Shown one piece after another: positions 1-64,000 of a stretch of DNA of 64,000 nt. The position numbers and the translations under genes were made by a program. Each line of letters opens with the position of its first letter. Within the stretch, counting starts at the first letter, position 1. Under the pieces are notes generated by a model that worked only from the letters and a program-made list of their open reading frames with translations, had not been told where the DNA came from and ran no database searches. This DNA comes from Aeromicrobium phoceense. Lineage in GTDB: Bacteria > Actinomycetota > Actinomycetes > Propionibacteriales > Nocardioidaceae. The stretch covers positions 992,001 through 1,056,000 of the forward strand of contig NZ_JACEOG010000001.1 in assembly GCF_013868155.1 (NCBI RefSeq), written 5' to 3'.

Positions 1-2
1 CC

Positions 3-221
3 AACCGCGGCGAGGAAGCCTTGGCGTGGAGCCTCCGCGCCGTCCTGGGGGCGTTGCTCCTCATGGTCGTGACCGCGGACATCTTGGGCGCCGAACTCCT
101 CTCCGATGCGCTGCTGGTCTGCACGAGCGTCGGGATCTTCCTCAGCGAGCCACTCGAGCGCCGTCTCCGTCGGTGCGCGGCCGGTCGTGACGGGAAATCG
201 GTCACCTCGTCGGATCGATGA
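3..221 (+). CDS. Possible C-terminal end of a small membrane protein (partial)
   Basis: The frame is open from the left edge and closes with TGA at 219-221. It has GC-rich third positions and encodes one hydrophobic segment (a run around LRAVLGALLLMVVTAD) followed by a basic tail. It overlaps the last 20 bases of the convergent dehydrogenase gene. No family is recognisable and the true start lies outside the window, or could be the TTG at 21. The frame could also be spurious, because long open frames are common at this GC content. Confidence 0.35.
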   Translation, partial: NRGEEALAWSLRAVLGALLLMVVTADILGAELLSDALLVCTSVGIFLSEPLERRLRRCAAGRDGKSVTSSDR

Positions 222-1346
222 GGATCTTCGCGTGCCGCTCGGGGTCGGCGAGGTCGTCGAAGGCCTGCGCGACGCCGTCGAGGCCGACCGTGCCGGTGTG
301 CAGCGGGGTGGGGTCGACGCGGCCGTCGGTGATCATCTCGAGCGTCTCGTGGAACTCGTGCGGCTGGTAGCAGAACACGAACCGCAGATCGAGCTCCTTG
401 TTGACGGCCATCGTCGGGCGGAACGTGTCGGGCTCCATGCAGACACCCACGACGATGATGCGCGAGCGGATCGGCGCGTGGGTGACGAGGTCCTCGATCA
501 CGCCGGGCACGCCGACGCACTCGAAGACCACCGGGCCGCGCGGCGTCTGGCCCGCGCGCTCGGCCACCTTCATCACGCGCTTCCACGGCACGAGGCGGAC
601 GCGGCGCAGCATCCGCATCGCGTCGATGCCCTGGCCGAAGTAGTCGGGGGCGGAGCTCAGGTGGGTCGCCGGGCGGGAGTAGGCCTCCCACGGCGACTGG
701 ACCGCCGGGTCCACGACGACGTCGGCGCCGCAGCGCTGCGCGAGGGCGCGGCGGCCCGGTGAGTAGTCGCTCGCGACGACGGTCCTCACGCCAGCGGCCT
801 TCAGCATGAGGATCACCGCCAGGCCGATCGGGCCGCAGCCGATCACCAGCGCGACCTCACGCTTGCGGATCTCGCTGCGGTTCACGGCGTGGTGGGCCAC
901 CGCGAGCGGCTCGGTCATGGCGACCTGGTCGGGGTCGGCACCGGCCGGGACCTCGAAGGTCATCGCCTCCTGCGCGAGGACGTACTCGGCGTACCCGCCG
1001 GGCGCCTGCTCGGACAGTCCGGTCATGTCGACCTGCCCGTCGCGCTTGAGGACGGGCAGCGCCACCACGGGCGTGCCGACGGGCCAGCGCTTGCGGCACT
1101 TCGGCCCGTAGGCGACCACCGTGCCGGTGAACTCGTGACCCATCACGACGTGGTGCGCGCGCCGCATGAAGCGGTCGTAGTCGACCTCGACGGCCACGTC
1201 GGCGCTCGCGTCGGCATGGACGCGCGCGTGCAGGTCGGAGCCGCAGATCCCCGAGCGCGTCACGGCCACGAGCACCTGCCCGGGTCCGGGCTCGGGGGTC
1301 GGCAGGTCGACGACCGTCAGCTCGCCCTCGTGGACGCTGACCGCCT

Positions 1347-1350
<4 letters not shown>
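202..1350 (-). CDS. Zinc-dependent alcohol dehydrogenase (medium-chain)
   Basis: This is a 382-residue medium-chain dehydrogenase that probably oxidises an alcohol with NAD(P). The GroES-like N-terminal half carries the catalytic zinc set: Cys36 in GICGSD, His72-Glu73 in GHE, and Glu147 in TEPLAV. The Rossmann half begins at GCGPIG (171-176). The four-cysteine structural-zinc lobe of classical enzymes is missing; only Cys85 lies in that area. The GTG start at 1350 is preferred because it overlaps the stop of the upstream monooxygenase (GTGA), which implies translational coupling. The pair suggests alcohol/ketone catabolism in which the dehydrogenase supplies or removes the monooxygenase substrate. 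The substrate cannot be told from sequence. Confidence 0.9.
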
Positions 1351-5233
<3,883 letters not shown>

Positions 5234-5273
5234 CCCTTCGCCCCGGGGTCGCGGGCGGCGACGCGCCGACATA

Positions 5274-5289
5274 TGCCTAGGGTTAGGCA
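5274..5289. promoter_or_regulatory. Palindromic operator candidate before the PTS operon
   Basis: A perfect 6-4-6 inverted repeat, TGCCTA-GGGT-TAGGCA, lies 64 bases before the IIA start. It is AT-richer than its surroundings and sits where a -35 region would be expected. The half-sites recall DtxR/MntR-family boxes, but the regulator is not identifiable from sequence. Confidence 0.55.
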
Positions 5290-5352
5290 AAAGACACCCG
5301 GGGCGGGTTACGCTCCAAGCAGCCGTCCCACCGGGGACGAAAGGGGGCGTTC

Positions 5353-5823
5353 GTGGCACTCAACGACGAACTCACCAAGGATGCGATCGCGGTCCGTGCC
5401 CAGGCCTCGGACTGGCGCGACGCCGTCCGGCAGGCCGGTGCCCTGCTCACCGCGGTCGGCGTCGCCACCGACGAGTACACCGACGAGATGGTCCAGACGG
5501 TCGAGAAGCTCGGCCCCTACATCGTGCTGGCCCCCGGCATCGCTCTGGCCCACTCGCGCCCGTCGCCCGCCGTGCAGCGCGCCGGACTGGGCTGGCTGCA
5601 GCTGGCCGAGCCCGTCGAGTTCGGCCACGAGAAGAACGACCCGGTGTGGCTCGTCGTCGCCCTGGCCGCGCTGGACCACGACGGACATCTCGGTCTGATG
5701 TCCGCCCTCGCCGCCGTCCTCGGCGACACCGAACTGCTGGACCGGCTGCGCGAGGCGGACTCCGCCGAGCGTGTCCTCGAACTCCTGACCCCCACCACTG
5801 CCAACGAAGGGCCCACCTCATGA
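5353..5823 (+). CDS. ulaC: PTS EIIA component (ascorbate/fructose-mannitol type)
   Basis: This 156-residue cytoplasmic phosphocarrier accepts phosphate from HPr and passes it to the IIB protein encoded next. The active-site histidine is His67 in the conserved stretch LAPGIALAHSRP. The length and fold match stand-alone EIIA proteins of the fructose/mannitol superfamily used by ascorbate-type systems. Translation begins at GTG 5353 behind a purine-rich AAAGGGGG. The stop overlaps the IIB start (ATGA). EI and HPr are not in the window. The substrate is probably L-ascorbate or a related acid sugar; no catabolic lactonase or decarboxylase gene lies nearby to confirm it. Confidence 0.85.
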   Translation: MALNDELTKDAIAVRAQASDWRDAVRQAGALLTAVGVATDEYTDEMVQTVEKLGPYIVLAPGIALAHSRPSPAVQRAGLGWLQLAEPVEFGHEKNDPVWLVVALAALDHDGHLGLMSALAAVLGDTELLDRLREADSAERVLELLTPTTANEGPTS

Positions 5824-6089
5824 AGATCGTCGCCGTGTGCGGAATGGGCATCGGAACCTCGGTGCTGCTGAAGATGAACGCCGAGAAGGCCCTCCGTGCG
5901 CTCGGCAAGGACGCCGACGTCGAGGCCGCCGACATCGGCACCGCCAAGGGTGCCGCCCGCACCGCCCAGATCGTCCTGACCTCGGCCGAGCTCGCGCCGG
6001 AGATCGGCGACGTGCCGGCGGAGGTCATCGTCATCGACAACTTCATGGACGTCGCCGAGATCACGGCGAAGCTGACCCCCCTCGTCTGA
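5820..6089 (+). CDS. ulaB: PTS EIIB component (ascorbate type)
   Basis: The 89-residue IIB protein takes phosphate on Cys7 in the P-loop-like motif VCGMGIGTS and transfers it to the sugar during transport. The small size and motif are typical of the lactose/ascorbate IIB group. Its ATG overlaps the IIA stop by 4 bases, so the two phosphocarriers are probably made in equal amounts. The membrane subunit starts 29 bases downstream. Confidence 0.88.
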   Translation: MKIVAVCGMGIGTSVLLKMNAEKALRALGKDADVEAADIGTAKGAARTAQIVLTSAELAPEIGDVPAEVIVIDNFMDVAEITAKLTPLV

Positions 6090-6118
6090 CGGACGACGGA
6101 ACCTAGAAAGAGAACGAC

Positions 6119-7609
6119 ATGGACTGGTTGGTCGACGTACTCGACTTCATCGGACAGCAGATCCTCAACGTGCCGGCGTACCTGATCGGCATCATCACGG
6201 CGGTCGGCCTCATCGCGCTCAAGCGCTCCAGCGGACAGGTGATCGGTGGCGGCCTCAAGGCGGCCCTCGGCTTCCTGATCCTCGGCGCCGGCGCGAACGT
6301 GGTCATCGCCTCGCTGGCCCCCCTCGGCGAGATCATCCTCGACGTCACCGGCGCCCAGGGCGTCATCCCGACGAACGAGGTCATCACCGCGATGGCCGCC
6401 GAGCAGTACGGCGCGCAGAGCGCTTACGTCCTGACGCTCGGCTTCCTCGTGATGCTGGCACTGGCCCGCTTCACGCCGCTGCGCTACATCTTCCTCACCG
6501 GTCACCACATGGTCTTCATGGCGCTCATGCTGACCGTGGTGCTCTCGGTGGGCCTCGACGGCAAGAACGACTGGCTGGTCGTCCTCGTCGGCGCGTTCCT
6601 GCTCGGCGTGATCATGGTGGTCATGCCGGCGCTCGCGCAGCCGTGGACCCGCAAGATCACCGGTGACGACACGCTGGCCATCGGCCACTTCGGCACGCTG
6701 GGCTACATCGCCGCCGGTGCCTCGGGTCAGGCCGTCGGCAAGAGGAGCCGCTCCACCGAGGAGATCGACTTCCCGCAGGGCCTGAAGTTCCTGCGCGACT
6801 CGATGGTCGCCACCGCGCTGTCGATGGTCCTCATCTACGAGGTCTTCGTCATCTGGGGCCTGATCGCCAGCCCCGAAAGCACCAAGGAGCTGCTCGGCGC
6901 CGCCGACGCGGGTGCCGCGGTCATGGCCGGCTTCGCCCAGGCGCTGCAGTTCGGCGTCGGCGTCGCGATCATCCTCTACGGCGTCCGTACCGTGCTGGGT
7001 GAGCTCGTCCCCGCCTTCCAGGGCATCGCCGAGAAGGTCGTCCCCGGTGCCAAGCCGGCGCTCGACATCCCGATCGTCTTCCCGTTCGGCGCCAACGCCG
7101 TGCTGATCGGCTTCCTGGCCTCGTTCGTGGGCGGTCTGGTGACGCTCGCGCTGATCGCCGTGTGGCTGGAGCCGGCCTTCGGCCTCGCGTTGATCCTGCC
7201 CGGCATGGTGCCGCACTTCTTCACCGGTGGCGGTGCCGGCGTCTACGGCAACGCCACGGGTGGACGCAAGGGCGCCGTCGTGGGCGGCTTCGTCAACGGC
7301 GTGCTCATCACGATCCTGCCGGCGCTGCTGCTGCAGGTCTTCGGCGCGCTCGGCGACATCAACTCCACCTTCGGCGACGCCGACTTCGGCTGGTTCGGCA
7401 CGCTGCTCGGCACGAGCTTCCAGGCGGGCTCCGGCGTGGGGATCGTGCTGTGCGTCCTCATCGGCGTGGTGCTCGTGGTCGCGGCCTCGATCTACCAGGT
7501 CAAGGTCGTCGACTCCGGCTGGACGCCCGGCGCCCGACGCGACGAGATCCTCGCGGAGGAGGACGCCGCGGCCGCTGCCGCGACGAAGGAGACTCCCGCC
7601 AAGGAGTAG
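6119..7609 (+). CDS. ulaA: PTS EIIC membrane subunit, SgaT/UlaA family
   Basis: This 496-residue polytopic protein forms the transport channel of the system. It has about ten hydrophobic segments and the family signatures TGHHMVFMAL, ALAQPWTRKITGDDTLAIGH and FFTGGGAGVYGNATGG. The C-terminal tail is charged and alanine-rich (EEDAAAAAATKE). The ATG at 6119 follows AGAAAGAGAA. A strong stem-loop closes the operon. UlaA-family proteins import L-ascorbate with concurrent phosphorylation; related acid sugars remain possible substrates. Confidence 0.88.
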   Translation: MDWLVDVLDFIGQQILNVPAYLIGIITAVGLIALKRSSGQVIGGGLKAALGFLILGAGANVVIASLAPLGEIILDVTGAQGVIPTNEVITAMAAEQYGAQSAYVLTLGFLVMLALARFTPLRYIFLTGHHMVFMALMLTVVLSVGLDGKNDWLVVLVGAFLLGVIMVVMPALAQPWTRKITGDDTLAIGHFGTLGYIAAGASGQAVGKRSRSTEEIDFPQGLKFLRDSMVATALSMVLIYEVFVIWGLIASPESTKELLGAADAGAAVMAGFAQALQFGVGVAIILYGVRTVLGELVPAFQGIAEKVVPGAKPALDIPIVFPFGANAVLIGFLASFVGGLVTLALIAVWLEPAFGLALILPGMVPHFFTGGGAGVYGNATGGRKGAVVGGFVNGVLITILPALLLQVFGALGDINSTFGDADFGWFGTLLGTSFQAGSGVGIVLCVLIGVVLVVAASIYQVKVVDSGWTPGARRDEILAEEDAAAAAATKETPAKE

Positions 7610-7625
7610 CCATCCGTCCGACCTC

Positions 7626-7655
7626 GCAGGCCCGTCCCGGAAGGGGCGGGCCTGC
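7626..7655 (+). terminator. Stem-loop terminator of the PTS operon
   Basis: Arms at 7626-7638 and 7643-7655 form a 13-bp stem with one G-U pair, closed by a GGAA (GNRA-type) tetraloop, 16 bases after the IIC stop. No U-tract follows, as is usual in actinobacteria. Confidence 0.8.
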
Positions 7656-7708
7656 GTGCGTTCGGCCCAGATCACCGCTTTGGCCCAGATCACAGGACGA
7701 ATTGCAAG

Positions 7709-7729
7709 GTTGAGTGGAATGGACTCAAC
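7709..7729. promoter_or_regulatory. HAIR element (HspR operator) of clpB
   Basis: GTTGAGT-N7-ACTCAAC is a perfect inverted repeat 21 bases before the clpB start. It matches the HspR-associated inverted repeat CTTGAGT-N7-ACTCAAG except for the symmetric outermost pair. HspR represses clpB and dnaK operons in actinobacteria and is released on heat stress. Position and sequence support repression of clpB. Confidence 0.9.
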
Positions 7730-7750
7730 TTTGGGTACGTTGGAACTGAC

Positions 7751-10339
<2,589 letters not shown>

Positions 10340-10360
10340 CGGCCGGTCGCGTCGTGCCGT

Positions 10361-10391
10361 GCGCCTCCCCGGGAATCCCCCGGGGAGGCGC
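10361..10391 (+). terminator. Terminator after clpB
   Basis: A perfect 13-bp stem (10361-10373 with 10379-10391) and 5-base loop lie 21 bases after the clpB stop. The stem is entirely GC-rich and lacks a U-tract. Confidence 0.8.
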
Positions 10392-10463
10392 CGTCGCGTC
10401 AGGGCGGGAACGGGCTCGGTCCGGGGGTGAGGGCGTCAGGCGCGATCTGGGAGGATCGAAGGC

Positions 10464-11480
10464 ATGTCGACCCCCAGGCCCCGCTCGGTGACGCTCGCCT
10501 GCGTGTACGGCGGGCTCGGCGGCATCCTGGCGGCCGTCGCGCTCTACGAGGTGCTGGCGGGTTGGGGTTCAATCGAGGTCCAGGACGGGCTGCGTCAGGT
10601 CCTCGAGCCGACCGGCGCCGATCCCGACGCCGTCCTGCCCACCCTGCGCTGGGTGATCATGGCGCTGCTGGTCGGCGCGATCGCCGCGACCGTCTTCTCG
10701 TTCTACGCCGCGCGCGGCCACCAGTCCTCGCGCATCGGCCTCAGCGTGCTCGCCGGCATCGGCGCGGCGGGCTTCCTGGCCAGTGGCGTGGCCGGCCTGC
10801 TGCCGGCGATCCTCGGCCTGCTGATCGTGTACCTGCTGTGGACCGCCCCGGCGCGTGAGTGGTTCGCGGTGATGAACGGCCGCACGCCCCTGTCGCTCGG
10901 CACCGCTCCGTCGGTGCCGTCCGCGCCCACGCAGTTCCCCCCTCCCGGCCCGGCGAACCAGCCGGTGCAGCCCGGTCAGCCGGTCCAGCCGCCGCCGTAC
11001 GACCCCGCCCAGCACGCCACCGTGCCGCACTCGGGCGCCGTTCCTGCCGGCGGCCGGCCGCGACCCGTCGGCCTGGCCCTGCTGATCTCGGGCATCGCCT
11101 ACCTGGTCGGCGCGCTGGGCTCGGGCGTCGTCCTGCTGGCCCTCGTCGGACTTCGCGACGAGGTCACCGCCCAGTACGAGCAGAACGACCTCCTGCAACG
11201 CCAGCTCGACAGTGCCGGGATCACCGCCGGCGAGATGGTCACCCTCGGCACCTGGCTGTTCGGCGGGTGGCTCGTCCTCTCGCTCGTCGGTCTGGCCGCC
11301 ACCGCGTGGGCCGCCTCCGGCGCGCCGCTGGGCTGGTGGGCGCTCGTCGTCGTGAGCGTCGTCACGGCCGGCTTCGCGGCTCTCGGGCTGCCCGTCGGCC
11401 TGGTGTGGATCCTCGGAGCCATCGTGGTGATCGTCCAGCTGTCGCGTCCTGAGGCGAAAGCGTGGTTCCGCCGGGCATGA
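10464..11480 (+). CDS. Polytopic membrane protein of unknown function
   Basis: This 338-residue protein has two hydrophobic modules. The first has three to four membrane segments (about 10-125). A cytoplasmic or exposed Pro/Gln-rich linker follows (about 150-200; repeats of QPGQPVQP), then a second module of three to four segments (about 205-330). No catalytic motif is visible and I recognise no family. The ATG at 10464 follows GGGAGGATCGAA. It is flanked by terminators and by ndh with its own upstream gap, so it is probably monocistronic. Confidence 0.7.
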   Translation: MSTPRPRSVTLACVYGGLGGILAAVALYEVLAGWGSIEVQDGLRQVLEPTGADPDAVLPTLRWVIMALLVGAIAATVFSFYAARGHQSSRIGLSVLAGIGAAGFLASGVAGLLPAILGLLIVYLLWTAPAREWFAVMNGRTPLSLGTAPSVPSAPTQFPPPGPANQPVQPGQPVQPPPYDPAQHATVPHSGAVPAGGRPRPVGLALLISGIAYLVGALGSGVVLLALVGLRDEVTAQYEQNDLLQRQLDSAGITAGEMVTLGTWLFGGWLVLSLVGLAATAWAASGAPLGWWALVVVSVVTAGFAALGLPVGLVWILGAIVVIVQLSRPEAKAWFRRA

Positions 11481-11541
11481 TCGTGCTCACACCGGCCACT
11501 CCGGCGTGAACCGATGAAAAAGGCTCGTTAGGCTGGATCTC

Positions 11542-12963
11542 ATGTCCATGGTCCGAGCGTCCTATCGTCCACACGTCGTCGTCGTGGGAGGCGGATTCGG
11601 CGGACTGGCCCTGGTGCGCAAGCTCGCGCGAGCCGACGTCGACATCACCCTGATCGACCGGCACACCTACAACACGTTCCAGCCGCTGCTCTACCAGGTG
11701 GCCACGGCCAGCCTGAACCCCGGCGACATCACGTGGTTCCTGCGCGCCGTGCGTGCCAAGCAGGACAACATCCGCTTCCTCAAGGGCACCGTCGTCTCGA
11801 TGGACCACGAGGCCAAGTCGGTGCTGCTCGACGGCAACATCACGGTCACGTACGACTACCTCGTGCTCGCGAACGGCGTCACGGCCAACTACTTCGGCGT
11901 CCCCGGTGCCGAGGAGTTCGCGATGCCGCTCTACCGCCGCTCGCAGGCGCTCGCCCTGCGCGACCTGATCTTCGCCAACCTCGAGAACGCCGCGGTCAAC
12001 GGCCAGGACCAGGACCTGCGCGTCGTCGTGGTCGGCGGTGGCGCCACCGGCGTCGAGACCGCGGGCGCGCTCGCCGAGATGCGCAACCTCGACATGCCGA
12101 CGACCTACCCCGAGCTGGACTCCAAGCGCATCCACATCTCGCTGGTGGAGATGGGTGAGCACGTGCTGGCGCCCTTCCACCCGAAGCTGCGCGAGTACGC
12201 CAAGAAGGAGCTCATCAAGCGCGGCATCGACCTGCGCCTGAAGACCGCCGTGAAGGAGGTCCGCCGCGACGGCGTGCTCATCGAGAACGACGGCAACCAG
12301 GAGTTCCTCAGCGCGGGCATCGTCGTGTGGGCCTCCGGTGTCGCCGCGCACGGCGTGGTGAAGGACTGGGGCCTGCCGCAGGGCCGTGGCGGCCGCATCG
12401 AGGTCGACGAGCACCAGCAGGTCCGCGGGAAGCCGGGCGTCTTCGCGATCGGCGACATCTCGGTCAACCCCGACTCGCCGCTGCCCCAGCTGGGCCAGCC
12501 CGCGATCCAGGGAGGCAAGCACGTCGCCAAGGTGATCAAGGCGCGCGTCTCGGGCAAGGACCTGCCCAAGCCCTTCAAGTACTTCGACAAGGGCACGATG
12601 GCCACGATCGGCCGTGCCGCCGCGATCGCCGAGGTCCGTGGCCTGCCGCGGCTCAAGGGCTTCCCGGCCTGGTTCATCTGGGTCACCGTCCACGTCGCGC
12701 TGCTGCTCGGCAACCGCAACCGCTTCGCCACCATGACGAACCTGACGCTGAAGTACCTGCTGTGGCGCAGCCACAACGCGATCGTCGGCGAGACGCCCTA
12801 CGTGATCGCCCACGAGCCGAAGATCGTCTCCGGCAGCGACATCGAGACGGTGACGCCGAAGAAGTCGGCGCGGTCGGCCCGCAAGTCGATCTCGAAGAAG
12901 GCCCAGGTGCGCAAGGCCGTCGCGCAGCAGACGATCGACGAGATCGACGAGCCGCGCGACTGA
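11542..12963 (+). CDS. ndh: Type II NADH dehydrogenase (NDH-2)
   Basis: The 473-residue single-subunit flavoprotein oxidises NADH and reduces menaquinone at the membrane without pumping protons. The FAD motif GGGFGG lies near residues 15-20 and the NADH motif VVVGGGATGVE near 160-170. QLGQPAIQGGKH with GDI before it completes the flavin site. The C-terminus (about 430-470) is strongly basic, consistent with peripheral membrane attachment. It ends flush against the convergent BtuF-like gene with no intergenic base. Confidence 0.94.
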   Translation: MSMVRASYRPHVVVVGGGFGGLALVRKLARADVDITLIDRHTYNTFQPLLYQVATASLNPGDITWFLRAVRAKQDNIRFLKGTVVSMDHEAKSVLLDGNITVTYDYLVLANGVTANYFGVPGAEEFAMPLYRRSQALALRDLIFANLENAAVNGQDQDLRVVVVGGGATGVETAGALAEMRNLDMPTTYPELDSKRIHISLVEMGEHVLAPFHPKLREYAKKELIKRGIDLRLKTAVKEVRRDGVLIENDGNQEFLSAGIVVWASGVAAHGVVKDWGLPQGRGGRIEVDEHQQVRGKPGVFAIGDISVNPDSPLPQLGQPAIQGGKHVAKVIKARVSGKDLPKPFKYFDKGTMATIGRAAAIAEVRGLPRLKGFPAWFIWVTVHVALLLGNRNRFATMTNLTLKYLLWRSHNAIVGETPYVIAHEPKIVSGSDIETVTPKKSARSARKSISKKAQVRKAVAQQTIDEIDEPRD

Positions 12964-13713
12964 TCAGGCCAGCGCGGCGGCCAGCTCGTCGCGCGCGGTC
13001 AGCAGCGACGGCCCGTACCAGGTGAGCGCCCGGCCGCTGCACAGCGCGGTGGGCACCGCCCGGAACGCCTCGGGCCCGTCGGTGCTCGTGAACACGTAGG
13101 GCTCGTCCGGCAGCAGGACGAGGTCCAGGTCGGCGGAGTCCAGGTCGCCCACCTCCACGTGGGGATACCGGTCCGACGCCTCGGCGAACGCGTGCACGAG
13201 CCCGAGCCGCCGCAGCAGGTCGCCGGTGAACGTGTCGCGGCCGACCACCATCCACGGATCGCGCCAGACCGCCACGGCGACGCGGCGGCCGTCGGGGGCG
13301 GCCGGCTCGCTCCACGCCCGCTCGGCCTCGTCGAGCCACGCGGGGACGTCCCAGTCGAGCGCCGTGGCGAACAGGCGACGCAGGCTGGCGAACGCCTCGT
13401 CGAGCGTGGTGATGTCGGTGACCCACACCCGCACGCCCGCCGCGCGCAGGCGGGTGACGTCGAGCTCGCGGTTCTCCTCCTTGTTCGCGATCACGAGGTC
13501 GGGGGAGAGCGCCTCGATCGCCGTGCGGTCGGGGTTCTTCGTCCCGCGCACGCGGGCGACCTCGAGCCCGGCCGGGTGGGTGCACCAGTCGGTGGCGCCG
13601 ACGAGTGCCTCGGGTCGCGTGGCGGCGATCGCCTCGGTGAGGGACGGAACGAGGCTGACCACGCGCCGGGCAGCGCCGAGCGGCGGGAGGTCGAAGCCGA
13701 GGTCATCGTGCAT
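12964..13713 (-). CDS. BtuF/TroA-like helical-backbone binding protein without signal peptide
   Basis: The 249-residue protein resembles the periplasmic cobalamin- or siderophore-binding fold: the start [14 protein letters not shown], then [17 protein letters not shown] and a later [11 protein letters not shown] strand. It starts [11 protein letters not shown] with no signal sequence or lipobox, and no permease or ATPase gene is adjacent. Actinobacterial homologues are often annotated as cobalamin-binding proteins. A cytoplasmic ligand-binding or sensing role is likely; ligand identity is uncertain, although the window contains two other B12 loci. It is divergent from menB, with 25 bases between starts. 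Confidence 0.72.
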
Positions 13714-13738
13714 CGCGGCCCACCCTAGGGTGGAAACC

Positions 13739-14560
13739 ATGACTGAGTGGAACGCCGCGGGCGAGTGGACGGACATCCGGTACGAGACGACGGCCGACGG
13801 GATCGCCAAGATCACGATCTGTCGCCCCGAGGTCCACAACGCGTTCCGCCCGCAGACGATCCGCGAGATCTCGCGCGCCCTCACGATCGCGCGTGACGAC
13901 GAGTCGGTCGGCGTGATCGTGCTGACCGGTGAGGGCGAGAAGGCCTTCTGCTCCGGCGGTGACCAGCGGGTACGCGGCGACTCCGGCTACAAGTCCGACG
14001 AAGGCGCCACCGGCCGCTTCGATGTCACCGACCTGCACGTGCAGATGCGCCGCACGCCCAAGCCGATCGTGGCGATGGTGGCCGGCTGGGCCATCGGCGG
14101 CGGCCACGTGCTGCACCTGGTCTGTGACCTGACGATCGCGGCCGACAACGCCCGCTTCGGACAGGTCGGGCCCAAGGTCGGCTCGTTCGACGGGGGCTAC
14201 GGCGCGAGCATCCTGTCCGACCTCGTCGGCCCGAAGAAGGCCAAGGAGATCTGGTTCCTGTGCCGCCAGTACGACGCGAACGAGGCCATGAGTATGGGCT
14301 TGGTGAACACCGTCGTGCCGCTGGCCGACCTCGAGACCGAGACCCTGAGGTGGTGCCGCGAGATGCTGCAGCTGTCGCCGTGGGCGCTGCGCCTGTCGAA
14401 GCTCAGCTTCCACGCGCACGAGGACGGCTACGCGGGCATCCAGCAGCTCGCCCACGACGCCAACCTGCTGTTCTACGGGCAGGCCGAGGCGCAGGAGGGT
14501 CGCGACGCCTACAAGGAGAAGCGCACCCCGGACTTCAGCCGCTTCCCGCGCCGTCCCTGA
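13739..14560 (+). CDS. menB: 1,4-Dihydroxy-2-naphthoyl-CoA synthase
   Basis: This crotonase-fold enzyme of 273 residues closes the naphthoquinone ring in menaquinone synthesis, converting o-succinylbenzoyl-CoA. The oxyanion-hole strands [13 protein letters not shown] and [12 protein letters not shown] are present, as is the MenB-specific stretch [12 protein letters not shown] that distinguishes it from ordinary enoyl-CoA hydratases. Length matches the family. The ATG at 13739 is supported by the N-terminal WTDIRYE segment typical of MenB. Other men genes are not in the window. Confidence 0.93.
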
Positions 14561-14634
14561 GGTTGGGAAACCGCAGGCGCACCACGCGTCCCGTGCGTTA
14601 AACCGTCCTGAAGGCTGACCCCCAGCGCAACTTA

Positions 14635-14728
14635 CCCTTCCCCGAGCGGGTCCGGAGCAAGCAAGATGGCGGGCAATCCCCCTGCCGGTGGTGCCCCACC
14701 AGACGCTCTGCCGGACCCGTCCGAAGGG
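14635..14728 (+). promoter_or_regulatory. Structured 5' leader able to cover the M14 peptidase ribosome binding site
   Basis: The outer helix pairs CCCTTC (14635-14640) with GAAGGG (14723-14728), which is part of the Shine-Dalgarno sequence. A perfect 9-bp helix follows (14647-14655 with 14711-14719). Inside, two hairpins can form: one from GGCGGG pairing with CCC/CTGCC (about 14668-14685) and GGTGG-TGCC-CCACC (14686-14699). The layout is a three-way junction of about 95 nt. I recognise no known riboswitch consensus. A riboswitch, thermosensor or simple translational brake are all possible. Confidence 0.5.
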
Positions 14729-14738
14729 AAGTCCGTCC

Positions 14739-17700
14739 GTGCGCACCACCCGTCTGCTGGCCTCTGCCGCGAGCATCGCGCTCCTGGCATCCATGCTGGG
14801 CTCGAGCCCAGCCACCGCCGAGAAGCCCACCGCTCCACCGTCCGCCACCGTCCGCTCCGCTCCCGAGCCCACGACCCCCGGGTCCCTCACCGCGAAGGCC
14901 GCGCGCGCGGCCGCCGCCGAGGACGAGCCCGAGGGCGCCCTGGCGATGCCGGACTCCTACCCGGTCCAGCCGAAGCTCAAGGTCTACCCGGACGCCAATC
15001 CCGACGCGGCCGACACCGGCAACCTCATCGGCTACGACGACATCGCCCCGCGGCTGCAGTCGCTGATGCGCGCGTCCGACCGGGTCTCGACGCAGATCGT
15101 CGGTGAGTCCGCGCAGGGCCGCCAGCTGTACCTGGTCACGGTCACCGCGCCCGAGGACGAGGAGCAGACCGCCCAGCAGACCGCATGGCGCAAGAAGATC
15201 CGCACGAACCCCGGCGAGGCGGCGACCGACGCGGCGATGAAGTCGGGCTACAAGACCCCGATCTGGATCAGCTCGAACATCCACGGCAACGAGTGGGAGG
15301 GCACGGACGCGTCGCTGGACTACATCGAGGAGCTCGCCTCCGCCCCGTGGAACGACGTCAAGTCGCTGCTGCGCGGTCACCGGTTGTACTTCAGCGTCGT
15401 GCTCAACCCCGACGGCCGCACGATCGGCCAGCGGCCCACCGCGCTCAACCTCGACGCCAACCGCGACATGATCACGAACACGACACCGGAGTCGACGTCG
15501 TTCGTCCGCACGGCGCACGCGGTGCAGGCGCTCTACGCGGCCGACTTCCACGGCTACACGAGTGTGCTGCAGATCGAGCCGTGCGGCCCGCCGCATGGTG
15601 ACGACTACGAGTACGACCTGTTCATCCCGCACGCCTACGCCGCGGCGCTGAAGGTCGAGCGCGACGTCGTCGACGCCGAGATCCCCGGCAACACGTACTA
15701 CAACGTGGTGACCGGCCAGGTCGTGCCCGAGAACACGAGCGACGACACCGACCACATCAAGATCCCCTACCGCGACACCCCGACCGGCTGGGACGACTTC
15801 CCGCCGATCTTCACGGCGCAGTACGCCGCCTTCGCGGGTGCCGTCAGCAACACGGTGGAGCTCCCGAAGGGCCGCCCCAACGGCAGCTCCCAGACGCCCG
15901 CGAGCGCCACCATCAACGTGGCCGTGGCGAAGAAGACGATGGAGAGCCTGGTCGACTACGTCGTGGCCAACGACGACGCGATGCTCGCCGACCAGGTCGA
16001 GTTCTTCCGGCGCGCGAACGTCGGCGCCGAGCGCGTCGCGCTCACGCAGGCGAACATCGACGCGGTCCCCGGGCCGGCCGAGTGGAAGCCGCTGTGGAAC
16101 GACTCCGACGACCAGACGGCCGTGCAGTATCCCCGCGCGTTCGTCATCCCGGTCGGCAAGGAGCAGCGCTCGATCTCCGACGCGCGCTTCCTGGTGTCGC
16201 GCCTGTTGATGCACAACATCGCGGTCCGTCGCCTCGACTCGGCGACCACGATCGACGGCACGTCGTATCCCGCGGGCTCGTACGTGGTCGACATGTCGCA
16301 GCCCAACCGCAACCTGGCGCACGCCCTGCTGGCGCCCGGCTCGGACATCTCGAACAAGCCCGGGATCCTGAGCATGTACGACGTGTCGGCGTGGAGCTGG
16401 GGCCACCTCTGGGGCGTCGACGTGGACTCGTTCGGCACCACGGGCGATGGCTCGCTGCCGGCGTCCACGAAGGTCACCACCGGCAACGCCGACGGCAAGG
16501 TCGCCTCGGGCGGCTCGTACCTCACGTTCGAGTTGGCCGGCGTCAACGACTTCCGGACGCTGAACGCGCTGCTGGAGGACGAGGTCGCGGTGTCGGTCCT
16601 GGCTGACGGCTCGGCGATCGTCGAGGCCGACGAGGCCCGCGACGCGCTCGAGGACGCCGCCGAGGAGTTCGACGTCGACGTCGACAAGGCGACGGCGGCC
16701 GAGATCGCGCAGCTGTCCGACGAGTCCACGCGAGGGCTGCAGGACCTGAAGATCGGCTACACCGGCAACCAGGACGACCTCCTCTCGCTGACGCAGCTGG
16801 GCTTCGACGACCTGCAGGCCGTCACCGCTGCCACGATCACCGCCAACCCGGCGATCCTCGACGGCGTCGACGTGCTGTGGCTCGGCTCGGCGCTGAACTT
16901 CAACGACAGCCAGGCCGCCGGCCGCGCTGCGGTGCAGTCCTTCGTCGACGCCGGTGGCAGCATCGTCGGTCGCGCGGCGGGTGCCTTCAACGCGGCGAAG
17001 ACGTTCGGCCTCATCGCCGACGGCACCGCGGTGGTGGGCAACAACTCCGGCAACGGCATCGTCACGATCGACACCGCCGACGCGGGAGTGCTGGCGCCGT
17101 ACGCGCAGAAGTTCGCCTTCGTCTACCCGGCCACGTGGTTCACGGGGCTGCCGGAGTCGGTCACGGTCGAGCAGCGGTACGCCACGGGCAACCCGCTGCT
17201 GTCGGGTCACTGGCGTGACACGAACGGCTCGAACGGTCCGCTGAACGCGGCGGGCCAGCCGGCCGCGGTCTCGGCCTCGCTGCCCTCGGGTGCCAAGGCG
17301 TTCGTGTTCGGCACGTCGCCGGTCTACCGCTCGCACACCAAGGGTGGCCAGAGCCAGGCGGCGCGTGCGCTGTTCTGGGCGGCCCCCGAGGGCGAGGGCG
17401 TCCCGGCGCCCGCTCCGGTGGTGGCCACGACGACGACGCTGAAGGTCCCGGCGACGGCGACCTACGGCCGGTCGATCAGCGCCACCGTCAAGGTGACGGC
17501 GGCCGGTGCGCAGAAGCCCACCGGAACGGTGCAGGTGCGTGAGGGCTCGAAGGTGCTCGCCTCGCGGGCGCTGCCGGCGAGCGGCACGGCGACCCTGAGC
17601 GTGTCGGGCCTCAAGCCCGGCTCGCGACGTCTGACGGCGCACTTCGTCCCGTCGGGTGCGGGCTTCGCCCCGTCGGCCTCGGCTCCGGCCACGGTCAAGG

Positions 17701-17972
17701 TCGCCAAGGCGGCCTCGCGCACCGGGGTCCGGGCCAAGGCGCTCGGCAAGGGCCGCGTCCAGGTCACCGTCACGGTGAAGTCGTCGGCGGGCACGCCCAC
17801 CGGCTCCGTGCGGGTTAAGGTCGGCTCCTCGACCAAGGTGGTCAAGCTGCGCAACGGCAAGGCCACGGTCACGCTGAAGTCGGCCAAGGGCAAGCGCACC
17901 GTCTGGGCGCGCTACGGCGGCTCGTCGCTGCTCTCGCCCAGCGCGAACGCGACCACGGTCCGCGTCCGCTGA
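14739..17972 (+). CDS. Secreted M14-family zinc carboxypeptidase with C-terminal Ig-like repeats
   Basis: The 1077-residue secreted metallopeptidase has a signal peptide at about 1-28. The M14 domain (about 95-390) has zinc ligands His182 and Glu185 (IHGNE) and His271 (ADFHGY), NPDGR and NLDANRD substrate-binding arginines, and a later NTVELP segment that supplies the catalytic glutamate. A long middle region resembles the peptidase-associated glutamine-amidotransferase-like fold seen in large M14 proteins. The C-terminus has two Big_3-type bacterial Ig repeats (about 905-1077). GTG at 14739 is chosen because it directly precedes the signal peptide and follows GAAGGGAAG. It probably degrades peptides or wall material outside the cell. 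Confidence 0.85.
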   Translation: MRTTRLLASAASIALLASMLGSSPATAEKPTAPPSATVRSAPEPTTPGSLTAKAARAAAAEDEPEGALAMPDSYPVQPKLKVYPDANPDAADTGNLIGYDDIAPRLQSLMRASDRVSTQIVGESAQGRQLYLVTVTAPEDEEQTAQQTAWRKKIRTNPGEAATDAAMKSGYKTPIWISSNIHGNEWEGTDASLDYIEELASAPWNDVKSLLRGHRLYFSVVLNPDGRTIGQRPTALNLDANRDMITNTTPESTSFVRTAHAVQALYAADFHGYTSVLQIEPCGPPHGDDYEYDLFIPHAYAAALKVERDVVDAEIPGNTYYNVVTGQVVPENTSDDTDHIKIPYRDTPTGWDDFPPIFTAQYAAFAGAVSNTVELPKGRPNGSSQTPASATINVAVAKKTMESLVDYVVANDDAMLADQVEFFRRANVGAERVALTQANIDAVPGPAEWKPLWNDSDDQTAVQYPRAFVIPVGKEQRSISDARFLVSRLLMHNIAVRRLDSATTIDGTSYPAGSYVVDMSQPNRNLAHALLAPGSDISNKPGILSMYDVSAWSWGHLWGVDVDSFGTTGDGSLPASTKVTTGNADGKVASGGSYLTFELAGVNDFRTLNALLEDEVAVSVLADGSAIVEADEARDALEDAAEEFDVDVDKATAAEIAQLSDESTRGLQDLKIGYTGNQDDLLSLTQLGFDDLQAVTAATITANPAILDGVDVLWLGSALNFNDSQAAGRAAVQSFVDAGGSIVGRAAGAFNAAKTFGLIADGTAVVGNNSGNGIVTIDTADAGVLAPYAQKFAFVYPATWFTGLPESVTVEQRYATGNPLLSGHWRDTNGSNGPLNAAGQPAAVSASLPSGAKAFVFGTSPVYRSHTKGGQSQAARALFWAAPEGEGVPAPAPVVATTTTLKVPATATYGRSISATVKVTAAGAQKPTGTVQVREGSKVLASRALPASGTATLSVSGLKPGSRRLTAHFVPSGAGFAPSASAPATVKVAKAASRTGVRAKALGKGRVQVTVTVKSSAGTPTGSVRVKVGSSTKVVKLRNGKATVTLKSAKGKRTVWARYGGSSLLSPSANATTVRVR

Positions 17973-17984
17973 CGGGCTGACAGT

Positions 17985-18022
17985 TTCCCCGGTTACGTGG
18001 TACTCCACACGTAACCGGGGAA
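17985..18022. terminator. Bidirectional terminator
   Basis: A perfect 15-bp stem (17985-17999 with 18008-18022) with an 8-base loop lies between the convergent M14 peptidase and ABC ATPase genes. The arms end in TT/AA, giving short T-runs on both strands. Confidence 0.85.
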
Positions 18023-18034
18023 TCTGCGCTTCGG

Positions 18035-18832
18035 TCAGGCCCGCACGTGGTGACGCCCCAGCGGCAGGATCATGGGGCGGCCGCTGGTGGGGTCCTCGAC
18101 CACGCGGGCGTCGAGGCCGAACACGATCTTGACCGTCTCCTGCGTCAGCACCTCCTCGGCCGAGCCCTGGGCGTGGATGAGCCCGCGGTCCACGGCGACG
18201 AGGTGGTCGGCGTAGCGCGCGGCGAGGTTGAGGTCGTGCAGCACCATCGCGATCGTCGTGCCGCGCGTGCGGTTGAGGTCGGTCAGCAGGTCCAGCACCT
18301 CCACCTGGTGGCACACGTCGAGGAACGTGGTCGGCTCGTCGAGCAGCAGGACCTCGGTCTGCTGGGCGAGCGCGAGGGCGATCCAGACCCGCTGGCGCTG
18401 TCCACCCGAGAGCTCGTCGACGACGCGGTCGGCCAGCTCGAGCACGCCGGTGTCCTCGAGTGCGGAGGCCACGATCGCGTCCTCGTCGGCGGTCCATCGC
18501 GCGAAGGAGCGGCGATGGGGATGGCGGCCCTGGGCCACCAGCTCGGCCACGGTGATGCCCTCGGGCGCGATGGGCGACTGGGGCAGCAGGCCGAGGCGTC
18601 GCGCGACGTGCTTGGTCGGCATCGAGTGGATGTCGCTGCCGTCGAGCAGGACGCGGCCGGACTGGGCGGGCAGCAGGCGCGCGAGACCGCGCAGGAGCGT
18701 GGACTTGCCGCACGCGTTCGCGCCGACGATCGTCGTGATCTTCCCCGCCGGCAGCGACAGGGTGAGGTCGGAGACGATCGGCCGGTCGCCGTAAGCGAGG
18801 GTCAGTGACTCGGTGGTCAGGGTGGTGGTCAC
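18035..18832 (-). CDS. Iron-siderophore ABC transporter ATP-binding protein (FecE/FepC type)
   Basis: The 265-residue ATPase energises the importer encoded by the three genes upstream. It has Walker A GANACGKST, signature LSGGQRQR, Walker B VLLLDEPTTFLD and the His switch VLHDLN; the FLD variant of the D-loop region is typical of FepC/FhuC proteins. The GTG start overlaps the permease stop (GTGA). It is the last gene of the operon and ends 13 bases from the shared terminator. Confidence 0.93.
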   Translation of the reverse strand: MTTTLTTESLTLAYGDRPIVSDLTLSLPAGKITTIVGANACGKSTLLRGLARLLPAQSGRVLLDGSDIHSMPTKHVARRLGLLPQSPIAPEGITVAELVAQGRHPHRRSFARWTADEDAIVASALEDTGVLELADRVVDELSGGQRQRVWIALALAQQTEVLLLDEPTTFLDVCHQVEVLDLLTDLNRTRGTTIAMVLHDLNLAARYADHLVAVDRGLIHAQGSAEEVLTQETVKIVFGLDARVVEDPTSGRPMILPLGRHHVRA

Positions 18833-19872
18833 AGGGAGCCTCCCGTGCGCTGGGTGCGGATGAGCAGGTAGATCAGGAACGGTGCGCCGAGCGCGCCGGT
18901 GATGACGCCGACGGGGTAGCGCGTGTCGAAGGCGTACTGGCCGATGAGGTCGGCCGCCAGCACGAGCGTGGAGCCGACCAGCGCCGAGGGCAGCATCAGC
19001 GAGCCGCGGTGGCCGACCAGGCGCGTGGCGATCGGCCCGGCCATGAACGCGACGAACAGGATGGGCCCGGTGGCCGCGGTGGCGAACGAGGCCAGTGCCA
19101 CCGCGACGAGCACGAGCATCCGCCGCGTCGTCTCCACCGGGACGCCGAGTCCGGCGGCCAGGTCCTCGCCGAGCCGCAGCAGCGCCAGACGAGGCCCGAG
19201 CAGCAGCAGGACCGGCGCGAGGAAGACGAAGGGGACCGCCACGATCGCCACGGTCTCCCACGTCGCGAGGTTGAGGCTGCCGTTCAGCCACCGCATCGCC
19301 CGCTGAAGGTCGAGCTCGTTGGCGTAGACCAGCAGGTACGACGTGACGCTGTGCAGCATCGCGGCGATGCCGATGCCGACGAGGATGAGCCGCGTCCCGA
19401 CGGCCTTGCCGGAGGCTGCGAGGCCGTAGATGAGGGCGGCGGTGGCGACGCCGGCCACGACCGCGCCGAGCGAGACCGCGAGGCCGCTCGCGCCCAGCAC
19501 GACGATGCCGAACAGGGCGGCGGCGTTGGCGCCGTTCGTGATGCCGATGATGTCCGGGCTCGCCAGCGGGTTGCGCAGCATCGTCTGGAAGGTGATGCCC
19601 GCCAGGCCGAACGCCGCGCCCGCGAGCACCGCGAGGACGGATCGGGGCAGGCGCAGCTCGCCGACGATGAACGAGGCGCCCGGCACCTGCTCGCCGATGA
19701 TGACGCGCCAGACGTCGCCGAGCGAGTAGACGGGGTCGCCGGCGCTCAGTGAAACGACGAACAGCACGACGAGGGTGATCGCCAGGCCGACGACGGTCCA
19801 GGTGGCGCGGCGCGCGCCGCGGGTGCGGGCGGCGTGAACGATCTCGGGGCCGGTGGGGAGGGTCATGGTCAT
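18829..19872 (-). CDS. FecCD-family siderophore permease (second subunit)
   Basis: This 347-residue integral membrane protein has about nine to ten hydrophobic segments. It carries the FecCD signatures LRLPRSVLAVLAGAAFGLAG, QTMLRNPLASPDIIG and GPILFVAFMAGPIATRLVG. With the next upstream gene it forms the heterodimeric translocation channel. The ATG at 19872 overlaps the stop of the other permease; a second ATG two codons in is also possible. Confidence 0.92.
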   Translation of the reverse strand: MTMTLPTGPEIVHAARTRGARRATWTVVGLAITLVVLFVVSLSAGDPVYSLGDVWRVIIGEQVPGASFIVGELRLPRSVLAVLAGAAFGLAGITFQTMLRNPLASPDIIGITNGANAAALFGIVVLGASGLAVSLGAVVAGVATAALIYGLAASGKAVGTRLILVGIGIAAMLHSVTSYLLVYANELDLQRAMRWLNGSLNLATWETVAIVAVPFVFLAPVLLLLGPRLALLRLGEDLAAGLGVPVETTRRMLVLVAVALASFATAATGPILFVAFMAGPIATRLVGHRGSLMLPSALVGSTLVLAADLIGQYAFDTRYPVGVITGALGAPFLIYLLIRTQRTGGSL

Positions 19873-20900
19873 GTGGCACCCCCGGTGCGACGCAGGACGA
19901 CCCAGAGGAAGACGGGTCCGCCGATGAGTGCGGTGATCACGCCGACGTCGATCTCGCCCGGGCGGCCGAGCACGCGACCGACGACGTCGGCCAGGGTCAG
20001 CAGGGTGGCGCCGACGGTGGCGCACACGGGCAGCAGCCAGCGGTGGTCGGCCCCGACCACGAGCCGGCACAGGTGCGGCACGACGAGACCGACGAAGCCA
20101 ATGGGCCCGGCCAGCGCGGTGGCGGCGCCGCACAGGATGATCGCCCCGGCGGCGGCCAGCAGGCGCGTCCGGACGACCGAGACGCCCAGCCCGGCGGCGG
20201 CCTCGTCGCCCAGCGCGAGGATGTTCAGGGAGCGGGCGCTGGCGAAGCAGATCGCCGCGCCGACCACGAGGATCGGCAGCACCATGAGGGTGTCGGAGTT
20301 CTCGGCGCGTCCCACGCTGCCCACCTGCCAGAACCGGAAGACTCGCATGACGTCGATCCGCGGCAGCAGGATCGCGCTCGAGAGCGAGGTGAAGGCGGCG
20401 GTGGTGATCGCGCCGGCCAGCGCCAGCTTGAGCGGAGTGGGCCCGCCGGGGCCCAGCGATCCGACGAGGTAGACGAAGACAGCCGCCAGCGCGGCGCCGG
20501 TGAGCGCGAAGAGGATGTACTCGGGCATCGATGCGGCGGCGAAGAACGCGATGCCGATCACGACGAGCAGCGAGGCGCCCGAGTTGATGCCGAGGATGAA
20601 CGGGTCGGCGAGCGGGTTGCGGGTGACGGCCTGCAGCACGGCACCGGCGATGCCGAGGGCGGCGCCCACGAGCACGGCGAGGATCGTGCGCGGCACGCGT
20701 GAGCGGATCGCGGCGGAGGTGACGTCGCCACCGTTGCCGGTGAGCGCCTCCACGACGTCGGACAGGCTCACGACCCGCGCGCCGAACGCGACCGAGAGGA
20801 ACACCGCGGCGACGAGCGCCACGATGCTGACGAGGAACCACCACGGGGGCTGTCGCGTCAGCGCGGCAGCCCCCACGGTCGGATCGGTCGTCGTGGTCAC
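19869..20900 (-). CDS. FecCD-family siderophore permease (first subunit)
   Basis: The 343-residue permease has the family motifs SRVPRTILAVLVGAALGIAG, AVTRNPLADPFILGI and GPIGFVGLVVPHLCRL, with about nine to ten membrane segments. Its GTG start at 20900 overlaps the binding-protein stop (GTGA), so the four transporter genes are translated as one coupled unit. It is paralogous to the second permease. Confidence 0.92.
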   Translation of the reverse strand: MTTTTDPTVGAAALTRQPPWWFLVSIVALVAAVFLSVAFGARVVSLSDVVEALTGNGGDVTSAAIRSRVPRTILAVLVGAALGIAGAVLQAVTRNPLADPFILGINSGASLLVVIGIAFFAAASMPEYILFALTGAALAAVFVYLVGSLGPGGPTPLKLALAGAITTAAFTSLSSAILLPRIDVMRVFRFWQVGSVGRAENSDTLMVLPILVVGAAICFASARSLNILALGDEAAAGLGVSVVRTRLLAAAGAIILCGAATALAGPIGFVGLVVPHLCRLVVGADHRWLLPVCATVGATLLTLADVVGRVLGRPGEIDVGVITALIGGPVFLWVVLRRTGGAT

Positions 20901-21928
20901 TTCACCTTCGCGGCTGCGTCCGCGAGCAGGGCGACGTAGTCGTCGATCATCCACGGGATGGACAGGGCCGAGGGCGACACGGCCGCGGCCATCGGCGTGT
21001 TGTCCTCCAGCAGGGCGGCGGAGCCGTTCTTGAACGCGGTGACCTGGCCCAGCAGCGGGTCGGCCTGGACCTTCTTCAGGGCCGCGTCGTCGCCGTAGCC
21101 CACGAACACGTCGGCGCCGTTGAGCTCATCGGCCTTCTCGGAGCTGATCTCCAGGAAGAACTGGTCGCTGCCCTCGGAGGCCTTCGTGACGAAGTCAGGC
21201 GTCTCGAAGCCGAGGTCGTTGAGGAAAGTCGCCCGGGTGTCGGACGCCGTGTAGTAGCCGACCTTGCTCAGGTCGCTCGGGTCGATCCAGCTCATGACGG
21301 CGGTCTTGCCCTTGATCTCCGGCTGCTTCTCGGTGGCGTCGGTGATCTGCTGCTCCAGGTCGGAGATCAGCTGGGTGGCCTCGTCGGACTTGCCGAGGGC
21401 CTGGCCGGTGAGCTTGATGGCGTCGCGCCACGAGGTGCCCCAGGCCTGGCCGGGGTAGGCGACGACCGGCGCGATCTTGCTGAGCGTCTCGTACTCCTCC
21501 TTCGTCAGGCCGGAGTTGGGCGCGAGGATCAGGTCGGGCGTCGTCTTGGCGACCGCGGCGGCGTCGATGCCGTCGGTCTCGTCGAACAGCACGGGGGCCT
21601 CGCCGCCGAGCTCGTCGAGCTTGTCCTTGACCCACGGGTGGAGTCCGTCGGTGTCGTCGTCGCCGTAGGTGACCTTGGGCATGCCGACCGGCACGACGCC
21701 CAGCGACAGGGCGGTGTCCTGGTTCGACCACGCGACGGTGGCGACCCGCTTCGGCTGGCTCTTGATCGGCGTCTTGCCGAGCGCGTGCTCGATCGTCACC
21801 GGGAAGTTCTCGCCCGAGGCTCCCGAGGACTCGTTCGCGTCGTCGGAGGAGGAGCCGCAGGCGGCAAGGCTGAGCGCGAGGGTCGCGGCGGCCAGCAGGG
21901 GTGCGAGGCGCAAGGGAGTACCTTTCAT
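20897..21928 (-). CDS. Siderophore-binding lipoprotein (FepB/FecB-like)
   Basis: The 343-residue substrate-binding lipoprotein delivers ferric siderophore to the FecCD channel. The lipobox LSLAAC, followed by a Ser/Asp-rich tether, predicts lipid attachment. The fold strands RVATVAWSNQDTALSLGV and PDLILAPNSGLTKEEYE are those of the iron-siderophore group. No clear Shine-Dalgarno precedes the ATG and the iron box lies only 5 bases upstream, so the message may be leaderless. Confidence 0.92.
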   Translation of the reverse strand: MKGTPLRLAPLLAAATLALSLAACGSSSDDANESSGASGENFPVTIEHALGKTPIKSQPKRVATVAWSNQDTALSLGVVPVGMPKVTYGDDDTDGLHPWVKDKLDELGGEAPVLFDETDGIDAAAVAKTTPDLILAPNSGLTKEEYETLSKIAPVVAYPGQAWGTSWRDAIKLTGQALGKSDEATQLISDLEQQITDATEKQPEIKGKTAVMSWIDPSDLSKVGYYTASDTRATFLNDLGFETPDFVTKASEGSDQFFLEISSEKADELNGADVFVGYGDDAALKKVQADPLLGQVTAFKNGSAALLEDNTPMAAAVSPSALSIPWMIDDYVALLADAAAKVK

Positions 21929-21933
21929 CACGG

Positions 21934-21952
21934 GTAGGTAAGCCAAGCCTAA
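21934..21952 (-). promoter_or_regulatory. DtxR/IdeR-type iron box
   Basis: On the minus strand the 19 bases TTAGGCTTGGCTTACCTAC match the IdeR/DtxR consensus (TTAGGTTAGGCTAACCTAA) at 15 positions. The site abuts the binding-protein start and would overlap the -10 region of a leaderless promoter. This supports iron-dependent repression of the importer and is independent evidence for an iron substrate. Confidence 0.85.
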
Positions 21953-22027
21953 GCCTTCCCGCCACGGCGACACCACCGGGATCGGTCCGTGGACGCGCAG
22001 GGCGGTGCGGATGGCTACGGTGGAGCC

Positions 22028-22516
22028 ATGCCAGGACTGGACTTCGACCCGCTCGAGCGCGCCGGCGAGCTCTGGGAGGAGCGCATCGGTGACGCGACCT
22101 CGATGCGCCTGGCGACCTCGATCATGCGGGTCCACCAGATCGTGCTCGCCCGCCTCGACGGTGCCCTGAAGCCGTTCGGCATCACCTTCGCGCGCTACGA
22201 GGTGCTGCGTCTGTTGTCGTTCAGCTCCTCGGGATCGCTGCCGCTGTCGAAGATCGGCGAGCGGCTCATGGTGCACCCCACGTCGGTCACCAACGTCATC
22301 GACCGGCTCGTCGCCGACGGACTCGTCGACCGCAACATCGACCCGCGCGACCGGCGCCGCGCGCTCGCCTCGCTCACGCCGGCCGGCACCAAGGTGCTCG
22401 ACGCCGCCACCGAGGCGCTGACGGACCTCGACTTCGGCGTCGGCGGCGTGAGCGCGCAGGACCAGCGCACGATCCACGAGCTGCTCACCCCGCTGCGCCG
22501 CGACGACTGGAGCTGA
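22028..22516 (+). CDS. MarR-family transcriptional regulator
   Basis: The 162-residue winged-helix regulator has the MarR core: helix FARYEVLRLLSF, recognition region LPLSKIGERLMVHPTSVTNVIDRL and wing VDRNIDPRDRRRALASLTPAG. It is divergent from the siderophore importer with the iron box between them, so it might also influence that promoter. ATG 22028 is preferred over an upstream GTG at 21989 because the family's N-terminal helix begins right after it. The effector is unknown. Confidence 0.9.
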   Translation: MPGLDFDPLERAGELWEERIGDATSMRLATSIMRVHQIVLARLDGALKPFGITFARYEVLRLLSFSSSGSLPLSKIGERLMVHPTSVTNVIDRLVADGLVDRNIDPRDRRRALASLTPAGTKVLDAATEALTDLDFGVGGVSAQDQRTIHELLTPLRRDDWS

Positions 22517-22525
22517 GTTCCGCTC

Positions 22526-22585
22526 GGGACGAAGGATGATGCCTTCGGCCCCGCTGGGGTACCCGAATGCCTCATCGTTCGTCCC
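22526..22585. repeat. Hairpin repeat, copy A
   Basis: A 60-bp imperfect palindrome begins 10 bases after the MarR stop. The outer arms GGGACGAA (22526-22533) and TTCGTCCC (22578-22585) pair perfectly and the stem continues inward for about 22 bp with three mismatches. It shares 18 identical bases, ACCCGAATGCCTCATCGT, with copy B at 53958-53975, plus the loop region. It probably acts as a terminator on both strands. Confidence 0.75.
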
Positions 22586-22644
22586 ACAACGCGAAGCGCC
22601 GGCTCACCCGAAGGTGGACCGGCGCTCGGCAGGAAGCGGTTGCG

Positions 22645-23403
22645 TCAGATCTTGCGCGGCCAGTACAGGAATGTGCCCTGAACCGTGGACGTCGTCTTCA
22701 GGTAGACGCGGTACTTGTACTTCTTCTTGGACTTCCAGCTGGCCTTGCCGTGACCGTTGCGGTTCAACTTGACGTGCTTCACGTTGCGCCACTTGCCCTT
22801 GTAGTAGCGCTTGACCGTGATCTTGGGAACGCGGACGGTGCTGCCGTTGGGCTGGTAGACGCGCCAGTTCTTTGCCTTGATCGTCAGCTTCGAGCCGCGC
22901 TTGACGATGGAGGCGGACTCCAGGTAGCCGGTGCTGCGACGGACCCGGATGACGTTGCTGGCGGGCAGCGGCGACACGGTCTGCTTGTTTGCGGCGTCGT
23001 ACGACTCGACGCGAACGTTGCGCAGCTGTGCCGTGCCGTAGCCCGCAGCGCGCGGCCAGTAGATGCGGCCGGTGGGGTAGTTGTGCGAAGCGATGCTCGT
23101 GTCGCGGACCCGGAGCACCCCGTTCACGAACACGTCGCCGCGCACGTACCAGCTGACCGCCCCGGGAGCCGAGATGGAGACGGCGGTCCGTGCGTAGGTG
23201 CTTGAGCTGCTGTTGAGCACGGCGTGGCTCGTGAAACGGACGGCTCCGGTGGCGGAGGTCGTGACGGGCGCGGTGACAGCGGTGGAGACGCTGCCGCGCT
23301 TGGCGGGCGACGAATCGGCAGCCTGGGCGGACACGGGCGTGGCCAGCGAGAGTGCCATGGCGGCCGCGGCGGCGACCGCGACCTGGGTGATGCGTCGGTT
23401 CAT
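22645..23403 (-). CDS. Secreted protein of unknown function
   Basis: The 252-residue protein has a clear signal peptide (MNRRITQVAVAAAAAMALSL, ending near AQA). The mature protein is rich in beta-prone stretches (AVRFTSHAVLN, AVSWYVRGDVFVNGVLRV), suggesting one or two Ig-like or jelly-roll domains. The C-terminal third is very basic and aromatic (KRYYKGKWRNVKHVKL), which could bind the cell surface. I recognise no catalytic motif. It has its own promoter region of about 95 bases and faces copy A of the hairpin repeat. Confidence 0.75.
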   Translation of the reverse strand: MNRRITQVAVAAAAAMALSLATPVSAQAADSSPAKRGSVSTAVTAPVTTSATGAVRFTSHAVLNSSSSTYARTAVSISAPGAVSWYVRGDVFVNGVLRVRDTSIASHNYPTGRIYWPRAAGYGTAQLRNVRVESYDAANKQTVSPLPASNVIRVRRSTGYLESASIVKRGSKLTIKAKNWRVYQPNGSTVRVPKITVKRYYKGKWRNVKHVKLNRNGHGKASWKSKKKYKYRVYLKTTSTVQGTFLYWPRKI

Positions 23404-23499
23404 TTTTCTCCCCGAGACGAAATGTATGAGTTGAGCAGCGTCAGTCTGCCACGGCTGAACCGGATAGTTCCGAAGAACCATCAAGTCGCGGATGTGATC

Positions 23500-25392
23500 T
23501 CAGCCGAGCATCTCGGCGCCGAGGCTCTCCTCCGGCACACCCAGTCCCTCGACGAGCGCGAGCGTGTGGGGGCGCAGCTTCTCCAGCAGGGCGTTGACCT
23601 CGGTGGTGACCGCCTTGGCGCGTGTGTCGCTGATGCGGTTGTGCTCCATGAACCAGGCCTTGTCGCGCTCGATGATGGTGAGGGCGTAGAGGGAGCAGAC
23701 GTCGCGCAGGACGTCGGCCGCGGCGTCGTCCTCGGTCCGGGCGATGCCGGCGGTGAACGCCTCCAGCACGACTCGGTCGATGTGCACCTGGCCGATCTTG
23801 ACCACGTGGTCCTGGGCGGCGTTGAACGCGGCGAAGGCGGCGCCCTTGTCGTTGCCGGCGCGGCGCAGGCGCCGGGCGGCCGTCTCGATGACGTGCTGCT
23901 CGCGGTCCTCGAAGAGGTCCAGCTGCGTGCCGCGGTCGAGCAGGTTGTGGTCGTCGTCGCGCGAGCGGGCGTCGATCAGCCGCTGGATCAGCTGGGCGGC
24001 GGCGGTGCGCTCCTTGACCGTCTCGGCCACGGTGCTGGCGGCGAACTTCACCATGCCCACCGGGTCGAGGCCCGTGACCTCCTGGGCGTACGAGGTCAGC
24101 AGCTCCTTGGCGACCAGCTGCAGCAGCACGACGTTGTCACCCTCGAACGTGGTGAAGACGTCGCTGTCGGCCTTGAGGGTCGTGAGCCGGTTCTCGGCCA
24201 GGTACCCGGCACCGCCGCAGGCCTCGCGGCACTCCTGGATCGCGCGGGTGGCGAACGAGGTGAGCGCGGCCTTCAGGCCGGCGGCACGGCCCTCGAGCTC
24301 GCGCTGCGCGTGGGCGTCGGGGTCGGCCTCGGTCTGCAGGCGGTGCATGCGCGCGACGAGCTGGTTGTGGGCGAAGCGGAACGCGTAGGCCTCGGCCAGC
24401 AGGGGCAGCAGGCGGCGCTGGTGCATCCGGTAGTCCATCAGCACGGTCTCCTCGCCCGGCACGCCCTCGAACTGGCGGCGCTGGAGCGCGTACCGGCTGG
24501 CGATGCTGAGCGCCACCTCGGCGGCCGCACGGGCGGAGCCACCCACGCTGACGCGGCCGCGGATGAGCGTGCCGATCATGGTGAAGAAGCGCGCGTTGAG
24601 GCTGTCGATGGGGGAGGAGTAGACGCCGCCCTCGTCGACGTTGCCGTATCGGTTGAGCAGGTTGTCGCGGGGGATCCGCACCTCGTCGAACATGAGGCGG
24701 CCGTTGTCTACACCGCCGAGCCCGCCCTTGAACCCGCAGTCGCTGGTGGTGACGCCCGGCAGGTCCTCGCCGGCCTCGTCGCGGATCGGCACGACGAAGC
24801 AGTGCACTCCGTGGTCCTCGCCGAGGGTGATGAGGCGGGCGAACACCGCGGCCACGCGCGCATGCTTGGCGGCGCCGCCGATGTAGTCCTTGCGCGCCGA
24901 CGGCGTGGGGGAGTGGACCACGAACTCCTGCGTCGCGGGGTCGTACGTGGCCGTCGTCTCGAGGCTCTGCACGTCGCTGCCATGACCGGTCTCGGTCATC
25001 GCGAAGCAGCCAAGCAGGTCCAGGTTGATCAGGGCCGGGATGTACTTCTCGTGGTGCCGCTCGGTGCCGAGGTTCTCGATCGCGCCGCCGAACAGGCCCC
25101 ACTGCACGCCGGCCTTCACCATGAGCGACAGGTCGAACTGGGCCAGCATCTCGATGCCCGTGACGGCCATCCCCGGATCGCCGGTGCCGCCGTTCTCGGT
25201 GCGGAAGCCCGCGGCGGGGATGCCCGTGGGGACGAGCTGCTTCATCTGGTCGAGCACGCGCTCGCGGGCCTCGTCGAGGGTGAGCGAGTGGTCGTACGTC
25301 AGGTCCAGCTGCGCCAGCTCCGCCCGGCTCTGCTCACGCACGTGGCGCCACTTGCCGTCGATGGACCGTCGAAGTTCCTCACCGAGACTCAT
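23500..25392 (-). CDS. Acyl-CoA oxidase / large acyl-CoA dehydrogenase
   Basis: The 630-residue flavoenzyme carries out the first step of fatty-acid beta-oxidation, forming a trans-2-enoyl-CoA. The segment CFAMTETGHGSDV with the following KDYIGGAAKHA is characteristic of acyl-CoA oxidases, and length also fits them better than the 380-residue dehydrogenases. The later stretch RRRQFEGVPGEE and ECREACGGAGYLAENR with TFEGDNVVLLQLVAKELL complete the FAD domain. ATG 25392 is chosen; a GTG two codons upstream is possible. Whether oxygen or ETF is the acceptor cannot be decided. Confidence 0.88.
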   Translation of the reverse strand: MSLGEELRRSIDGKWRHVREQSRAELAQLDLTYDHSLTLDEARERVLDQMKQLVPTGIPAAGFRTENGGTGDPGMAVTGIEMLAQFDLSLMVKAGVQWGLFGGAIENLGTERHHEKYIPALINLDLLGCFAMTETGHGSDVQSLETTATYDPATQEFVVHSPTPSARKDYIGGAAKHARVAAVFARLITLGEDHGVHCFVVPIRDEAGEDLPGVTTSDCGFKGGLGGVDNGRLMFDEVRIPRDNLLNRYGNVDEGGVYSSPIDSLNARFFTMIGTLIRGRVSVGGSARAAAEVALSIASRYALQRRQFEGVPGEETVLMDYRMHQRRLLPLLAEAYAFRFAHNQLVARMHRLQTEADPDAHAQRELEGRAAGLKAALTSFATRAIQECREACGGAGYLAENRLTTLKADSDVFTTFEGDNVVLLQLVAKELLTSYAQEVTGLDPVGMVKFAASTVAETVKERTAAAQLIQRLIDARSRDDDHNLLDRGTQLDLFEDREQHVIETAARRLRRAGNDKGAAFAAFNAAQDHVVKIGQVHIDRVVLEAFTAGIARTEDDAAADVLRDVCSLYALTIIERDKAWFMEHNRISDTRAKAVTTEVNALLEKLRPHTLALVEGLGVPEESLGAEMLG

Positions 25393-25451
25393 GGGCACAG
25401 GCTAGTGGCGGCGGCCCACCACGACACGGCGAAGACTGGTACTCCTGAGGC

Positions 25452-26225
25452 ATGACCTTCCTGTCCTCCCTGCTGCTCGCGGTGCTCGCGGCGGTCACGC
25501 CCGTCACGCTCCCGCCGGCCGGCGGGGTCGCCGACTACCAGCTCGGTGGGGCGTACCGGCCCGCCTCGAAGGTGGACGTCGTCGTGCGGGATCGCACCGA
25601 GAAGCCCGCGCCCGGCGTGTACTCGATCTGTTACGTGAACGCGTTCCAGACGCAGCCGGGCAGCCTGCGCTGGTGGAAAAAGAAGCACCCGAGCCTGCTG
25701 CTGCGCGACGGCAGGGGACGCGTCGTGCGCGACGCCGGCTGGCCCGACGAGGTGCTGCTCGACCTGCGCTCGCCGGGCAAGCGCGCGGCCGCGGCACGGG
25801 TGATGCGGACGTGGTTCGCCTCCTGCGCCGATCGCGGGTACCGCGCGGTGGAGCCGGACAACCTCGACTCGTGGACCCGGTCGCAGCGGCTGATCCGGCG
25901 GTCGCAGGCGCGGGCCTACGCCAAGCGCCTCGTCACCGCCGCGCACGCCGAGGGCCTCGCCATCGCCCAGAAGAACACCGCCGAGATCAACGGCCGCAGG
26001 CTCGGCTTCGACTTCGCGGTGGCCGAGGAGTGCGAGGTGTACCGCGAGTGCGGCCGGTACACGCGGATGTACGGCCGCCGCGTCATCGAGATCGAGTACA
26101 CCGACAACGGCCGCCGCGCGTTCACGCGCGCCTGTCGCGCGCGCGGGTCGAGGATCTCGGTCCTGCTCCGCGATCGCGACGTCGTCCCGCGCGGCGCGAA
26201 GGGCCACGTCTACCGCACGTGCTGA
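25452..26225 (+). CDS. Secreted GH114-type glycoside hydrolase (endo-alpha-1,4-polygalactosaminidase-like)
   Basis: The 257-residue protein has a short signal peptide (MTFLSSLLLAVLAAVTPV). It follows the GH114 pattern: opening strand DYQLGG (28-33), ICYVNAFQTQPG (59-70) and EPDNLDSW with Glu134 and Asp136 as candidate catalytic acids. The family includes enzymes cleaving galactosaminogalactan-type polymers, but bacterial members are mostly uncharacterised. It is divergent from the acyl-CoA oxidase gene and followed by a small hairpin (26231-26245). Confidence 0.75.
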   Translation: MTFLSSLLLAVLAAVTPVTLPPAGGVADYQLGGAYRPASKVDVVVRDRTEKPAPGVYSICYVNAFQTQPGSLRWWKKKHPSLLLRDGRGRVVRDAGWPDEVLLDLRSPGKRAAAARVMRTWFASCADRGYRAVEPDNLDSWTRSQRLIRRSQARAYAKRLVTAAHAEGLAIAQKNTAEINGRRLGFDFAVAEECEVYRECGRYTRMYGRRVIEIEYTDNGRRAFTRACRARGSRISVLLRDRDVVPRGAKGHVYRTC

Positions 26226-26290
26226 TCCCGCCCTCGACGAGAGGGAAAGTCGGGGCTCCCGGCCTGTTAGAGTGCGCCTGAACAATCACC

Positions 26291-26388
26291 TTCCGCAGTG
26301 CCAGGGGAAGCCGGTGCGAATCCGGCGCTGACCCGCAACCGTGAGACCGCCCCTCGGGACGGCGAGCCGGAGCACCTGCCTGTCGGAA
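26291..26388 (+). ncRNA. Cobalamin riboswitch 1
   Basis: The core shows the cobalamin aptamer landmarks in order: GCCAGGGGAAGCCGGTG, then AATCCGGCGCTGACCCGCAACCGTGA and the 3' AGCCGGAGCACCTGCC. TTCCG (26291-26295) pairs with CGGAA (26384-26388) to close P1. A TAGAGT box at 26268-26273 may be its -10 element. It precedes the secreted alpha/alpha-barrel gene by about 85 bases and should repress it when B12 is plentiful. Confidence 0.93.
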
Positions 26389-26439
26389 CCGGCCACACGC
26401 TGTCGAGGAACGCAGCGGGCGGAGCTGATGACATCGGCC

Positions 26440-26465
26440 CCTTCCCGTCCTGTGCAGCGGGAAGG
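26440..26465 (+). promoter_or_regulatory. Shine-Dalgarno-sequestering hairpin of riboswitch 1
   Basis: CCTTCCCG (26440-26447) pairs perfectly with CGGGAAGG (26458-26465), which contains the ribosome binding site for the ATG at 26474. This is the likely expression platform: ligand-bound aptamer leaves the hairpin intact and translation off. Confidence 0.7.
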
Positions 26466-26473
26466 AAACCCCC

Positions 26474-28006
26474 ATGAGTACATCCCTGCGTCGACGCGCC
26501 CTCGCGGTGCTCGCAGGCGGCGCGGTCGCGGTGTCCACCGCCGTCGCCGTCGCCCCCTCCGCCTCGGCGGCCTCCACCCCGTCCACCTCCGCGGCGGGCC
26601 AGTGGCTCTCCGCGCAGCTGACAAACGGCGTCGTCCACAACGACCAGTGGGACTATGACGACTTCGGTCTCACGCTCGACGTCCTCGGGGCCCTGCGCGC
26701 GCTCGGCGTCCAGCCGGCCGTCCAGCAGACGATCCTCTCCACCGTCACCTCCCGCGTCGACGAGTACGTCGAGTCGACCTTCAACGAGGTCACGACGTTC
26801 TACACGGCGTCGGCCGGCAAGCTCCTGCTCGCGGTCGACGCCGCCGGGGGCGACGTCGCCTCGGTCGGCGGTCGTGACCTGGTCGCCCAGATCGAGGCTG
26901 CCACGAACGACGAGACCGGCGAGTCCAGCGACACCTACGGACTCTTCGGCCAGACATTCGCCACCCGCGGCCTGATCGCCGGCGACAGCGACGAGGCCGC
27001 CGCGTCGGTGGCTTACGTCGCGGCGCAGCAGTGCGCGGACGGGACCTTCCGTCAGGTGCTCACGGCGCCCTGCCCTGAGGTGCCGGAGATCGATACGACC
27101 ACGGCTGCCCTCAACGCCCTGGTGGACGCGCGCGAGGCCGGACTCGACGTCGACGCTGCGGTCATCGACCGCGCCGTGGACGCAATCGCCGCCGCCCAGG
27201 CGGCCGACGGCTCCTTCGTCGGCAACGGCGTCCCCAACACGAACAGCACCGGCCTGGCCGCCGTGGCGCTGAGCCGCGCGGGTCGTGCCGCCGAGGCGAC
27301 GAAGGCCGCCTCGTGGATCGCCCGCCACCAGGTCACCGAGGCCACGGGCGGGAAGCTCGCCTCGGAGACCGGCGCGATCGCCTACGACCGGGCGGCCCTG
27401 ACCGCGGGCACCGCGGACGGCATCGACGAGCTCGCGATCGACCAGTGGATCCGCGCCTCGACGCAGGCGGCTCCGGCCCTCGCGCTGCTCTCGTCGCCGC
27501 GTGCCGCGGCGGCCGTGCCGCGGTTCGCCCGCTCGGGCGGCACCGTCAACGTCACCGCGAGCGGTCTCGCCGCCGGCTGGAGCAGCACGGCGCGTGTCGC
27601 CGGTGGCTCCACCGCCCGAAAGGTCGTGCCGGCCGCGGGCCGCGCCACCTTCACGCTCCGTGTCCCGAAGGGCACCGCCCGTCGCACGGTCGCTGTCTCC
27701 GACGCCACCGGCCGGACGGTCGCCACCACGTCGGTCCAGGTGCTGGCCGCCAAGAAGCTGCGGGTCTCGTCGAAGTCCAAGGTGCGCCGCGCCAAGGTGC
27801 AGAAGGTCGTCGTGCGCGGCCTCGCCGCCGCCGAGCCGGTGCGCGTCTACTACCGCGGCAAGCTGGTCAAGCGCGGCGTCGCGTCGAAGAGCGGGACGTA
27901 CACGTACCGCCTGAAGGTGGGCCGGAAGACGGGCAAGGTCAAGGTCATCGTCCGTGGCGCCTACGCCGAGCGCAACGGCGTGAGGGTCTTCCGGGTCGTC
28001 AAGTGA
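26474..28006 (+). CDS. Secreted alpha/alpha-barrel protein, intrinsic-factor-like (putative B12 capture)
   Basis: The 510-residue exported protein has a signal peptide at 1-33. Residues about 35-345 contain prenyltransferase/terpene-cyclase-type helical repeats (DDFGLTLDVLGALRALG, YGLFGQTFATRGLIA, IDTTTAALNALVDA, NTNSTGLAAVALSRAG; QAADGSFVGN turns). This fold is also the alpha domain of intrinsic factor, haptocorrin and transcobalamin. An Ig-like domain and a very basic beta-rich tail (about 350-510) follow and could tether it to the wall. It is directly controlled by a cobalamin riboswitch and overlaps a DUF4430-type gene by 4 bases, so extracellular cobalamin binding is a strong inference. 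No enzyme active site is visible. Confidence 0.75.
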   Translation: MSTSLRRRALAVLAGGAVAVSTAVAVAPSASAASTPSTSAAGQWLSAQLTNGVVHNDQWDYDDFGLTLDVLGALRALGVQPAVQQTILSTVTSRVDEYVESTFNEVTTFYTASAGKLLLAVDAAGGDVASVGGRDLVAQIEAATNDETGESSDTYGLFGQTFATRGLIAGDSDEAAASVAYVAAQQCADGTFRQVLTAPCPEVPEIDTTTAALNALVDAREAGLDVDAAVIDRAVDAIAAAQAADGSFVGNGVPNTNSTGLAAVALSRAGRAAEATKAASWIARHQVTEATGGKLASETGAIAYDRAALTAGTADGIDELAIDQWIRASTQAAPALALLSSPRAAAAVPRFARSGGTVNVTASGLAAGWSSTARVAGGSTARKVVPAAGRATFTLRVPKGTARRTVAVSDATGRTVATTSVQVLAAKKLRVSSKSKVRRAKVQKVVVRGLAAAEPVRVYYRGKLVKRGVASKSGTYTYRLKVGRKTGKVKVIVRGAYAERNGVRVFRVVK

Positions 28007-28848
28007 GCCGACTGCTCCGTCGTGTCCTGGCGGCGACCCTCCTCGGGGTCGCCGCCGGACCCGCGTCCCTCAGCGCACCGGCCCAGGCCGCGGCGTGCAG
28101 CGGCAGCCAGGGCGTCACGGTCGTGGTGGGCTCGAGCGTCGGGTGCGACTCCGACGGTGGTGGCCGTGCCGCGAGCAACTTCACCGACGCCGGCCACCGG
28201 CTGACCTACGCGTCGCGCGCTCCGGGATTCGTGTGCCGTGTCGACGGTGCGCCCGCGTCGGACCCCTGCGTCGAGGCCTCCCCGAGCGACGCCTACTGGG
28301 CGCTGTTCTATTCGGACGGGAAGTCCGGCTGGGCCTACGCGAGCGTGGGTGCCTCCTCGCTGAAGGTGCCGCAGGGCGGCTCCGTCGCGTTCGTGTTCCA
28401 GACCTCGTCCTCGCGGACGTGGCCGTCGGTGCAGCCAGCGGTCGCACCGGCGCCGACCCGGGAGACGACGCGTCCCACCTCCGGGACGTCGAAGCCGGGT
28501 GCGAAGGACAAGCCGCGTCCGAAGGGCTCGACCGAGCGCACCACCGCCACCGCAGCGCCGAAGGCGGCCGTCCCCGGCGCCTCGGCGACCCCGTCCGCGG
28601 GGACCTCGCCGGCCACGTCGGGGCCGACCCCGTCGGCGACGCCGTCGTCCAGTGCCACGCCCACCACCGAGGCGCCGACGACCTCCGGTGGGGACGAGCC
28701 GGTCGCCGGTGCGCCCGCGGTCCAGCCCACGGCAGCCGAGGCCGGGTCCGACTCGACGTCGCCCGCCGCCCTGGTCGCGGGAGCCGGCGTCGTGGTGCTG
28801 CTGGCCGCTGCCGGGGGCGTCACGTGGTACCGACGCCGGTCCGGCTGA
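28003..28848 (+). CDS. Membrane-anchored DUF4430-type (transcobalamin C-domain-like) protein 1
   Basis: The 281-residue protein starts at GTG 28003 overlapping the previous stop. It has a signal peptide (1-30) and a DUF4430-like domain (about 36-133) with the signature VCRVDG, Cys89, DAYWALFY and WAYASVG. A long Pro/Thr/Ser-rich stalk (about 140-245) and one C-terminal membrane helix ending in RRRSG follow; there is no LPxTG motif. DUF4430 corresponds to the beta domain of transcobalamin and intrinsic factor. Together with the upstream barrel protein it could form a two-part cobalamin clamp displayed above the membrane. Confidence 0.78.
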   Translation: MSRLLRRVLAATLLGVAAGPASLSAPAQAAACSGSQGVTVVVGSSVGCDSDGGGRAASNFTDAGHRLTYASRAPGFVCRVDGAPASDPCVEASPSDAYWALFYSDGKSGWAYASVGASSLKVPQGGSVAFVFQTSSSRTWPSVQPAVAPAPTRETTRPTSGTSKPGAKDKPRPKGSTERTTATAAPKAAVPGASATPSAGTSPATSGPTPSATPSSSATPTTEAPTTSGGDEPVAGAPAVQPTAAEAGSDSTSPAALVAGAGVVVLLAAAGGVTWYRRRSG

Positions 28849-28885
28849 CGGTCGCGGGGGAGTAGACTCGCGGGCGTTGGACCAA

Positions 28886-28982
28886 CGTCCGGCCCAGGGG
28901 AAACCGGTGAGATTCCGGTGCTGTGCCGCAACCGTGAGCCCCGCCCCACCCGGCGGAGTGAGCCGGGAACCCGCGCCGGACG
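28886..28982 (+). ncRNA. Cobalamin riboswitch 2
   Basis: P1 is formed by CGTCCGGC (28886-28893) and GCCGGACG (28975-28982). Between them are the conserved CCCAGGGGAAACCGGTG, ATTCCGGTGCTGTGCCGCAACCGTGAGCC and GAGCCGGGAACCC elements of cobalamin aptamers. A TAGACT box at 28863-28868 may be the -10 of an internal promoter. A small hairpin (29041-29045 with 29051-29055) next to the ribosome binding site of the following T-component gene may be its expression platform. Confidence 0.93.
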
Positions 28983-29066
28983 GCCACCACCACATGTTGT
29001 CGCGCAACGACGGGTGGGCGATCGCCCTCGTGGACCTCGCCCCCGTACCGCGGGGAAGGGGACCGG

Positions 29067-30209
29067 ATGACCGCCGTCGTCGACTCCACCCCCGTCAGGA
29101 GCCCAGCCACCGGGCGTCCCCGGCGCGAGCTGCACCCCGGCGCGTGGTGGCTGTGGGCGCTCGGCCTCGCGGCGGGCGCGTCGTTCACGCTCAACCCCTT
29201 CCTGCTGCTGGTCATCGTCGCGATCGCGGCGCTCGTGGTGGCGGCGTGCCGCGGCGACGCCCCGTGGGCCCTGTCGTTCCGCTACTACCTGTACTTCGGG
29301 CTGCTGATCGTGGTGATGCGCGTCGTCTTCCGCATCCTGCTCGGCGGCGGCTCGGCACCGGGCGACCCCGTGCTGTTCGGCCTGCCCGAGATCCCGCTGC
29401 CCGAGGTGGCGCGGGGCGTCCAGCTGCTCGGTGACGTCACGGTCAACGAGGTGCTGCTGGGCCTCTACGACGGCATGCGCCTGGCCACGCTGATCATCTG
29501 CATCGGCGCGGCGAACTCCCTGGCGAACCCCAAGAAGCTGCTCGCCGCCGCGCCGCCGGCGCTCTACGAGGTCGGCGCGGCCCTGGTCGTCGCCGTCTCG
29601 GTCTTCCCCCAGCTGGCCGAGAGCGTGCGCCGGGTGAACCGCGCGCGCAAGCTGCGCGGTGACGCGAGCCGCGGCACCGGCGCGATGCACCGCATCGTCA
29701 TCCCCGTGCTGGAGGACGCCCTCGACCGCTCGATGACGCTCGCCGCCGGGATGGACGCGCGGGGCTACGGCCGTTCCGGCACGGTCGCGCCTCGCGACCG
29801 CTTCGCCACGGGGGTGCTGATGCTGGTGGGCCTGTTCGGCCTCAGCGTGGGCACCTACGGCTACCTCGACGGCACGGCCCCGCGCTTCCTGTCCTACCCG
29901 ATGCTGGCCGTGGGCCTGGTCTTCGCGGTGCTGGCCCTGCGGTCGGCGGGCCGCCGGGTGCACCGCACCCGCTACCGGCCCATCGCCTGGCAGGCGGCCG
30001 AGTACCTCACCGCGGCGTCCGGCGTGGCCGTGGCGATCGGCCTCAAGGCGCTGTCGACGCAGCAGATCCCCGTGATCTACCCCGACGTCCCGGGCTGGCC
30101 CCCGCTCAGCGTGCTGTCGCTCGCGGTGGTCGCCATCGGCATCCTGCCCGTGTTCGTCGCCCCGCAGGCGCCCGTCGCCCACGACCAGGTGGGGGGTGAG
30201 GACGCATGA
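29067..30209 (+). CDS. ecfT: ECF transporter T component (EcfT/CbiQ-like)
   Basis: This 380-residue membrane protein couples ATPase movement to the substrate-binding S subunit. Hydrophobic segments surround a cytoplasmic domain with the two coupling motifs: NRARKLRG (about 192-199) and MDARGYG (about 230-236). About six to seven membrane helices are predicted, more than the typical five, because of a C-terminal extension of two or three helices. It sits just behind a cobalamin riboswitch and overlaps the ATPase gene (ATGA), which argues for a dedicated B12 ECF importer. Confidence 0.9.
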   Translation: MTAVVDSTPVRSPATGRPRRELHPGAWWLWALGLAAGASFTLNPFLLLVIVAIAALVVAACRGDAPWALSFRYYLYFGLLIVVMRVVFRILLGGGSAPGDPVLFGLPEIPLPEVARGVQLLGDVTVNEVLLGLYDGMRLATLIICIGAANSLANPKKLLAAAPPALYEVGAALVVAVSVFPQLAESVRRVNRARKLRGDASRGTGAMHRIVIPVLEDALDRSMTLAAGMDARGYGRSGTVAPRDRFATGVLMLVGLFGLSVGTYGYLDGTAPRFLSYPMLAVGLVFAVLALRSAGRRVHRTRYRPIAWQAAEYLTAASGVAVAIGLKALSTQQIPVIYPDVPGWPPLSVLSLAVVAIGILPVFVAPQAPVAHDQVGGEDA

Positions 30210-31807
30210 TCTCGTTCGGCGACGTGACCTTCTGGTACGACGGCGCCCAGGACCCGACGCTGCGCGACGTCACCCTCGAGATCGAGGAGGGCGAGCTGGT
30301 GCTGGTGTCCGGCCGCACCGGCTCGGGCAAGTCGACGCTGCTGGGGATGCTCAACGGCCTCGTGCCCCACTTCACCGGCGGCACGCTCGGCGGCGACATC
30401 CGCATCGACGGCTCGTCCGTCCTCGGCAGGCCGCCGCGCGAGCTGGCGCACCTCGTGGGCTACGTCGCGCAGGACCCGGCCTCGGGCTTCGTGGCCGACG
30501 TGGTCGAGGAGGAGCTCGCCTACGGCATGGAGCACCTCGGCCTCGACCCGCAGACGATGCGTCGCCGCGTCGAGGAGACGCTCGACCTGCTCGGCATCGC
30601 CGACCTGAGGCGCCGCTCGGTGCGCTCGCTGTCGGGTGGCCAGCAGCAGCGCGTCGCGATCGGCTCGGTGCTGACGATGCACCCGCGCGTGCTCGTGCTC
30701 GACGAGCCCACCTCGGCGCTCGACCCCACCGCGGCCGAGGACGTCCTGGCCACGATCGCGCGCCTTGTCGACGACCTGGCGCTCACCGTCGTCGTCGCGG
30801 AGCACCGGATGGAGCGCGTCGTGCCGTTCGCCGACCGGCTCGTCGTGGTCGAGGACGGCCGGGTCCGCATCGGCGAGACGGCGGCCCTGCTCGTGGACGC
30901 GCCGGTCGCGCCGCCGCTCGTGCACCTCGGACGCCTCGCCGACTGGAGCCCGCTGCCGCTGTCCGTCCGTGAGGCGCGGCGCCGGGTGAGGCCGCTCGCC
31001 TCGCGGCTCGGTCCGCCGCCCGTTCACGTGCCGTTCGAGCGTCCGCCGGCGCTGCGAGCGCGGGGGATCACCGTGCAGTACGGGCGCTTCGCGGCCGTGA
31101 AGGAGGTCGACCTGGAGGTCGGCCACGGTGAGGTCGTCGCGCTCATGGGCCGCAACGGGTCGGGCAAGAGCTCGCTGCTCTGGGCCGTGCAGGGCACGGG
31201 CGCGCGGGCCGCGGGCGTCGTCGACGTCGACGGGGTGGACCCGGGCGACGTGCGCCCGGCCGAGGCGCGGATGCTGGTCGGCCTGGTCCCGCAGACCTCC
31301 TCCGACCTGCTGTACCTCGAGACCGTCGACCGCGAGTGCGCCGCCGCCGACGACCAGTCCGTCGTCGACCCGGGGACCTGCCGCGCGCTGCTCGACCGTC
31401 TCGCGCCGGGCATCCCCGGCGACCGTCATCCGCGCGACCTCTCGGAGGGGCAGAAGCTGGCCCTCGTCCTGGCGATCGTCCTCACGGCCCACCCCGCGGT
31501 GGTCGTGCTGGACGAGCCGACCCGCGGCCTCGACTACCCGGGCAAGGCGGCCCTCGCGGCGATCCTGCGCGACCTCGCCGCCGAGGGTCGCGGGATCGTC
31601 GTGTCCAGCCACGACGTGGAGTTCGTCGCCACCGTGGCCGACACCGTCGCGGTGATGGCCGAGGGCGAGATCGTCTCCACGGGGCCGGTCCGCACGGTGC
31701 TGGCGGAGTCGCCCGCCTTCGCGCCCCAGGTGTCGAAGGTGCTCGGTCACGACTGGCTCACCGTCGACGAGGTGTCGGCCGCGCTGCCCACGGAGGTGGT
31801 CCGGTGA
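30206..31807 (+). CDS. Fused ECF transporter ATPase (EcfA-EcfA)
   Basis: The 533-residue protein contains two ABC ATPase domains in one chain, replacing the usual EcfA1/EcfA2 pair. Domain 1 has Walker A GRTGSGKST (36-44), signature LSGGQQQR and Walker B VLVLDEPTSALD. Domain 2 has Walker A GRNGSGKSS, a degenerate signature LSEGQKLA and DEPTRGLD. The asymmetric signature suggests the two composite ATP sites are not equivalent. Both ends overlap neighbours by 4 bases (ATGA and GTGA), so T, A and S are translationally coupled. Confidence 0.93.
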   Translation: MISFGDVTFWYDGAQDPTLRDVTLEIEEGELVLVSGRTGSGKSTLLGMLNGLVPHFTGGTLGGDIRIDGSSVLGRPPRELAHLVGYVAQDPASGFVADVVEEELAYGMEHLGLDPQTMRRRVEETLDLLGIADLRRRSVRSLSGGQQQRVAIGSVLTMHPRVLVLDEPTSALDPTAAEDVLATIARLVDDLALTVVVAEHRMERVVPFADRLVVVEDGRVRIGETAALLVDAPVAPPLVHLGRLADWSPLPLSVREARRRVRPLASRLGPPPVHVPFERPPALRARGITVQYGRFAAVKEVDLEVGHGEVVALMGRNGSGKSSLLWAVQGTGARAAGVVDVDGVDPGDVRPAEARMLVGLVPQTSSDLLYLETVDRECAAADDQSVVDPGTCRALLDRLAPGIPGDRHPRDLSEGQKLALVLAIVLTAHPAVVVLDEPTRGLDYPGKAALAAILRDLAAEGRGIVVSSHDVEFVATVADTVAVMAEGEIVSTGPVRTVLAESPAFAPQVSKVLGHDWLTVDEVSAALPTEVVR

Positions 31808-32619
31808 GCGGCCTGCGATCCGCCGAGGCCGTCCCGGTCACCCTGCGGTCCGCGCTCGTGCTCGGCGCCGCCAGCGTCGCGGGGCTGCTCATGCTGCTGT
31901 GGCCGCTGATCTTCGCGCCCGCGCCGGACCAGACCCGTGTGGACCAGCCCTTCATCTTCATGGTGCTGATGCCCGTGGTCGTCCTGGTGGTGATCGCGGA
32001 GCTGTCCGAGGGCGGCCTGGACTCCAAGGCGCTCGCGATGCTGGGGGTGCTGAGCGCGATCAACGCCGCCGTGCGGCCCCTCGGCGCGGGCGTGGCCGGC
32101 GTCGAGCCGATCTTCTTCCTGCTGATCCTCGGCGGTCGGGTCTTCGGGCCGGGCTTCGGCTTCGTGCTCGGGTGCACGAGCCTGTTCGCGTCGGCGCTGC
32201 TCACCTCCGGCGTGGGGCCGTGGCTGCCGTTCCAGATGCTGTGCGCGGCGTGGGTCGGCATGGGCGCCGGTTTGCTGCCGCGGCGGTTCACCGGGCGGTC
32301 GGAGATCGCCGTGCTCGCGGTCTACACGGTGATCGCGGCGTTCGCCTACGGGCTGCTGATGAACCTGTCGTCCTGGCCGTTCACCCTCGGCATCGCGATC
32401 CCCGGCGCGGAGGACTCGCTGGCCATGGTGCCGGGCGACCCCGTGCTGGAGAACCTGCAGCGCTTCCTCGTCTTCACCCTGCTCACCTCGTTCTGGGGCT
32501 GGGACCTCGGCCGCGCGATCACGAACTGCGTGTTGGTGCTCGTGCTCGGGCCGGCCGTCCTGGCCACGTTGAGGCGCGCCGCCCGGCGCGCCCGGTACCT
32601 CTCCAAGGAGTCCACATGA
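31804..32619 (+). CDS. ECF transporter S component (putative cobalamin-specific)
   Basis: The 271-residue protein has about six to seven membrane helices. It starts at GTG 31804 overlapping the ATPase stop. Segments such as ALAMLGVLSAINAAVRPLGAG and LLILGGRVFGPGFGFVLGCTSLFASALL resemble S components that bind vitamins in the membrane. Specificity cannot be read from sequence, but the riboswitch and the flanking DUF4430 genes point to cobalamin or cobinamide. It is followed by another overlapping gene (ATGA). Confidence 0.85.
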   Translation: MSGLRSAEAVPVTLRSALVLGAASVAGLLMLLWPLIFAPAPDQTRVDQPFIFMVLMPVVVLVVIAELSEGGLDSKALAMLGVLSAINAAVRPLGAGVAGVEPIFFLLILGGRVFGPGFGFVLGCTSLFASALLTSGVGPWLPFQMLCAAWVGMGAGLLPRRFTGRSEIAVLAVYTVIAAFAYGLLMNLSSWPFTLGIAIPGAEDSLAMVPGDPVLENLQRFLVFTLLTSFWGWDLGRAITNCVLVLVLGPAVLATLRRAARRARYLSKEST

Positions 32620-33257
32620 AGAGCCTGCTCGCCCGCCTCGCCGCGGTGACCCTGCTGTCGGCGAGCGTCGTCGCGCTGCCGACGACGGCCACCGCCGAGG
32701 AGTCCTGCGAGGCGGCCGGCGACGTCCCGATCGTGCTGGAGTTCGGCTCGCTCGACGGCGAGGACCGGGTCGTGTGCGCCCAGGACGCCGTGGGCACGAC
32801 CGGCCTCGAGGCCCTCAACGCCGCCGGCGTCGAGACCGCGGAGACGAGCGGTGCGATGCCGATGGTGTGCCGCATCGACGGACTGCCGGCACCGGAGCAG
32901 GAGAAGTGCGGCAACGCGCTGAACGGCCCGGGCTACTGGGCGTTCCTGGTGGCCCAGGAGGGCCAGGACTGGGGCTACGCCTCGGTGGGCCTGCAGGAGT
33001 ACGAGCTCGTCCCGGGCGACTTCATCGCGCTCAGGTACCACCTGATGGCCGACGGCGAGAACGTCCCGGTCGACGCCGCCGCCGACGCCTCCACGCGTGC
33101 CGATGCCGAGGTCGCGGACCACGAGAACCACGGCGACCAGGCCGTGACCGACGATGAGTCGTCCTCCCTCGCCACGGTCGCGCTGCCCATCGCGATCGTC
33201 GCCGCCCTGCTGGTGGCCGTGGCCGCCTTCGTCGTCGCGCGCCGCCGCCGCGACTGA
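32616..33257 (+). CDS. Membrane-anchored DUF4430-type protein 2
   Basis: The 213-residue protein has a signal peptide (1-27) and a DUF4430 domain (about 35-145) that includes the family's TTGLEALNAAG helix (61-71), VCRIDG (84-89), PGYWAFL and WGYASVG, then an acidic linker and a single C-terminal membrane helix ending in RRRRD. It shares the VCRxDG, YWA and W-YASVG signature with the protein at 28003-28848, so the two are paralogues. Lacking the long stalk, it would sit closer to the membrane, a natural place to hand ligand to the S component encoded just upstream. Confidence 0.82.
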   Translation: MKSLLARLAAVTLLSASVVALPTTATAEESCEAAGDVPIVLEFGSLDGEDRVVCAQDAVGTTGLEALNAAGVETAETSGAMPMVCRIDGLPAPEQEKCGNALNGPGYWAFLVAQEGQDWGYASVGLQEYELVPGDFIALRYHLMADGENVPVDAAADASTRADAEVADHENHGDQAVTDDESSSLATVALPIAIVAALLVAVAAFVVARRRRD

Positions 33258-33285
33258 CCCCCGGTCACTCGCCCACCGGAACCGC

Positions 33286-33340
33286 GAGTGGCGCAGAATC
33301 GCCCGCCACTCGCCGAGTGGCGGGCGTTCTTGCGCCCCTC
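33286..33340. terminator. Nested palindromic terminator
   Basis: The inner arms at 33300-33312 and 33314-33326 are perfectly complementary and an outer pair (33286-33295 with 33331-33340) extends the stem with one mismatch. It separates the convergent B12 cluster and ROK gene, so it probably serves both. Confidence 0.75.
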
Positions 33341-33366
33341 GTGACCCCGGTTTGCGCCACTCGGCG

Positions 33367-34533
33367 TCAGTCGGCGGCGGCCAGCAACTCGGCGCTGGCC
33401 TGCTCGATCGCCTCGGGCGAGAGCACGTGCGCGATCGCCATGGCCGCGGCGCCCAGGACGCCGGACTGCTCGCCGCTGACCGACGGCACGATGCGCAGGT
33501 GCTCGGTGGCCAGCGGAAGCGAGCGCCGGTAGACCTCCTCGCGGATGCCGGCCAGCAGGTGCTCGCCGGCCTCGGCGAGGGCGCCGCCGATCACCACCAC
33601 CGACGGGTTGATGAAGTTCACGATCATCGCCAGCACGTCGCCGATGTCGCGGCCCGCCTGGCGCACCGCCTGGATCGCGGCCAGGTCGCCGGAGCGGACG
33701 AGGTCGACGACGTGGGTCGCCGTGGTCACCCCGGGCCGGTCCAGCACCCGCGCGATCGCGGGCCCGGCGGCCAGCGCCTCGAGGCAGCCGACGTTGCCAC
33801 ACCGGCACAGCACGTCGCTGCCGCGGGAGACGCGGATGTGCCCGATGTCCCCGGCGGTGCCCTGCCCGCCGCGCTGGAGCTCGCCGCCGGCGATGATGCC
33901 CGCGCCGATGCCCGTGGCCGCCTTGATGAGGATCAGGTCGTCCTCGTCGGGGAACTGGGTGTCCTGCTCGCCCAGCGCCATGATGTTCACGTCGTTGTCG
34001 ATGAGCACGGGCACGTCGAACGAGCGCCGGACGAACTGCGGCACGTCGAACCGGTCCCACCCGGGCATGATCGGCGGGTTGATCGCGCGACCGGTCGAGT
34101 GCTCCACGGGGCCGGGCAGGCCGATGCCGATGCCGGCGAGGTCCGTGCGGGGGCGGCCGGTCTGAAGCATCAGGCGGTCGACGGTCGCGGTCACCCAACG
34201 CAGGACGGGCACGGGGCCGTCGGCGATGTCCAGGTCCTCGCGGTCCTGCGCCAGCACGGCACCGGAGAGGTCGACGATCGCGGCGCGGGCGTGCCGGGCG
34301 CCGAGGTCGATCGCGGCCACCACGCGCGCCCCGGTGTTGACCGCGAGCAGCGACGGCGGACGGCCGCCCGTGGAGCTGCGGCCCCCGTACGGCGCGATCA
34401 GCCCGAGCTTCAGAAGGAGGTCCACGCGTGAGGCCACGGTGGAGCGCGCCAGACCACTCGACGCCGCCAGCTCGGCGCGGGTCATGGGCCGACCCTCGCG
34501 CTGGAGCAGTGCGAACACGTCGCTGGTCTTCAC
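33367..34533 (-). CDS. ROK-family transcriptional regulator
   Basis: The 388-residue protein has an N-terminal winged HTH (about 1-60; TRAELAASSGLARSTVASRVDLLL) fused to a ROK sugar-kinase-like domain. The sugar-binding GDIGH and zinc motif CRCGNVGCLE are intact, as are nucleotide-site strands IDLGARHARAAIVDL and IGIGLPGPV, so it may bind a sugar and possibly retain kinase activity. It is divergent from the sugar ABC operon, the standard arrangement for a local repressor. Translation starts at GTG 34533. Confidence 0.9.
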   Translation of the reverse strand: MKTSDVFALLQREGRPMTRAELAASSGLARSTVASRVDLLLKLGLIAPYGGRSSTGGRPPSLLAVNTGARVVAAIDLGARHARAAIVDLSGAVLAQDREDLDIADGPVPVLRWVTATVDRLMLQTGRPRTDLAGIGIGLPGPVEHSTGRAINPPIMPGWDRFDVPQFVRRSFDVPVLIDNDVNIMALGEQDTQFPDEDDLILIKAATGIGAGIIAGGELQRGGQGTAGDIGHIRVSRGSDVLCRCGNVGCLEALAAGPAIARVLDRPGVTTATHVVDLVRSGDLAAIQAVRQAGRDIGDVLAMIVNFINPSVVVIGGALAEAGEHLLAGIREEVYRRSLPLATEHLRIVPSVSGEQSGVLGAAAMAIAHVLSPEAIEQASAELLAAAD

Positions 34534-34540
34534 GGTGCTG

Positions 34541-34556
34541 ATTCAACCATTCAGCC
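34541..34556. promoter_or_regulatory. Tandem direct repeat in the ROK/ABC divergent promoter
   Basis: ATTCAACC and ATTCAGCC lie head to tail, and TTCAA (34542-34546) also forms an inverted pair with TTGAA (34559-34563). The AT-rich block is centred between the two divergent starts and is a reasonable operator for the ROK regulator. Confidence 0.4.
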
Positions 34557-34626
34557 TTTTGAACGTCCAGCCGACAACTTTTACCGAATACTCGACAGAA
34601 GTGGAGATCTGTGTCACAGTGCTTGC

Positions 34627-36150
34627 GTGAACGAGGCTGACCCGAACGTGCGCGAGAACGCGCCGGTGCTGCGCGTCCGCGCCGTGACGAAGGCCTTCGT
34701 CGGCAACCAGGTCCTCCACGGTGTGGACCTGGATCTGGTCGCCGGACAGGTGCTCGGACTCGTGGGCGAGAACGGCGCCGGGAAGTCGACGCTGATGAAG
34801 ATCCTCGCCGGCGTGCACCCGGCCGACTCCGGCTCCATCGAGCTCGACGGCGAGGCGGTGACCTTCGGCCACCCCGTCGAGGCGCAGCGCGCCGGGCTCG
34901 CCACGGTCTTCCAGGAGTTCAACCTGCTGCCCGAGCGGACGATCGCCGAGAACATCCACCTCGGTCGCGAACCCCGCGGTCGCGGTGGCCTCGTCGACAC
35001 GCGCCGCATGGAGCAGGAGACCACCGCACTGCTGACCGGGCTGGGCATCGAGGGCCTGCGTGCGTCGCGCCGGGTCCGCTCGCTCTCGGTCGCCGAGCAG
35101 CAGATCGTCGAGATCGCCAAGGCCGTCAGCTTCGACGCCCGCGTCATCCAGATGGACGAGCCGACCGCCGCGCTGGCCGACCACGAGGTCGAGCTGCTCT
35201 ACGGGATCGTCCGCCGGCTGACCTCGCGCGGTGTCGCCATCGTCTACGTCTCCCACCGCCTGCGCGAGGTGCTGGACCTGTGCGACACGGTGACCGTGCT
35301 GAAGGACGGCCGCCAGGTCGACACGCGCCCGGCCTCCGAGCTGGACGAGGCCACGCTGGTGCGCCTCATGGTGGGCCGGCCGATGGACTCGTTCATCCCC
35401 GACCCGACCCCCGGCACCACGGTGGGCGAGCCGCGACTGCAGCTGCGCGGCGCCGGCAACGGCTACGTCGACGACATCGACCTGACGCTGCACGCCGGCG
35501 AGATCGTCGGCATCGCGGGCCTGCAGGGCTCCGGCCGCACCGAGCTGCTCGAGGGGATCTTCGGGATCGAGCCGTTCACCCGCGGCGAGCTCACCGTCGA
35601 CGGCGCGGCGACCCCGATCGGCTCCCCGCGCCGCGCCATCCGCTCCGGTCTGGCGCTCGTGACCGAGGACCGCAAGGCCACCGGCCTGTCCCTGCAGCAG
35701 TCCCTGCTCGACAACGCGCTCGGCGTGGTCCGCGCCGTCTTCCCGCGCCGCACCGAGGCGGCTCGGCGCGAGGTGCCCGGTCTGTTCGGCTCGCTGTCGG
35801 TCTCGGCCCGCTCGCTGAGCCAGGAGGCCCAGTTCCTGTCCGGCGGCAACCAGCAGAAGGTCGTCCTGGCCCGATGGCTGGTCACCGACCCGAGGATCGT
35901 GCTCCTCGACGAGCCCACGCGCGGCATCGACGTCGGCGCGAAGCACGCCATCTACGAGGTGATGCGCGAGCTGGCCGCCCGCGGGATCGCCGTGCTCATG
36001 GTGTCCAGCGAGCTGCCCGAGGTGATCGGGATGTCCGACCGCGTCCTCGTGATGCGCGACGGCCGGCTCGCCGGCGAGCTGCCCGGCGGGTCCGACGAGG
36101 AGACGATCCTGTCGCTCGCGGCCGGACTGGACGAGGAGATCGCCTCATGA
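34627..36150 (+). CDS. Sugar ABC transporter ATP-binding protein (RbsA/MglA type)
   Basis: This 507-residue tandem ATPase energises a CUT2-class sugar importer. The N-terminal domain is canonical (GENGAGKST, LSVAEQQIVEIAKA, QMDEPTAAL). The C-terminal domain has the degenerate Walker A GLQGSGRTE that is normal for RbsA/MglA/AraG proteins, with LSGGNQQKVVLARWL and LLDEPTRGIDVGAK. GTG 34627 is the likely start. It overlaps the first permease gene (ATGA). Confidence 0.94.
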   Translation: MNEADPNVRENAPVLRVRAVTKAFVGNQVLHGVDLDLVAGQVLGLVGENGAGKSTLMKILAGVHPADSGSIELDGEAVTFGHPVEAQRAGLATVFQEFNLLPERTIAENIHLGREPRGRGGLVDTRRMEQETTALLTGLGIEGLRASRRVRSLSVAEQQIVEIAKAVSFDARVIQMDEPTAALADHEVELLYGIVRRLTSRGVAIVYVSHRLREVLDLCDTVTVLKDGRQVDTRPASELDEATLVRLMVGRPMDSFIPDPTPGTTVGEPRLQLRGAGNGYVDDIDLTLHAGEIVGIAGLQGSGRTELLEGIFGIEPFTRGELTVDGAATPIGSPRRAIRSGLALVTEDRKATGLSLQQSLLDNALGVVRAVFPRRTEAARREVPGLFGSLSVSARSLSQEAQFLSGGNQQKVVLARWLVTDPRIVLLDEPTRGIDVGAKHAIYEVMRELAARGIAVLMVSSELPEVIGMSDRVLVMRDGRLAGELPGGSDEETILSLAAGLDEEIAS

Positions 36151-37142
36151 AGGCACGTCTGGCAGGTCTGGACTCGACGATGATCGTGTTCGTCGTGCTG
36201 GCGGTCTCGATCGTCGCCGGCTCGATCATCACGGCGCTCGAGGGCCGCAACTTCTTCAGCGTCGGCAACATCGACAACGTCCTGACCACCATGACGATCC
36301 TGGGCCTGATCGCGATCGGCCAGACCCTCGTGATCCTCGTGGGCTCGCTGGACCTCTCCGTGCCCTTCATGGTCAGCCTCGCCAGTGTTCTGGCCGGCGG
36401 GATCATGGCCGACCGCTCCGCGAACATCGCCCTCGGCGTCGCGGTGGCGCTGGGCGTCGCGGTGCTCTTCGGCCTGCTGAACGGCCTGATCGTCAGCATG
36501 CTCCACGTCCACGGCTTCATCGCCACGCTCGGCACCGGCCTGATCGTCTCGGGCTTCCTCGGGTCGAACTACCAGGGCAGCTCGGGCACGGCGCCGTACG
36601 CCTTCCGGCTGCTCGACGCCACGCGCATCGGCCCCGTGCCGGTGGCCACGCTCATCATGCTCGTGTGCGCCGGGCTGGCCGTGCTGATGCTGCGCCGTAC
36701 GCGCCTCGGCCACCACATCTACGCCGTCGGTGGCAACGCCGAGGTGGCCCGCATGTCGGGCGTCCGGACGCAGGTGCCGATCGTCGCGGCGCACGTCATC
36801 TGCTCCGTGACGGCCGCGCTCGCCGGACTGCTGCTGCTCGCGCGCCTCGGCGTCGGCCAGCCGACGGTCGGCTCGCAGGCCGGCTACGACCTGATGTCCA
36901 TCGCGGCGGTCGTGCTCGGCGGCACCCTCCTCTCGGGCGGCAAGGGCAGCATCGTCGGCACGATCGCGGGCGTCGGCATCTTCGCCGTCCTCGACAACGT
37001 CATGGGCGTCATGGAGCTGAACCCGTTCCTGAAGGACGTGGTGCGCGGCATCGTCATCGTCGTCGCGGTCGCCGTCTACGCGCGCCGCGAGATCGACCGG
37101 CGACCCGAGCGCTTCGGCGCGACGAAGGAGGTCGTCTCATGA
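36147..37142 (+). CDS. CUT2 sugar ABC permease 1 (RbsC-like)
   Basis: The 331-residue permease has about nine hydrophobic segments. It carries the BPD_transp_2 signatures GQTLVILVGSLDLSV, GNAEVARMSGV (cytoplasmic coupling loop) and AAVVLGGTLLSGGKGS. It overlaps the ATPase gene upstream and the second permease downstream, and probably forms a heterodimer with the latter. Confidence 0.93.
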   Translation: MKARLAGLDSTMIVFVVLAVSIVAGSIITALEGRNFFSVGNIDNVLTTMTILGLIAIGQTLVILVGSLDLSVPFMVSLASVLAGGIMADRSANIALGVAVALGVAVLFGLLNGLIVSMLHVHGFIATLGTGLIVSGFLGSNYQGSSGTAPYAFRLLDATRIGPVPVATLIMLVCAGLAVLMLRRTRLGHHIYAVGGNAEVARMSGVRTQVPIVAAHVICSVTAALAGLLLLARLGVGQPTVGSQAGYDLMSIAAVVLGGTLLSGGKGSIVGTIAGVGIFAVLDNVMGVMELNPFLKDVVRGIVIVVAVAVYARREIDRRPERFGATKEVVS

Positions 37143-38215
37143 GCATGAGCGTGCGCGCGCTGCCCCTCCACGAGGGCACCCCCGGCCGACGGTTCCTGGG
37201 CGTCCTGGCCACCCCCGGCGGCGCCGTCTTCCTCCTCGTCATCGCGCTGCTCCTCGCGATCATCGTGTCCAACCCGAGCTTCGCCGAGGGCAACTCGCTG
37301 ATTCGGTTCGCGGGTCGCACGGCGCCGATCGCGATCGCCGCGATGGGCCAGTACTTCGTCATCGTCAGCGGCGAGTTCGACCTCTCCATGGGCGCGGTGA
37401 TCGCCGCCCAGGTCGTCCTGGCCGGCAACGTCATCGGTCAGGACGAGTCGCGGATCCTGCCGGGGCTGCTGCTGATGCTGGCCGTCGGCGCCGGGATCGG
37501 GCTGCTCAACGGGCTGGCCACCACGCTGCTCAAGGTGCCGAGCTTCATCGTCACGCTCGGCATGATGCTGTCGCTGACGGGTCTCGTGCGATACGTCACC
37601 GGCGGCGCCGCGACCGGCAACCCCTCCGACCGCTTCCGCGAGATCGGCCGCGGCGGCATCGAGAACGTGCCGGTCGTCGGGATGATCCCGTACCCGCTGA
37701 TCGTGCTCATCGCTGTCGGAGCGTTCGCCGTGTGGCTCATGCGCCGTCCGTTCGGTCGCACCCTGATCGCCGCCGGCGACAACCCCGAGTCCGCACGCTT
37801 CTCCGGCACGCCGCTGTGGTGGACCAAGACGCGGGCCTTCATGATCTCGTCCCTGTCCGCGACAGTCGCCGGCATCCTGCTGGTCGGCTACGCCGGCGTT
37901 CACCCCTCGGTCGGCGGCGGCTACGAGTTCGCCGCCATCACGGCGGTCGTGCTCGGCGGCGTCGTGCTTGGCGGCGGACGCGGCTGGGTCCTCTCGGCCG
38001 CGGCGGGCGCCTTCGCGCTCGAGCTGCTCTTCGTGCTGCTGACCAGCCTCGGCATCGCGTCGACGTGGCGCGACACCGTGCAGGGCCTCATCATCATCGC
38101 CGCCGTCGCCCTCGCGGGCCGGGCCTGGCAGGGCGCAGGGCGCCGCCGCGGCCCCACGACTTCTCCACCCCCATCACCCCAGCCCGCCACGGGCGCAACG
38201 ACAGGAGAGAACTGA
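37139..38215 (+). CDS. CUT2 sugar ABC permease 2 (RbsC-like)
   Basis: This 358-residue second channel subunit has the motifs GQYFVIVSGEFDLSMGAV, GDNPESARFSG and ITAVVLGGVVLGGGRGW. The Pro/Thr-rich C-terminal tail (PTTSPPPSPQPATG) is unusual for the family. Its stop overlaps the start of the binding-protein gene. Confidence 0.93.
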   Translation: MSMSVRALPLHEGTPGRRFLGVLATPGGAVFLLVIALLLAIIVSNPSFAEGNSLIRFAGRTAPIAIAAMGQYFVIVSGEFDLSMGAVIAAQVVLAGNVIGQDESRILPGLLLMLAVGAGIGLLNGLATTLLKVPSFIVTLGMMLSLTGLVRYVTGGAATGNPSDRFREIGRGGIENVPVVGMIPYPLIVLIAVGAFAVWLMRRPFGRTLIAAGDNPESARFSGTPLWWTKTRAFMISSLSATVAGILLVGYAGVHPSVGGGYEFAAITAVVLGGVVLGGGRGWVLSAAAGAFALELLFVLLTSLGIASTWRDTVQGLIIIAAVALAGRAWQGAGRRRGPTTSPPPSPQPATGATTGEN

Positions 38216-39399
38216 TGCGCGCATCCATGAGAGGGGTACTGGTGTCGGCCGCGGCCGTCCTGGTACTGGCCGGCTGCAGCACGGACGACGTGCCCGACTC
38301 CGGCGACGACGACTCGGGATCCAAGGACACCGAGTGGTTCGTCCAGGCTGACTTCGACCGTCAGGACGAACAGCGCAGCGCCACCTTCGAGGGCGATCCC
38401 GCCACGCCGTGGATGCAGTACATCGCCGGCGACATGGCCGACACCGCGAAGTTCAAGACCGAGGGCGCCAAGAAGGTCTGCTTCGCGAACGCCTCGATCA
38501 GCAACCCGTGGCGCCAGACCGGCTGGATCACGATGCAGCAGCAGCTGAAGGTGATGCAGGACGAGGGCGTCGTCTCGGAGATGGAGACCCGCGACGCGCA
38601 GGACTCCGACGACACGCAGATCGCCGACATCGACTACTTCATCAAGGAGGGCAACTGCGACGCCTTCATCATCTCGCCGAACTCCACGGCGGCGATGACC
38701 CCGGCCGTCGAGCGCGCCTGTGAGACCGGCAAGCCGGTCGTGGTGTTCGACCGCGGCGTCGACACCGACTGCGCCACCACGTTCATCCACCCGATCGGTG
38801 GCTACGCGTGGGGCATCGACACGGCCGAGTTCCTCGTGGACAACCTCGAGAAGGGCGACAAGGTCATCGCGCTGCGCATCCTGCCCGGCGTCGACGTCCT
38901 GGAGACCCGCTGGGCCGCGGCCGAGAAGATCTTCGAGGAGAACGACATCGAGGCGGAGGACCAGTTCACCGACGCCGATCCCACCAAGATCAAGCAGATC
39001 ATCACCGACGCCATCAACCAGGACGACATCAAGGGCGTCTGGATGGACGCCGGTGACGGTGCCGTCGCGGCCATCGAGGCCTTCGAGGACGCGGGCAAGG
39101 ACTACCCGGTCATGACCGGTGAGGACGAGATGAGCTTCCTGCGCAAGTGGGAGGACACCGGCCTGACCGGCCTGGCGCCCGTCTACTCCAACTTCCAGTG
39201 GCGCACCCCGCTGCTGGCCCTGCAGAAGATCTTCGCGGGCGAGGAGGTGCCGGCCGAGTGGGTCCTGCCACAGTCGCCGATCACCGAGGACGACCGCGCG
39301 GACTACCTGAAGGCGAACGACGGGATGCCGGACGGGCACTACGCCAAGTTCGGCGGCGAGGACCTCCCGGGCTTCCCGAAGGCCTGGCAGGACCGCTGA
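38215..39399 (+). CDS. Sugar ABC transporter substrate-binding lipoprotein
   Basis: The 394-residue lipoprotein has a lipobox LAGC near residue 20 and an Asp/Ser-rich tether. The periplasmic-binding-protein type 1 core shows KKVCFANASISNPWRQTGW, DAFIISPNSTAAMTPAVE, KPVVVFDRGVD and GVWMDAGDGAVAA, the layout of RbsB-type sugar binders. The cavity residues do not reveal the sugar. ATG 38215 overlaps the preceding stop by one base (TGATG). A stem-loop follows the stop. Confidence 0.92.
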   Translation: MRASMRGVLVSAAAVLVLAGCSTDDVPDSGDDDSGSKDTEWFVQADFDRQDEQRSATFEGDPATPWMQYIAGDMADTAKFKTEGAKKVCFANASISNPWRQTGWITMQQQLKVMQDEGVVSEMETRDAQDSDDTQIADIDYFIKEGNCDAFIISPNSTAAMTPAVERACETGKPVVVFDRGVDTDCATTFIHPIGGYAWGIDTAEFLVDNLEKGDKVIALRILPGVDVLETRWAAAEKIFEENDIEAEDQFTDADPTKIKQIITDAINQDDIKGVWMDAGDGAVAAIEAFEDAGKDYPVMTGEDEMSFLRKWEDTGLTGLAPVYSNFQWRTPLLALQKIFAGEEVPAEWVLPQSPITEDDRADYLKANDGMPDGHYAKFGGEDLPGFPKAWQDR

Positions 39400-39406
39400 T
39401 CGCGAA

Positions 39407-39438
39407 CCGGGTGGCGGCGACTCGGCGCCGCCACCCGG
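39407..39438 (+). terminator. Intra-operon stem-loop after the binding-protein gene
   Basis: A perfect 13-bp stem (39407-39419 with 39426-39438) and 6-base loop start 8 bases after the stop. The enzyme genes continue on the same strand 31 bases later, so this may attenuate transcription or protect the upstream message and give more transporter than enzyme. Confidence 0.65.
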
Positions 39439-39469
39439 GACCCACCCGTCCCTCTCGACAGGAGAAGTC

Positions 39470-40336
39470 GTGCGCAGCATCGGCATCAACACGTGGGTCT
39501 GGCAGTCGCCGCTCACCGACGCCACGGTCGAGGCTCGCCTGGAGCACGTCGCCGCCCTCGGCTTCGACGCGGTCGAGCTGCCGCTGGAGAACCTCGGCGA
39601 CCTGACGGCGGACGTCGTCGGTCCGGCGCTCGCGCGCACCGGCCTGGCCCCTTCGGTCGTCGGCGCGATGGCGCCGGGACGCGACCTCGTCGGGGCCGAT
39701 GACGCGGCCGTCGCGGCGACGCAGGACTACCTGCGCGGGTGCGTCGACCTCGCCGCCGGCATCGGCGCGGAGGCGGTCTGCGGCCCCTTCTACGCGGCGA
39801 CCGGCCGCACGTGGCGCCTGTCGCCCGACGAGCGCCGCGAGGCCTACGGGCAGTGGCGCGAGAGTCTCGCGCCGGTCGTGGAGCACGCGGCGTCCCGCGG
39901 CGTGCGGATCGGCATCGAGCCGCTGAACCGCTACGAGACGTCGCTCGTCAACACGGTCGACCAGGCGCTCGAGGGCCTCGACGGACTCCTCGGGGCGTCG
40001 CTCGGCCTCGCGCTGGACACCTATCACCTGAACATCGAGGAGCGGTCCAGCGCGGGCGCGATCCGTGCGGCGGGCGAGCACCTCGTGCACATCCAGGTCT
40101 GCGGCAGCGACCGCGGTGCGCCCGGGGGCGACCAGACCGACTGGGACGCCCTGATCGGCGCCCTTGACGAGGTCGGGCACACCGGCCCTCTCGTCATCGA
40201 GAGCTTCACGGCCGAGAACGCCTCGATCGCCACGGCGGCGTCGATCTGGCGGCCCCTCGCGCCGACGCAGGACGACCTGGCGCGCGACGGACTGGCGTTC
40301 CTGCGCGAGCTGAACCGAACGGGGGAGTCACGATGA
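39470..40336 (+). CDS. Sugar phosphate isomerase/epimerase-like TIM-barrel protein 1
   Basis: The 288-residue AP-endonuclease-2-type TIM barrel is in the D-tagatose/D-psicose 3-epimerase group. Metal-site positions are visible: Glu in GIEPLNRYETSLV, Asp in LALDTYHLNIEE, His in LVHIQVCGSDRG and Glu in LVIESF. GTG 39470 follows GGAGAAG. Members of this superfamily include epimerases but also enzymes that eliminate or hydrate 3-keto sugars, so the reaction is open. It overlaps the next gene (ATGA). Confidence 0.85.
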   Translation: MRSIGINTWVWQSPLTDATVEARLEHVAALGFDAVELPLENLGDLTADVVGPALARTGLAPSVVGAMAPGRDLVGADDAAVAATQDYLRGCVDLAAGIGAEAVCGPFYAATGRTWRLSPDERREAYGQWRESLAPVVEHAASRGVRIGIEPLNRYETSLVNTVDQALEGLDGLLGASLGLALDTYHLNIEERSSAGAIRAAGEHLVHIQVCGSDRGAPGGDQTDWDALIGALDEVGHTGPLVIESFTAENASIATAASIWRPLAPTQDDLARDGLAFLRELNRTGESR

Positions 40337-41454
40337 CGCGCGAGCTCGGGGTGGCCGTCATCGGCTACTCCTTCATGGGCAAGGCCCACTCCAACGCCTG
40401 GCGCAACGTCGGGGCGTTCCACCCGCACCTGCCCCCGGTCGCCCAGCAGGTCCTGGTCGGCCGCGATCCCTCGGCCGTCCGCTCGGCAGCCCACCAGTTC
40501 GGCTGGCGCGAGTCCGCCACCGACTGGCGCGACGTCGTCACCCGCGACGACGTGGACATCGTGGACATCTGCACCCCCGGGCACCTGCACCACGAGATCG
40601 CTTTGGCCGCCCTGCGCGCCGGCAAGCACGTCATCGTGGAGAAGCCGCTGACCAACACGCTCGAGGAGTCCGCGGAGCTCGTCGTCGCCGCCGAGCAGGC
40701 CCGCGCGCGCGGGGTCCGCTCGATGGTGGGGTTCAACTACCGCTGCGTGCCCGCGCTCGCCCTGGCGCGCCAGGTGATCGCCGAGGGCCGGATCGGCGAG
40801 GTCCGCCAGGTGCGGGCCTCCTACCTCCAGGACTGGCTCGTCGATCCCGAGGCCCCGATGACCTGGCGGCTGCGCAAGGAGGAGGCCGGGTCCGGGGTGC
40901 TGGGCGACCTCGGCTCGCACGTGGTCGACCAGGTGCGCTTCCTGCTGGACGACGAGGTCTCGAGCGTGGCGGGCCGGCTGGAGACGTTCGTCGGGTCGCG
41001 TCCGGGACCCTCCGGTCCCGAGCCGGTGACGGTCGACGACGCCGCGTGGGCGCTCCTGGGCACGTCGCGCGGAGCGATGGTCAGCCTCGAGGTCAGCCGG
41101 ATGGCCACCGGGCGCAAGAACGCCCTGCAGATCGAGGTGTACGGGTCCCGCGGCTCGGTCGCCTTCGACCTCGAGCGCCTCAACGAGCTGTGGATCGACA
41201 CCGGCGAGGGACGCACCCGCGTGCTCGTCACCGAGCCCGACCACCCCCACCTCGAGCCGTGGTGGCCGCCCGGTCACGTGCTGGGCTGGGACCACACGTT
41301 CACGACCCAGGCCGCCGGCTTCCTCGCCGCGATCGCGGACGGCACCGACCCCACGCCGTCGTTCGAGGACGGTCTGGCGGTGCAGCGGGTGCTCGACGCG
41401 ATCGAGCGCAGTGCCGTCGCCGGACGCGACACGGTCGCACTCGCGAGATCCTGA
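40333..41454 (+). CDS. Gfo/Idh/MocA-family sugar dehydrogenase
   Basis: This 373-residue NAD(P)-dependent oxidoreductase begins with a Rossmann strand (VAVIGYSFMGKAHSNAW). The family catalytic motif EKPLTNT follows near residue 105, and the second domain includes GDLGSHVVDQVRFLL with the conserved His. Such enzymes oxidise a sugar C-OH (inositol 2-dehydrogenase, levoglucosan or glycoside 3-dehydrogenases). It lies between two TIM-barrel genes in the sugar operon. Confidence 0.88.
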   Translation: MTRELGVAVIGYSFMGKAHSNAWRNVGAFHPHLPPVAQQVLVGRDPSAVRSAAHQFGWRESATDWRDVVTRDDVDIVDICTPGHLHHEIALAALRAGKHVIVEKPLTNTLEESAELVVAAEQARARGVRSMVGFNYRCVPALALARQVIAEGRIGEVRQVRASYLQDWLVDPEAPMTWRLRKEEAGSGVLGDLGSHVVDQVRFLLDDEVSSVAGRLETFVGSRPGPSGPEPVTVDDAAWALLGTSRGAMVSLEVSRMATGRKNALQIEVYGSRGSVAFDLERLNELWIDTGEGRTRVLVTEPDHPHLEPWWPPGHVLGWDHTFTTQAAGFLAAIADGTDPTPSFEDGLAVQRVLDAIERSAVAGRDTVALARS

Positions 41455-41473
41455 TCATCGAAGGAGGGACACC

Positions 41474-42475
41474 ATGGGCAAGCGCTTCACGCTCTTCACG
41501 GGCCAGTGGGCCGACCTGACGCTCGAGGAGGTCGCCGAGCTGGCGGCCGGCTGGGGCTACGACGGCCTCGAGATCGCCGTGTCCGGCGAGCACCTCGACG
41601 CGTGGCGCTGGGACGACGACGACTACGTCGAGGGACGGCTGGAGATCCTGCGCCGGCACGGCCTCGGCTGCTGGGCGATCTCGAACCACCTCAAGGGCCA
41701 AGCCGTGTGCGACGACCCGATCGACGACCGCCACCGGTCCATCGTCGGGCCGCGGGTGTGGGGCGACGGGGAGCCCGAGGGCGTGCGCCGCCGCGCCGCC
41801 GAGGAGATGCAGCACACCGCGCGCCTCGCTCAGCGGATGGGCATCGACGTCGTGGTGGGCTTCACCGGCTCGTCGATCTGGCAGTACGTGGCGATGTTCC
41901 CGCCCGTTCCCGCCGAGCGCATCGAGGCCGGCTACCAGGACTTCGCCGACCGCTGGCACCCGATCCTCGACGTCTTCGACGAGTGCGGCGTCCGGTTCGC
42001 GCACGAGGTGCACCCCTCCGAGATCGCCTACGACCACTGGTCGACCGTGCGCACGCTCGAGGCGATCGGCCACCGCGAGGCGTTCGGCATCAACTGGGAC
42101 CCCAGCCACATGCTGTGGCAGGGCCTCGACCCGGTCGCGTTCATCAGCGACTTCGCCGACCGGATCTACCACGTGGACTGCAAGGACACCCGCATGCGGA
42201 TGGGCGGCGGCCGCAACGGCATCCTCTCGTCGCACCTGCCGTGGGGCGACCAGCGTCGCGGCTGGGACTTCGTCTCCACCGGTCGCGGTGACGTGCCCTG
42301 GGAGGACGCGTTCCGTGCGCTCGCGCGCATCGGCTACGACGGGCCGATCTCCGTGGAGTGGGAGGACGCCGGGATGGACCGGCTCCGGGGCGCGCCCGAG
42401 GCGCTCGAATTCCTCAAGCGGTTCGACTTCGACCTGCCCACCGCCTCCTTCGACTCCGTGTTCGACCAAGGCTGA
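41474..42475 (+). CDS. Sugar phosphate isomerase/epimerase-like TIM-barrel protein 2
   Basis: The 333-residue TIM barrel is only distantly related to the one at 39470. Probable metal ligands are in RFAHEVHPSEIAYD, GINWDPSHMLW, YHVDCKDT and ISVEWEDAG. The start ATG 41474 follows a strong GAAGGAGGGA. The long active-site loop region with RMRMGGGRNGI is typical of IolE/LgdB-like proteins. It is the last gene of the operon, and the pair of barrels with a Gfo/Idh/MocA enzyme suggests sequential steps on one keto-sugar. Confidence 0.85.
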   Translation: MGKRFTLFTGQWADLTLEEVAELAAGWGYDGLEIAVSGEHLDAWRWDDDDYVEGRLEILRRHGLGCWAISNHLKGQAVCDDPIDDRHRSIVGPRVWGDGEPEGVRRRAAEEMQHTARLAQRMGIDVVVGFTGSSIWQYVAMFPPVPAERIEAGYQDFADRWHPILDVFDECGVRFAHEVHPSEIAYDHWSTVRTLEAIGHREAFGINWDPSHMLWQGLDPVAFISDFADRIYHVDCKDTRMRMGGGRNGILSSHLPWGDQRRGWDFVSTGRGDVPWEDAFRALARIGYDGPISVEWEDAGMDRLRGAPEALEFLKRFDFDLPTASFDSVFDQG

Positions 42476-42509
42476 CCGGCACCGACCGGCGCGGGACTAG
42501 GCTTCGAGC

Positions 42510-43040
42510 GTGAGGACCCTCATCACCGGAGGCGTGCGGTCGGGCAAGTCGTTCCATGCCGAGTCGATGCTCGTCGCGGCCACCGACGTCACGTACATCG
42601 CTCCCGGTCCGGCCCCCGATCCCGAGTTCGACCCCGACTGGGCGGCGCGCGTCGAGGCCCATCGCGGGCGGCGCCCCGAGCACTGGAAGACGGTCGAGAC
42701 CGCCGACCTGGAGCGCGCCATCGCGATGGCCGACGGGACGGTGATCGTGGACTGCCTCGGCACGTGGGTCACCGCCCTCATCAGCGAGCTCGACGGCTGG
42801 GACCAGACGCTCGACGACTGGGAGCCCGAGTTCTGGCTCCGGGTCGAGCGCGCCGTCCAGGCCATGACGGCCCACGCCGAGGACGTCGTCGTGGTGACCA
42901 ACGAGGTGGGCTGGGGCGTCGTGCCCGAGCACCGCTCCGGGCGGTTGTTCCGCGACCTGCTCGGCAAGGTCAACCAGCGCTTCGCGATGGACTGCGACGA
43001 GGTCCTGCTCGTCGTCTCGGGACGCGTCCTGCGGCTCTGA
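42510..43040 (+). CDS. cobU: Adenosylcobinamide kinase / guanylyltransferase
   Basis: The 176-residue bifunctional enzyme phosphorylates adenosylcobinamide and transfers GMP to it, the activation step before nucleotide-loop assembly. The P-loop GGVRSGKS (7-14), the DCLGTWVTALI segment and VVTNEVGWGVVPEHRSGRLFRDLLGKVNQ are diagnostic of CobU. It starts at GTG 42510, just after the sugar operon, and converges with tag. cobS and cobT follow on the opposite strand. Confidence 0.92.
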   Translation: MRTLITGGVRSGKSFHAESMLVAATDVTYIAPGPAPDPEFDPDWAARVEAHRGRRPEHWKTVETADLERAIAMADGTVIVDCLGTWVTALISELDGWDQTLDDWEPEFWLRVERAVQAMTAHAEDVVVVTNEVGWGVVPEHRSGRLFRDLLGKVNQRFAMDCDEVLLVVSGRVLRL

Positions 43041-43054
43041 TCGGTAGCGGTGCC

Positions 43055-43657
43055 TCAGGCGGGCGGCGTGAACGCCGCGCGGGCGTCGGCGACGCGGGCG
43101 CGGACCACGCAGTCGTGCGCGTGGTCGTTGACCAGGCCCATCGCCTGCATGAACGAGAACACCGTGGTCGGGCCGACGAACTTCCAGCCGCGCCGCTTGA
43201 GGTCCTTCGACAGGGAGATCGCGGTGGGCGAGGTGGTCAGCGACTGGGGCTCGGGGATCTCGGCGGGATCGGGCTCGTGACGCCACACGAACGCCGCGAG
43301 CGAGCCCTCCGACTCGATCAGCTCCAGCGCGCGGCCGGCGTTGTTGATCGCCGCCTCGATCTTGCCGCGGTGCCGCACGATGCCCGCGTCGGCGAGCATC
43401 CGGAGCACGTCGGACTCGTCGAACGCAGCGACGGCCTGGAGCTCGAAGCCTGCGAACGCCGCGCGGAAGTTCTCGCGCTTGTCCAGGATCGTGCGCCACG
43501 AGAGGCCCGACTGGAAACCCTCGAGGCAGAACTTCTCGAACAGCCTGACGTCGTCGGAGACCGGGAAGCCCCACTCGCCGTCGTGGTACTCCACGAAGCC
43601 GGGGGCGCCGCCGGCCCAGTCGCAGCGCGGCTCGCCGTCGGGGCCGAGGAACGTCAT
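43055..43657 (-). CDS. tag: DNA-3-methyladenine glycosylase I
   Basis: The 200-residue base-excision repair enzyme removes 3-methyladenine from DNA. Hallmarks are the N-terminal Cys-Asp-Trp (RCDWAG), YHDGEWG, FEKFCLEGFQSGLSWRTIL and the zinc-binding C-terminal NDHAHDC. Its start overlaps the cobS stop by 4 bases, so it is co-translated with cobalamin genes although functionally unrelated. Confidence 0.93.
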   Translation of the reverse strand: MTFLGPDGEPRCDWAGGAPGFVEYHDGEWGFPVSDDVRLFEKFCLEGFQSGLSWRTILDKRENFRAAFAGFELQAVAAFDESDVLRMLADAGIVRHRGKIEAAINNAGRALELIESEGSLAAFVWRHEPDPAEIPEPQSLTTSPTAISLSKDLKRRGWKFVGPTTVFSFMQAMGLVNDHAHDCVVRARVADARAAFTPPA

Positions 43658-44433
43658 GGGATCACCGCCGAGAAGCCGATCAGGAGGACAGCGAGGGCGA
43701 CCTCGACCGAGGCGCCCACCGCATCGCCGATGATGCCACCGAGGCGGCGCACGACGTGGGCGATCAGGGCGACGACCACTACGAGTGCCACGGCCACCGC
43801 GGCCACGCCCTGCAGCACGGGGGCCGAGGTCGTCGCCGTCAGCGCCGCGCCGACGGCGGCTGCCGCCAGCCAGACCACGGCCAGCGTGATGGGTCCGATG
43901 CTGCCGGCGAACGTGGCGCCCATGCCGTCGCGACGGGCCGCGGGGACGCCGCGCCGCAGGCCCACGGTGGCCGCGACGCGCGCGAGGCACCACAGCCCCC
44001 CGAGGGCCACGGGGCCCCACGACCAGCATGTCGCCAGGGTCCCCGCCGCGGCGGCCTGCACCAGCAGGACGAGCACGAGGGTGGCCGCGCCGGCGGGCCC
44101 CACGTCACCCGTCCGCGCGACGGTGAGCGCCCGGTCGCGGTCGTAGGAGGAGGCGAGCGCGTCGGCGGTGTCCGCCAGCCCGTCCAGGTGGAACCCGCGG
44201 GTCGCCCACGCGCCGAGGCCGATCGCGAGCGCGCCGACGACAACTGAGGACAGCCCGAGCTCCTGCCCGCCCCAGGCGACCAGGGCCACCAGCACACCGA
44301 CCGGGACGACCGCCAGCGGCGCGATCGCGACGGCGACGCCGGCGGTGGCGCGGTCCACCCGTCGCGGAGCCGGCACCGGAACGGCGCTGAACGTCCCGAC
44401 GGACAGCCGGACCGCGTCCCCGAATCGGCTCAC
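43654..44433 (-). CDS. cobS: Adenosylcobinamide-GDP ribazoletransferase (cobalamin synthase)
   Basis: The 259-residue membrane enzyme joins alpha-ribazole (phosphate) to adenosylcobinamide-GDP, the final step of cobalamin assembly. The motif TRGFHLDGLADTADALASSYDRDRAL with its acidic residues is characteristic, and the rest is hydrophobic with about six membrane segments. GTG 44433 overlaps the cobT stop. The C-terminus overlaps the tag start. Confidence 0.93.
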   Translation of the reverse strand: MSRFGDAVRLSVGTFSAVPVPAPRRVDRATAGVAVAIAPLAVVPVGVLVALVAWGGQELGLSSVVVGALAIGLGAWATRGFHLDGLADTADALASSYDRDRALTVARTGDVGPAGAATLVLVLLVQAAAAGTLATCWSWGPVALGGLWCLARVAATVGLRRGVPAARRDGMGATFAGSIGPITLAVVWLAAAAVGAALTATTSAPVLQGVAAVAVALVVVVALIAHVVRRLGGIIGDAVGASVEVALAVLLIGFSAVIP

Positions 44434-45449
44434 AGGAGCTCGTCGAGCCGCGCCATCTCCGACAGCAGCAGGGCCGCGGACCGCACGAGGGGCACGGCGG
44501 CGACCGCGCCCGAGCCCTCGCCGAGGCGCATGCCGAGGTCGAGCAGCGGCTCGAGCCCGAGGTCCTTCAGTGCGTGCCACTGCGCGCCCTCGGTGGAGCG
44601 GTGACCGGCGGCGAGCCACGGGGCGACGCCGGGCGTGAGGCGCTCGGCGACGAGCGCGGCGGCCGTGGCGATCGCCCCGTCGAGCAGGACCGGGACGCCC
44701 GCCTGCGCAGCGGCGCTGATGAACCCGGCCTGGGCGGCGATGTCGGGGCTGCCGAGCGCGCTCAGCAGGTCGATCGGGTCGGACGTGCGGTCCTGCGCGC
44801 GACGCAGGGCCGTGTCGATGACGTCGGTCTTGACCCGCAGCGCCGCGTCGTCGATGCCGGTGCCGCGCCCGACGACGTCGACGGCCGGGAGACCGAGGAC
44901 CGCGGCCGTGAGGACCGCCGCCGTGGTGGTGTCGCCGATGCCCATGTCGCCGCCGATCAGCAGGTCGGCGCCGGCCGCGATCTCCTCGGCGGCGATCGCC
45001 GCGCCCGCGTCGACGGCGCGCTGCGCCTCGTCTGCGGTCATCGCGTCCGTCAGGTGCAGCGGCTCGGTGCCCCGGCGGATCTTGTACGCGCTGATCGAGG
45101 GGTCGAGGTCGGGGAACTCACCGTCGACGCCGAGGTCCTGGACCCGCAGGTGCACGTCGTGCTGGCGGGCCAGGACGGCCACGCCCGCGACGCCGGAGAC
45201 GAAGGCCCGCACCATGGCGCCGGTGACGGCCGGCGGATAGGCCGAGACGCCGTGCGCCGCGACACCGTGGTCGCCCGCGAAGACGACGGCTCGCACGTTG
45301 GAGGGAGCTGCCGGGGTGGCCTCGCCGCGGACCGACGACCACCACACCGCCAGCTCGCCGAGACGCCCGAGGGCCCCGGCGGGAATCGCCAGTGCGGCGA
45401 GGCGGTCACGAGCTGCGGAGAGAGCGTCCTGCGAGGGCGGGGTGATCAT
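44430..45449 (-). CDS. cobT: Nicotinate-nucleotide-dimethylbenzimidazole phosphoribosyltransferase
   Basis: The 339-residue enzyme makes alpha-ribazole phosphate, the lower-ligand precursor. It shows FAGDHGVAAHGVSAYP, GGDMGIGDTTTAAVL, VVGRGTGIDD, and the C-terminal DLGMRLGEGSGA with the catalytic Glu. With CobU and CobS it completes nucleotide-loop assembly. No corrin-ring genes are present, so the set looks like cobinamide salvage, matched to the B12 importer 10 kb away. Its start lies 44 bases inside the upstream gene. Confidence 0.94.
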   Translation of the reverse strand: MITPPSQDALSAARDRLAALAIPAGALGRLGELAVWWSSVRGEATPAAPSNVRAVVFAGDHGVAAHGVSAYPPAVTGAMVRAFVSGVAGVAVLARQHDVHLRVQDLGVDGEFPDLDPSISAYKIRRGTEPLHLTDAMTADEAQRAVDAGAAIAAEEIAAGADLLIGGDMGIGDTTTAAVLTAAVLGLPAVDVVGRGTGIDDAALRVKTDVIDTALRRAQDRTSDPIDLLSALGSPDIAAQAGFISAAAQAGVPVLLDGAIATAAALVAERLTPGVAPWLAAGHRSTEGAQWHALKDLGLEPLLDLGMRLGEGSGAVAAVPLVRSAALLLSEMARLDELL

Positions 45450-46230
45450 CTGCCCATTGTCCCGCGAGATCGACGAGCTCGGCCTCGAGGGTCACCAGGC
45501 GGGAAGCGGCCTCGCGGTCGAGGCCCGCGGCCACCACGCGGTCGGTGGCGTCCTCCAGCTGGGCGCGCGCGGCCCGGCCGGTGTCGGTCGCGGTGCCGTC
45601 GGGCTCGAGCCAGCCGCGCGTCACGAGTCCGGCGATCGCCTCGGCCCACTCCTGCTCGGTCCAGCCGCGCATCGTGCGCTGGTCGGAGAACCAGGACCAG
45701 CCGGTGCCGACGGCCAGGGCGTTGGCCGCCGCGCCGCCGAGCCCCGCGGCCGTGAGGACGGCGAGGTGGCAGTCGCCCCGGTACTCGCGCAGGGCGGTGA
45801 CGGACTGCCAGAAGTCGACGACCGGATCGTCCGAGGCGGACAGGTCGGCGTGGGCGGCGGCCAGCGGCTTGCCGGCCCAGTCGACGCCCTGCAGCACGGA
45901 TCGGACCCGCGGCGCCAGGGCCGCCGCGCCCTCGGCGACGCCCTCGAGGAGGTCGCGAGCCAGGGCGTACCGCTGCTCGAGCACGCGGTCGCGGTCGGCC
46001 ATCCGCCACGCGTCGGGCAGCGCGCGCTCCACGAGGCGCGGGGCGAAGCCGTGGAACGTGGCGACGACGAGCCGGGGGCCGGGCGTCCCGAGCGCGGCGG
46101 CCCGGCTGGCGAAGTACCCCATCCAGTAGCCCTTGAGGCCGACCGACTCGTACCTGGCCTTCGAGTCGGGGGCGAAGTAGACGCCGCCGTGCAGGTTCTC
46201 GATCGCCGACCAGAGGGCTCGTGAGGTCAT
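45406..46230 (-). CDS. SCO6745/SalK-like helix-turn-helix protein
   Basis: This 274-residue protein begins ALWSAIENLHGGVYFAPDS and contains ALREYRGDCHLAVLTAAGL and WTEQEWAEAIAGLVTRGWL, segments typical of the actinobacterial SCO6745 (SalK-like) family, whose biochemical role is unknown. The C-terminal half looks like a winged helix (WTEQEW..GL..RGWLEPDG). It overlaps the first 44 bases of cobT, a longer overlap than elsewhere in the window. Confidence 0.65.
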   Translation of the reverse strand: MTSRALWSAIENLHGGVYFAPDSKARYESVGLKGYWMGYFASRAAALGTPGPRLVVATFHGFAPRLVERALPDAWRMADRDRVLEQRYALARDLLEGVAEGAAALAPRVRSVLQGVDWAGKPLAAAHADLSASDDPVVDFWQSVTALREYRGDCHLAVLTAAGLGGAAANALAVGTGWSWFSDQRTMRGWTEQEWAEAIAGLVTRGWLEPDGTATDTGRAARAQLEDATDRVVAAGLDREAASRLVTLEAELVDLAGQWADDHPALAGRSLRSS

Positions 46231-46289
46231 GGGCCGACCCTAGCGGCGTCCAAATGGGGGATTGCCGGACGACAGTCTCCCGGATTCAG

Positions 46290-46302
46290 ATACCATCGGT
46301 AT
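46290..46302. promoter_or_regulatory. Operator palindrome before the TetR gene
   Basis: ATACC-ATC-GGTAT is a perfect palindrome centred 29 bases before the TetR start. The half-site spacing suits a TetR dimer and suggests autoregulation. Confidence 0.55.
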
Positions 46303-46324
46303 GCGAAGCCGGAAGGAGCCCGCC

Positions 46325-46939
46325 GTGACGCAGACCAGAGTGAGCCGTGCCGAGCGTCAGCAGCAGACGCGTGACCGCCTCGTCGAGGTGGCCACCCAGA
46401 TGTTCCTGGACGTCGGGTACTCCGGCACGTCGCTGGACAAGGTGGCGGTCGAGGCCGGCTTCTCCAAGGGCGCGGTGTACTCGAACTTCGCCGGCAAGGA
46501 AGAGCTCTGCATGGCGGCGCTCGACACGATCCACGCCGAGAAGATCCGCCTCGTGCACGAGATGTTCACCGAGGACACGTCGATCGAGACGCGCCTGAAG
46601 AGCTTCGTCGAGTGGTCGCGGTCCGGCCTGGGCGAGCCCCGTTGGACGGCGCTCGAGGTGGAGTTCGCCGCCGTCGCGCGGCACAACCCCTGGGTGGCGT
46701 CGGAGCTGGTGAAGCGTCACCGCGAGGTGCGCCGCCTGATCGCGCAGCTGATCTCGGCCACGGTCGAGGACGCGGGGCTCGAGACCACGGTCCCGGTCGA
46801 GCACGTGGCCACGGCCCTGCTCGCGGTGGGCGCCGGACTCGGCGGCCTGCGCGCGCTCGACCCGAAGATCGACATGGACGTGTTCGGCGACGTGCTCGCC
46901 GGTCTCGTCAGGCCCCGGAGGGACCCCGCGGCTCAGTAG
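46325..46939 (+). CDS. TetR-family transcriptional regulator
   Basis: The 204-residue regulator has the TetR HTH near the N-terminus ([38 protein letters not shown] split across helices 1-3, about residues 15-50) and a helical ligand domain. The GTG at 46325 is preferred because GGAAGGAG ends 6 bases before it; an in-frame ATG at 46301 would place the operator palindrome inside the coding region. Its target and ligand are unknown. Its end overlaps the convergent ppa end by 7 bases. Confidence 0.88.
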
Positions 46940-47427
46940 CCGCCGTTGGCCTTGAAGCGCTCGAAGCTGGCCTGGATCTCGGCCTCGGCCTCGGCGCGGC
47001 CGACCCACTCGGAGCCTTCCTCGACCGACTTGCCGGGCTCGAGGTCCTTGTAGCTGGTGAAGAAGTGCTCGATCTCGCGCAGGTCGAAGTCGGACACGTC
47101 GCCGACGTCCTGCGTGTGGTCGTGGCGCGGGTCGCCCGCGGGCACGCAGAGGATCTTGTCGTCGCCGCCGGCCTCGTCGGTCATCTTGAACATGCCGATC
47201 GCGCGGCACTCGATGACGCAGCCGGGGAACGTCGGGAAGGGCAGGATGACGAGCGCGTCGAGCGGGTCACCGTCGTTGCCGAGGGTGTTGTCGATGAACC
47301 CGTAGTCCGCCGGGTACTGCATCGACGTGAAGAGGGTGCGGTCCAGCCGGATGCGGTGGGTCTTGTGGTCGAGCTCGTACTTGTTGCGCTCGCCCTTGGG
47401 GATTTCCACGGTGACGTCGAAAAACAC
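46933..47427 (-). CDS. ppa: Inorganic pyrophosphatase (family I)
   Basis: The 164-residue enzyme hydrolyses pyrophosphate to drive biosynthesis. The family I motifs are present: [20 protein letters not shown] and the metal-binding [14 protein letters not shown] strand [14 protein letters not shown], then [13 protein letters not shown]. The GTG start at 47427 follows GGAGGA. It is divergent from dacB with a 46-base gap. Confidence 0.96.
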
Positions 47428-47473
47428 GGTTCCTCCGGCTTGGTGTTGATGGCTGTCACATAGTCTGACGCAC

Positions 47474-48859
47474 GTGAAGGCCCGTGGCTCCCGCAGGGGG
47501 GAGAGAGTGCATGCGGCCTGGATGCTGCCGTTGCTCGTGGTGGTGACGCTCGCGGCGATCGGCGCGCTGTACGTGCGCGGCGACCTCAACCCCATCCTGT
47601 GCGACGGCGCGTGCGGACCCGAGTACGTCACCGCCCCCACCGGCCTGGCGTCCGCGTCGCCCGCGTCCGACCGGGCCACCGGCGTCGGCTCCGCGCCCGT
47701 CGACGCCGCCGCGCTCGCGGCCGCGGTGAAGGATCCGCTGGCGTCCGACGCGCTCGGCGGTCGCACCAGCCTCGTCGCCCTCGACGCCCGCGACGGCACC
47801 GTGCTGGCCGAGTCGGGCGACGGCACGCACATTCCCGCCTCCACGACGAAGCTGCTCACCGCCGTGGCGGCCCTCGACACCCTCGGTCCCGACGCCACCT
47901 TCACCACCTCGGTGGTGCGCGACGGCGACCGACTCGTGCTGGTCGGCGGCGGCGACCCCTACCTCACCGACACCCGCACGAAGGGTTCGCCGGTCGAGCG
48001 CGCCGACCTCGCCACGCTGGCCGCCGCCACGGCGACGAAGGTCGGTCGGGCGCGGGTCACGCTCGGCTACGACGTCTCCCTGTTCTCCGGGCCGTCGGTC
48101 AGCCCGGCCTGGGAGGAGGGCTACGTCGGCAGCGTGGTCGCGCCCGTCAGTCCGCTGTGGATCGACCGCGGGCGGGTCGGCGCCGCACGCTCCACCGAGC
48201 CGGCCGCGGACGCCGCCCGTCGCTTCGCCGAGCTGCTCCGGGCCAGGCGCGTCGACGTGGCAGGCGAGCCCGCCCGGGTGGAGGCGCCCGCCGGGGCCAC
48301 GAAGGTCGCGCAGGCCCGCAGCGCCCGGCTGTCGCGGATCGTCGAGCGGTTCCTGGCCGACTCCGACAACGAGGTCGCCGAGGTCCTGCTGCGCCAGGCC
48401 GCGCTCGGGGGAGGGCAGCCTGGCTCTTTCGCCGGTGGTGCGAAGGTGGCCACCGAGGTCCTCGCCAGGTCGGGCGTCAGCACCGAGGGACTGGTGCTGA
48501 ACGACGGCAGCGGGCTCTCGCGCAAGAACCGGATCTCCGCCACCACGCTCGCCGAGACGATGGTCCAGGCGTCGGCCCGGCCGCGCCTGTCCTCGACACT
48601 GAGCGGCCTGCCGGTGGGCGGCTTCAGCGGCACCCTCGAGAACCGCTACGACCGCAGCGACGCGCGCGGCGTCGTGCGCGCGAAGACCGGCACCCTCACC
48701 GGCGTGCACTCCTTGGCCGGCATCGTCACCCTCGACGGTGGCCGGCCCGTGGCCTTCGCGGTGATGGCCGACGACACCGAGCAGGTCAACCCCTTCGTCA
48801 CCCAGGCCGCGCTCGACCGCGTCGCCGCGTCGATGGCCACCTGCGCCTGCGGGGCCTAG
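47474..48859 (+). CDS. dacB: D-alanyl-D-alanine carboxypeptidase/endopeptidase (PBP4 type)
   Basis: The 461-residue S13-family peptidase trims or cleaves peptidoglycan cross-links. It has an N-terminal membrane anchor or uncleaved signal (about 14-34), then the three penicillin-binding motifs: SxxK Ser123-Lys126 (PASTTK), SDN in FLADSDNEV and KTG in RAKTGTL. A domain inserted after SxxK is typical of class C low-molecular-weight PBPs. It sits at the head of the conserved dacB-metalloprotease-tilS-hpt-ftsH block. Confidence 0.93.
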
Positions 48860-48867
48860 CGCGCCTC

Positions 48868-48972
48868 TGGTCTCGATACGCCGCTCGCTGCGCTCGCGTG
48901 CCACTCGACCACCGGGGCGGAGCGAAGCGAGACGTAGGGGCACCTCCCGCTTGCGGGGGCGTATCGAGATCA
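48868..48972. repeat. TIR-bounded intergenic element, copy 1 (105 bp)
   Basis: The ends TGGTCTCGATACGCC (48868-48882) and GGCGTATCGAGATCA (48958-48972) are inverted repeats matching at 14 of 15 positions. The interior contains CGCTCGCTGCGCTCGCG and CTCGACCACC, both shared with copy 2. No coding capacity is seen. It lies between dacB and the helicase gene. Confidence 0.8.
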
Positions 48973-49002
48973 ACCCTGCGAGGTGACCTCTAGGCTGCTC
49001 AG

Positions 49003-51534
49003 GTGGCCTCCTCCCGTCTCGTCGACCGGCTCCCCGCCGGCACCACCGACGACGTCGACGCGGTGCACGAGGCCATCCTCGACTGGATCCAGGACCGCGG
49101 CCTGACGCCGTACCCCGCGCAGGACGAGGCGATCCTCGAGATGGTCGCCGGGTCCAACGTCGTGCTGGCCACGCCCACCGGCTCGGGCAAGAGCCTCGTC
49201 GCCACGGCGGCGATGGGGGCGGCGCTCGCGCGCGGTGAGTGCAGTGTCTACACCGCGCCGATCAAGGCGCTCGTCAGCGAGAAGTTCTTCGACCTGTGCG
49301 AGGTCTTCGGCGCCGACAACGTCGGCATGGTCACCGGCGACGCCGCCGTGAACGCCGACGCGCCGATCATCGCCGCGACGGCCGAGATCCTGGCGAACAT
49401 GGCGCTGCGCGAGGGCGCCGCGGCCGACATCGGCCTGGTCGTGATGGACGAGTTCCACTTCTACGCCGACCCCGACCGCGGCTGGGCCTGGCAGGTGCCG
49501 CTGATCGAGCTGCCGCGCGCCCAGTTCCTGCTCATGTCGGCCACGCTCGGCGACACGACGCGCCTCGAGTCCGACCTCGCCCGGCGCACGGGCCGCGAGA
49601 CCGTGGCGGTCACGTCGGTCGAGCGTCCGGTGCCGCTGGTCAGCGAGTACGTCACCACGCCGGTGCACGAGACGCTGGAGCAGCTCGTCGAGACGCACCA
49701 GACGCCGGTCTACGTCGTGCACTTCTCGCAGGCGGCCGCGCTGGAGCGCGCGCAGGCCCTGACCAGCGCCAAGGTCGCCACCCGCGCCGAGCGCGACGCG
49801 ATCGCCGACGCGCTGGGCGACTTCCGCTTCACCTCGGCCTTCGGCAAGACCCTCTCGCGTCTGATCCGCATGGGCATCGGCGTCCACCACGCCGGCATGC
49901 TGCCGCGGTACCGCCGCCTCGTCGAGACCCTCACGCAGCAGGGGCTGCTCAAGGTGGTGTGCGGCACCGACACGCTCGGCGTCGGCATCAACGTGCCGAT
50001 CCGCACCGTGCTCTTCAGCGGCCTGTCGAAGTACGACGGCACCCGCCAGCGCCATCTCCAGGTGCGCGAGTTCCAGCAGATCGCCGGGCGCGCGGGCCGC
50101 GCCGGGTTCGACACCGTGGGGCACGTCGTCGTCGAGGCGCCCGAGCACGAGATCGAGAACGCCCGGCTCGTGCGCAAGGCCGGAGACGACCCGAAGAAGC
50201 TCAAGCGCATCCAGCGCAAGAAGCCGCCCGAGGGCTTCGTCTCCTGGGGGCACGGCACGTTCGAGCGACTCGTGAACGGCACGCCCGAGCCGCTGGTCTC
50301 GCGGATGAAGGTCAGTCACGCGATGGTGCTCGACGTCATCACCCGGCCCGGCGACGCGCGCGCGGCGCTGGAGCACCTGATCCGCGAGAGCGGCGAGACC
50401 GAGGAGTCGCAGGAGCGCCTGCTGGCCGAGGTCGAGAACATCGTCGAGGCGCTGCTGGCCGGTGAGGTCGTCGAGCGGCTCGACCCGCCGGACGCCCAGG
50501 GCCGCACCCTGCGCCTGACCGTCGACCTGCAGGCGAACTTCGCGCTGAACCAGCCGTTGTCGCCGTTCGCGGTCGCGGCCTTCGACCTGCTCGACCGCGA
50601 GTCGCCCACCTACGCCCTCGACGTCGTGTCGGTCGTGGAGTCCACGCTCGACGACCCGCGACCGATCATCAGCGCCCAGCGATTCCGGGCCCGCGGCGAG
50701 GCGGTCGCAGAGATGAAGATGGACGGCATCGAGTACGACGAGCGGATGGAGCTGCTCGAGGACGTCGAGCACCCCAAGCCGCTCGAGGACCTGCTGAACG
50801 CCGCCTACGAGATGTACCGCAACGGTCACCCGTGGGTGGCCGACCACGAGCTGCGGCCGAAGTCGGTCGTGCGCGAGATGTGGGAGCGGGCCATGACGTT
50901 CTCCGAGGTCATCGCCGAGTACCGCCTGGCCCGGTCCGAGGGGCTCGTCCTGCGCTACCTCTCCGACGTCTACAAGACGCTCGTGCGCACGGTGCCCACG
51001 GCGGTGCGCAACGACGAGCTGACCGACCTCACCGAGTGGCTGGGCGAGCTGGTGCGCCAGACCGACTCCAGCCTGCTCGACGAGTGGGAGCAGCTGATCG
51101 CGCCCGGCGAGGACCCGGCCGACGTGCGCCCGCAGGCCACCGGCGCCGAGACGCCGCGCCCGCTCACCGCGAACGCCCGGGCCTTCCGTGTGCTGGTGCG
51201 CAACGCGATGTTCCGCCGGGTCGAGCTGGCCGCGTTCGGCCGGTGGGACGCGCTCGGCGAGCTCGACGCGGCCTCCGGGTGGGACGCGCTGGCGTGGCGC
51301 GAGGCGATCGCCGGCTACCGCGAGGAGTACAGCGAACTGGGCAGCGGCGCCCAGGCCCGCGGCCCGCAGCTGTTCATGGTCGAGGACGAGACGCGCCGCG
51401 TCTGGCAGGTCCGGCAGGTGTTCGACGACCCCGAGGGCGATCGCGACTGGGGCATCAGCGCCGAGGTCGACCTCGACGCCTCCGACGCCGAGGGCGAGCC
51501 GGTGGTCCGCGTCCTCGACATCGGTCCGCGCTGA
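49003..51534 (+). CDS. DEAD/DEAH-box (Ski2-like) helicase with DUF3516 C-terminus
   Basis: The 843-residue protein has an SF2 helicase core: motif I ATPTGSGKS (about 56-64), DEFH box near 150, SATLGD (motif III), and HHAGMLPRYR and QIAGRAGRAG (motif VI). The C-terminal half (about 400-843) matches the actinobacterial DUF3516 extension. It is probably an RNA helicase involved in RNA turnover. It starts at GTG 49003. It sits inside an otherwise conserved gene block and is bracketed, together with the next gene, by two copies of an intergenic element. Confidence 0.9.
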   Translation: MASSRLVDRLPAGTTDDVDAVHEAILDWIQDRGLTPYPAQDEAILEMVAGSNVVLATPTGSGKSLVATAAMGAALARGECSVYTAPIKALVSEKFFDLCEVFGADNVGMVTGDAAVNADAPIIAATAEILANMALREGAAADIGLVVMDEFHFYADPDRGWAWQVPLIELPRAQFLLMSATLGDTTRLESDLARRTGRETVAVTSVERPVPLVSEYVTTPVHETLEQLVETHQTPVYVVHFSQAAALERAQALTSAKVATRAERDAIADALGDFRFTSAFGKTLSRLIRMGIGVHHAGMLPRYRRLVETLTQQGLLKVVCGTDTLGVGINVPIRTVLFSGLSKYDGTRQRHLQVREFQQIAGRAGRAGFDTVGHVVVEAPEHEIENARLVRKAGDDPKKLKRIQRKKPPEGFVSWGHGTFERLVNGTPEPLVSRMKVSHAMVLDVITRPGDARAALEHLIRESGETEESQERLLAEVENIVEALLAGEVVERLDPPDAQGRTLRLTVDLQANFALNQPLSPFAVAAFDLLDRESPTYALDVVSVVESTLDDPRPIISAQRFRARGEAVAEMKMDGIEYDERMELLEDVEHPKPLEDLLNAAYEMYRNGHPWVADHELRPKSVVREMWERAMTFSEVIAEYRLARSEGLVLRYLSDVYKTLVRTVPTAVRNDELTDLTEWLGELVRQTDSSLLDEWEQLIAPGEDPADVRPQATGAETPRPLTANARAFRVLVRNAMFRRVELAAFGRWDALGELDAASGWDALAWREAIAGYREEYSELGSGAQARGPQLFMVEDETRRVWQVRQVFDDPEGDRDWGISAEVDLDASDAEGEPVVRVLDIGPR

Positions 51535-51557
51535 CCGCCGCCCCGGCCCGCGGCCCG

Positions 51558-51620
51558 CGACTTTTGTGACGTCATTCGGTGCGGATCGCCGACGCGGACC
51601 GAACGGCGTCACAGAAGTCG
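51558..51620. terminator. Long imperfect palindrome after the helicase gene
   Basis: Arms of about 26 bases (51558-51583 and 51595-51620) begin CGACTT and end AAGTCG and pair with about four mismatches, several of which are G-U compatible. It starts 24 bases after the helicase stop. It is a likely terminator and may be a repeat-family member. Confidence 0.65.
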
Positions 51621-51657
51621 GCCGTGGGGTGAGGCCGGGCGACGTAGGTTGGACGCC

Positions 51658-52698
51658 ATGATCGACTGGAAGGTCGCCAGCTCCACGGCCCGGCGGCTCA
51701 TGAAGCCCGGGCCCGACCTCAGCGCGGCGGAGGTCGAGGAGGTCGTCGCCGAGCTGCGCGAGGCCTCGGCGATCGCCGAGGGGCCGGTCCGGGAGTTCAC
51801 CGGCCTCGTTCCCGCCTACCCGACGCCCGTCCTGGTGGTCGACCGTCCGCGCTGGGCCGATGCCAATCTCGCCGCGTTCGAGGTCCTGATGACCCCGTTC
51901 AACGAGAAGCTCGCCGCCGAGGGCAAGCTGCCCACGGGCCTGCCCAAGGCCGTCGGCGGGCGCGTCACCGGCGTCGAGCTGGGCGCGATCGTGGCGTTCC
52001 TCGGTGGGAAGGTGCTGGGCCAGTTCGACCCGTTCGCCGAGGGCGGCCACGGACCCGGGCGCCTGCTGCTGGTCGCGCCGAACATCGTGCACGTCGAGCG
52101 CGAGCTCAACGTCGACCCCACCGACTTCCGGCGCTGGGTGTGCCTGCACGAGGAGACGCACCGCGCGCAGTTCACCGCGGTGCCGTGGATGCGCGGCCAC
52201 ATGCTGAGCCAGGTCGACCAGCTGATGGATGTCACCGACGTCGGCGGGGGAGCGGTGACCGACCTGCTCTCCGAAGCGCTGCCCGAGCTGGTGCGCATCG
52301 TCCGCGGCGACTCGGACAAGTCCCTGTCGGACCTGTTCCAGAACGAGCAGCAGCGCGAGGTGGTCGACCGGCTCACCGGACTGATGTCGCTGCTCGAGGG
52401 CCACGCGGACGTCGTGATGGACGACATCGGCCCCGAGATCGTGCCGAGCGTCGCCGAGATCCGTCGCAAGTTCACCAAGCGCCGGGCCTCCGGCTCGACG
52501 CTGTCGAAGGTCTTCCGCCGGCTGCTCGGCTACGAGGCCAAGATGCGCCAGTACAGCGAGGGCGCCACCTTCGTCCGCACCGTCACCGACCAGGTCGGCA
52601 AGGACGGCTTCGACGCCGTCTGGGCCGCCCCCGAGCACCTGCCCACGCGCGCCGAGATCGTCGACCCGAAGTCCTGGGTCGCCCGCGTCCACGGCTGA
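51658..52698 (+). CDS. Zinc-dependent metalloprotease (DUF2342, F420-associated family)
   Basis: The 346-residue protein has the metalloprotease motif HEETH at 164-168 in CLHEETHRAQF, followed by downstream acidic residues that could be the third ligand. It belongs to the conserved actinobacterial family often labelled coenzyme F420 biosynthesis-associated, though no F420 gene is present here. There is no signal peptide. It habitually lies between dacB and tilS in this lineage, which fits. ATG 51658 is the start. Confidence 0.88.
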   Translation: MIDWKVASSTARRLMKPGPDLSAAEVEEVVAELREASAIAEGPVREFTGLVPAYPTPVLVVDRPRWADANLAAFEVLMTPFNEKLAAEGKLPTGLPKAVGGRVTGVELGAIVAFLGGKVLGQFDPFAEGGHGPGRLLLVAPNIVHVERELNVDPTDFRRWVCLHEETHRAQFTAVPWMRGHMLSQVDQLMDVTDVGGGAVTDLLSEALPELVRIVRGDSDKSLSDLFQNEQQREVVDRLTGLMSLLEGHADVVMDDIGPEIVPSVAEIRRKFTKRRASGSTLSKVFRRLLGYEAKMRQYSEGATFVRTVTDQVGKDGFDAVWAAPEHLPTRAEIVDPKSWVARVHG

Positions 52699-52728
52699 GG
52701 CGCGGACGTGTCCGGCCGCCCGTCGACG

Positions 52729-52981
52729 TGGTCTCGATACGTCGCTCGCTGCGCTCGCGTACTACTCGACCACCGGCCCGGCGACCGAGCAGCAGGGCGA
52801 CGAACGAGCTCGCGTCGCGTCGACCCCTGCGCTCCGCTCGGAGATCGAGGAACGAGCTCGCGTCGCGTCGACCCCTGCGCTCTGCTCGGTGACCGAGGGA
52901 CGGGCTCGCGTCGCGTCGACCGCTGCGCGCTCCTCGGTGATCGAGTAGCAGGGCGAGGGACGAGCCCGCGTATCGAGATCA
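52729..52981. repeat. TIR-bounded intergenic element, copy 2 (253 bp)
   Basis: The ends TGGTCTCGATACG (52729-52741) and CGTATCGAGATCA (52969-52981) are inverted repeats with one mismatch. The left interior (CGCTCGCTGCGCTCGCG and CTCGACCACC) is shared with copy 1. The extra length comes from an internal tandem array. It lies between the metalloprotease and tilS genes. Confidence 0.82.
52802..52945. repeat. Three 48-bp tandem repeats inside element copy 2
   Basis: Units are at 52802-52849, 52850-52897 and 52898-52945. Each starts GAACGAGCTCGCG or GGACGGGCTCGCG, continues TCGCGTCGACC and ends [A/T]C[C/T]GAG-like. A partial unit with an AGCAGGGCGA insert flanks each side. The unit length is a multiple of 3, but no start or ribosome binding site supports translation. 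Confidence 0.85.
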
Positions 52982-52994
52982 GGGTGGCCCACGC

Positions 52995-53936
52995 GTGACC
53001 CGGCTCGACCCGCTCGTCGCGCGGGCGCGGAACCTCGTCGAGCCCCACCTGGCCCCCGGAGCGGTCGTCGCGGTCTCCGGCGGTGCCGACTCCCTGGCCC
53101 TGGCCGCGGTCGTCGCCTTCTTCGTGCGCCGCCGCGGCGTCGAGGCGCGCGCGGTGGTCGTCGACCACGGCCTCCAGCAGGGCTCGGCGGAGGTCGCCGC
53201 CCGCGCCGCCGAGCAGTGCGCGTCGCTCGGCCTGCCCGCCTCGGTCAGCACCGTGGAGGTCGGTGACCTCGGCACCGGACCGGAGGACGCCGCGCGCGTC
53301 GCCCGCTACCGCGCGCTGCACCGCGAGGCCGGCCGCGGCGGCCTGCTGCTTGCGCACACCCTCGACGACCAGGCCGAGACGGTCCTGCTGGGCCTGGCGC
53401 GCGGCTCGGGTCCCCGCGCGATCGACGGGATGCGTTCGGTGAGCGGCCGACTGCACCGGCCCTTCCTCACCCTGCGACGCTCCGAGACCGAGCGGATCTG
53501 CGCGCTGCACGACCTCGAGTGGTGGGAGGACCCGCACAACGACGACTCCTCCTACCGCCGTGTCCGCGTGCGGCGCGAGCTGCTGCCGCTGCTGGAGGAC
53601 GTGCTCGGCGGGGGCGTGGCCGAGGCGCTGGGGCGCACCGCCGACCTGGTGCGCGCGGACGCCGACCTCCTCGACGCCATGGCCTCCAACGAGACGCCGA
53701 CGAAGGGCGAGATCGACGACGTCGAGTCGTTCGGCGACCTCGATCGCGCCCTGCGCCTGCGGGTGTGGCGCCGTCTGGCGGTGGCCGCCGGCGCGGCGCC
53801 GGGCGAGCTGTCGCACGCCCACACCCTCGCCCTCGACGGGCTGCTGAACGCCCGCGGCGGCACACGGATCGAGCTCCCCGGTCATGTCGTCGCCGTCCGC
53901 GAGGGCGCCGGGGTCCGGTTCCGCGACGAACGATGA
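52995..53936 (+). CDS. tilS: tRNA(Ile)-lysidine synthetase
   Basis: The 313-residue N-type ATP pyrophosphatase modifies the wobble C34 of tRNA-Ile(CAU) to lysidine, allowing AUA decoding. The PP-loop SGGADS lies at about 28-33, followed by LLLAHTLDDQAETVLLGLARGSG and the WWEDPHNDD..YRRVRVR motif. It is short because it lacks the E. coli-type C-terminal domains, as in other actinobacteria. GTG 52995 is the start. The stop codon lies inside hairpin repeat copy B. Confidence 0.93.
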   Translation: MTRLDPLVARARNLVEPHLAPGAVVAVSGGADSLALAAVVAFFVRRRGVEARAVVVDHGLQQGSAEVAARAAEQCASLGLPASVSTVEVGDLGTGPEDAARVARYRALHREAGRGGLLLAHTLDDQAETVLLGLARGSGPRAIDGMRSVSGRLHRPFLTLRRSETERICALHDLEWWEDPHNDDSSYRRVRVRRELLPLLEDVLGGGVAEALGRTADLVRADADLLDAMASNETPTKGEIDDVESFGDLDRALRLRVWRRLAVAAGAAPGELSHAHTLALDGLLNARGGTRIELPGHVVAVREGAGVRFRDER

Positions 53937-53980
53937 GGCATTCCGCCCCGCTGCGGCACCCGAATGCCTCATCGTGCGAC
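53925..53980. repeat. Hairpin repeat, copy B
   Basis: GATGAGGCATTC (53932-53943) and GAATGCCTCATC (53962-53973) form a perfect 12-bp stem extended outward by several pairs. It shares the 18 bases ACCCGAATGCCTCATCGT and the CCCCGCTG loop with copy A at 22526-22585. The left arm contains the tilS stop codon. Confidence 0.8.
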
Positions 53981-54029
53981 CTCGCCACCGGCTGAGACCG
54001 ATTCCGCCGCTTGTGGCACGCTGGGCGTC

Positions 54030-54584
54030 GTGGACACCTCGCACGTCGAAGCCGACCTCGACCTGACCCAGACGCTCTTCACCGAGGAGCAGATCAAGGC
54101 CCGGCTGGCCGAGATGGCCCGCCAGATCGAGGCCGACTACGAGGGCCGCGACGTACTGCTCGTCGGCGTCCTCAAGGGCGCGGTCATGGTGATGGCCGAC
54201 CTCTCCCGCGAGCTGAACCGCCACGTCGAGATCGACTGGATGGCCGTGTCGTCCTACGCCGGCACCAAGTCCTCCGGCGTCGTCCGCATCCTCAAGGACC
54301 TCGACACCGACCTCGACGGCCGTCACGTGCTGATCGTCGAGGACATCATCGACACCGGCCTGACCCTGTCCTGGCTGGTCGCCAACCTGAAGTCGCGCGG
54401 CCCGGCCTCGGTCGAGATCGCCACGCTGCTGCGCAAGCCCGAGGCCCTCGAGATGCCCGTCGACGTCAAGTACGTCGGCTTCGACATCCCGAACGCCTTC
54501 GTGATCGGCTACGGACTCGACTACGACGAGAAGTACCGCAATTTGCGCAGCATCGGCACACTGGCCAAGCACATGTACTCCTGA
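54030..54584 (+). CDS. hpt: Hypoxanthine phosphoribosyltransferase
   Basis: The 184-residue purine-salvage enzyme converts hypoxanthine or guanine to IMP or GMP with PRPP. The PRPP-binding motif VLIVEDIIDTGLT, the loop VSSYAGTKSSG and the base-binding KYVGFDIPNAFVIGYGLDYDEKYRNL are all present. GTG 54030 starts the conserved DTSHVEADL segment. It is 54 bases before ftsH, as in many actinobacteria. Confidence 0.95.
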   Translation: MDTSHVEADLDLTQTLFTEEQIKARLAEMARQIEADYEGRDVLLVGVLKGAVMVMADLSRELNRHVEIDWMAVSSYAGTKSSGVVRILKDLDTDLDGRHVLIVEDIIDTGLTLSWLVANLKSRGPASVEIATLLRKPEALEMPVDVKYVGFDIPNAFVIGYGLDYDEKYRNLRSIGTLAKHMYS

Positions 54585-54638
54585 GTACGCGGCTGTGAGC
54601 ATCGAACGGAACACCACCTGCATGAACGACGAGGCGGC

Positions 54639-56657
54639 ATGAGCATCAAGAGCGTGTTCAAGGGACCGTGGCTGTGGATCATCCTGATCGCGGGCGTGGT
54701 CATCGGCGTGCTGTCGTTCTCCGGCTCGGCCGACGGGTACCGCGAGGTCAAGACCGCCACGATGGTGGGCTACTTCAACGACGCCAAGATCAAGGACGTC
54801 ACCTTCGTCGACGGCGACCAGGAGGTCCGCGCGACCCTCAAGGGCGACGACGAGAAGAAGGTCAAGGCCACGTGGCTCGGCCAGGACCAGGGGTCCCAGC
54901 TCGTCACCCAGGCGCAGAAGCTGGTCGACGACGACCAGATGAACGCCTACAACGTCAAGATCCCGCCGAAGAACACGTTCCTCTCGGTGCTGCTGAGCTT
55001 CCTGCCGTTCGTCATCTTCATCCTGATCTTCCTGTGGCTGATGAACTCGATGCAGGGCGGCGGCGGCCGAGTCATGCAGTTCGCCAAGTCCAAGGCGAAG
55101 CTGATGACCAAGGACACGCCGCAGACCACCTTCGCCGACGTCGCCGGCTGTGACGAGGCGATCGAGGAGCTCGGCGAGATCAAGGAGTTCCTGCAGGAGC
55201 CCGCGAAGTTCCAGGCCGTCGGCGCGAAGATCCCCAAGGGCGTGCTGCTCTACGGGCCGCCCGGCACCGGCAAGACCCTGCTTGCCCGCGCCGTCGCCGG
55301 CGAGGCGGGCGTGCCGTTCTACTCGATCTCCGGCTCGGACTTCGTCGAGATGTTCGTCGGTGTCGGCGCCAGCCGCGTTCGCGACCTGTTCGAGCAGGCG
55401 AAGGACAACGCCCCCGCGATCGTCTTCATCGACGAGATCGACGCCGTCGGCCGTCACCGCGGCACCGGCATGGGCGGCGGCCACGACGAGCGCGAGCAGA
55501 CCCTCAACCAGCTGCTCGTCGAGATGGACGGCTTCGACGTGCGCGGCGGGGTCATCCTGATCGCCGCGACGAACCGTCCTGACGTGCTCGACCCCGCGCT
55601 GCTGCGTCCGGGTCGCTTCGACCGCCAGATCGCGGTGGAGGCCCCCGATCTGGCGGGCCGCACCCAGATCCTCAAGGTGCACGCCCGGGGCAAGCCCATC
55701 GCGCCCGGTGTCGACCTCGAGGCCGTCGCGCGCCGCACCCCCGGCTTCAGCGGCGCCGACCTGGCCAACGTCCTGAACGAGGCTGCGCTGCTCACCGCGC
55801 GCGGTGCCGCCACGACGATCGACAACGAGGCGCTGGACGAGGCGATCGACCGCGTCATCTCCGGCCCGCAGAAGCGCTCGCGCCTCATGAACGAGCACGA
55901 GCGCCTCGTCACCGCCTACCACGAGGGCGGCCACGCCCTGGTGGCCGCGGCGCTGCCGCAGAGCGACCCCGTGCACAAGATCACGATCCTGCCGCGCGGC
56001 CGTGCCCTCGGCTACACGATGGTGCTGCCCGACGAGGACAAGTACAGCCAGACGCGCGCCGAGCTGCTCGACAAGCTGGCCTACATGCTCGGTGGCCGCG
56101 CCGCCGAGGAGCTGGTCTTCCACGACCCCACCACGGGTGCCGGCAACGACATCGAGAAGGCCACCAGCCTGGCCCGCGCGATGGTCACGCAGTACGGCAT
56201 GAGCGAGCGCATCGGTGCGGTGCGGTTCGGCGAGGACAACGGCCAGCCGTTCCTGGGCCGCGACATCGGCCACTCGCGGAACTACTCCGAGGACATCGCC
56301 GCGACGATCGACGACGAGATCTCCTCGCTCATCGCGCAGGCCCACCAGGAGGCGTTCGACATCCTCGTGGACAACCGCGAGGTGCTCGACAGCCTCGTGC
56401 GCGAGCTGATGGAGAAGGAGACCCTCGACAAGGCCGAGGTCGCCCGCATCTTCGAGGCCCTGAACCGGCGCGAGATCCGTCCCGCGTGGACCGGCTCGGA
56501 CACGCGCCTCCCGTCGTCGCAGCCGCCCATCGTCGTGCCGCATCGCAACGGCTCCAGCCGTGACGATCGCGAGGACGGTATCGTCGTCGGACCGGACACC
56601 GGCCCCGACGCACCTCCTGTCGACGAGCCCCAGCCGGGCGAGTCACCCACCATCTGA
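54639..56657 (+). CDS. ftsH: ATP-dependent membrane zinc protease FtsH
   Basis: The 672-residue membrane AAA+ protease degrades unassembled and damaged membrane proteins and some regulators. It has two membrane helices (about 11-28 and 114-136) flanking the short extracytoplasmic domain, Walker A GPPGTGKT (206-213), the second region of homology [17 protein letters not shown], and the zinc motif HEGGH (428-432). The C-terminal tail is acidic and Pro-rich. It overlaps nothing, but folE begins 8 bases after its stop. Confidence 0.97.
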
Positions 56658-56665
56658 GGAGCGCC

Positions 56666-57229
56666 GTGTCCGTCGACCTACCCCGTGCCGAGGCGGCCGT
56701 CCGCGAACTGCTCGCAGCCATCGGTGAGGACCCCGAGCGCGACGGACTCGAGGACACCCCCGCGCGCGTCGCCCGTTCCTACACCGAGCTGCTGCGCGGG
56801 TACGACCAGGACGCCAAGGAGGTGCTCTCCGCCGTCTTCGAGGTGGGGCACCGCGAGCTGGTCCTGGTGCGCGACATCGAGCTGTGGAGCATGTGCGAGC
56901 ACCACATGGTGCCGTTCTTCGGCGTCGCCCACGTGGGCTACATCCCGGGTGAGCACGGCCATGTCACCGGCCTGTCCAAGCTCGCCCGCCTCGTCGACGT
57001 CTACGCCCGGCGGCTGCAGGTGCAGGAGCGCCTCACCACGCAGATCGCCGAGTCGATCGTGGAGGTCCTGGAGCCCGAGGGCGTCATCGTCGTCATCGAG
57101 GCCGAGCACCTGTGCATGACGATGCGCGGCGTCGCCAAGGCCGGCGCCCGCACCATCACCAGCGCCGTGCGCGGCCAGCTGCTCGACCCAGCCACCCGCG
57201 CCGAGGCGATGAACCTCATCAGCAGGTGA
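56666..57229 (+). CDS. folE: GTP cyclohydrolase I
   Basis: The 187-residue enzyme converts GTP to 7,8-dihydroneopterin triphosphate, the first committed step of folate synthesis. Zinc ligands Cys77, His80 and Cys150 are present in [10 protein letters not shown] and EAEHLCM, with GLSKLARLV and the substrate loop intact. GTG 56666 follows GAGGAG. It heads the folE-folP-NTF2-folB-folK run. Confidence 0.96.
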
Positions 57230-57242
57230 GGCAGGAGCGCGC

Positions 57243-58094
57243 ATGACGACCCCACCGATCCCCGGACTCCCCGAGGACCGGTGCGTCGTGATGGGGGTCG
57301 TCAACGTCACGCCCGACTCCTTCTCCGACGGAGGTCGCTGGTTCGACCCCGGTGCGGCCGCCGAGCACGGACTCGACCTGGTGCGGCGCGGTGCCGACCT
57401 CGTCGACGTCGGCGGCGAGTCCACCCGTCCGGGTGCGCTACCTGTCGACCGCGAGGAGGAGCTGCGCCGCGTCGTCCCGGTGGTGCGCCGGCTGGCCGAC
57501 GCGGGCGTCGTCGTCTCCGTCGACACGATGTGGTCCGAGACGGCCGAGCAGTCGATCGAGGCGGGCGCGGCGATCGTCAACGACGTGTCGGGCGGCCGTG
57601 CCGACCCGCAGATGGTGCCGCTCGTCGCCCGTGCCGGCGTCCCGTTCGTCGTGATGCACTGGCGCGCGCACTCGGACCGGATGCAGCAGCACACCGACTA
57701 CGACGACGTCGTCGAGGACGTGGTCTCCGAGCTCCGCAGCCAGTACGCGGCCGTGTGCGAGGCGGGCGTCGACCCGGAGCGGGTCATCCTCGATCCCGGC
57801 CTGGGCTTCAGCAAGACCGGCGACCAGAACTGGACCCTGCTCGCGCACCTCGAGCGCTTCACCGACCTCGGCCGACCGCTGCTCGTCGCCGCCAGCCGCA
57901 AGGGCTTCCTCGGCGCCCTGCTGGCCGACTCCGTGGGCCCGCGCCCGGTCGACGGCCGCGAGGACGCGACCGCGGCCATCAGCACCCTCTCGGCGATGGC
58001 GGGGGCGTGGGGCGTGCGCGTCCACGACCCCCGGCCCAGCGCCGACGCCGTGCGCGTCGCGGCCCGCCTGCGCTCGGAGGCCGCCCGTGGCTGA
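57243..58094 (+). CDS. folP: Dihydropteroate synthase
   Basis: The 283-residue TIM-barrel enzyme condenses the pterin pyrophosphate with p-aminobenzoate and is the sulfonamide target. Motifs are VNVTPDSFSDGG, DVGGESTRPGA, IVNDVSGG, DPGLGFSKTGDQNW and VAASRKGFLG. It starts 13 bases after folE and overlaps the next gene by 8 bases. Confidence 0.96.
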   Translation: MTTPPIPGLPEDRCVVMGVVNVTPDSFSDGGRWFDPGAAAEHGLDLVRRGADLVDVGGESTRPGALPVDREEELRRVVPVVRRLADAGVVVSVDTMWSETAEQSIEAGAAIVNDVSGGRADPQMVPLVARAGVPFVVMHWRAHSDRMQQHTDYDDVVEDVVSELRSQYAAVCEAGVDPERVILDPGLGFSKTGDQNWTLLAHLERFTDLGRPLLVAASRKGFLGALLADSVGPRPVDGREDATAAISTLSAMAGAWGVRVHDPRPSADAVRVAARLRSEAARG

Positions 58095-58494
58095 CGTCCT
58101 GGCCGCCCACCGCGCGTTCTACGACGCGATCGAGACCGGCGACGTCGACCTCATGGCGTCGCTGTGGGTCGACGACGTCGCCACCACCTGCGTGCACCCG
58201 GGCGCTCCGCCGCTGAACGGGACGGGTCCGATCCTGCGGTCGTGGACCGTGCTGATGGCCGGCGTCGGCTACATCCAGTTCTTCCTGACCGACGTCGAGG
58301 TCACCCTGCTGCCCGCCACCGACCCGACCACGGCGATCGTCGTGTGCACCGAGAACATCCTGTCCGACGCAGGGTCGGTGGAGTCGTTCAACGGCGGTCG
58401 CGCGGTCGCCACGAGCATCTTGGTCCGCGATGCGGGACAATGGCGATTCTTCGCGAGGCACGCCTCGTCCCTGATCGAACCGGAGGATGCGTGA
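58087..58494 (+). CDS. NTF2/SnoaL-like protein embedded in the folate operon
   Basis: The 135-residue cone-shaped alpha+beta protein (NTF2-like fold) begins VLAAHRAFYDAIETGDVDLMASLW and contains TTCVHPGAPPLNGTGPILRSW and a C-terminal beta sheet ending WRFFARHAS. No catalytic set is proven. It overlaps folP by 8 bases and folB by 4, so it is made with the folate enzymes. It could be an enzyme or binding protein for a pterin intermediate, possibly the missing dihydroneopterin triphosphate step, but that is conjecture. Confidence 0.82.
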   Translation: MADVLAAHRAFYDAIETGDVDLMASLWVDDVATTCVHPGAPPLNGTGPILRSWTVLMAGVGYIQFFLTDVEVTLLPATDPTTAIVVCTENILSDAGSVESFNGGRAVATSILVRDAGQWRFFARHASSLIEPEDA

Positions 58495-58865
58495 GCCACA
58501 ACCTGGGGGACCGGATCGAGCTCCGAGGGCTCTCCGCGGTGGGCCACCATGGCGTTTTCGACCACGAGCGCAGGGATGGTCAGACGTTCGTCGTCGACCT
58601 CGTGCTGTCGGTCGACCTCGAGCCTGCCGCCGTCTCGGGCGATCTGACGCAGACCGTGCACTACGGCGAACTCGCGGAGGAGGTCCACGCGATCATCACG
58701 GGGGACCCCGTGGATCTCATCGAGACGTTGGCCCTCCGTATAGTGAACGTGTGTCTGGGCCATGAGCCCGTCCGCTGGGTCAGCGTGACGGTGCACAAGC
58801 CCGAGGCGCCGATCGAGGTGGCGTTCACCGATGTCACCGTGACGATGGAGCGGAGCAAGCTGTGA
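58491..58865 (+). CDS. folB: Dihydroneopterin aldolase
   Basis: The 124-residue enzyme cleaves dihydroneopterin to 6-hydroxymethyl-dihydropterin. The motifs LRGLSAVGHHGVFDHERRDGQTFVVDL, TVHYGEL and SVTVHKPEAPI with the catalytic lysine are typical. GTG 58491 and the stop both overlap neighbours by 4 bases. Confidence 0.95.
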   Translation: MSHNLGDRIELRGLSAVGHHGVFDHERRDGQTFVVDLVLSVDLEPAAVSGDLTQTVHYGELAEEVHAIITGDPVDLIETLALRIVNVCLGHEPVRWVSVTVHKPEAPIEVAFTDVTVTMERSKL

Positions 58866-59425
58866 CCGAAGCACCCACGCCCTACGAGCTCGACGCCGAC
58901 ACGATGACCGGGGGAATGCGACCCATCCGCCAGGCCGTCCTGTCGATCGGCTCGAATCTCGGCGATCGTGCCGGCCGCCTGCAGGGCGCCGTCTCCGCGC
59001 TGGAGGACACACCCGAGGTCACGGTCGTCGCGATCTCCTCGGTCTACGAGACCGAGCCGGTCGGCACCCCCGAGGGCTCGGGGTCCTTCCTCAACGCGGT
59101 CGTCCTCATCGACACCACGCTGACGGTGCACACGCTGCTCGACCGCGCCCTCGCGATCGAGGACGCCTTCGAGCGCGAGCGCAGCGAGCCGGGTGCCCCC
59201 CGCACGCTCGACGTCGACATCATCGTGGTCGGCGACCGCGTCGCCAACGACGACTCGCTCACCCTGCCGCACCCGCGCGCCCACGAGCGGGGCTTCGTGC
59301 TCGTGCCGTGGCTCGAGATCGATCCCGAGGGCGAGATTCCCGGCCACGGCTTCGTGGCCGACCTCGTGTCGGGCGTCGACACCTCGGGCGTCACCAAGCG
59401 CGAGGACGTCGAGATCATTCTGTGA
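58862..59425 (+). CDS. folK: 2-Amino-4-hydroxy-6-hydroxymethyldihydropteridine pyrophosphokinase
   Basis: The 187-residue kinase pyrophosphorylates hydroxymethyl-dihydropterin for FolP. SIGSNLGDR, VYETEPVG, the R-x-DVDII metal-binding motif (TLDVDIIVVGD) and LPHPRAHERGFVLVPW are present. The first 25 residues before ILSIGSN are longer than usual, so a later start is possible. GTG 58862 is supported by overlap with folB. Confidence 0.94.
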   Translation: MTEAPTPYELDADTMTGGMRPIRQAVLSIGSNLGDRAGRLQGAVSALEDTPEVTVVAISSVYETEPVGTPEGSGSFLNAVVLIDTTLTVHTLLDRALAIEDAFERERSEPGAPRTLDVDIIVVGDRVANDDSLTLPHPRAHERGFVLVPWLEIDPEGEIPGHGFVADLVSGVDTSGVTKREDVEIIL

Positions 59426-59432
59426 TCGTCCG

Positions 59433-59921
59433 ATGAGGAAGGCCCGGCGCAGCTCGCCCCTCTACGTCGCGGTGCTCATCGCGTCGGGTCTCGTCGCCGG
59501 TCGCCTGTTGCCGCCCCTCACGGTGCGGCTCGACGGCACCTCCCCGCCGGTTCCCGGCTGGGCCGCCGCGATCGTGCTGCTGTGCGGCGCCATCGCCGTC
59601 GGGGCCCTCGCGTGGGGCACCTGGCAGAACCTGCACCGGCGCCAGCGCCGCTTCACCGCCGACCACGCGATCCGCCTGCTGGCGCTGGCCAAGGCCGCCG
59701 TGCTCGTCGGGGGCGTCTTCACCGGCGGCTACGCGGGCTACGCGCTGGCCTACCTTGGCTCGTCCACCGAGCTGGGTGAGCTGAGGTTCTGGCGCGCCGG
59801 CGCCGCCGCCGCCGCGGCCCTGCTTCTGCTGATCGCCGCGCTCGTCCTCGAGTGGACCTGCCGGCTCCCGTCGGACGACGACGAGGAGACCACCTCCGAG
59901 GCCGGCCCCGCCCCCGCCTGA
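59433..59921 (+). CDS. DUF3180 membrane protein
   Basis: The 162-residue protein has four predicted membrane segments with a basic cytoplasmic loop (LHRRQRRFTADHAIRLLALAKA), the pattern of the actinobacterial DUF3180 family that regularly follows folK. The tail is acidic. It begins 7 bases after folK, so it is the last gene of the operon. Its function is unknown. Confidence 0.85.
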   Translation: MRKARRSSPLYVAVLIASGLVAGRLLPPLTVRLDGTSPPVPGWAAAIVLLCGAIAVGALAWGTWQNLHRRQRRFTADHAIRLLALAKAAVLVGGVFTGGYAGYALAYLGSSTELGELRFWRAGAAAAAALLLLIAALVLEWTCRLPSDDDEETTSEAGPAPA

Positions 59922-59940
59922 AGTCTGTCCACAGACCCGC

Positions 59941-59958
59941 CGCCCACTCTGGTGGGCG
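59941..59958 (+). terminator. Short hairpin after the folate operon
   Basis: CGCCCAC (59941-59947) pairs with GTGGGCG (59952-59958) across a TCTG loop, 19 bases after the DUF3180 stop. Confidence 0.6.
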
Positions 59959-60008
59959 TCGCTGAGGTCTGCCATGGTGGAGGTCAGGGACGGGAAGGGG
60001 ATTTCGGC

Positions 60009-60185
60009 ATGACTGGGCCGCAGCTCTGGACCGTGCTGGTGATCATGGCCGCGGCCACGATCACGCAGTTCGTCATCATCGGCTGGTACCTCCCTCGGGT
60101 GCTCCATCAGGATTTTGCCGGAGTGAGAGCGAGCCTCGAGGCGTTGAGCGACGAGCTCAACCGCGAGCACGCCCGGCCCGAGTGA
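60009..60185 (+). CDS. Small single-pass membrane protein
   Basis: The 58-residue protein starts at ATG 60009 behind GGGAAGGGG. It has one N-terminal membrane helix (about 6-26) and a short amphipathic cytoplasmic tail (RASLEALSDELNREHARPE). It ends one base before the convergent glycosyltransferase gene. I recognise no family; it could be a small regulatory or stabilising peptide. Confidence 0.6.
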   Translation: MTGPQLWTVLVIMAAATITQFVIIGWYLPRVLHQDFAGVRASLEALSDELNREHARPE

Positions 60186-60186
60186 C

Positions 60187-61911
60187 CTAGCGGCCGCGCT
60201 GCCACCAGCGTCGCTGCGGCACGGACTGCTGCCACGAGGCGTTCCGCCAGGTCAGCAGCAGCCGCTCGTGCGCGCCCTTGGGCGCGCGCCCGGCCCGGAT
60301 CTCGAAGGTCGTGCCCTCGCGCTCGAGGGAGGTCGTGAGGTCCGTAGGGGCGTCGTCGCCCTGCTGCCACGCCTGCCAGCGCAGCTCGACCGCGTCGAGG
60401 TCTCCCTCGCCGCTCACCCGGACGACGGCCGAGCGCCCCGCGAAGTCCACGGCGACATCCCGCAGGTCCACGCGCTCTGCAGTGCGAGCCTGTGCGTCGC
60501 GCGCCACCTGCGCCCAGTCGGCGAGGAACGACTCGTGGCCGTGCGCGATGGCTCCCGCCCGCGCTCGCGGGCGCATCGACTCGAGCCGCTCACGGTCGGC
60601 GAGGAGGTCCAGCGTCGCGTGCGCCAGGCGGGCCGCGTCACCCGCGGGCACGAGCACGCCGTCCACGCCCGACTCGATCTGCTCGGCGGGGCCGTAGGGC
60701 ACGTCGAACGCCAGCACCGGGCACTCGCGCATCCGCGCCTCGAGGATGAAGAGCCCGTAGCCCTCGAAGCGGCTCGTCAGCCACGCGAGGTCGGCCTCCC
60801 AGAGCCGATCGGCGGCGTCGGGCACGTGCCCGTGGAAGACCACCCGGTCGGCCACGTCGCGTTGCGCGGCGCGGGCCCGCAGCTTCTCCTCCTCGTCGCC
60901 GTCCCCGTAGATCTCCAGCGTCGCCGTGGGGTGCCGGGGCGCCACGAGGGCGAAGGCGTCGATCGCCCGGTCCAGCTGCTTCTGCGGGTGCAACCGGGCG
61001 ATCACGACGATGCGTCCGGGCACGCGCGCCGGTGCGGGCGAGGGCGGCTCGACGGCCTCCACGGGGTTCGCGACCACGTGGAACTGCGGCAGGTCGCCGA
61101 AGCGGAGCCGCAGGTCGTGCCGCTGGCGCTCGGTGAGGGTGTTCAGGGCGTCGAACCGGTCCACGTGCTCCAGCGACGACGCGTAGGACGGCTCGAGGGG
61201 CGAGTCCCAGCGCCGGTCGCCGCGCAGGTGCGGGTTGTGCATCTGGTGCATGAGCACGAAGCGCGGGTCGTGCAGCAGGCCGAGCTCCTCGGCGACGAAC
61301 CGGCTGTCGCTCACGAGGAACACCGTGCTGTCGGCCGGCGCCAGCTGTCGGGTCCACCAGCGCCACAGGTCGCCGAGTCCGTCGCCGGCCAGCACGACGC
61401 GGCCGTCGTGGTCGAGCACGCGGGTCTCGCCCTCCATGACGTCCGGCGGCGTGAACGCGTAGGTCGTGCCGTCGGGCCGCAGGTACTCCCACGTGGTCTC
61501 GGTGCCCGCGGCGTCGAGGTGGCGGCGTCGCCAGGCATAGCCGCCCTCGACGTCGTCCTCGGTGCTCGCACCGGGCAGGATCGAGGTGGCCTCGACAGCG
61601 GGCAGTGCGCTGAGGTCGCGCTCGCGGAGGTCCTCGTGCAGGTTGAGGAGCCTGCTCTCGGGCAGCAGCAGGCCGTCAGCCAGCAGGCCCGTACGGATCG
61701 GCGCGTACGACGGCACCGGGTTGTAGGTCAGGATCGGGAAGTCGAGCCCGGCCGCGACGAAGAGCCGGTGGCGCAGCAGCACCATGCGGGTCTGGCCGCC
61801 GGCGCCGAGGCGGACGTTGCCCACGACCGAGAACCAGGCTCCGTCGGGGAAGCTCGTGGCAGGCTCGCCCGGTGCAGCAGCGGAAGGCGACACGCGGCGA
61901 GCGTATAGCAT
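60187..61911 (-). CDS. Glycosyltransferase family 4, poly(glycerol-phosphate) alpha-glucosyltransferase-like
   Basis: The 574-residue protein has an N-terminal acceptor domain and a GT4 donor domain: RIVVIARLHPQKQLDRAIDAF, GDGDEEEKLR, FHGHVPDAADRLW and the E-x7-E motif SRFEGYGLFILEARMRECPVLAFD. The length and N-terminal GNVRLGAGGQTRMVLLR segment resemble TagE-type enzymes that decorate wall teichoic acid. Neighbouring CDP-glycerol transferase supports this. ATG 61911 lies in a TATA-rich stretch that could instead be the -10 box, in which case GTG 61893 would be the start. Confidence 0.82.
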   Translation of the reverse strand: MLYARRVSPSAAAPGEPATSFPDGAWFSVVGNVRLGAGGQTRMVLLRHRLFVAAGLDFPILTYNPVPSYAPIRTGLLADGLLLPESRLLNLHEDLRERDLSALPAVEATSILPGASTEDDVEGGYAWRRRHLDAAGTETTWEYLRPDGTTYAFTPPDVMEGETRVLDHDGRVVLAGDGLGDLWRWWTRQLAPADSTVFLVSDSRFVAEELGLLHDPRFVLMHQMHNPHLRGDRRWDSPLEPSYASSLEHVDRFDALNTLTERQRHDLRLRFGDLPQFHVVANPVEAVEPPSPAPARVPGRIVVIARLHPQKQLDRAIDAFALVAPRHPTATLEIYGDGDEEEKLRARAAQRDVADRVVFHGHVPDAADRLWEADLAWLTSRFEGYGLFILEARMRECPVLAFDVPYGPAEQIESGVDGVLVPAGDAARLAHATLDLLADRERLESMRPRARAGAIAHGHESFLADWAQVARDAQARTAERVDLRDVAVDFAGRSAVVRVSGEGDLDAVELRWQAWQQGDDAPTDLTTSLEREGTTFEIRAGRAPKGAHERLLLTWRNASWQQSVPQRRWWQRGR

Positions 61912-61949
61912 CGAGGCCGTCCGGGATGTTCGGTGAAGGCGTAGGTGAC

Positions 61950-64000
61950 ATGGGCAGGCTGCGGTCGCTCTCGCGGCGGGTGCTGGACCTCGCGACAGGT
62001 CCGGCGAAGCCCCTCGACGTGTTCGTCAAGGAGTTCCCTCCGCTCGTCCGCCGACTCCCGAAGGACCTCGACGGCAGCGTCGAGGCCGACCTCCGCGCCG
62101 GACTGCCCGAGCTGCTGGAGGGCGTGGACCGCGCCGCCCTCGTGCGTCGCATCCCTTCGTGGGCGAAGGTCGCGCTGCACCACCTCGAGCACGGTGACGC
62201 CGATGCGCTCCACGCCGCGCTCAACCGGGGCCTGCTCGACGTGCGCCTGCACGCCGGCGGCCTGCACGAGGGCGAGCCGGTGGCCCATCTCCCCGGCTGG
62301 GACGACCCCGCGATCCCCCGCGAGGCGTTCGTGCTGGCCGACTCCGAGACCCGCTTCGCCGGCGAGGTCGTCCGCTCCCGCGTCGTGGGCGACCGCTTCG
62401 AGGCCGTGTTCCGCGCCGGCTTCGCCCACGTCGACGCGCCGGGCGCCGTTCCCGAGCTGACCGTCGTGACCCCCGGCGTGCGGGTCGAGTGGACCGGCGA
62501 GACCTCGGGTCACCGCGGCGGTCCCGCCATGTGGCGCGAGACCTACGACCGCAGCACGTGGGCGCTCGACGTGCCCCTGTCGCGGCTCGGCCCGGAGCAG
62601 GCGCTCGAGGTGGAGGTGGAGGTCCGGCTCGCGGGCCGTACCGCCTCCGGCCGGATCGGACTGATCGCGCACCCCGAGCCGGTCGGTCCGGTCGTCGACA
62701 CGATCTCGCTCGAGCGCGGCACGATCGTGGTGAGCGGTCGCGGACTCGACGCCGCGCCCACCCTCGAGTCCGCCGGGCTCACCCTCCCCGCCACCGAGTT
62801 CACCCGCCTGGGCTCGAGCTTCCGCGCCGTCTTCCCGGCCAGCGCCGACCGGTGGGGGCGCGGTGCCCTGCCGCTGCCGCTGGGCGACTACGCCGTCGTG
62901 TCCGACGGGATGCCGCTGCCCCTCGCGGCCGAGCTCGTGGACTGGCCCACCGACCTCGCCGACGGTCCGCTCGTCGGCCACACCACCGACCTCGGACTGC
63001 GCCTGATCAAGCCGCGGCAGCCCGACGAGAACACCATGTACGGCCAGCGGTATCTGCGTGAGGCGTACGAGGCGCTCGAGGTCGAGGTGGACGCGCGCGC
63101 CGCGATGTTCCAGTGCTACTGGGCCGAGGTCGCCACCGACAGCCAGGCCGCCATCCATCGCGAGTTCCACCGCCGCGACCCGCGGATGCGGCTCTACTGG
63201 GGCACCGTCGACCACTCCGTGCCGCTGCCCGAGGGCGCGAAGCGCGTCGTCGCGGGCACGCGTGAGTGGTACTCCACGCTGGCGTCCGCCAAGTACCTCG
63301 TGAAGAACACCGAGGTCGGCGCGTACACCAGACTGCGCCCGGGCCAGGTGTACCTCCAGACGTTCCACGGCCAGCCGTTCAAGCGGATGGGCCGGCCGGA
63401 CTTCGTGCGCCGGATGGCACCGTGGCGGGCGCAGTTCGAGGCCACCGACCGGCGCTCGGCGTACTGGCACGTGATCTGCCTGCCGTACCCCGAGGCGGCC
63501 GAGTTCTACCGCGAGGCCTACGACTGGGAGGGCCCGGCGTTCGACCACGGCCTGCCGCGCACCGACTCGCTGCTCGCCGAGGACGCCGCGGAGGTGCGTC
63601 GCGCGACGCGCCACCTGCTGGGCATCCGCGACGACCAGGTGGCCGTCCTGCACGCCACCACGTGGCGCGAGGACCTCTCGCGCGGCGACAACACGTCGGC
63701 CGACCCGAACCTGCTCGACGTGAAGGCGCTCGCCGAGGAGCTCGGCGACGACGTGGTCGTGCTCCAGCGCAGTCACCACTCCGTGGCGCGGTCCGACCAA
63801 CGGCACGGCACCGGGGGAGGGGTCGTCGACGTCACCGACCACCCCGAGATCAACGACCTCGTGCTCGCGTCCGACCTCGCGATCCTGGACTACTCGTCAC
63901 TGCGGTTCGACTACGCGATCACCGGCAAGCCGATGGTGTTCTTCGTGCCGGACCTCGAGAAGTACGAGCAGGAGCTGCGCGGCTTCCTGTTCCCGTTCGA
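61950..64000 (+). CDS. CDP-glycerol glycerophosphotransferase family protein (partial, runs off right edge)
   Basis: The frame from ATG 61950 is open for 683 codons to the window end. The N-terminal 350 residues look like a family-specific accessory region with beta-rich segments. The transferase part begins near residue 360 (TMYGQRYLREAYEALE) and includes VYLQTFHGQPFKRMG, a TagF-type substrate motif, and VTDHPEINDLVLASDLAILDYSSLRFDYA, the nucleotide-binding DYSS region. Such enzymes polymerise or add glycerol- or ribitol-phosphate units of teichoic-acid-like polymers. It is divergent from the GT4 gene, 38 bases apart. Confidence 0.88.
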   Translation, partial: MGRLRSLSRRVLDLATGPAKPLDVFVKEFPPLVRRLPKDLDGSVEADLRAGLPELLEGVDRAALVRRIPSWAKVALHHLEHGDADALHAALNRGLLDVRLHAGGLHEGEPVAHLPGWDDPAIPREAFVLADSETRFAGEVVRSRVVGDRFEAVFRAGFAHVDAPGAVPELTVVTPGVRVEWTGETSGHRGGPAMWRETYDRSTWALDVPLSRLGPEQALEVEVEVRLAGRTASGRIGLIAHPEPVGPVVDTISLERGTIVVSGRGLDAAPTLESAGLTLPATEFTRLGSSFRAVFPASADRWGRGALPLPLGDYAVVSDGMPLPLAAELVDWPTDLADGPLVGHTTDLGLRLIKPRQPDENTMYGQRYLREAYEALEVEVDARAAMFQCYWAEVATDSQAAIHREFHRRDPRMRLYWGTVDHSVPLPEGAKRVVAGTREWYSTLASAKYLVKNTEVGAYTRLRPGQVYLQTFHGQPFKRMGRPDFVRRMAPWRAQFEATDRRSAYWHVICLPYPEAAEFYREAYDWEGPAFDHGLPRTDSLLAEDAAEVRRATRHLLGIRDDQVAVLHATTWREDLSRGDNTSADPNLLDVKALAEELGDDVVVLQRSHHSVARSDQRHGTGGGVVDVTDHPEINDLVLASDLAILDYSSLRFDYAITGKPMVFFVPDLEKYEQELRGFLFPF

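What the first reader, a model, noticed from the sequence alone, without database searches (positions are those of the whole stretch)
26265..33257. Candidate surface B12-capture relay built from intrinsic-factor-like parts feeding an ECF transporter
Seen: two cobalamin riboswitches; an exported alpha/alpha-barrel protein; two exported single-pass DUF4430-like proteins; EcfT, a fused EcfA-EcfA and an S component, all in one run with 4-bp overlaps within each half. Known: animal intrinsic factor, haptocorrin and transcobalamin consist of an alpha/alpha barrel plus a C-terminal beta domain related to DUF4430, and ECF systems import vitamins. Inference: the barrel and DUF4430 proteins bind corrinoid outside the membrane, as two chains where animals use one, and pass it to the S subunit. 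I know of no described relay of this kind in actinobacteria.
Basis: partly seen in the sequence, partly recalled or inferred. Interest (0 to 1): 0.93.

Follow-up and report, generated by a model that had tools for sequence, protein, structure and literature searches.

The report
Bacterial two-chain intrinsic-factor-like B12 importer
Many actinobacteria carry a gene cluster, usually preceded by predicted B12-sensing RNA switches, whose exported proteins are predicted to fold like the two halves of human intrinsic factor and likely hand vitamin B12 to a membrane importer, which extends to this group an idea published in 2007 for other bacteria.

The parts
26246..26397 (+). cobalamin riboswitch 1, before the barrel gene
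   Evidence: RF00174, 34.5 bits against gathering 31.5
26440..26465 (+). predicted 9-pair hairpin that covers the purine-rich stretch in front of the barrel's start codon; possible translational switch
   Evidence: minimum-energy fold of 26390-26476; weak, 22 of 200 shuffles fold at least as well
26474..28006 (+). exported alpha/alpha-barrel protein (residues about 34-341) with a beta-strand-rich C-terminal part (345-510); no C-terminal membrane segment
28003..28848 (+). exported, membrane-anchored transcobalamin-beta-like (SLBB/DUF4430-like) protein 1
   Evidence: profile match to the alignment of protein 2, E 2.9e-12; BLASTP 30% identity; hydropathy; not folded itself
28857..28992 (+). cobalamin riboswitch 2, before EcfT
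   Evidence: RF00174, 36.2 bits against gathering 31.5
29067..30209 (+). EcfT (CbiQ family)
   Evidence: Pfam CbiQ 7.1e-7
30206..31807 (+). fused EcfA-EcfA ATPase
   Evidence: two ABC_tran stretches; TIGR04520 1.5e-86, below its cut-off for the whole protein
31804..32619 (+). S component
   Evidence: Pfam ECF_trnsprt 4e-8; relatives in 209 of 393 genomes of the class
32616..33257 (+). exported, membrane-anchored transcobalamin-beta-like (SLBB/DUF4430-like) protein 2

Best explanation
The cluster at 26246-33257 is likely a corrinoid (vitamin B12) uptake system in which an exported barrel protein and two membrane-anchored proteins, predicted to fold like the two domains of transcobalamin, would sandwich corrinoid outside the membrane and pass it to an ECF-type importer, probably shut down by B12 through two riboswitches. 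Shown: gene order, riboswitch matches, families of the ECF subunits, conservation of the arrangement, and its presence in genomes in which no core corrin-ring gene was detected but B12-binding proteins were. Predicted: the two folds, export and anchoring. Inferred: that barrel and lid close on the same corrinoid as in transcobalamin, that the barrel docks on the tethered lid when loaded, and that corrinoid then moves to the S component. Whether the ligand is cobalamin, cobinamide or both is open.
For: Riboswitches: two in the window; a same-strand RF00174 match at E <= 0.001 within 1.5 kb upstream of a cluster gene in 54 of 60 loci, 30 above gathering; AdoCbl, AdoCbl-II or Cobalamin riboswitch directly before the cluster in 7 of 7 further loci scanned. 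Folds. Conserved run barrel - small domain - EcfT - EcfA - S: in the fetched stretches of 61 loci the small domain is in 57 and the barrel in 49. Natural fusions of barrel and small domain in 6 ORFs of 161 loci, plus 4 database proteins that match the L143 fusion over 93-100%. Substrate: 28 of 55 genomes have no CbiC match, 55 of 55 have B12-binding domains, and 27 of the 28 have the riboswitch at the cluster; in 15 of the 28 it is the only RF00174 match found. Precedents: separately made alpha and beta domains of human transcobalamin co-elute only with cobalamin (PMC5599065, section 5 read); acI actinobacteria without B12 synthesis have an ECF module behind cobalamin and AdoCbl riboswitches (PMC5301498, passages read); an ECF transporter for cobalamin and cobinamide is proven in Lactobacillus (PMC5997447, passages read).
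Confidence: 0.76

Rival explanations
1. It is a cobalt importer of the CbiMNQO kind, put under cobalamin riboswitches because cobalt feeds B12 synthesis.
For: EcfT is in the CbiQ family and the ATPases resemble CbiO; cobalt importers are known under cobalamin riboswitches (recalled). The window's genome has the corrin-ring gene CbiC.
Against: The S component matches ECF_trnsprt, not CbiM. No CbiC match in 28 of 55 genomes with the cluster, 27 of them with the riboswitch at it, where cobalt for B12 synthesis would serve little. The exported partners resemble B12 carriers.
Confidence: 0.05
2. The exported proteins bind corrinoid, but as sensor, store or cell-surface decoy, and do not pass it to the S component, which imports on its own.
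For: The barrel is missing in 12 of 61 and 19 of 20 loci, and L059 and L091 have riboswitch and transporter but no exported partner found; the Lactobacillus ECF transporter works without such partners in E. coli (PMC5997447, passages read).
Against: The small domain is in 57 of 61 and 20 of 20 loci, next to EcfT in most; 4-bp overlap of its gene with the S gene in the window.
Confidence: 0.11
3. It imports a B12 fragment other than a corrinoid, such as alpha-ribazole or dimethylbenzimidazole.
For: Riboswitches also control genes for precursors (recalled); substrate not tested here.
Against: Human transcobalamin's beta domain binds the corrin part: monocyano-cobinamide binds in the same way as cyanocobalamin (PMC5599065, passages read); genomes without CbiC would still need a corrin ring.
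Confidence: 0.05
4. The barrel is an enzyme of terpene metabolism, as its database names say, and its place here is incidental.
For: Names such as 'prenyltransferase/squalene oxidase repeat-containing protein'; best folds are drimenyl diphosphate synthase and squalene-hopene cyclase; the window's barrel has D-Y-D-D.
Against: D.DD followed by one of T/S/A/C/F/Y/W occurs in 16 of 80 relatives and followed by T/S in 2. The barrel is exported and fused to the B12-carrier-like domain in 6 ORFs.
Confidence: 0.03

Closest known systems
[quoted passage not shown] 2007, PMC1796856)
   Same: Secreted or anchored transcobalamin-beta-like domain, alpha/alpha toroid partner in either order, second paralogous small protein, operon with CbiO-like ATPase and CbiQ-like protein, proposed B12 scavenging.
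   Different: Here in actinobacteria, with barrel and small domain on separate chains in most loci, cobalamin riboswitches before the genes, a defined S component, and a lineage with both parts apparently circularly permuted. Riboswitches and permutation are not mentioned in the text read.
Animal transcobalamin, intrinsic factor and haptocorrin
   Same: Predicted folds of both domains, and, in the window type, the same internal order of each domain; the operon order barrel then small domain mirrors the chain.
   Different: Two chains, two lids, membrane anchors; no sequence match in PDB searches; binding untested.
ECF-CbrT of Lactobacillus delbrueckii (PMC5997447)
   Same: ECF-type importer; there proven for cobalamin and cobinamide.
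   Different: No sequence relation of the S components found; the exported partners are not part of the system in the passages read.
NCBIfam SCO2321 (NF053823) and SCO2322 (NF040672) families
   Same: The counterparts of barrel and small domain in Streptomyces-type loci, 615.7 and 233.6 bits in L076, above cut-offs.
   Different: The window's proteins are far below the cut-offs (32 of 300, 20.2 of 85 bits) and have the other internal order. The families carry locus names only.
BtuG of Bacteroides (PMC6143338)
   Same: Surface protein that captures B12 for an importer (passages read).
   Different: A lipoprotein that works with BtuB in Bacteroides; I made no fold or sequence comparison.

Membership tests
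Transcobalamin-like clade of SLBB (PMC1796856) | beta-grasp fold with the beta-hairpin insert after the helix | tested here: met
   predicted model only: strands 74-76 and 84-87 between helix 63-69 and strand 106-114; 95 residues at 2.2-2.5 A on transcobalamin and haptocorrin beta domains
Transcobalamin-like clade of SLBB (PMC1796856) | two conserved glycines of the superfamily | not tested
   columns with conserved glycine exist but were not placed on the 2007 alignment
Transcobalamin-like clade of SLBB (PMC1796856) | operon with CbiO-like ATPase and CbiQ-like membrane protein | tested here: met
Transcobalamin-like clade of SLBB (PMC1796856) | host usually lacks key B12 biosynthetic genes | tested here: inconclusive
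   CbiC not found in 28 of 55 genomes, found in the window's own
Pfam DUF4430 (PF14478) | match above Pfam's cut-off | tested here: not met
   no match of P0002 or P0006 at E <= 1; 19 of 36 relatives match, best 4.1e-4
Animal intrinsic factor/transcobalamin/haptocorrin | barrel and beta domain in one chain | tested here: not met
   two genes in the window; fused in 6 ORFs of 161 other loci
Animal intrinsic factor/transcobalamin/haptocorrin | cobalamin bound between the two domains | not testable with these tools
   no ligand or complex prediction at hand
ECF transporter | EcfT, two EcfA ATPase domains and an S component | tested here: met
   CbiQ, two ABC_tran stretches and ECF_trnsprt, above cut-offs
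CbiMNQO cobalt importer | CbiM as substrate-binding subunit | tested here: not met
   S component matches ECF_trnsprt and below cut-off ECF-ribofla_trS, no CbiM match listed at E <= 1
Cobalamin riboswitch RF00174 | score at or above gathering | tested here: met
   34.5 and 36.2 bits against 31.5
NCBIfam SCO2321 / SCO2322 families | score above the curated cut-off | tested here: not met
   32 against 300 bits and 20.2 against 85 bits for the window's proteins
Class II terpene cyclase | conserved DxDD catalytic motif (motif recalled) | tested here: not met
   D.DD followed by T/S/A/C/F/Y/W in 16 of 80 relatives, the window's own D-Y-D-D-F being one of that form; followed by T/S in 2 of 80

The most novel reading that the evidence does not exclude
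Actinobacteria run a split intrinsic factor: a diffusible B12-capturing barrel docks on membrane-tethered lids only when loaded, so corrinoid itself assembles the carrier at the importer; and in the SCO2321/SCO2322 lineage barrel and lid were both circularly permuted, together, while keeping the same partnership.
Probability: 0.35. Interest if true: 0.8.

Novelty: new variant of a known kind. Interest (0 to 1): 0.57.

Why it matters
If true, the human B12 carriers have a working bacterial counterpart with separable parts. That would make B12 capture by Gram-positive cells, and the 2007 idea that animals took their carriers from Gram-positive bacteria, directly testable. It would also give a function to two Streptomyces protein families that NCBI lists under locus names only, and to genes now named as squalene cyclase-like enzymes.

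Tried and rejected
Cobalt import and terpene cyclase readings: see rivals. Sequence link to transcobalamin: profile searches of PDB sequences found none. Sequence link of the S component to a solved structure: none. Intrinsic terminators behind the riboswitches: the two pattern matches lie inside the gene at 28003-28848. Ribosome-binding-site hairpins: seen before both halves, but 22 and 76 of 200 shuffles fold at least as well. Plasmid records: 5 of 72,556 hold a relative of the S component; not pursued.

Circular permutation took several tries. One search used profiles into which permuted members had been drawn and called 10 loci permuted in the barrel and colinear in the small domain, and 1 the reverse. 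with clean profiles left most of these cases as partial matches. One search used motif order for the small domain and a relaxed order rule for the barrel, both set after seeing the data: 16 loci permuted in both, 66 colinear in both, none discordant, and 67 of 149 not decided or lacking one of the two. The loci share ancestry, so these are not independent counts. Doubling test: the permuted barrel profile gains 25-41 bits on doubled targets in 5 of 7 (window 48.1 to 79.6) and nothing in 2; the colinear profile changes by -3.8 to +1.1 bits. For the small domain doubling gives no clear gain and only weak half matches (8-16 bits), so its permutation rests on the order of motifs and halves.

Literature: 10 searches. 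Only the last brought up the 2007 paper. Rodionov et al. 2009 on ECF transporters (PubMed id recalled) is not held and may already list this transporter. No bioRxiv preprints are held. Passages also read without use for the argument: PMC4350170, PMC3766115, PMC2667541, PMC6593275, PMC11107200, PMC8914203.

Full report
What is there. The window lies in a 3.27 Mb genome whose closest named protein relatives are from Aeromicrobium. Two cobalamin riboswitches each precede a block of overlapping genes. Block 1: exported barrel (26474-28006) and exported single-pass protein (28003-28848). Block 2: EcfT, EcfA-EcfA, S component and a second exported single-pass protein (29067-33257). All four junctions inside the blocks overlap by 4 bp. 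The gene before riboswitch 1 is GH114 glycosidase-like (25452-26225) and is not counted as part.

Spread. Relatives of the S component occur in 209 of 393 genomes of the class and, with a profile, in 70 of 198 genomes drawn from the phylum, many of the weaker ones of unknown function. I fetched 60 neighbourhoods, chosen over genera, and added the window. EcfT is found in 60 of 61, the small domain in 57 and the barrel in 49 of the fetched stretches. In 80 named loci, several cut by contig ends, the small domain is in 70 and the barrel in 63. In 20 more distant loci the small domain is in 20 and the barrel in 1. The lid thus seems the constant partner of this transporter and the barrel the dispensable one. 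This agrees with the solved structure of the human beta domain alone with cyanocobalamin (5np4, title).

Regulation and substrate. In 54 of 60 loci a same-strand RF00174 match (E <= 0.001, whole-genome searches) lies within 1.5 kb upstream of a cluster gene; 30 are above gathering. Of 55 genomes searched, 28 have no match to CbiC, a step of corrin-ring synthesis, and all 55 encode B12-binding domains. In 27 of the 28 the riboswitch is at the cluster, and in 15 of them it is the only RF00174 match found (match counts). Cobalt import would be of little use there, so corrinoid import is the better reading. The window's own genome is not among these: it has CbiC and a FecCD-type permease gene next to another cobalamin riboswitch. 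In 7 of 7 scanned loci of one family of mostly small genomes, Rfam finds an AdoCbl (5), AdoCbl-II (1) or Cobalamin (1) riboswitch just before the cluster.

One chain or two. Barrel and small domain are fused in 6 ORFs of the 161 loci: small domain first in five (with two barrels in L057, L070 and L162, one in L142 and L148), barrel first in L143. Four further database proteins match the L143 fusion over 93-100% of its length. Human transcobalamin made as two separate domains co-elutes only when cobalamin is added (PMC5599065, section 5 read), so a two-chain carrier is workable in principle.

Circular permutation. In Streptomyces-type loci the barrel and the small protein are the NCBI families SCO2321 and SCO2322 (615.7 and 233.6 bits in L076). 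Relative to the window type, the halves of both appear swapped. Where both orders could be decided (82 of 149 loci), 16 are permuted in both and 66 colinear in both. The barrel case is backed by a doubling test in 5 of 7 targets; the small-domain case is weaker. The earlier, less clean classifications are told under Tried and rejected.

Prior knowledge. Burroughs et al. 2007 (PMC1796856; abstract, passages and part 1 of section 7 read) described the transcobalamin-like domain in bacteria, its fusion with alpha/alpha toroids in both orders, its operons with CbiO-like and CbiQ-like genes and often a second paralogous small protein, and proposed B12 scavenging. The window's system is therefore an actinobacterial variant of a proposed kind. 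The ten searches (listed under Tried and rejected) turned up no paper that describes the actinobacterial exported partners, their riboswitches or the permutation, as far as listings and passages show. Papers outside the library, Rodionov et al. 2009 above all, could not be checked.

Verdict. Observation confirmed, interpretation partly supported, novelty moderate. The strongest new points are the breadth of the arrangement, the riboswitch evidence in genomes without a detected CbiC, and the lineage in which both parts appear permuted together.

Noticed in passing
L076:4116-6133 and similar loci (L065, L071, L073, L078, L097 and others): Barrel and small domain (NCBI families SCO2321 and SCO2322) both appear circularly permuted relative to the window type.
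   Followed up: partly
L085, L059, L091: EcfT-EcfA-S without any detected exported partner; L059 and L091 keep a cobalamin riboswitch match (53.8 and 40.7 bits), L085 has none nearby.
   Followed up: no
L046: Two barrel and two small-domain genes in a row, with two riboswitch matches in the region (42.3 and 37.6 bits): a tandem duplication of the capture block.
   Followed up: no
window 26474-28006, residues 345-510: The barrel protein carries a confident beta-strand-rich C-terminal part of unknown role; Foldseek rows with Ig- and fibronectin-like modules suggest Ig-like domains.
   Followed up: no
several proteins: The precomputed Pfam domain PF28005 marks small-domain proteins and the L143 fusion; the Pfam copy at hand did not report it, so its name is unknown to me.
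   Followed up: no
window 33367-39399: Next to the cluster lie what look like a ROK-type repressor and a sugar ABC transporter (ATPase, two permeases, binding protein), judged by reading the ORF translations only.
   Followed up: no
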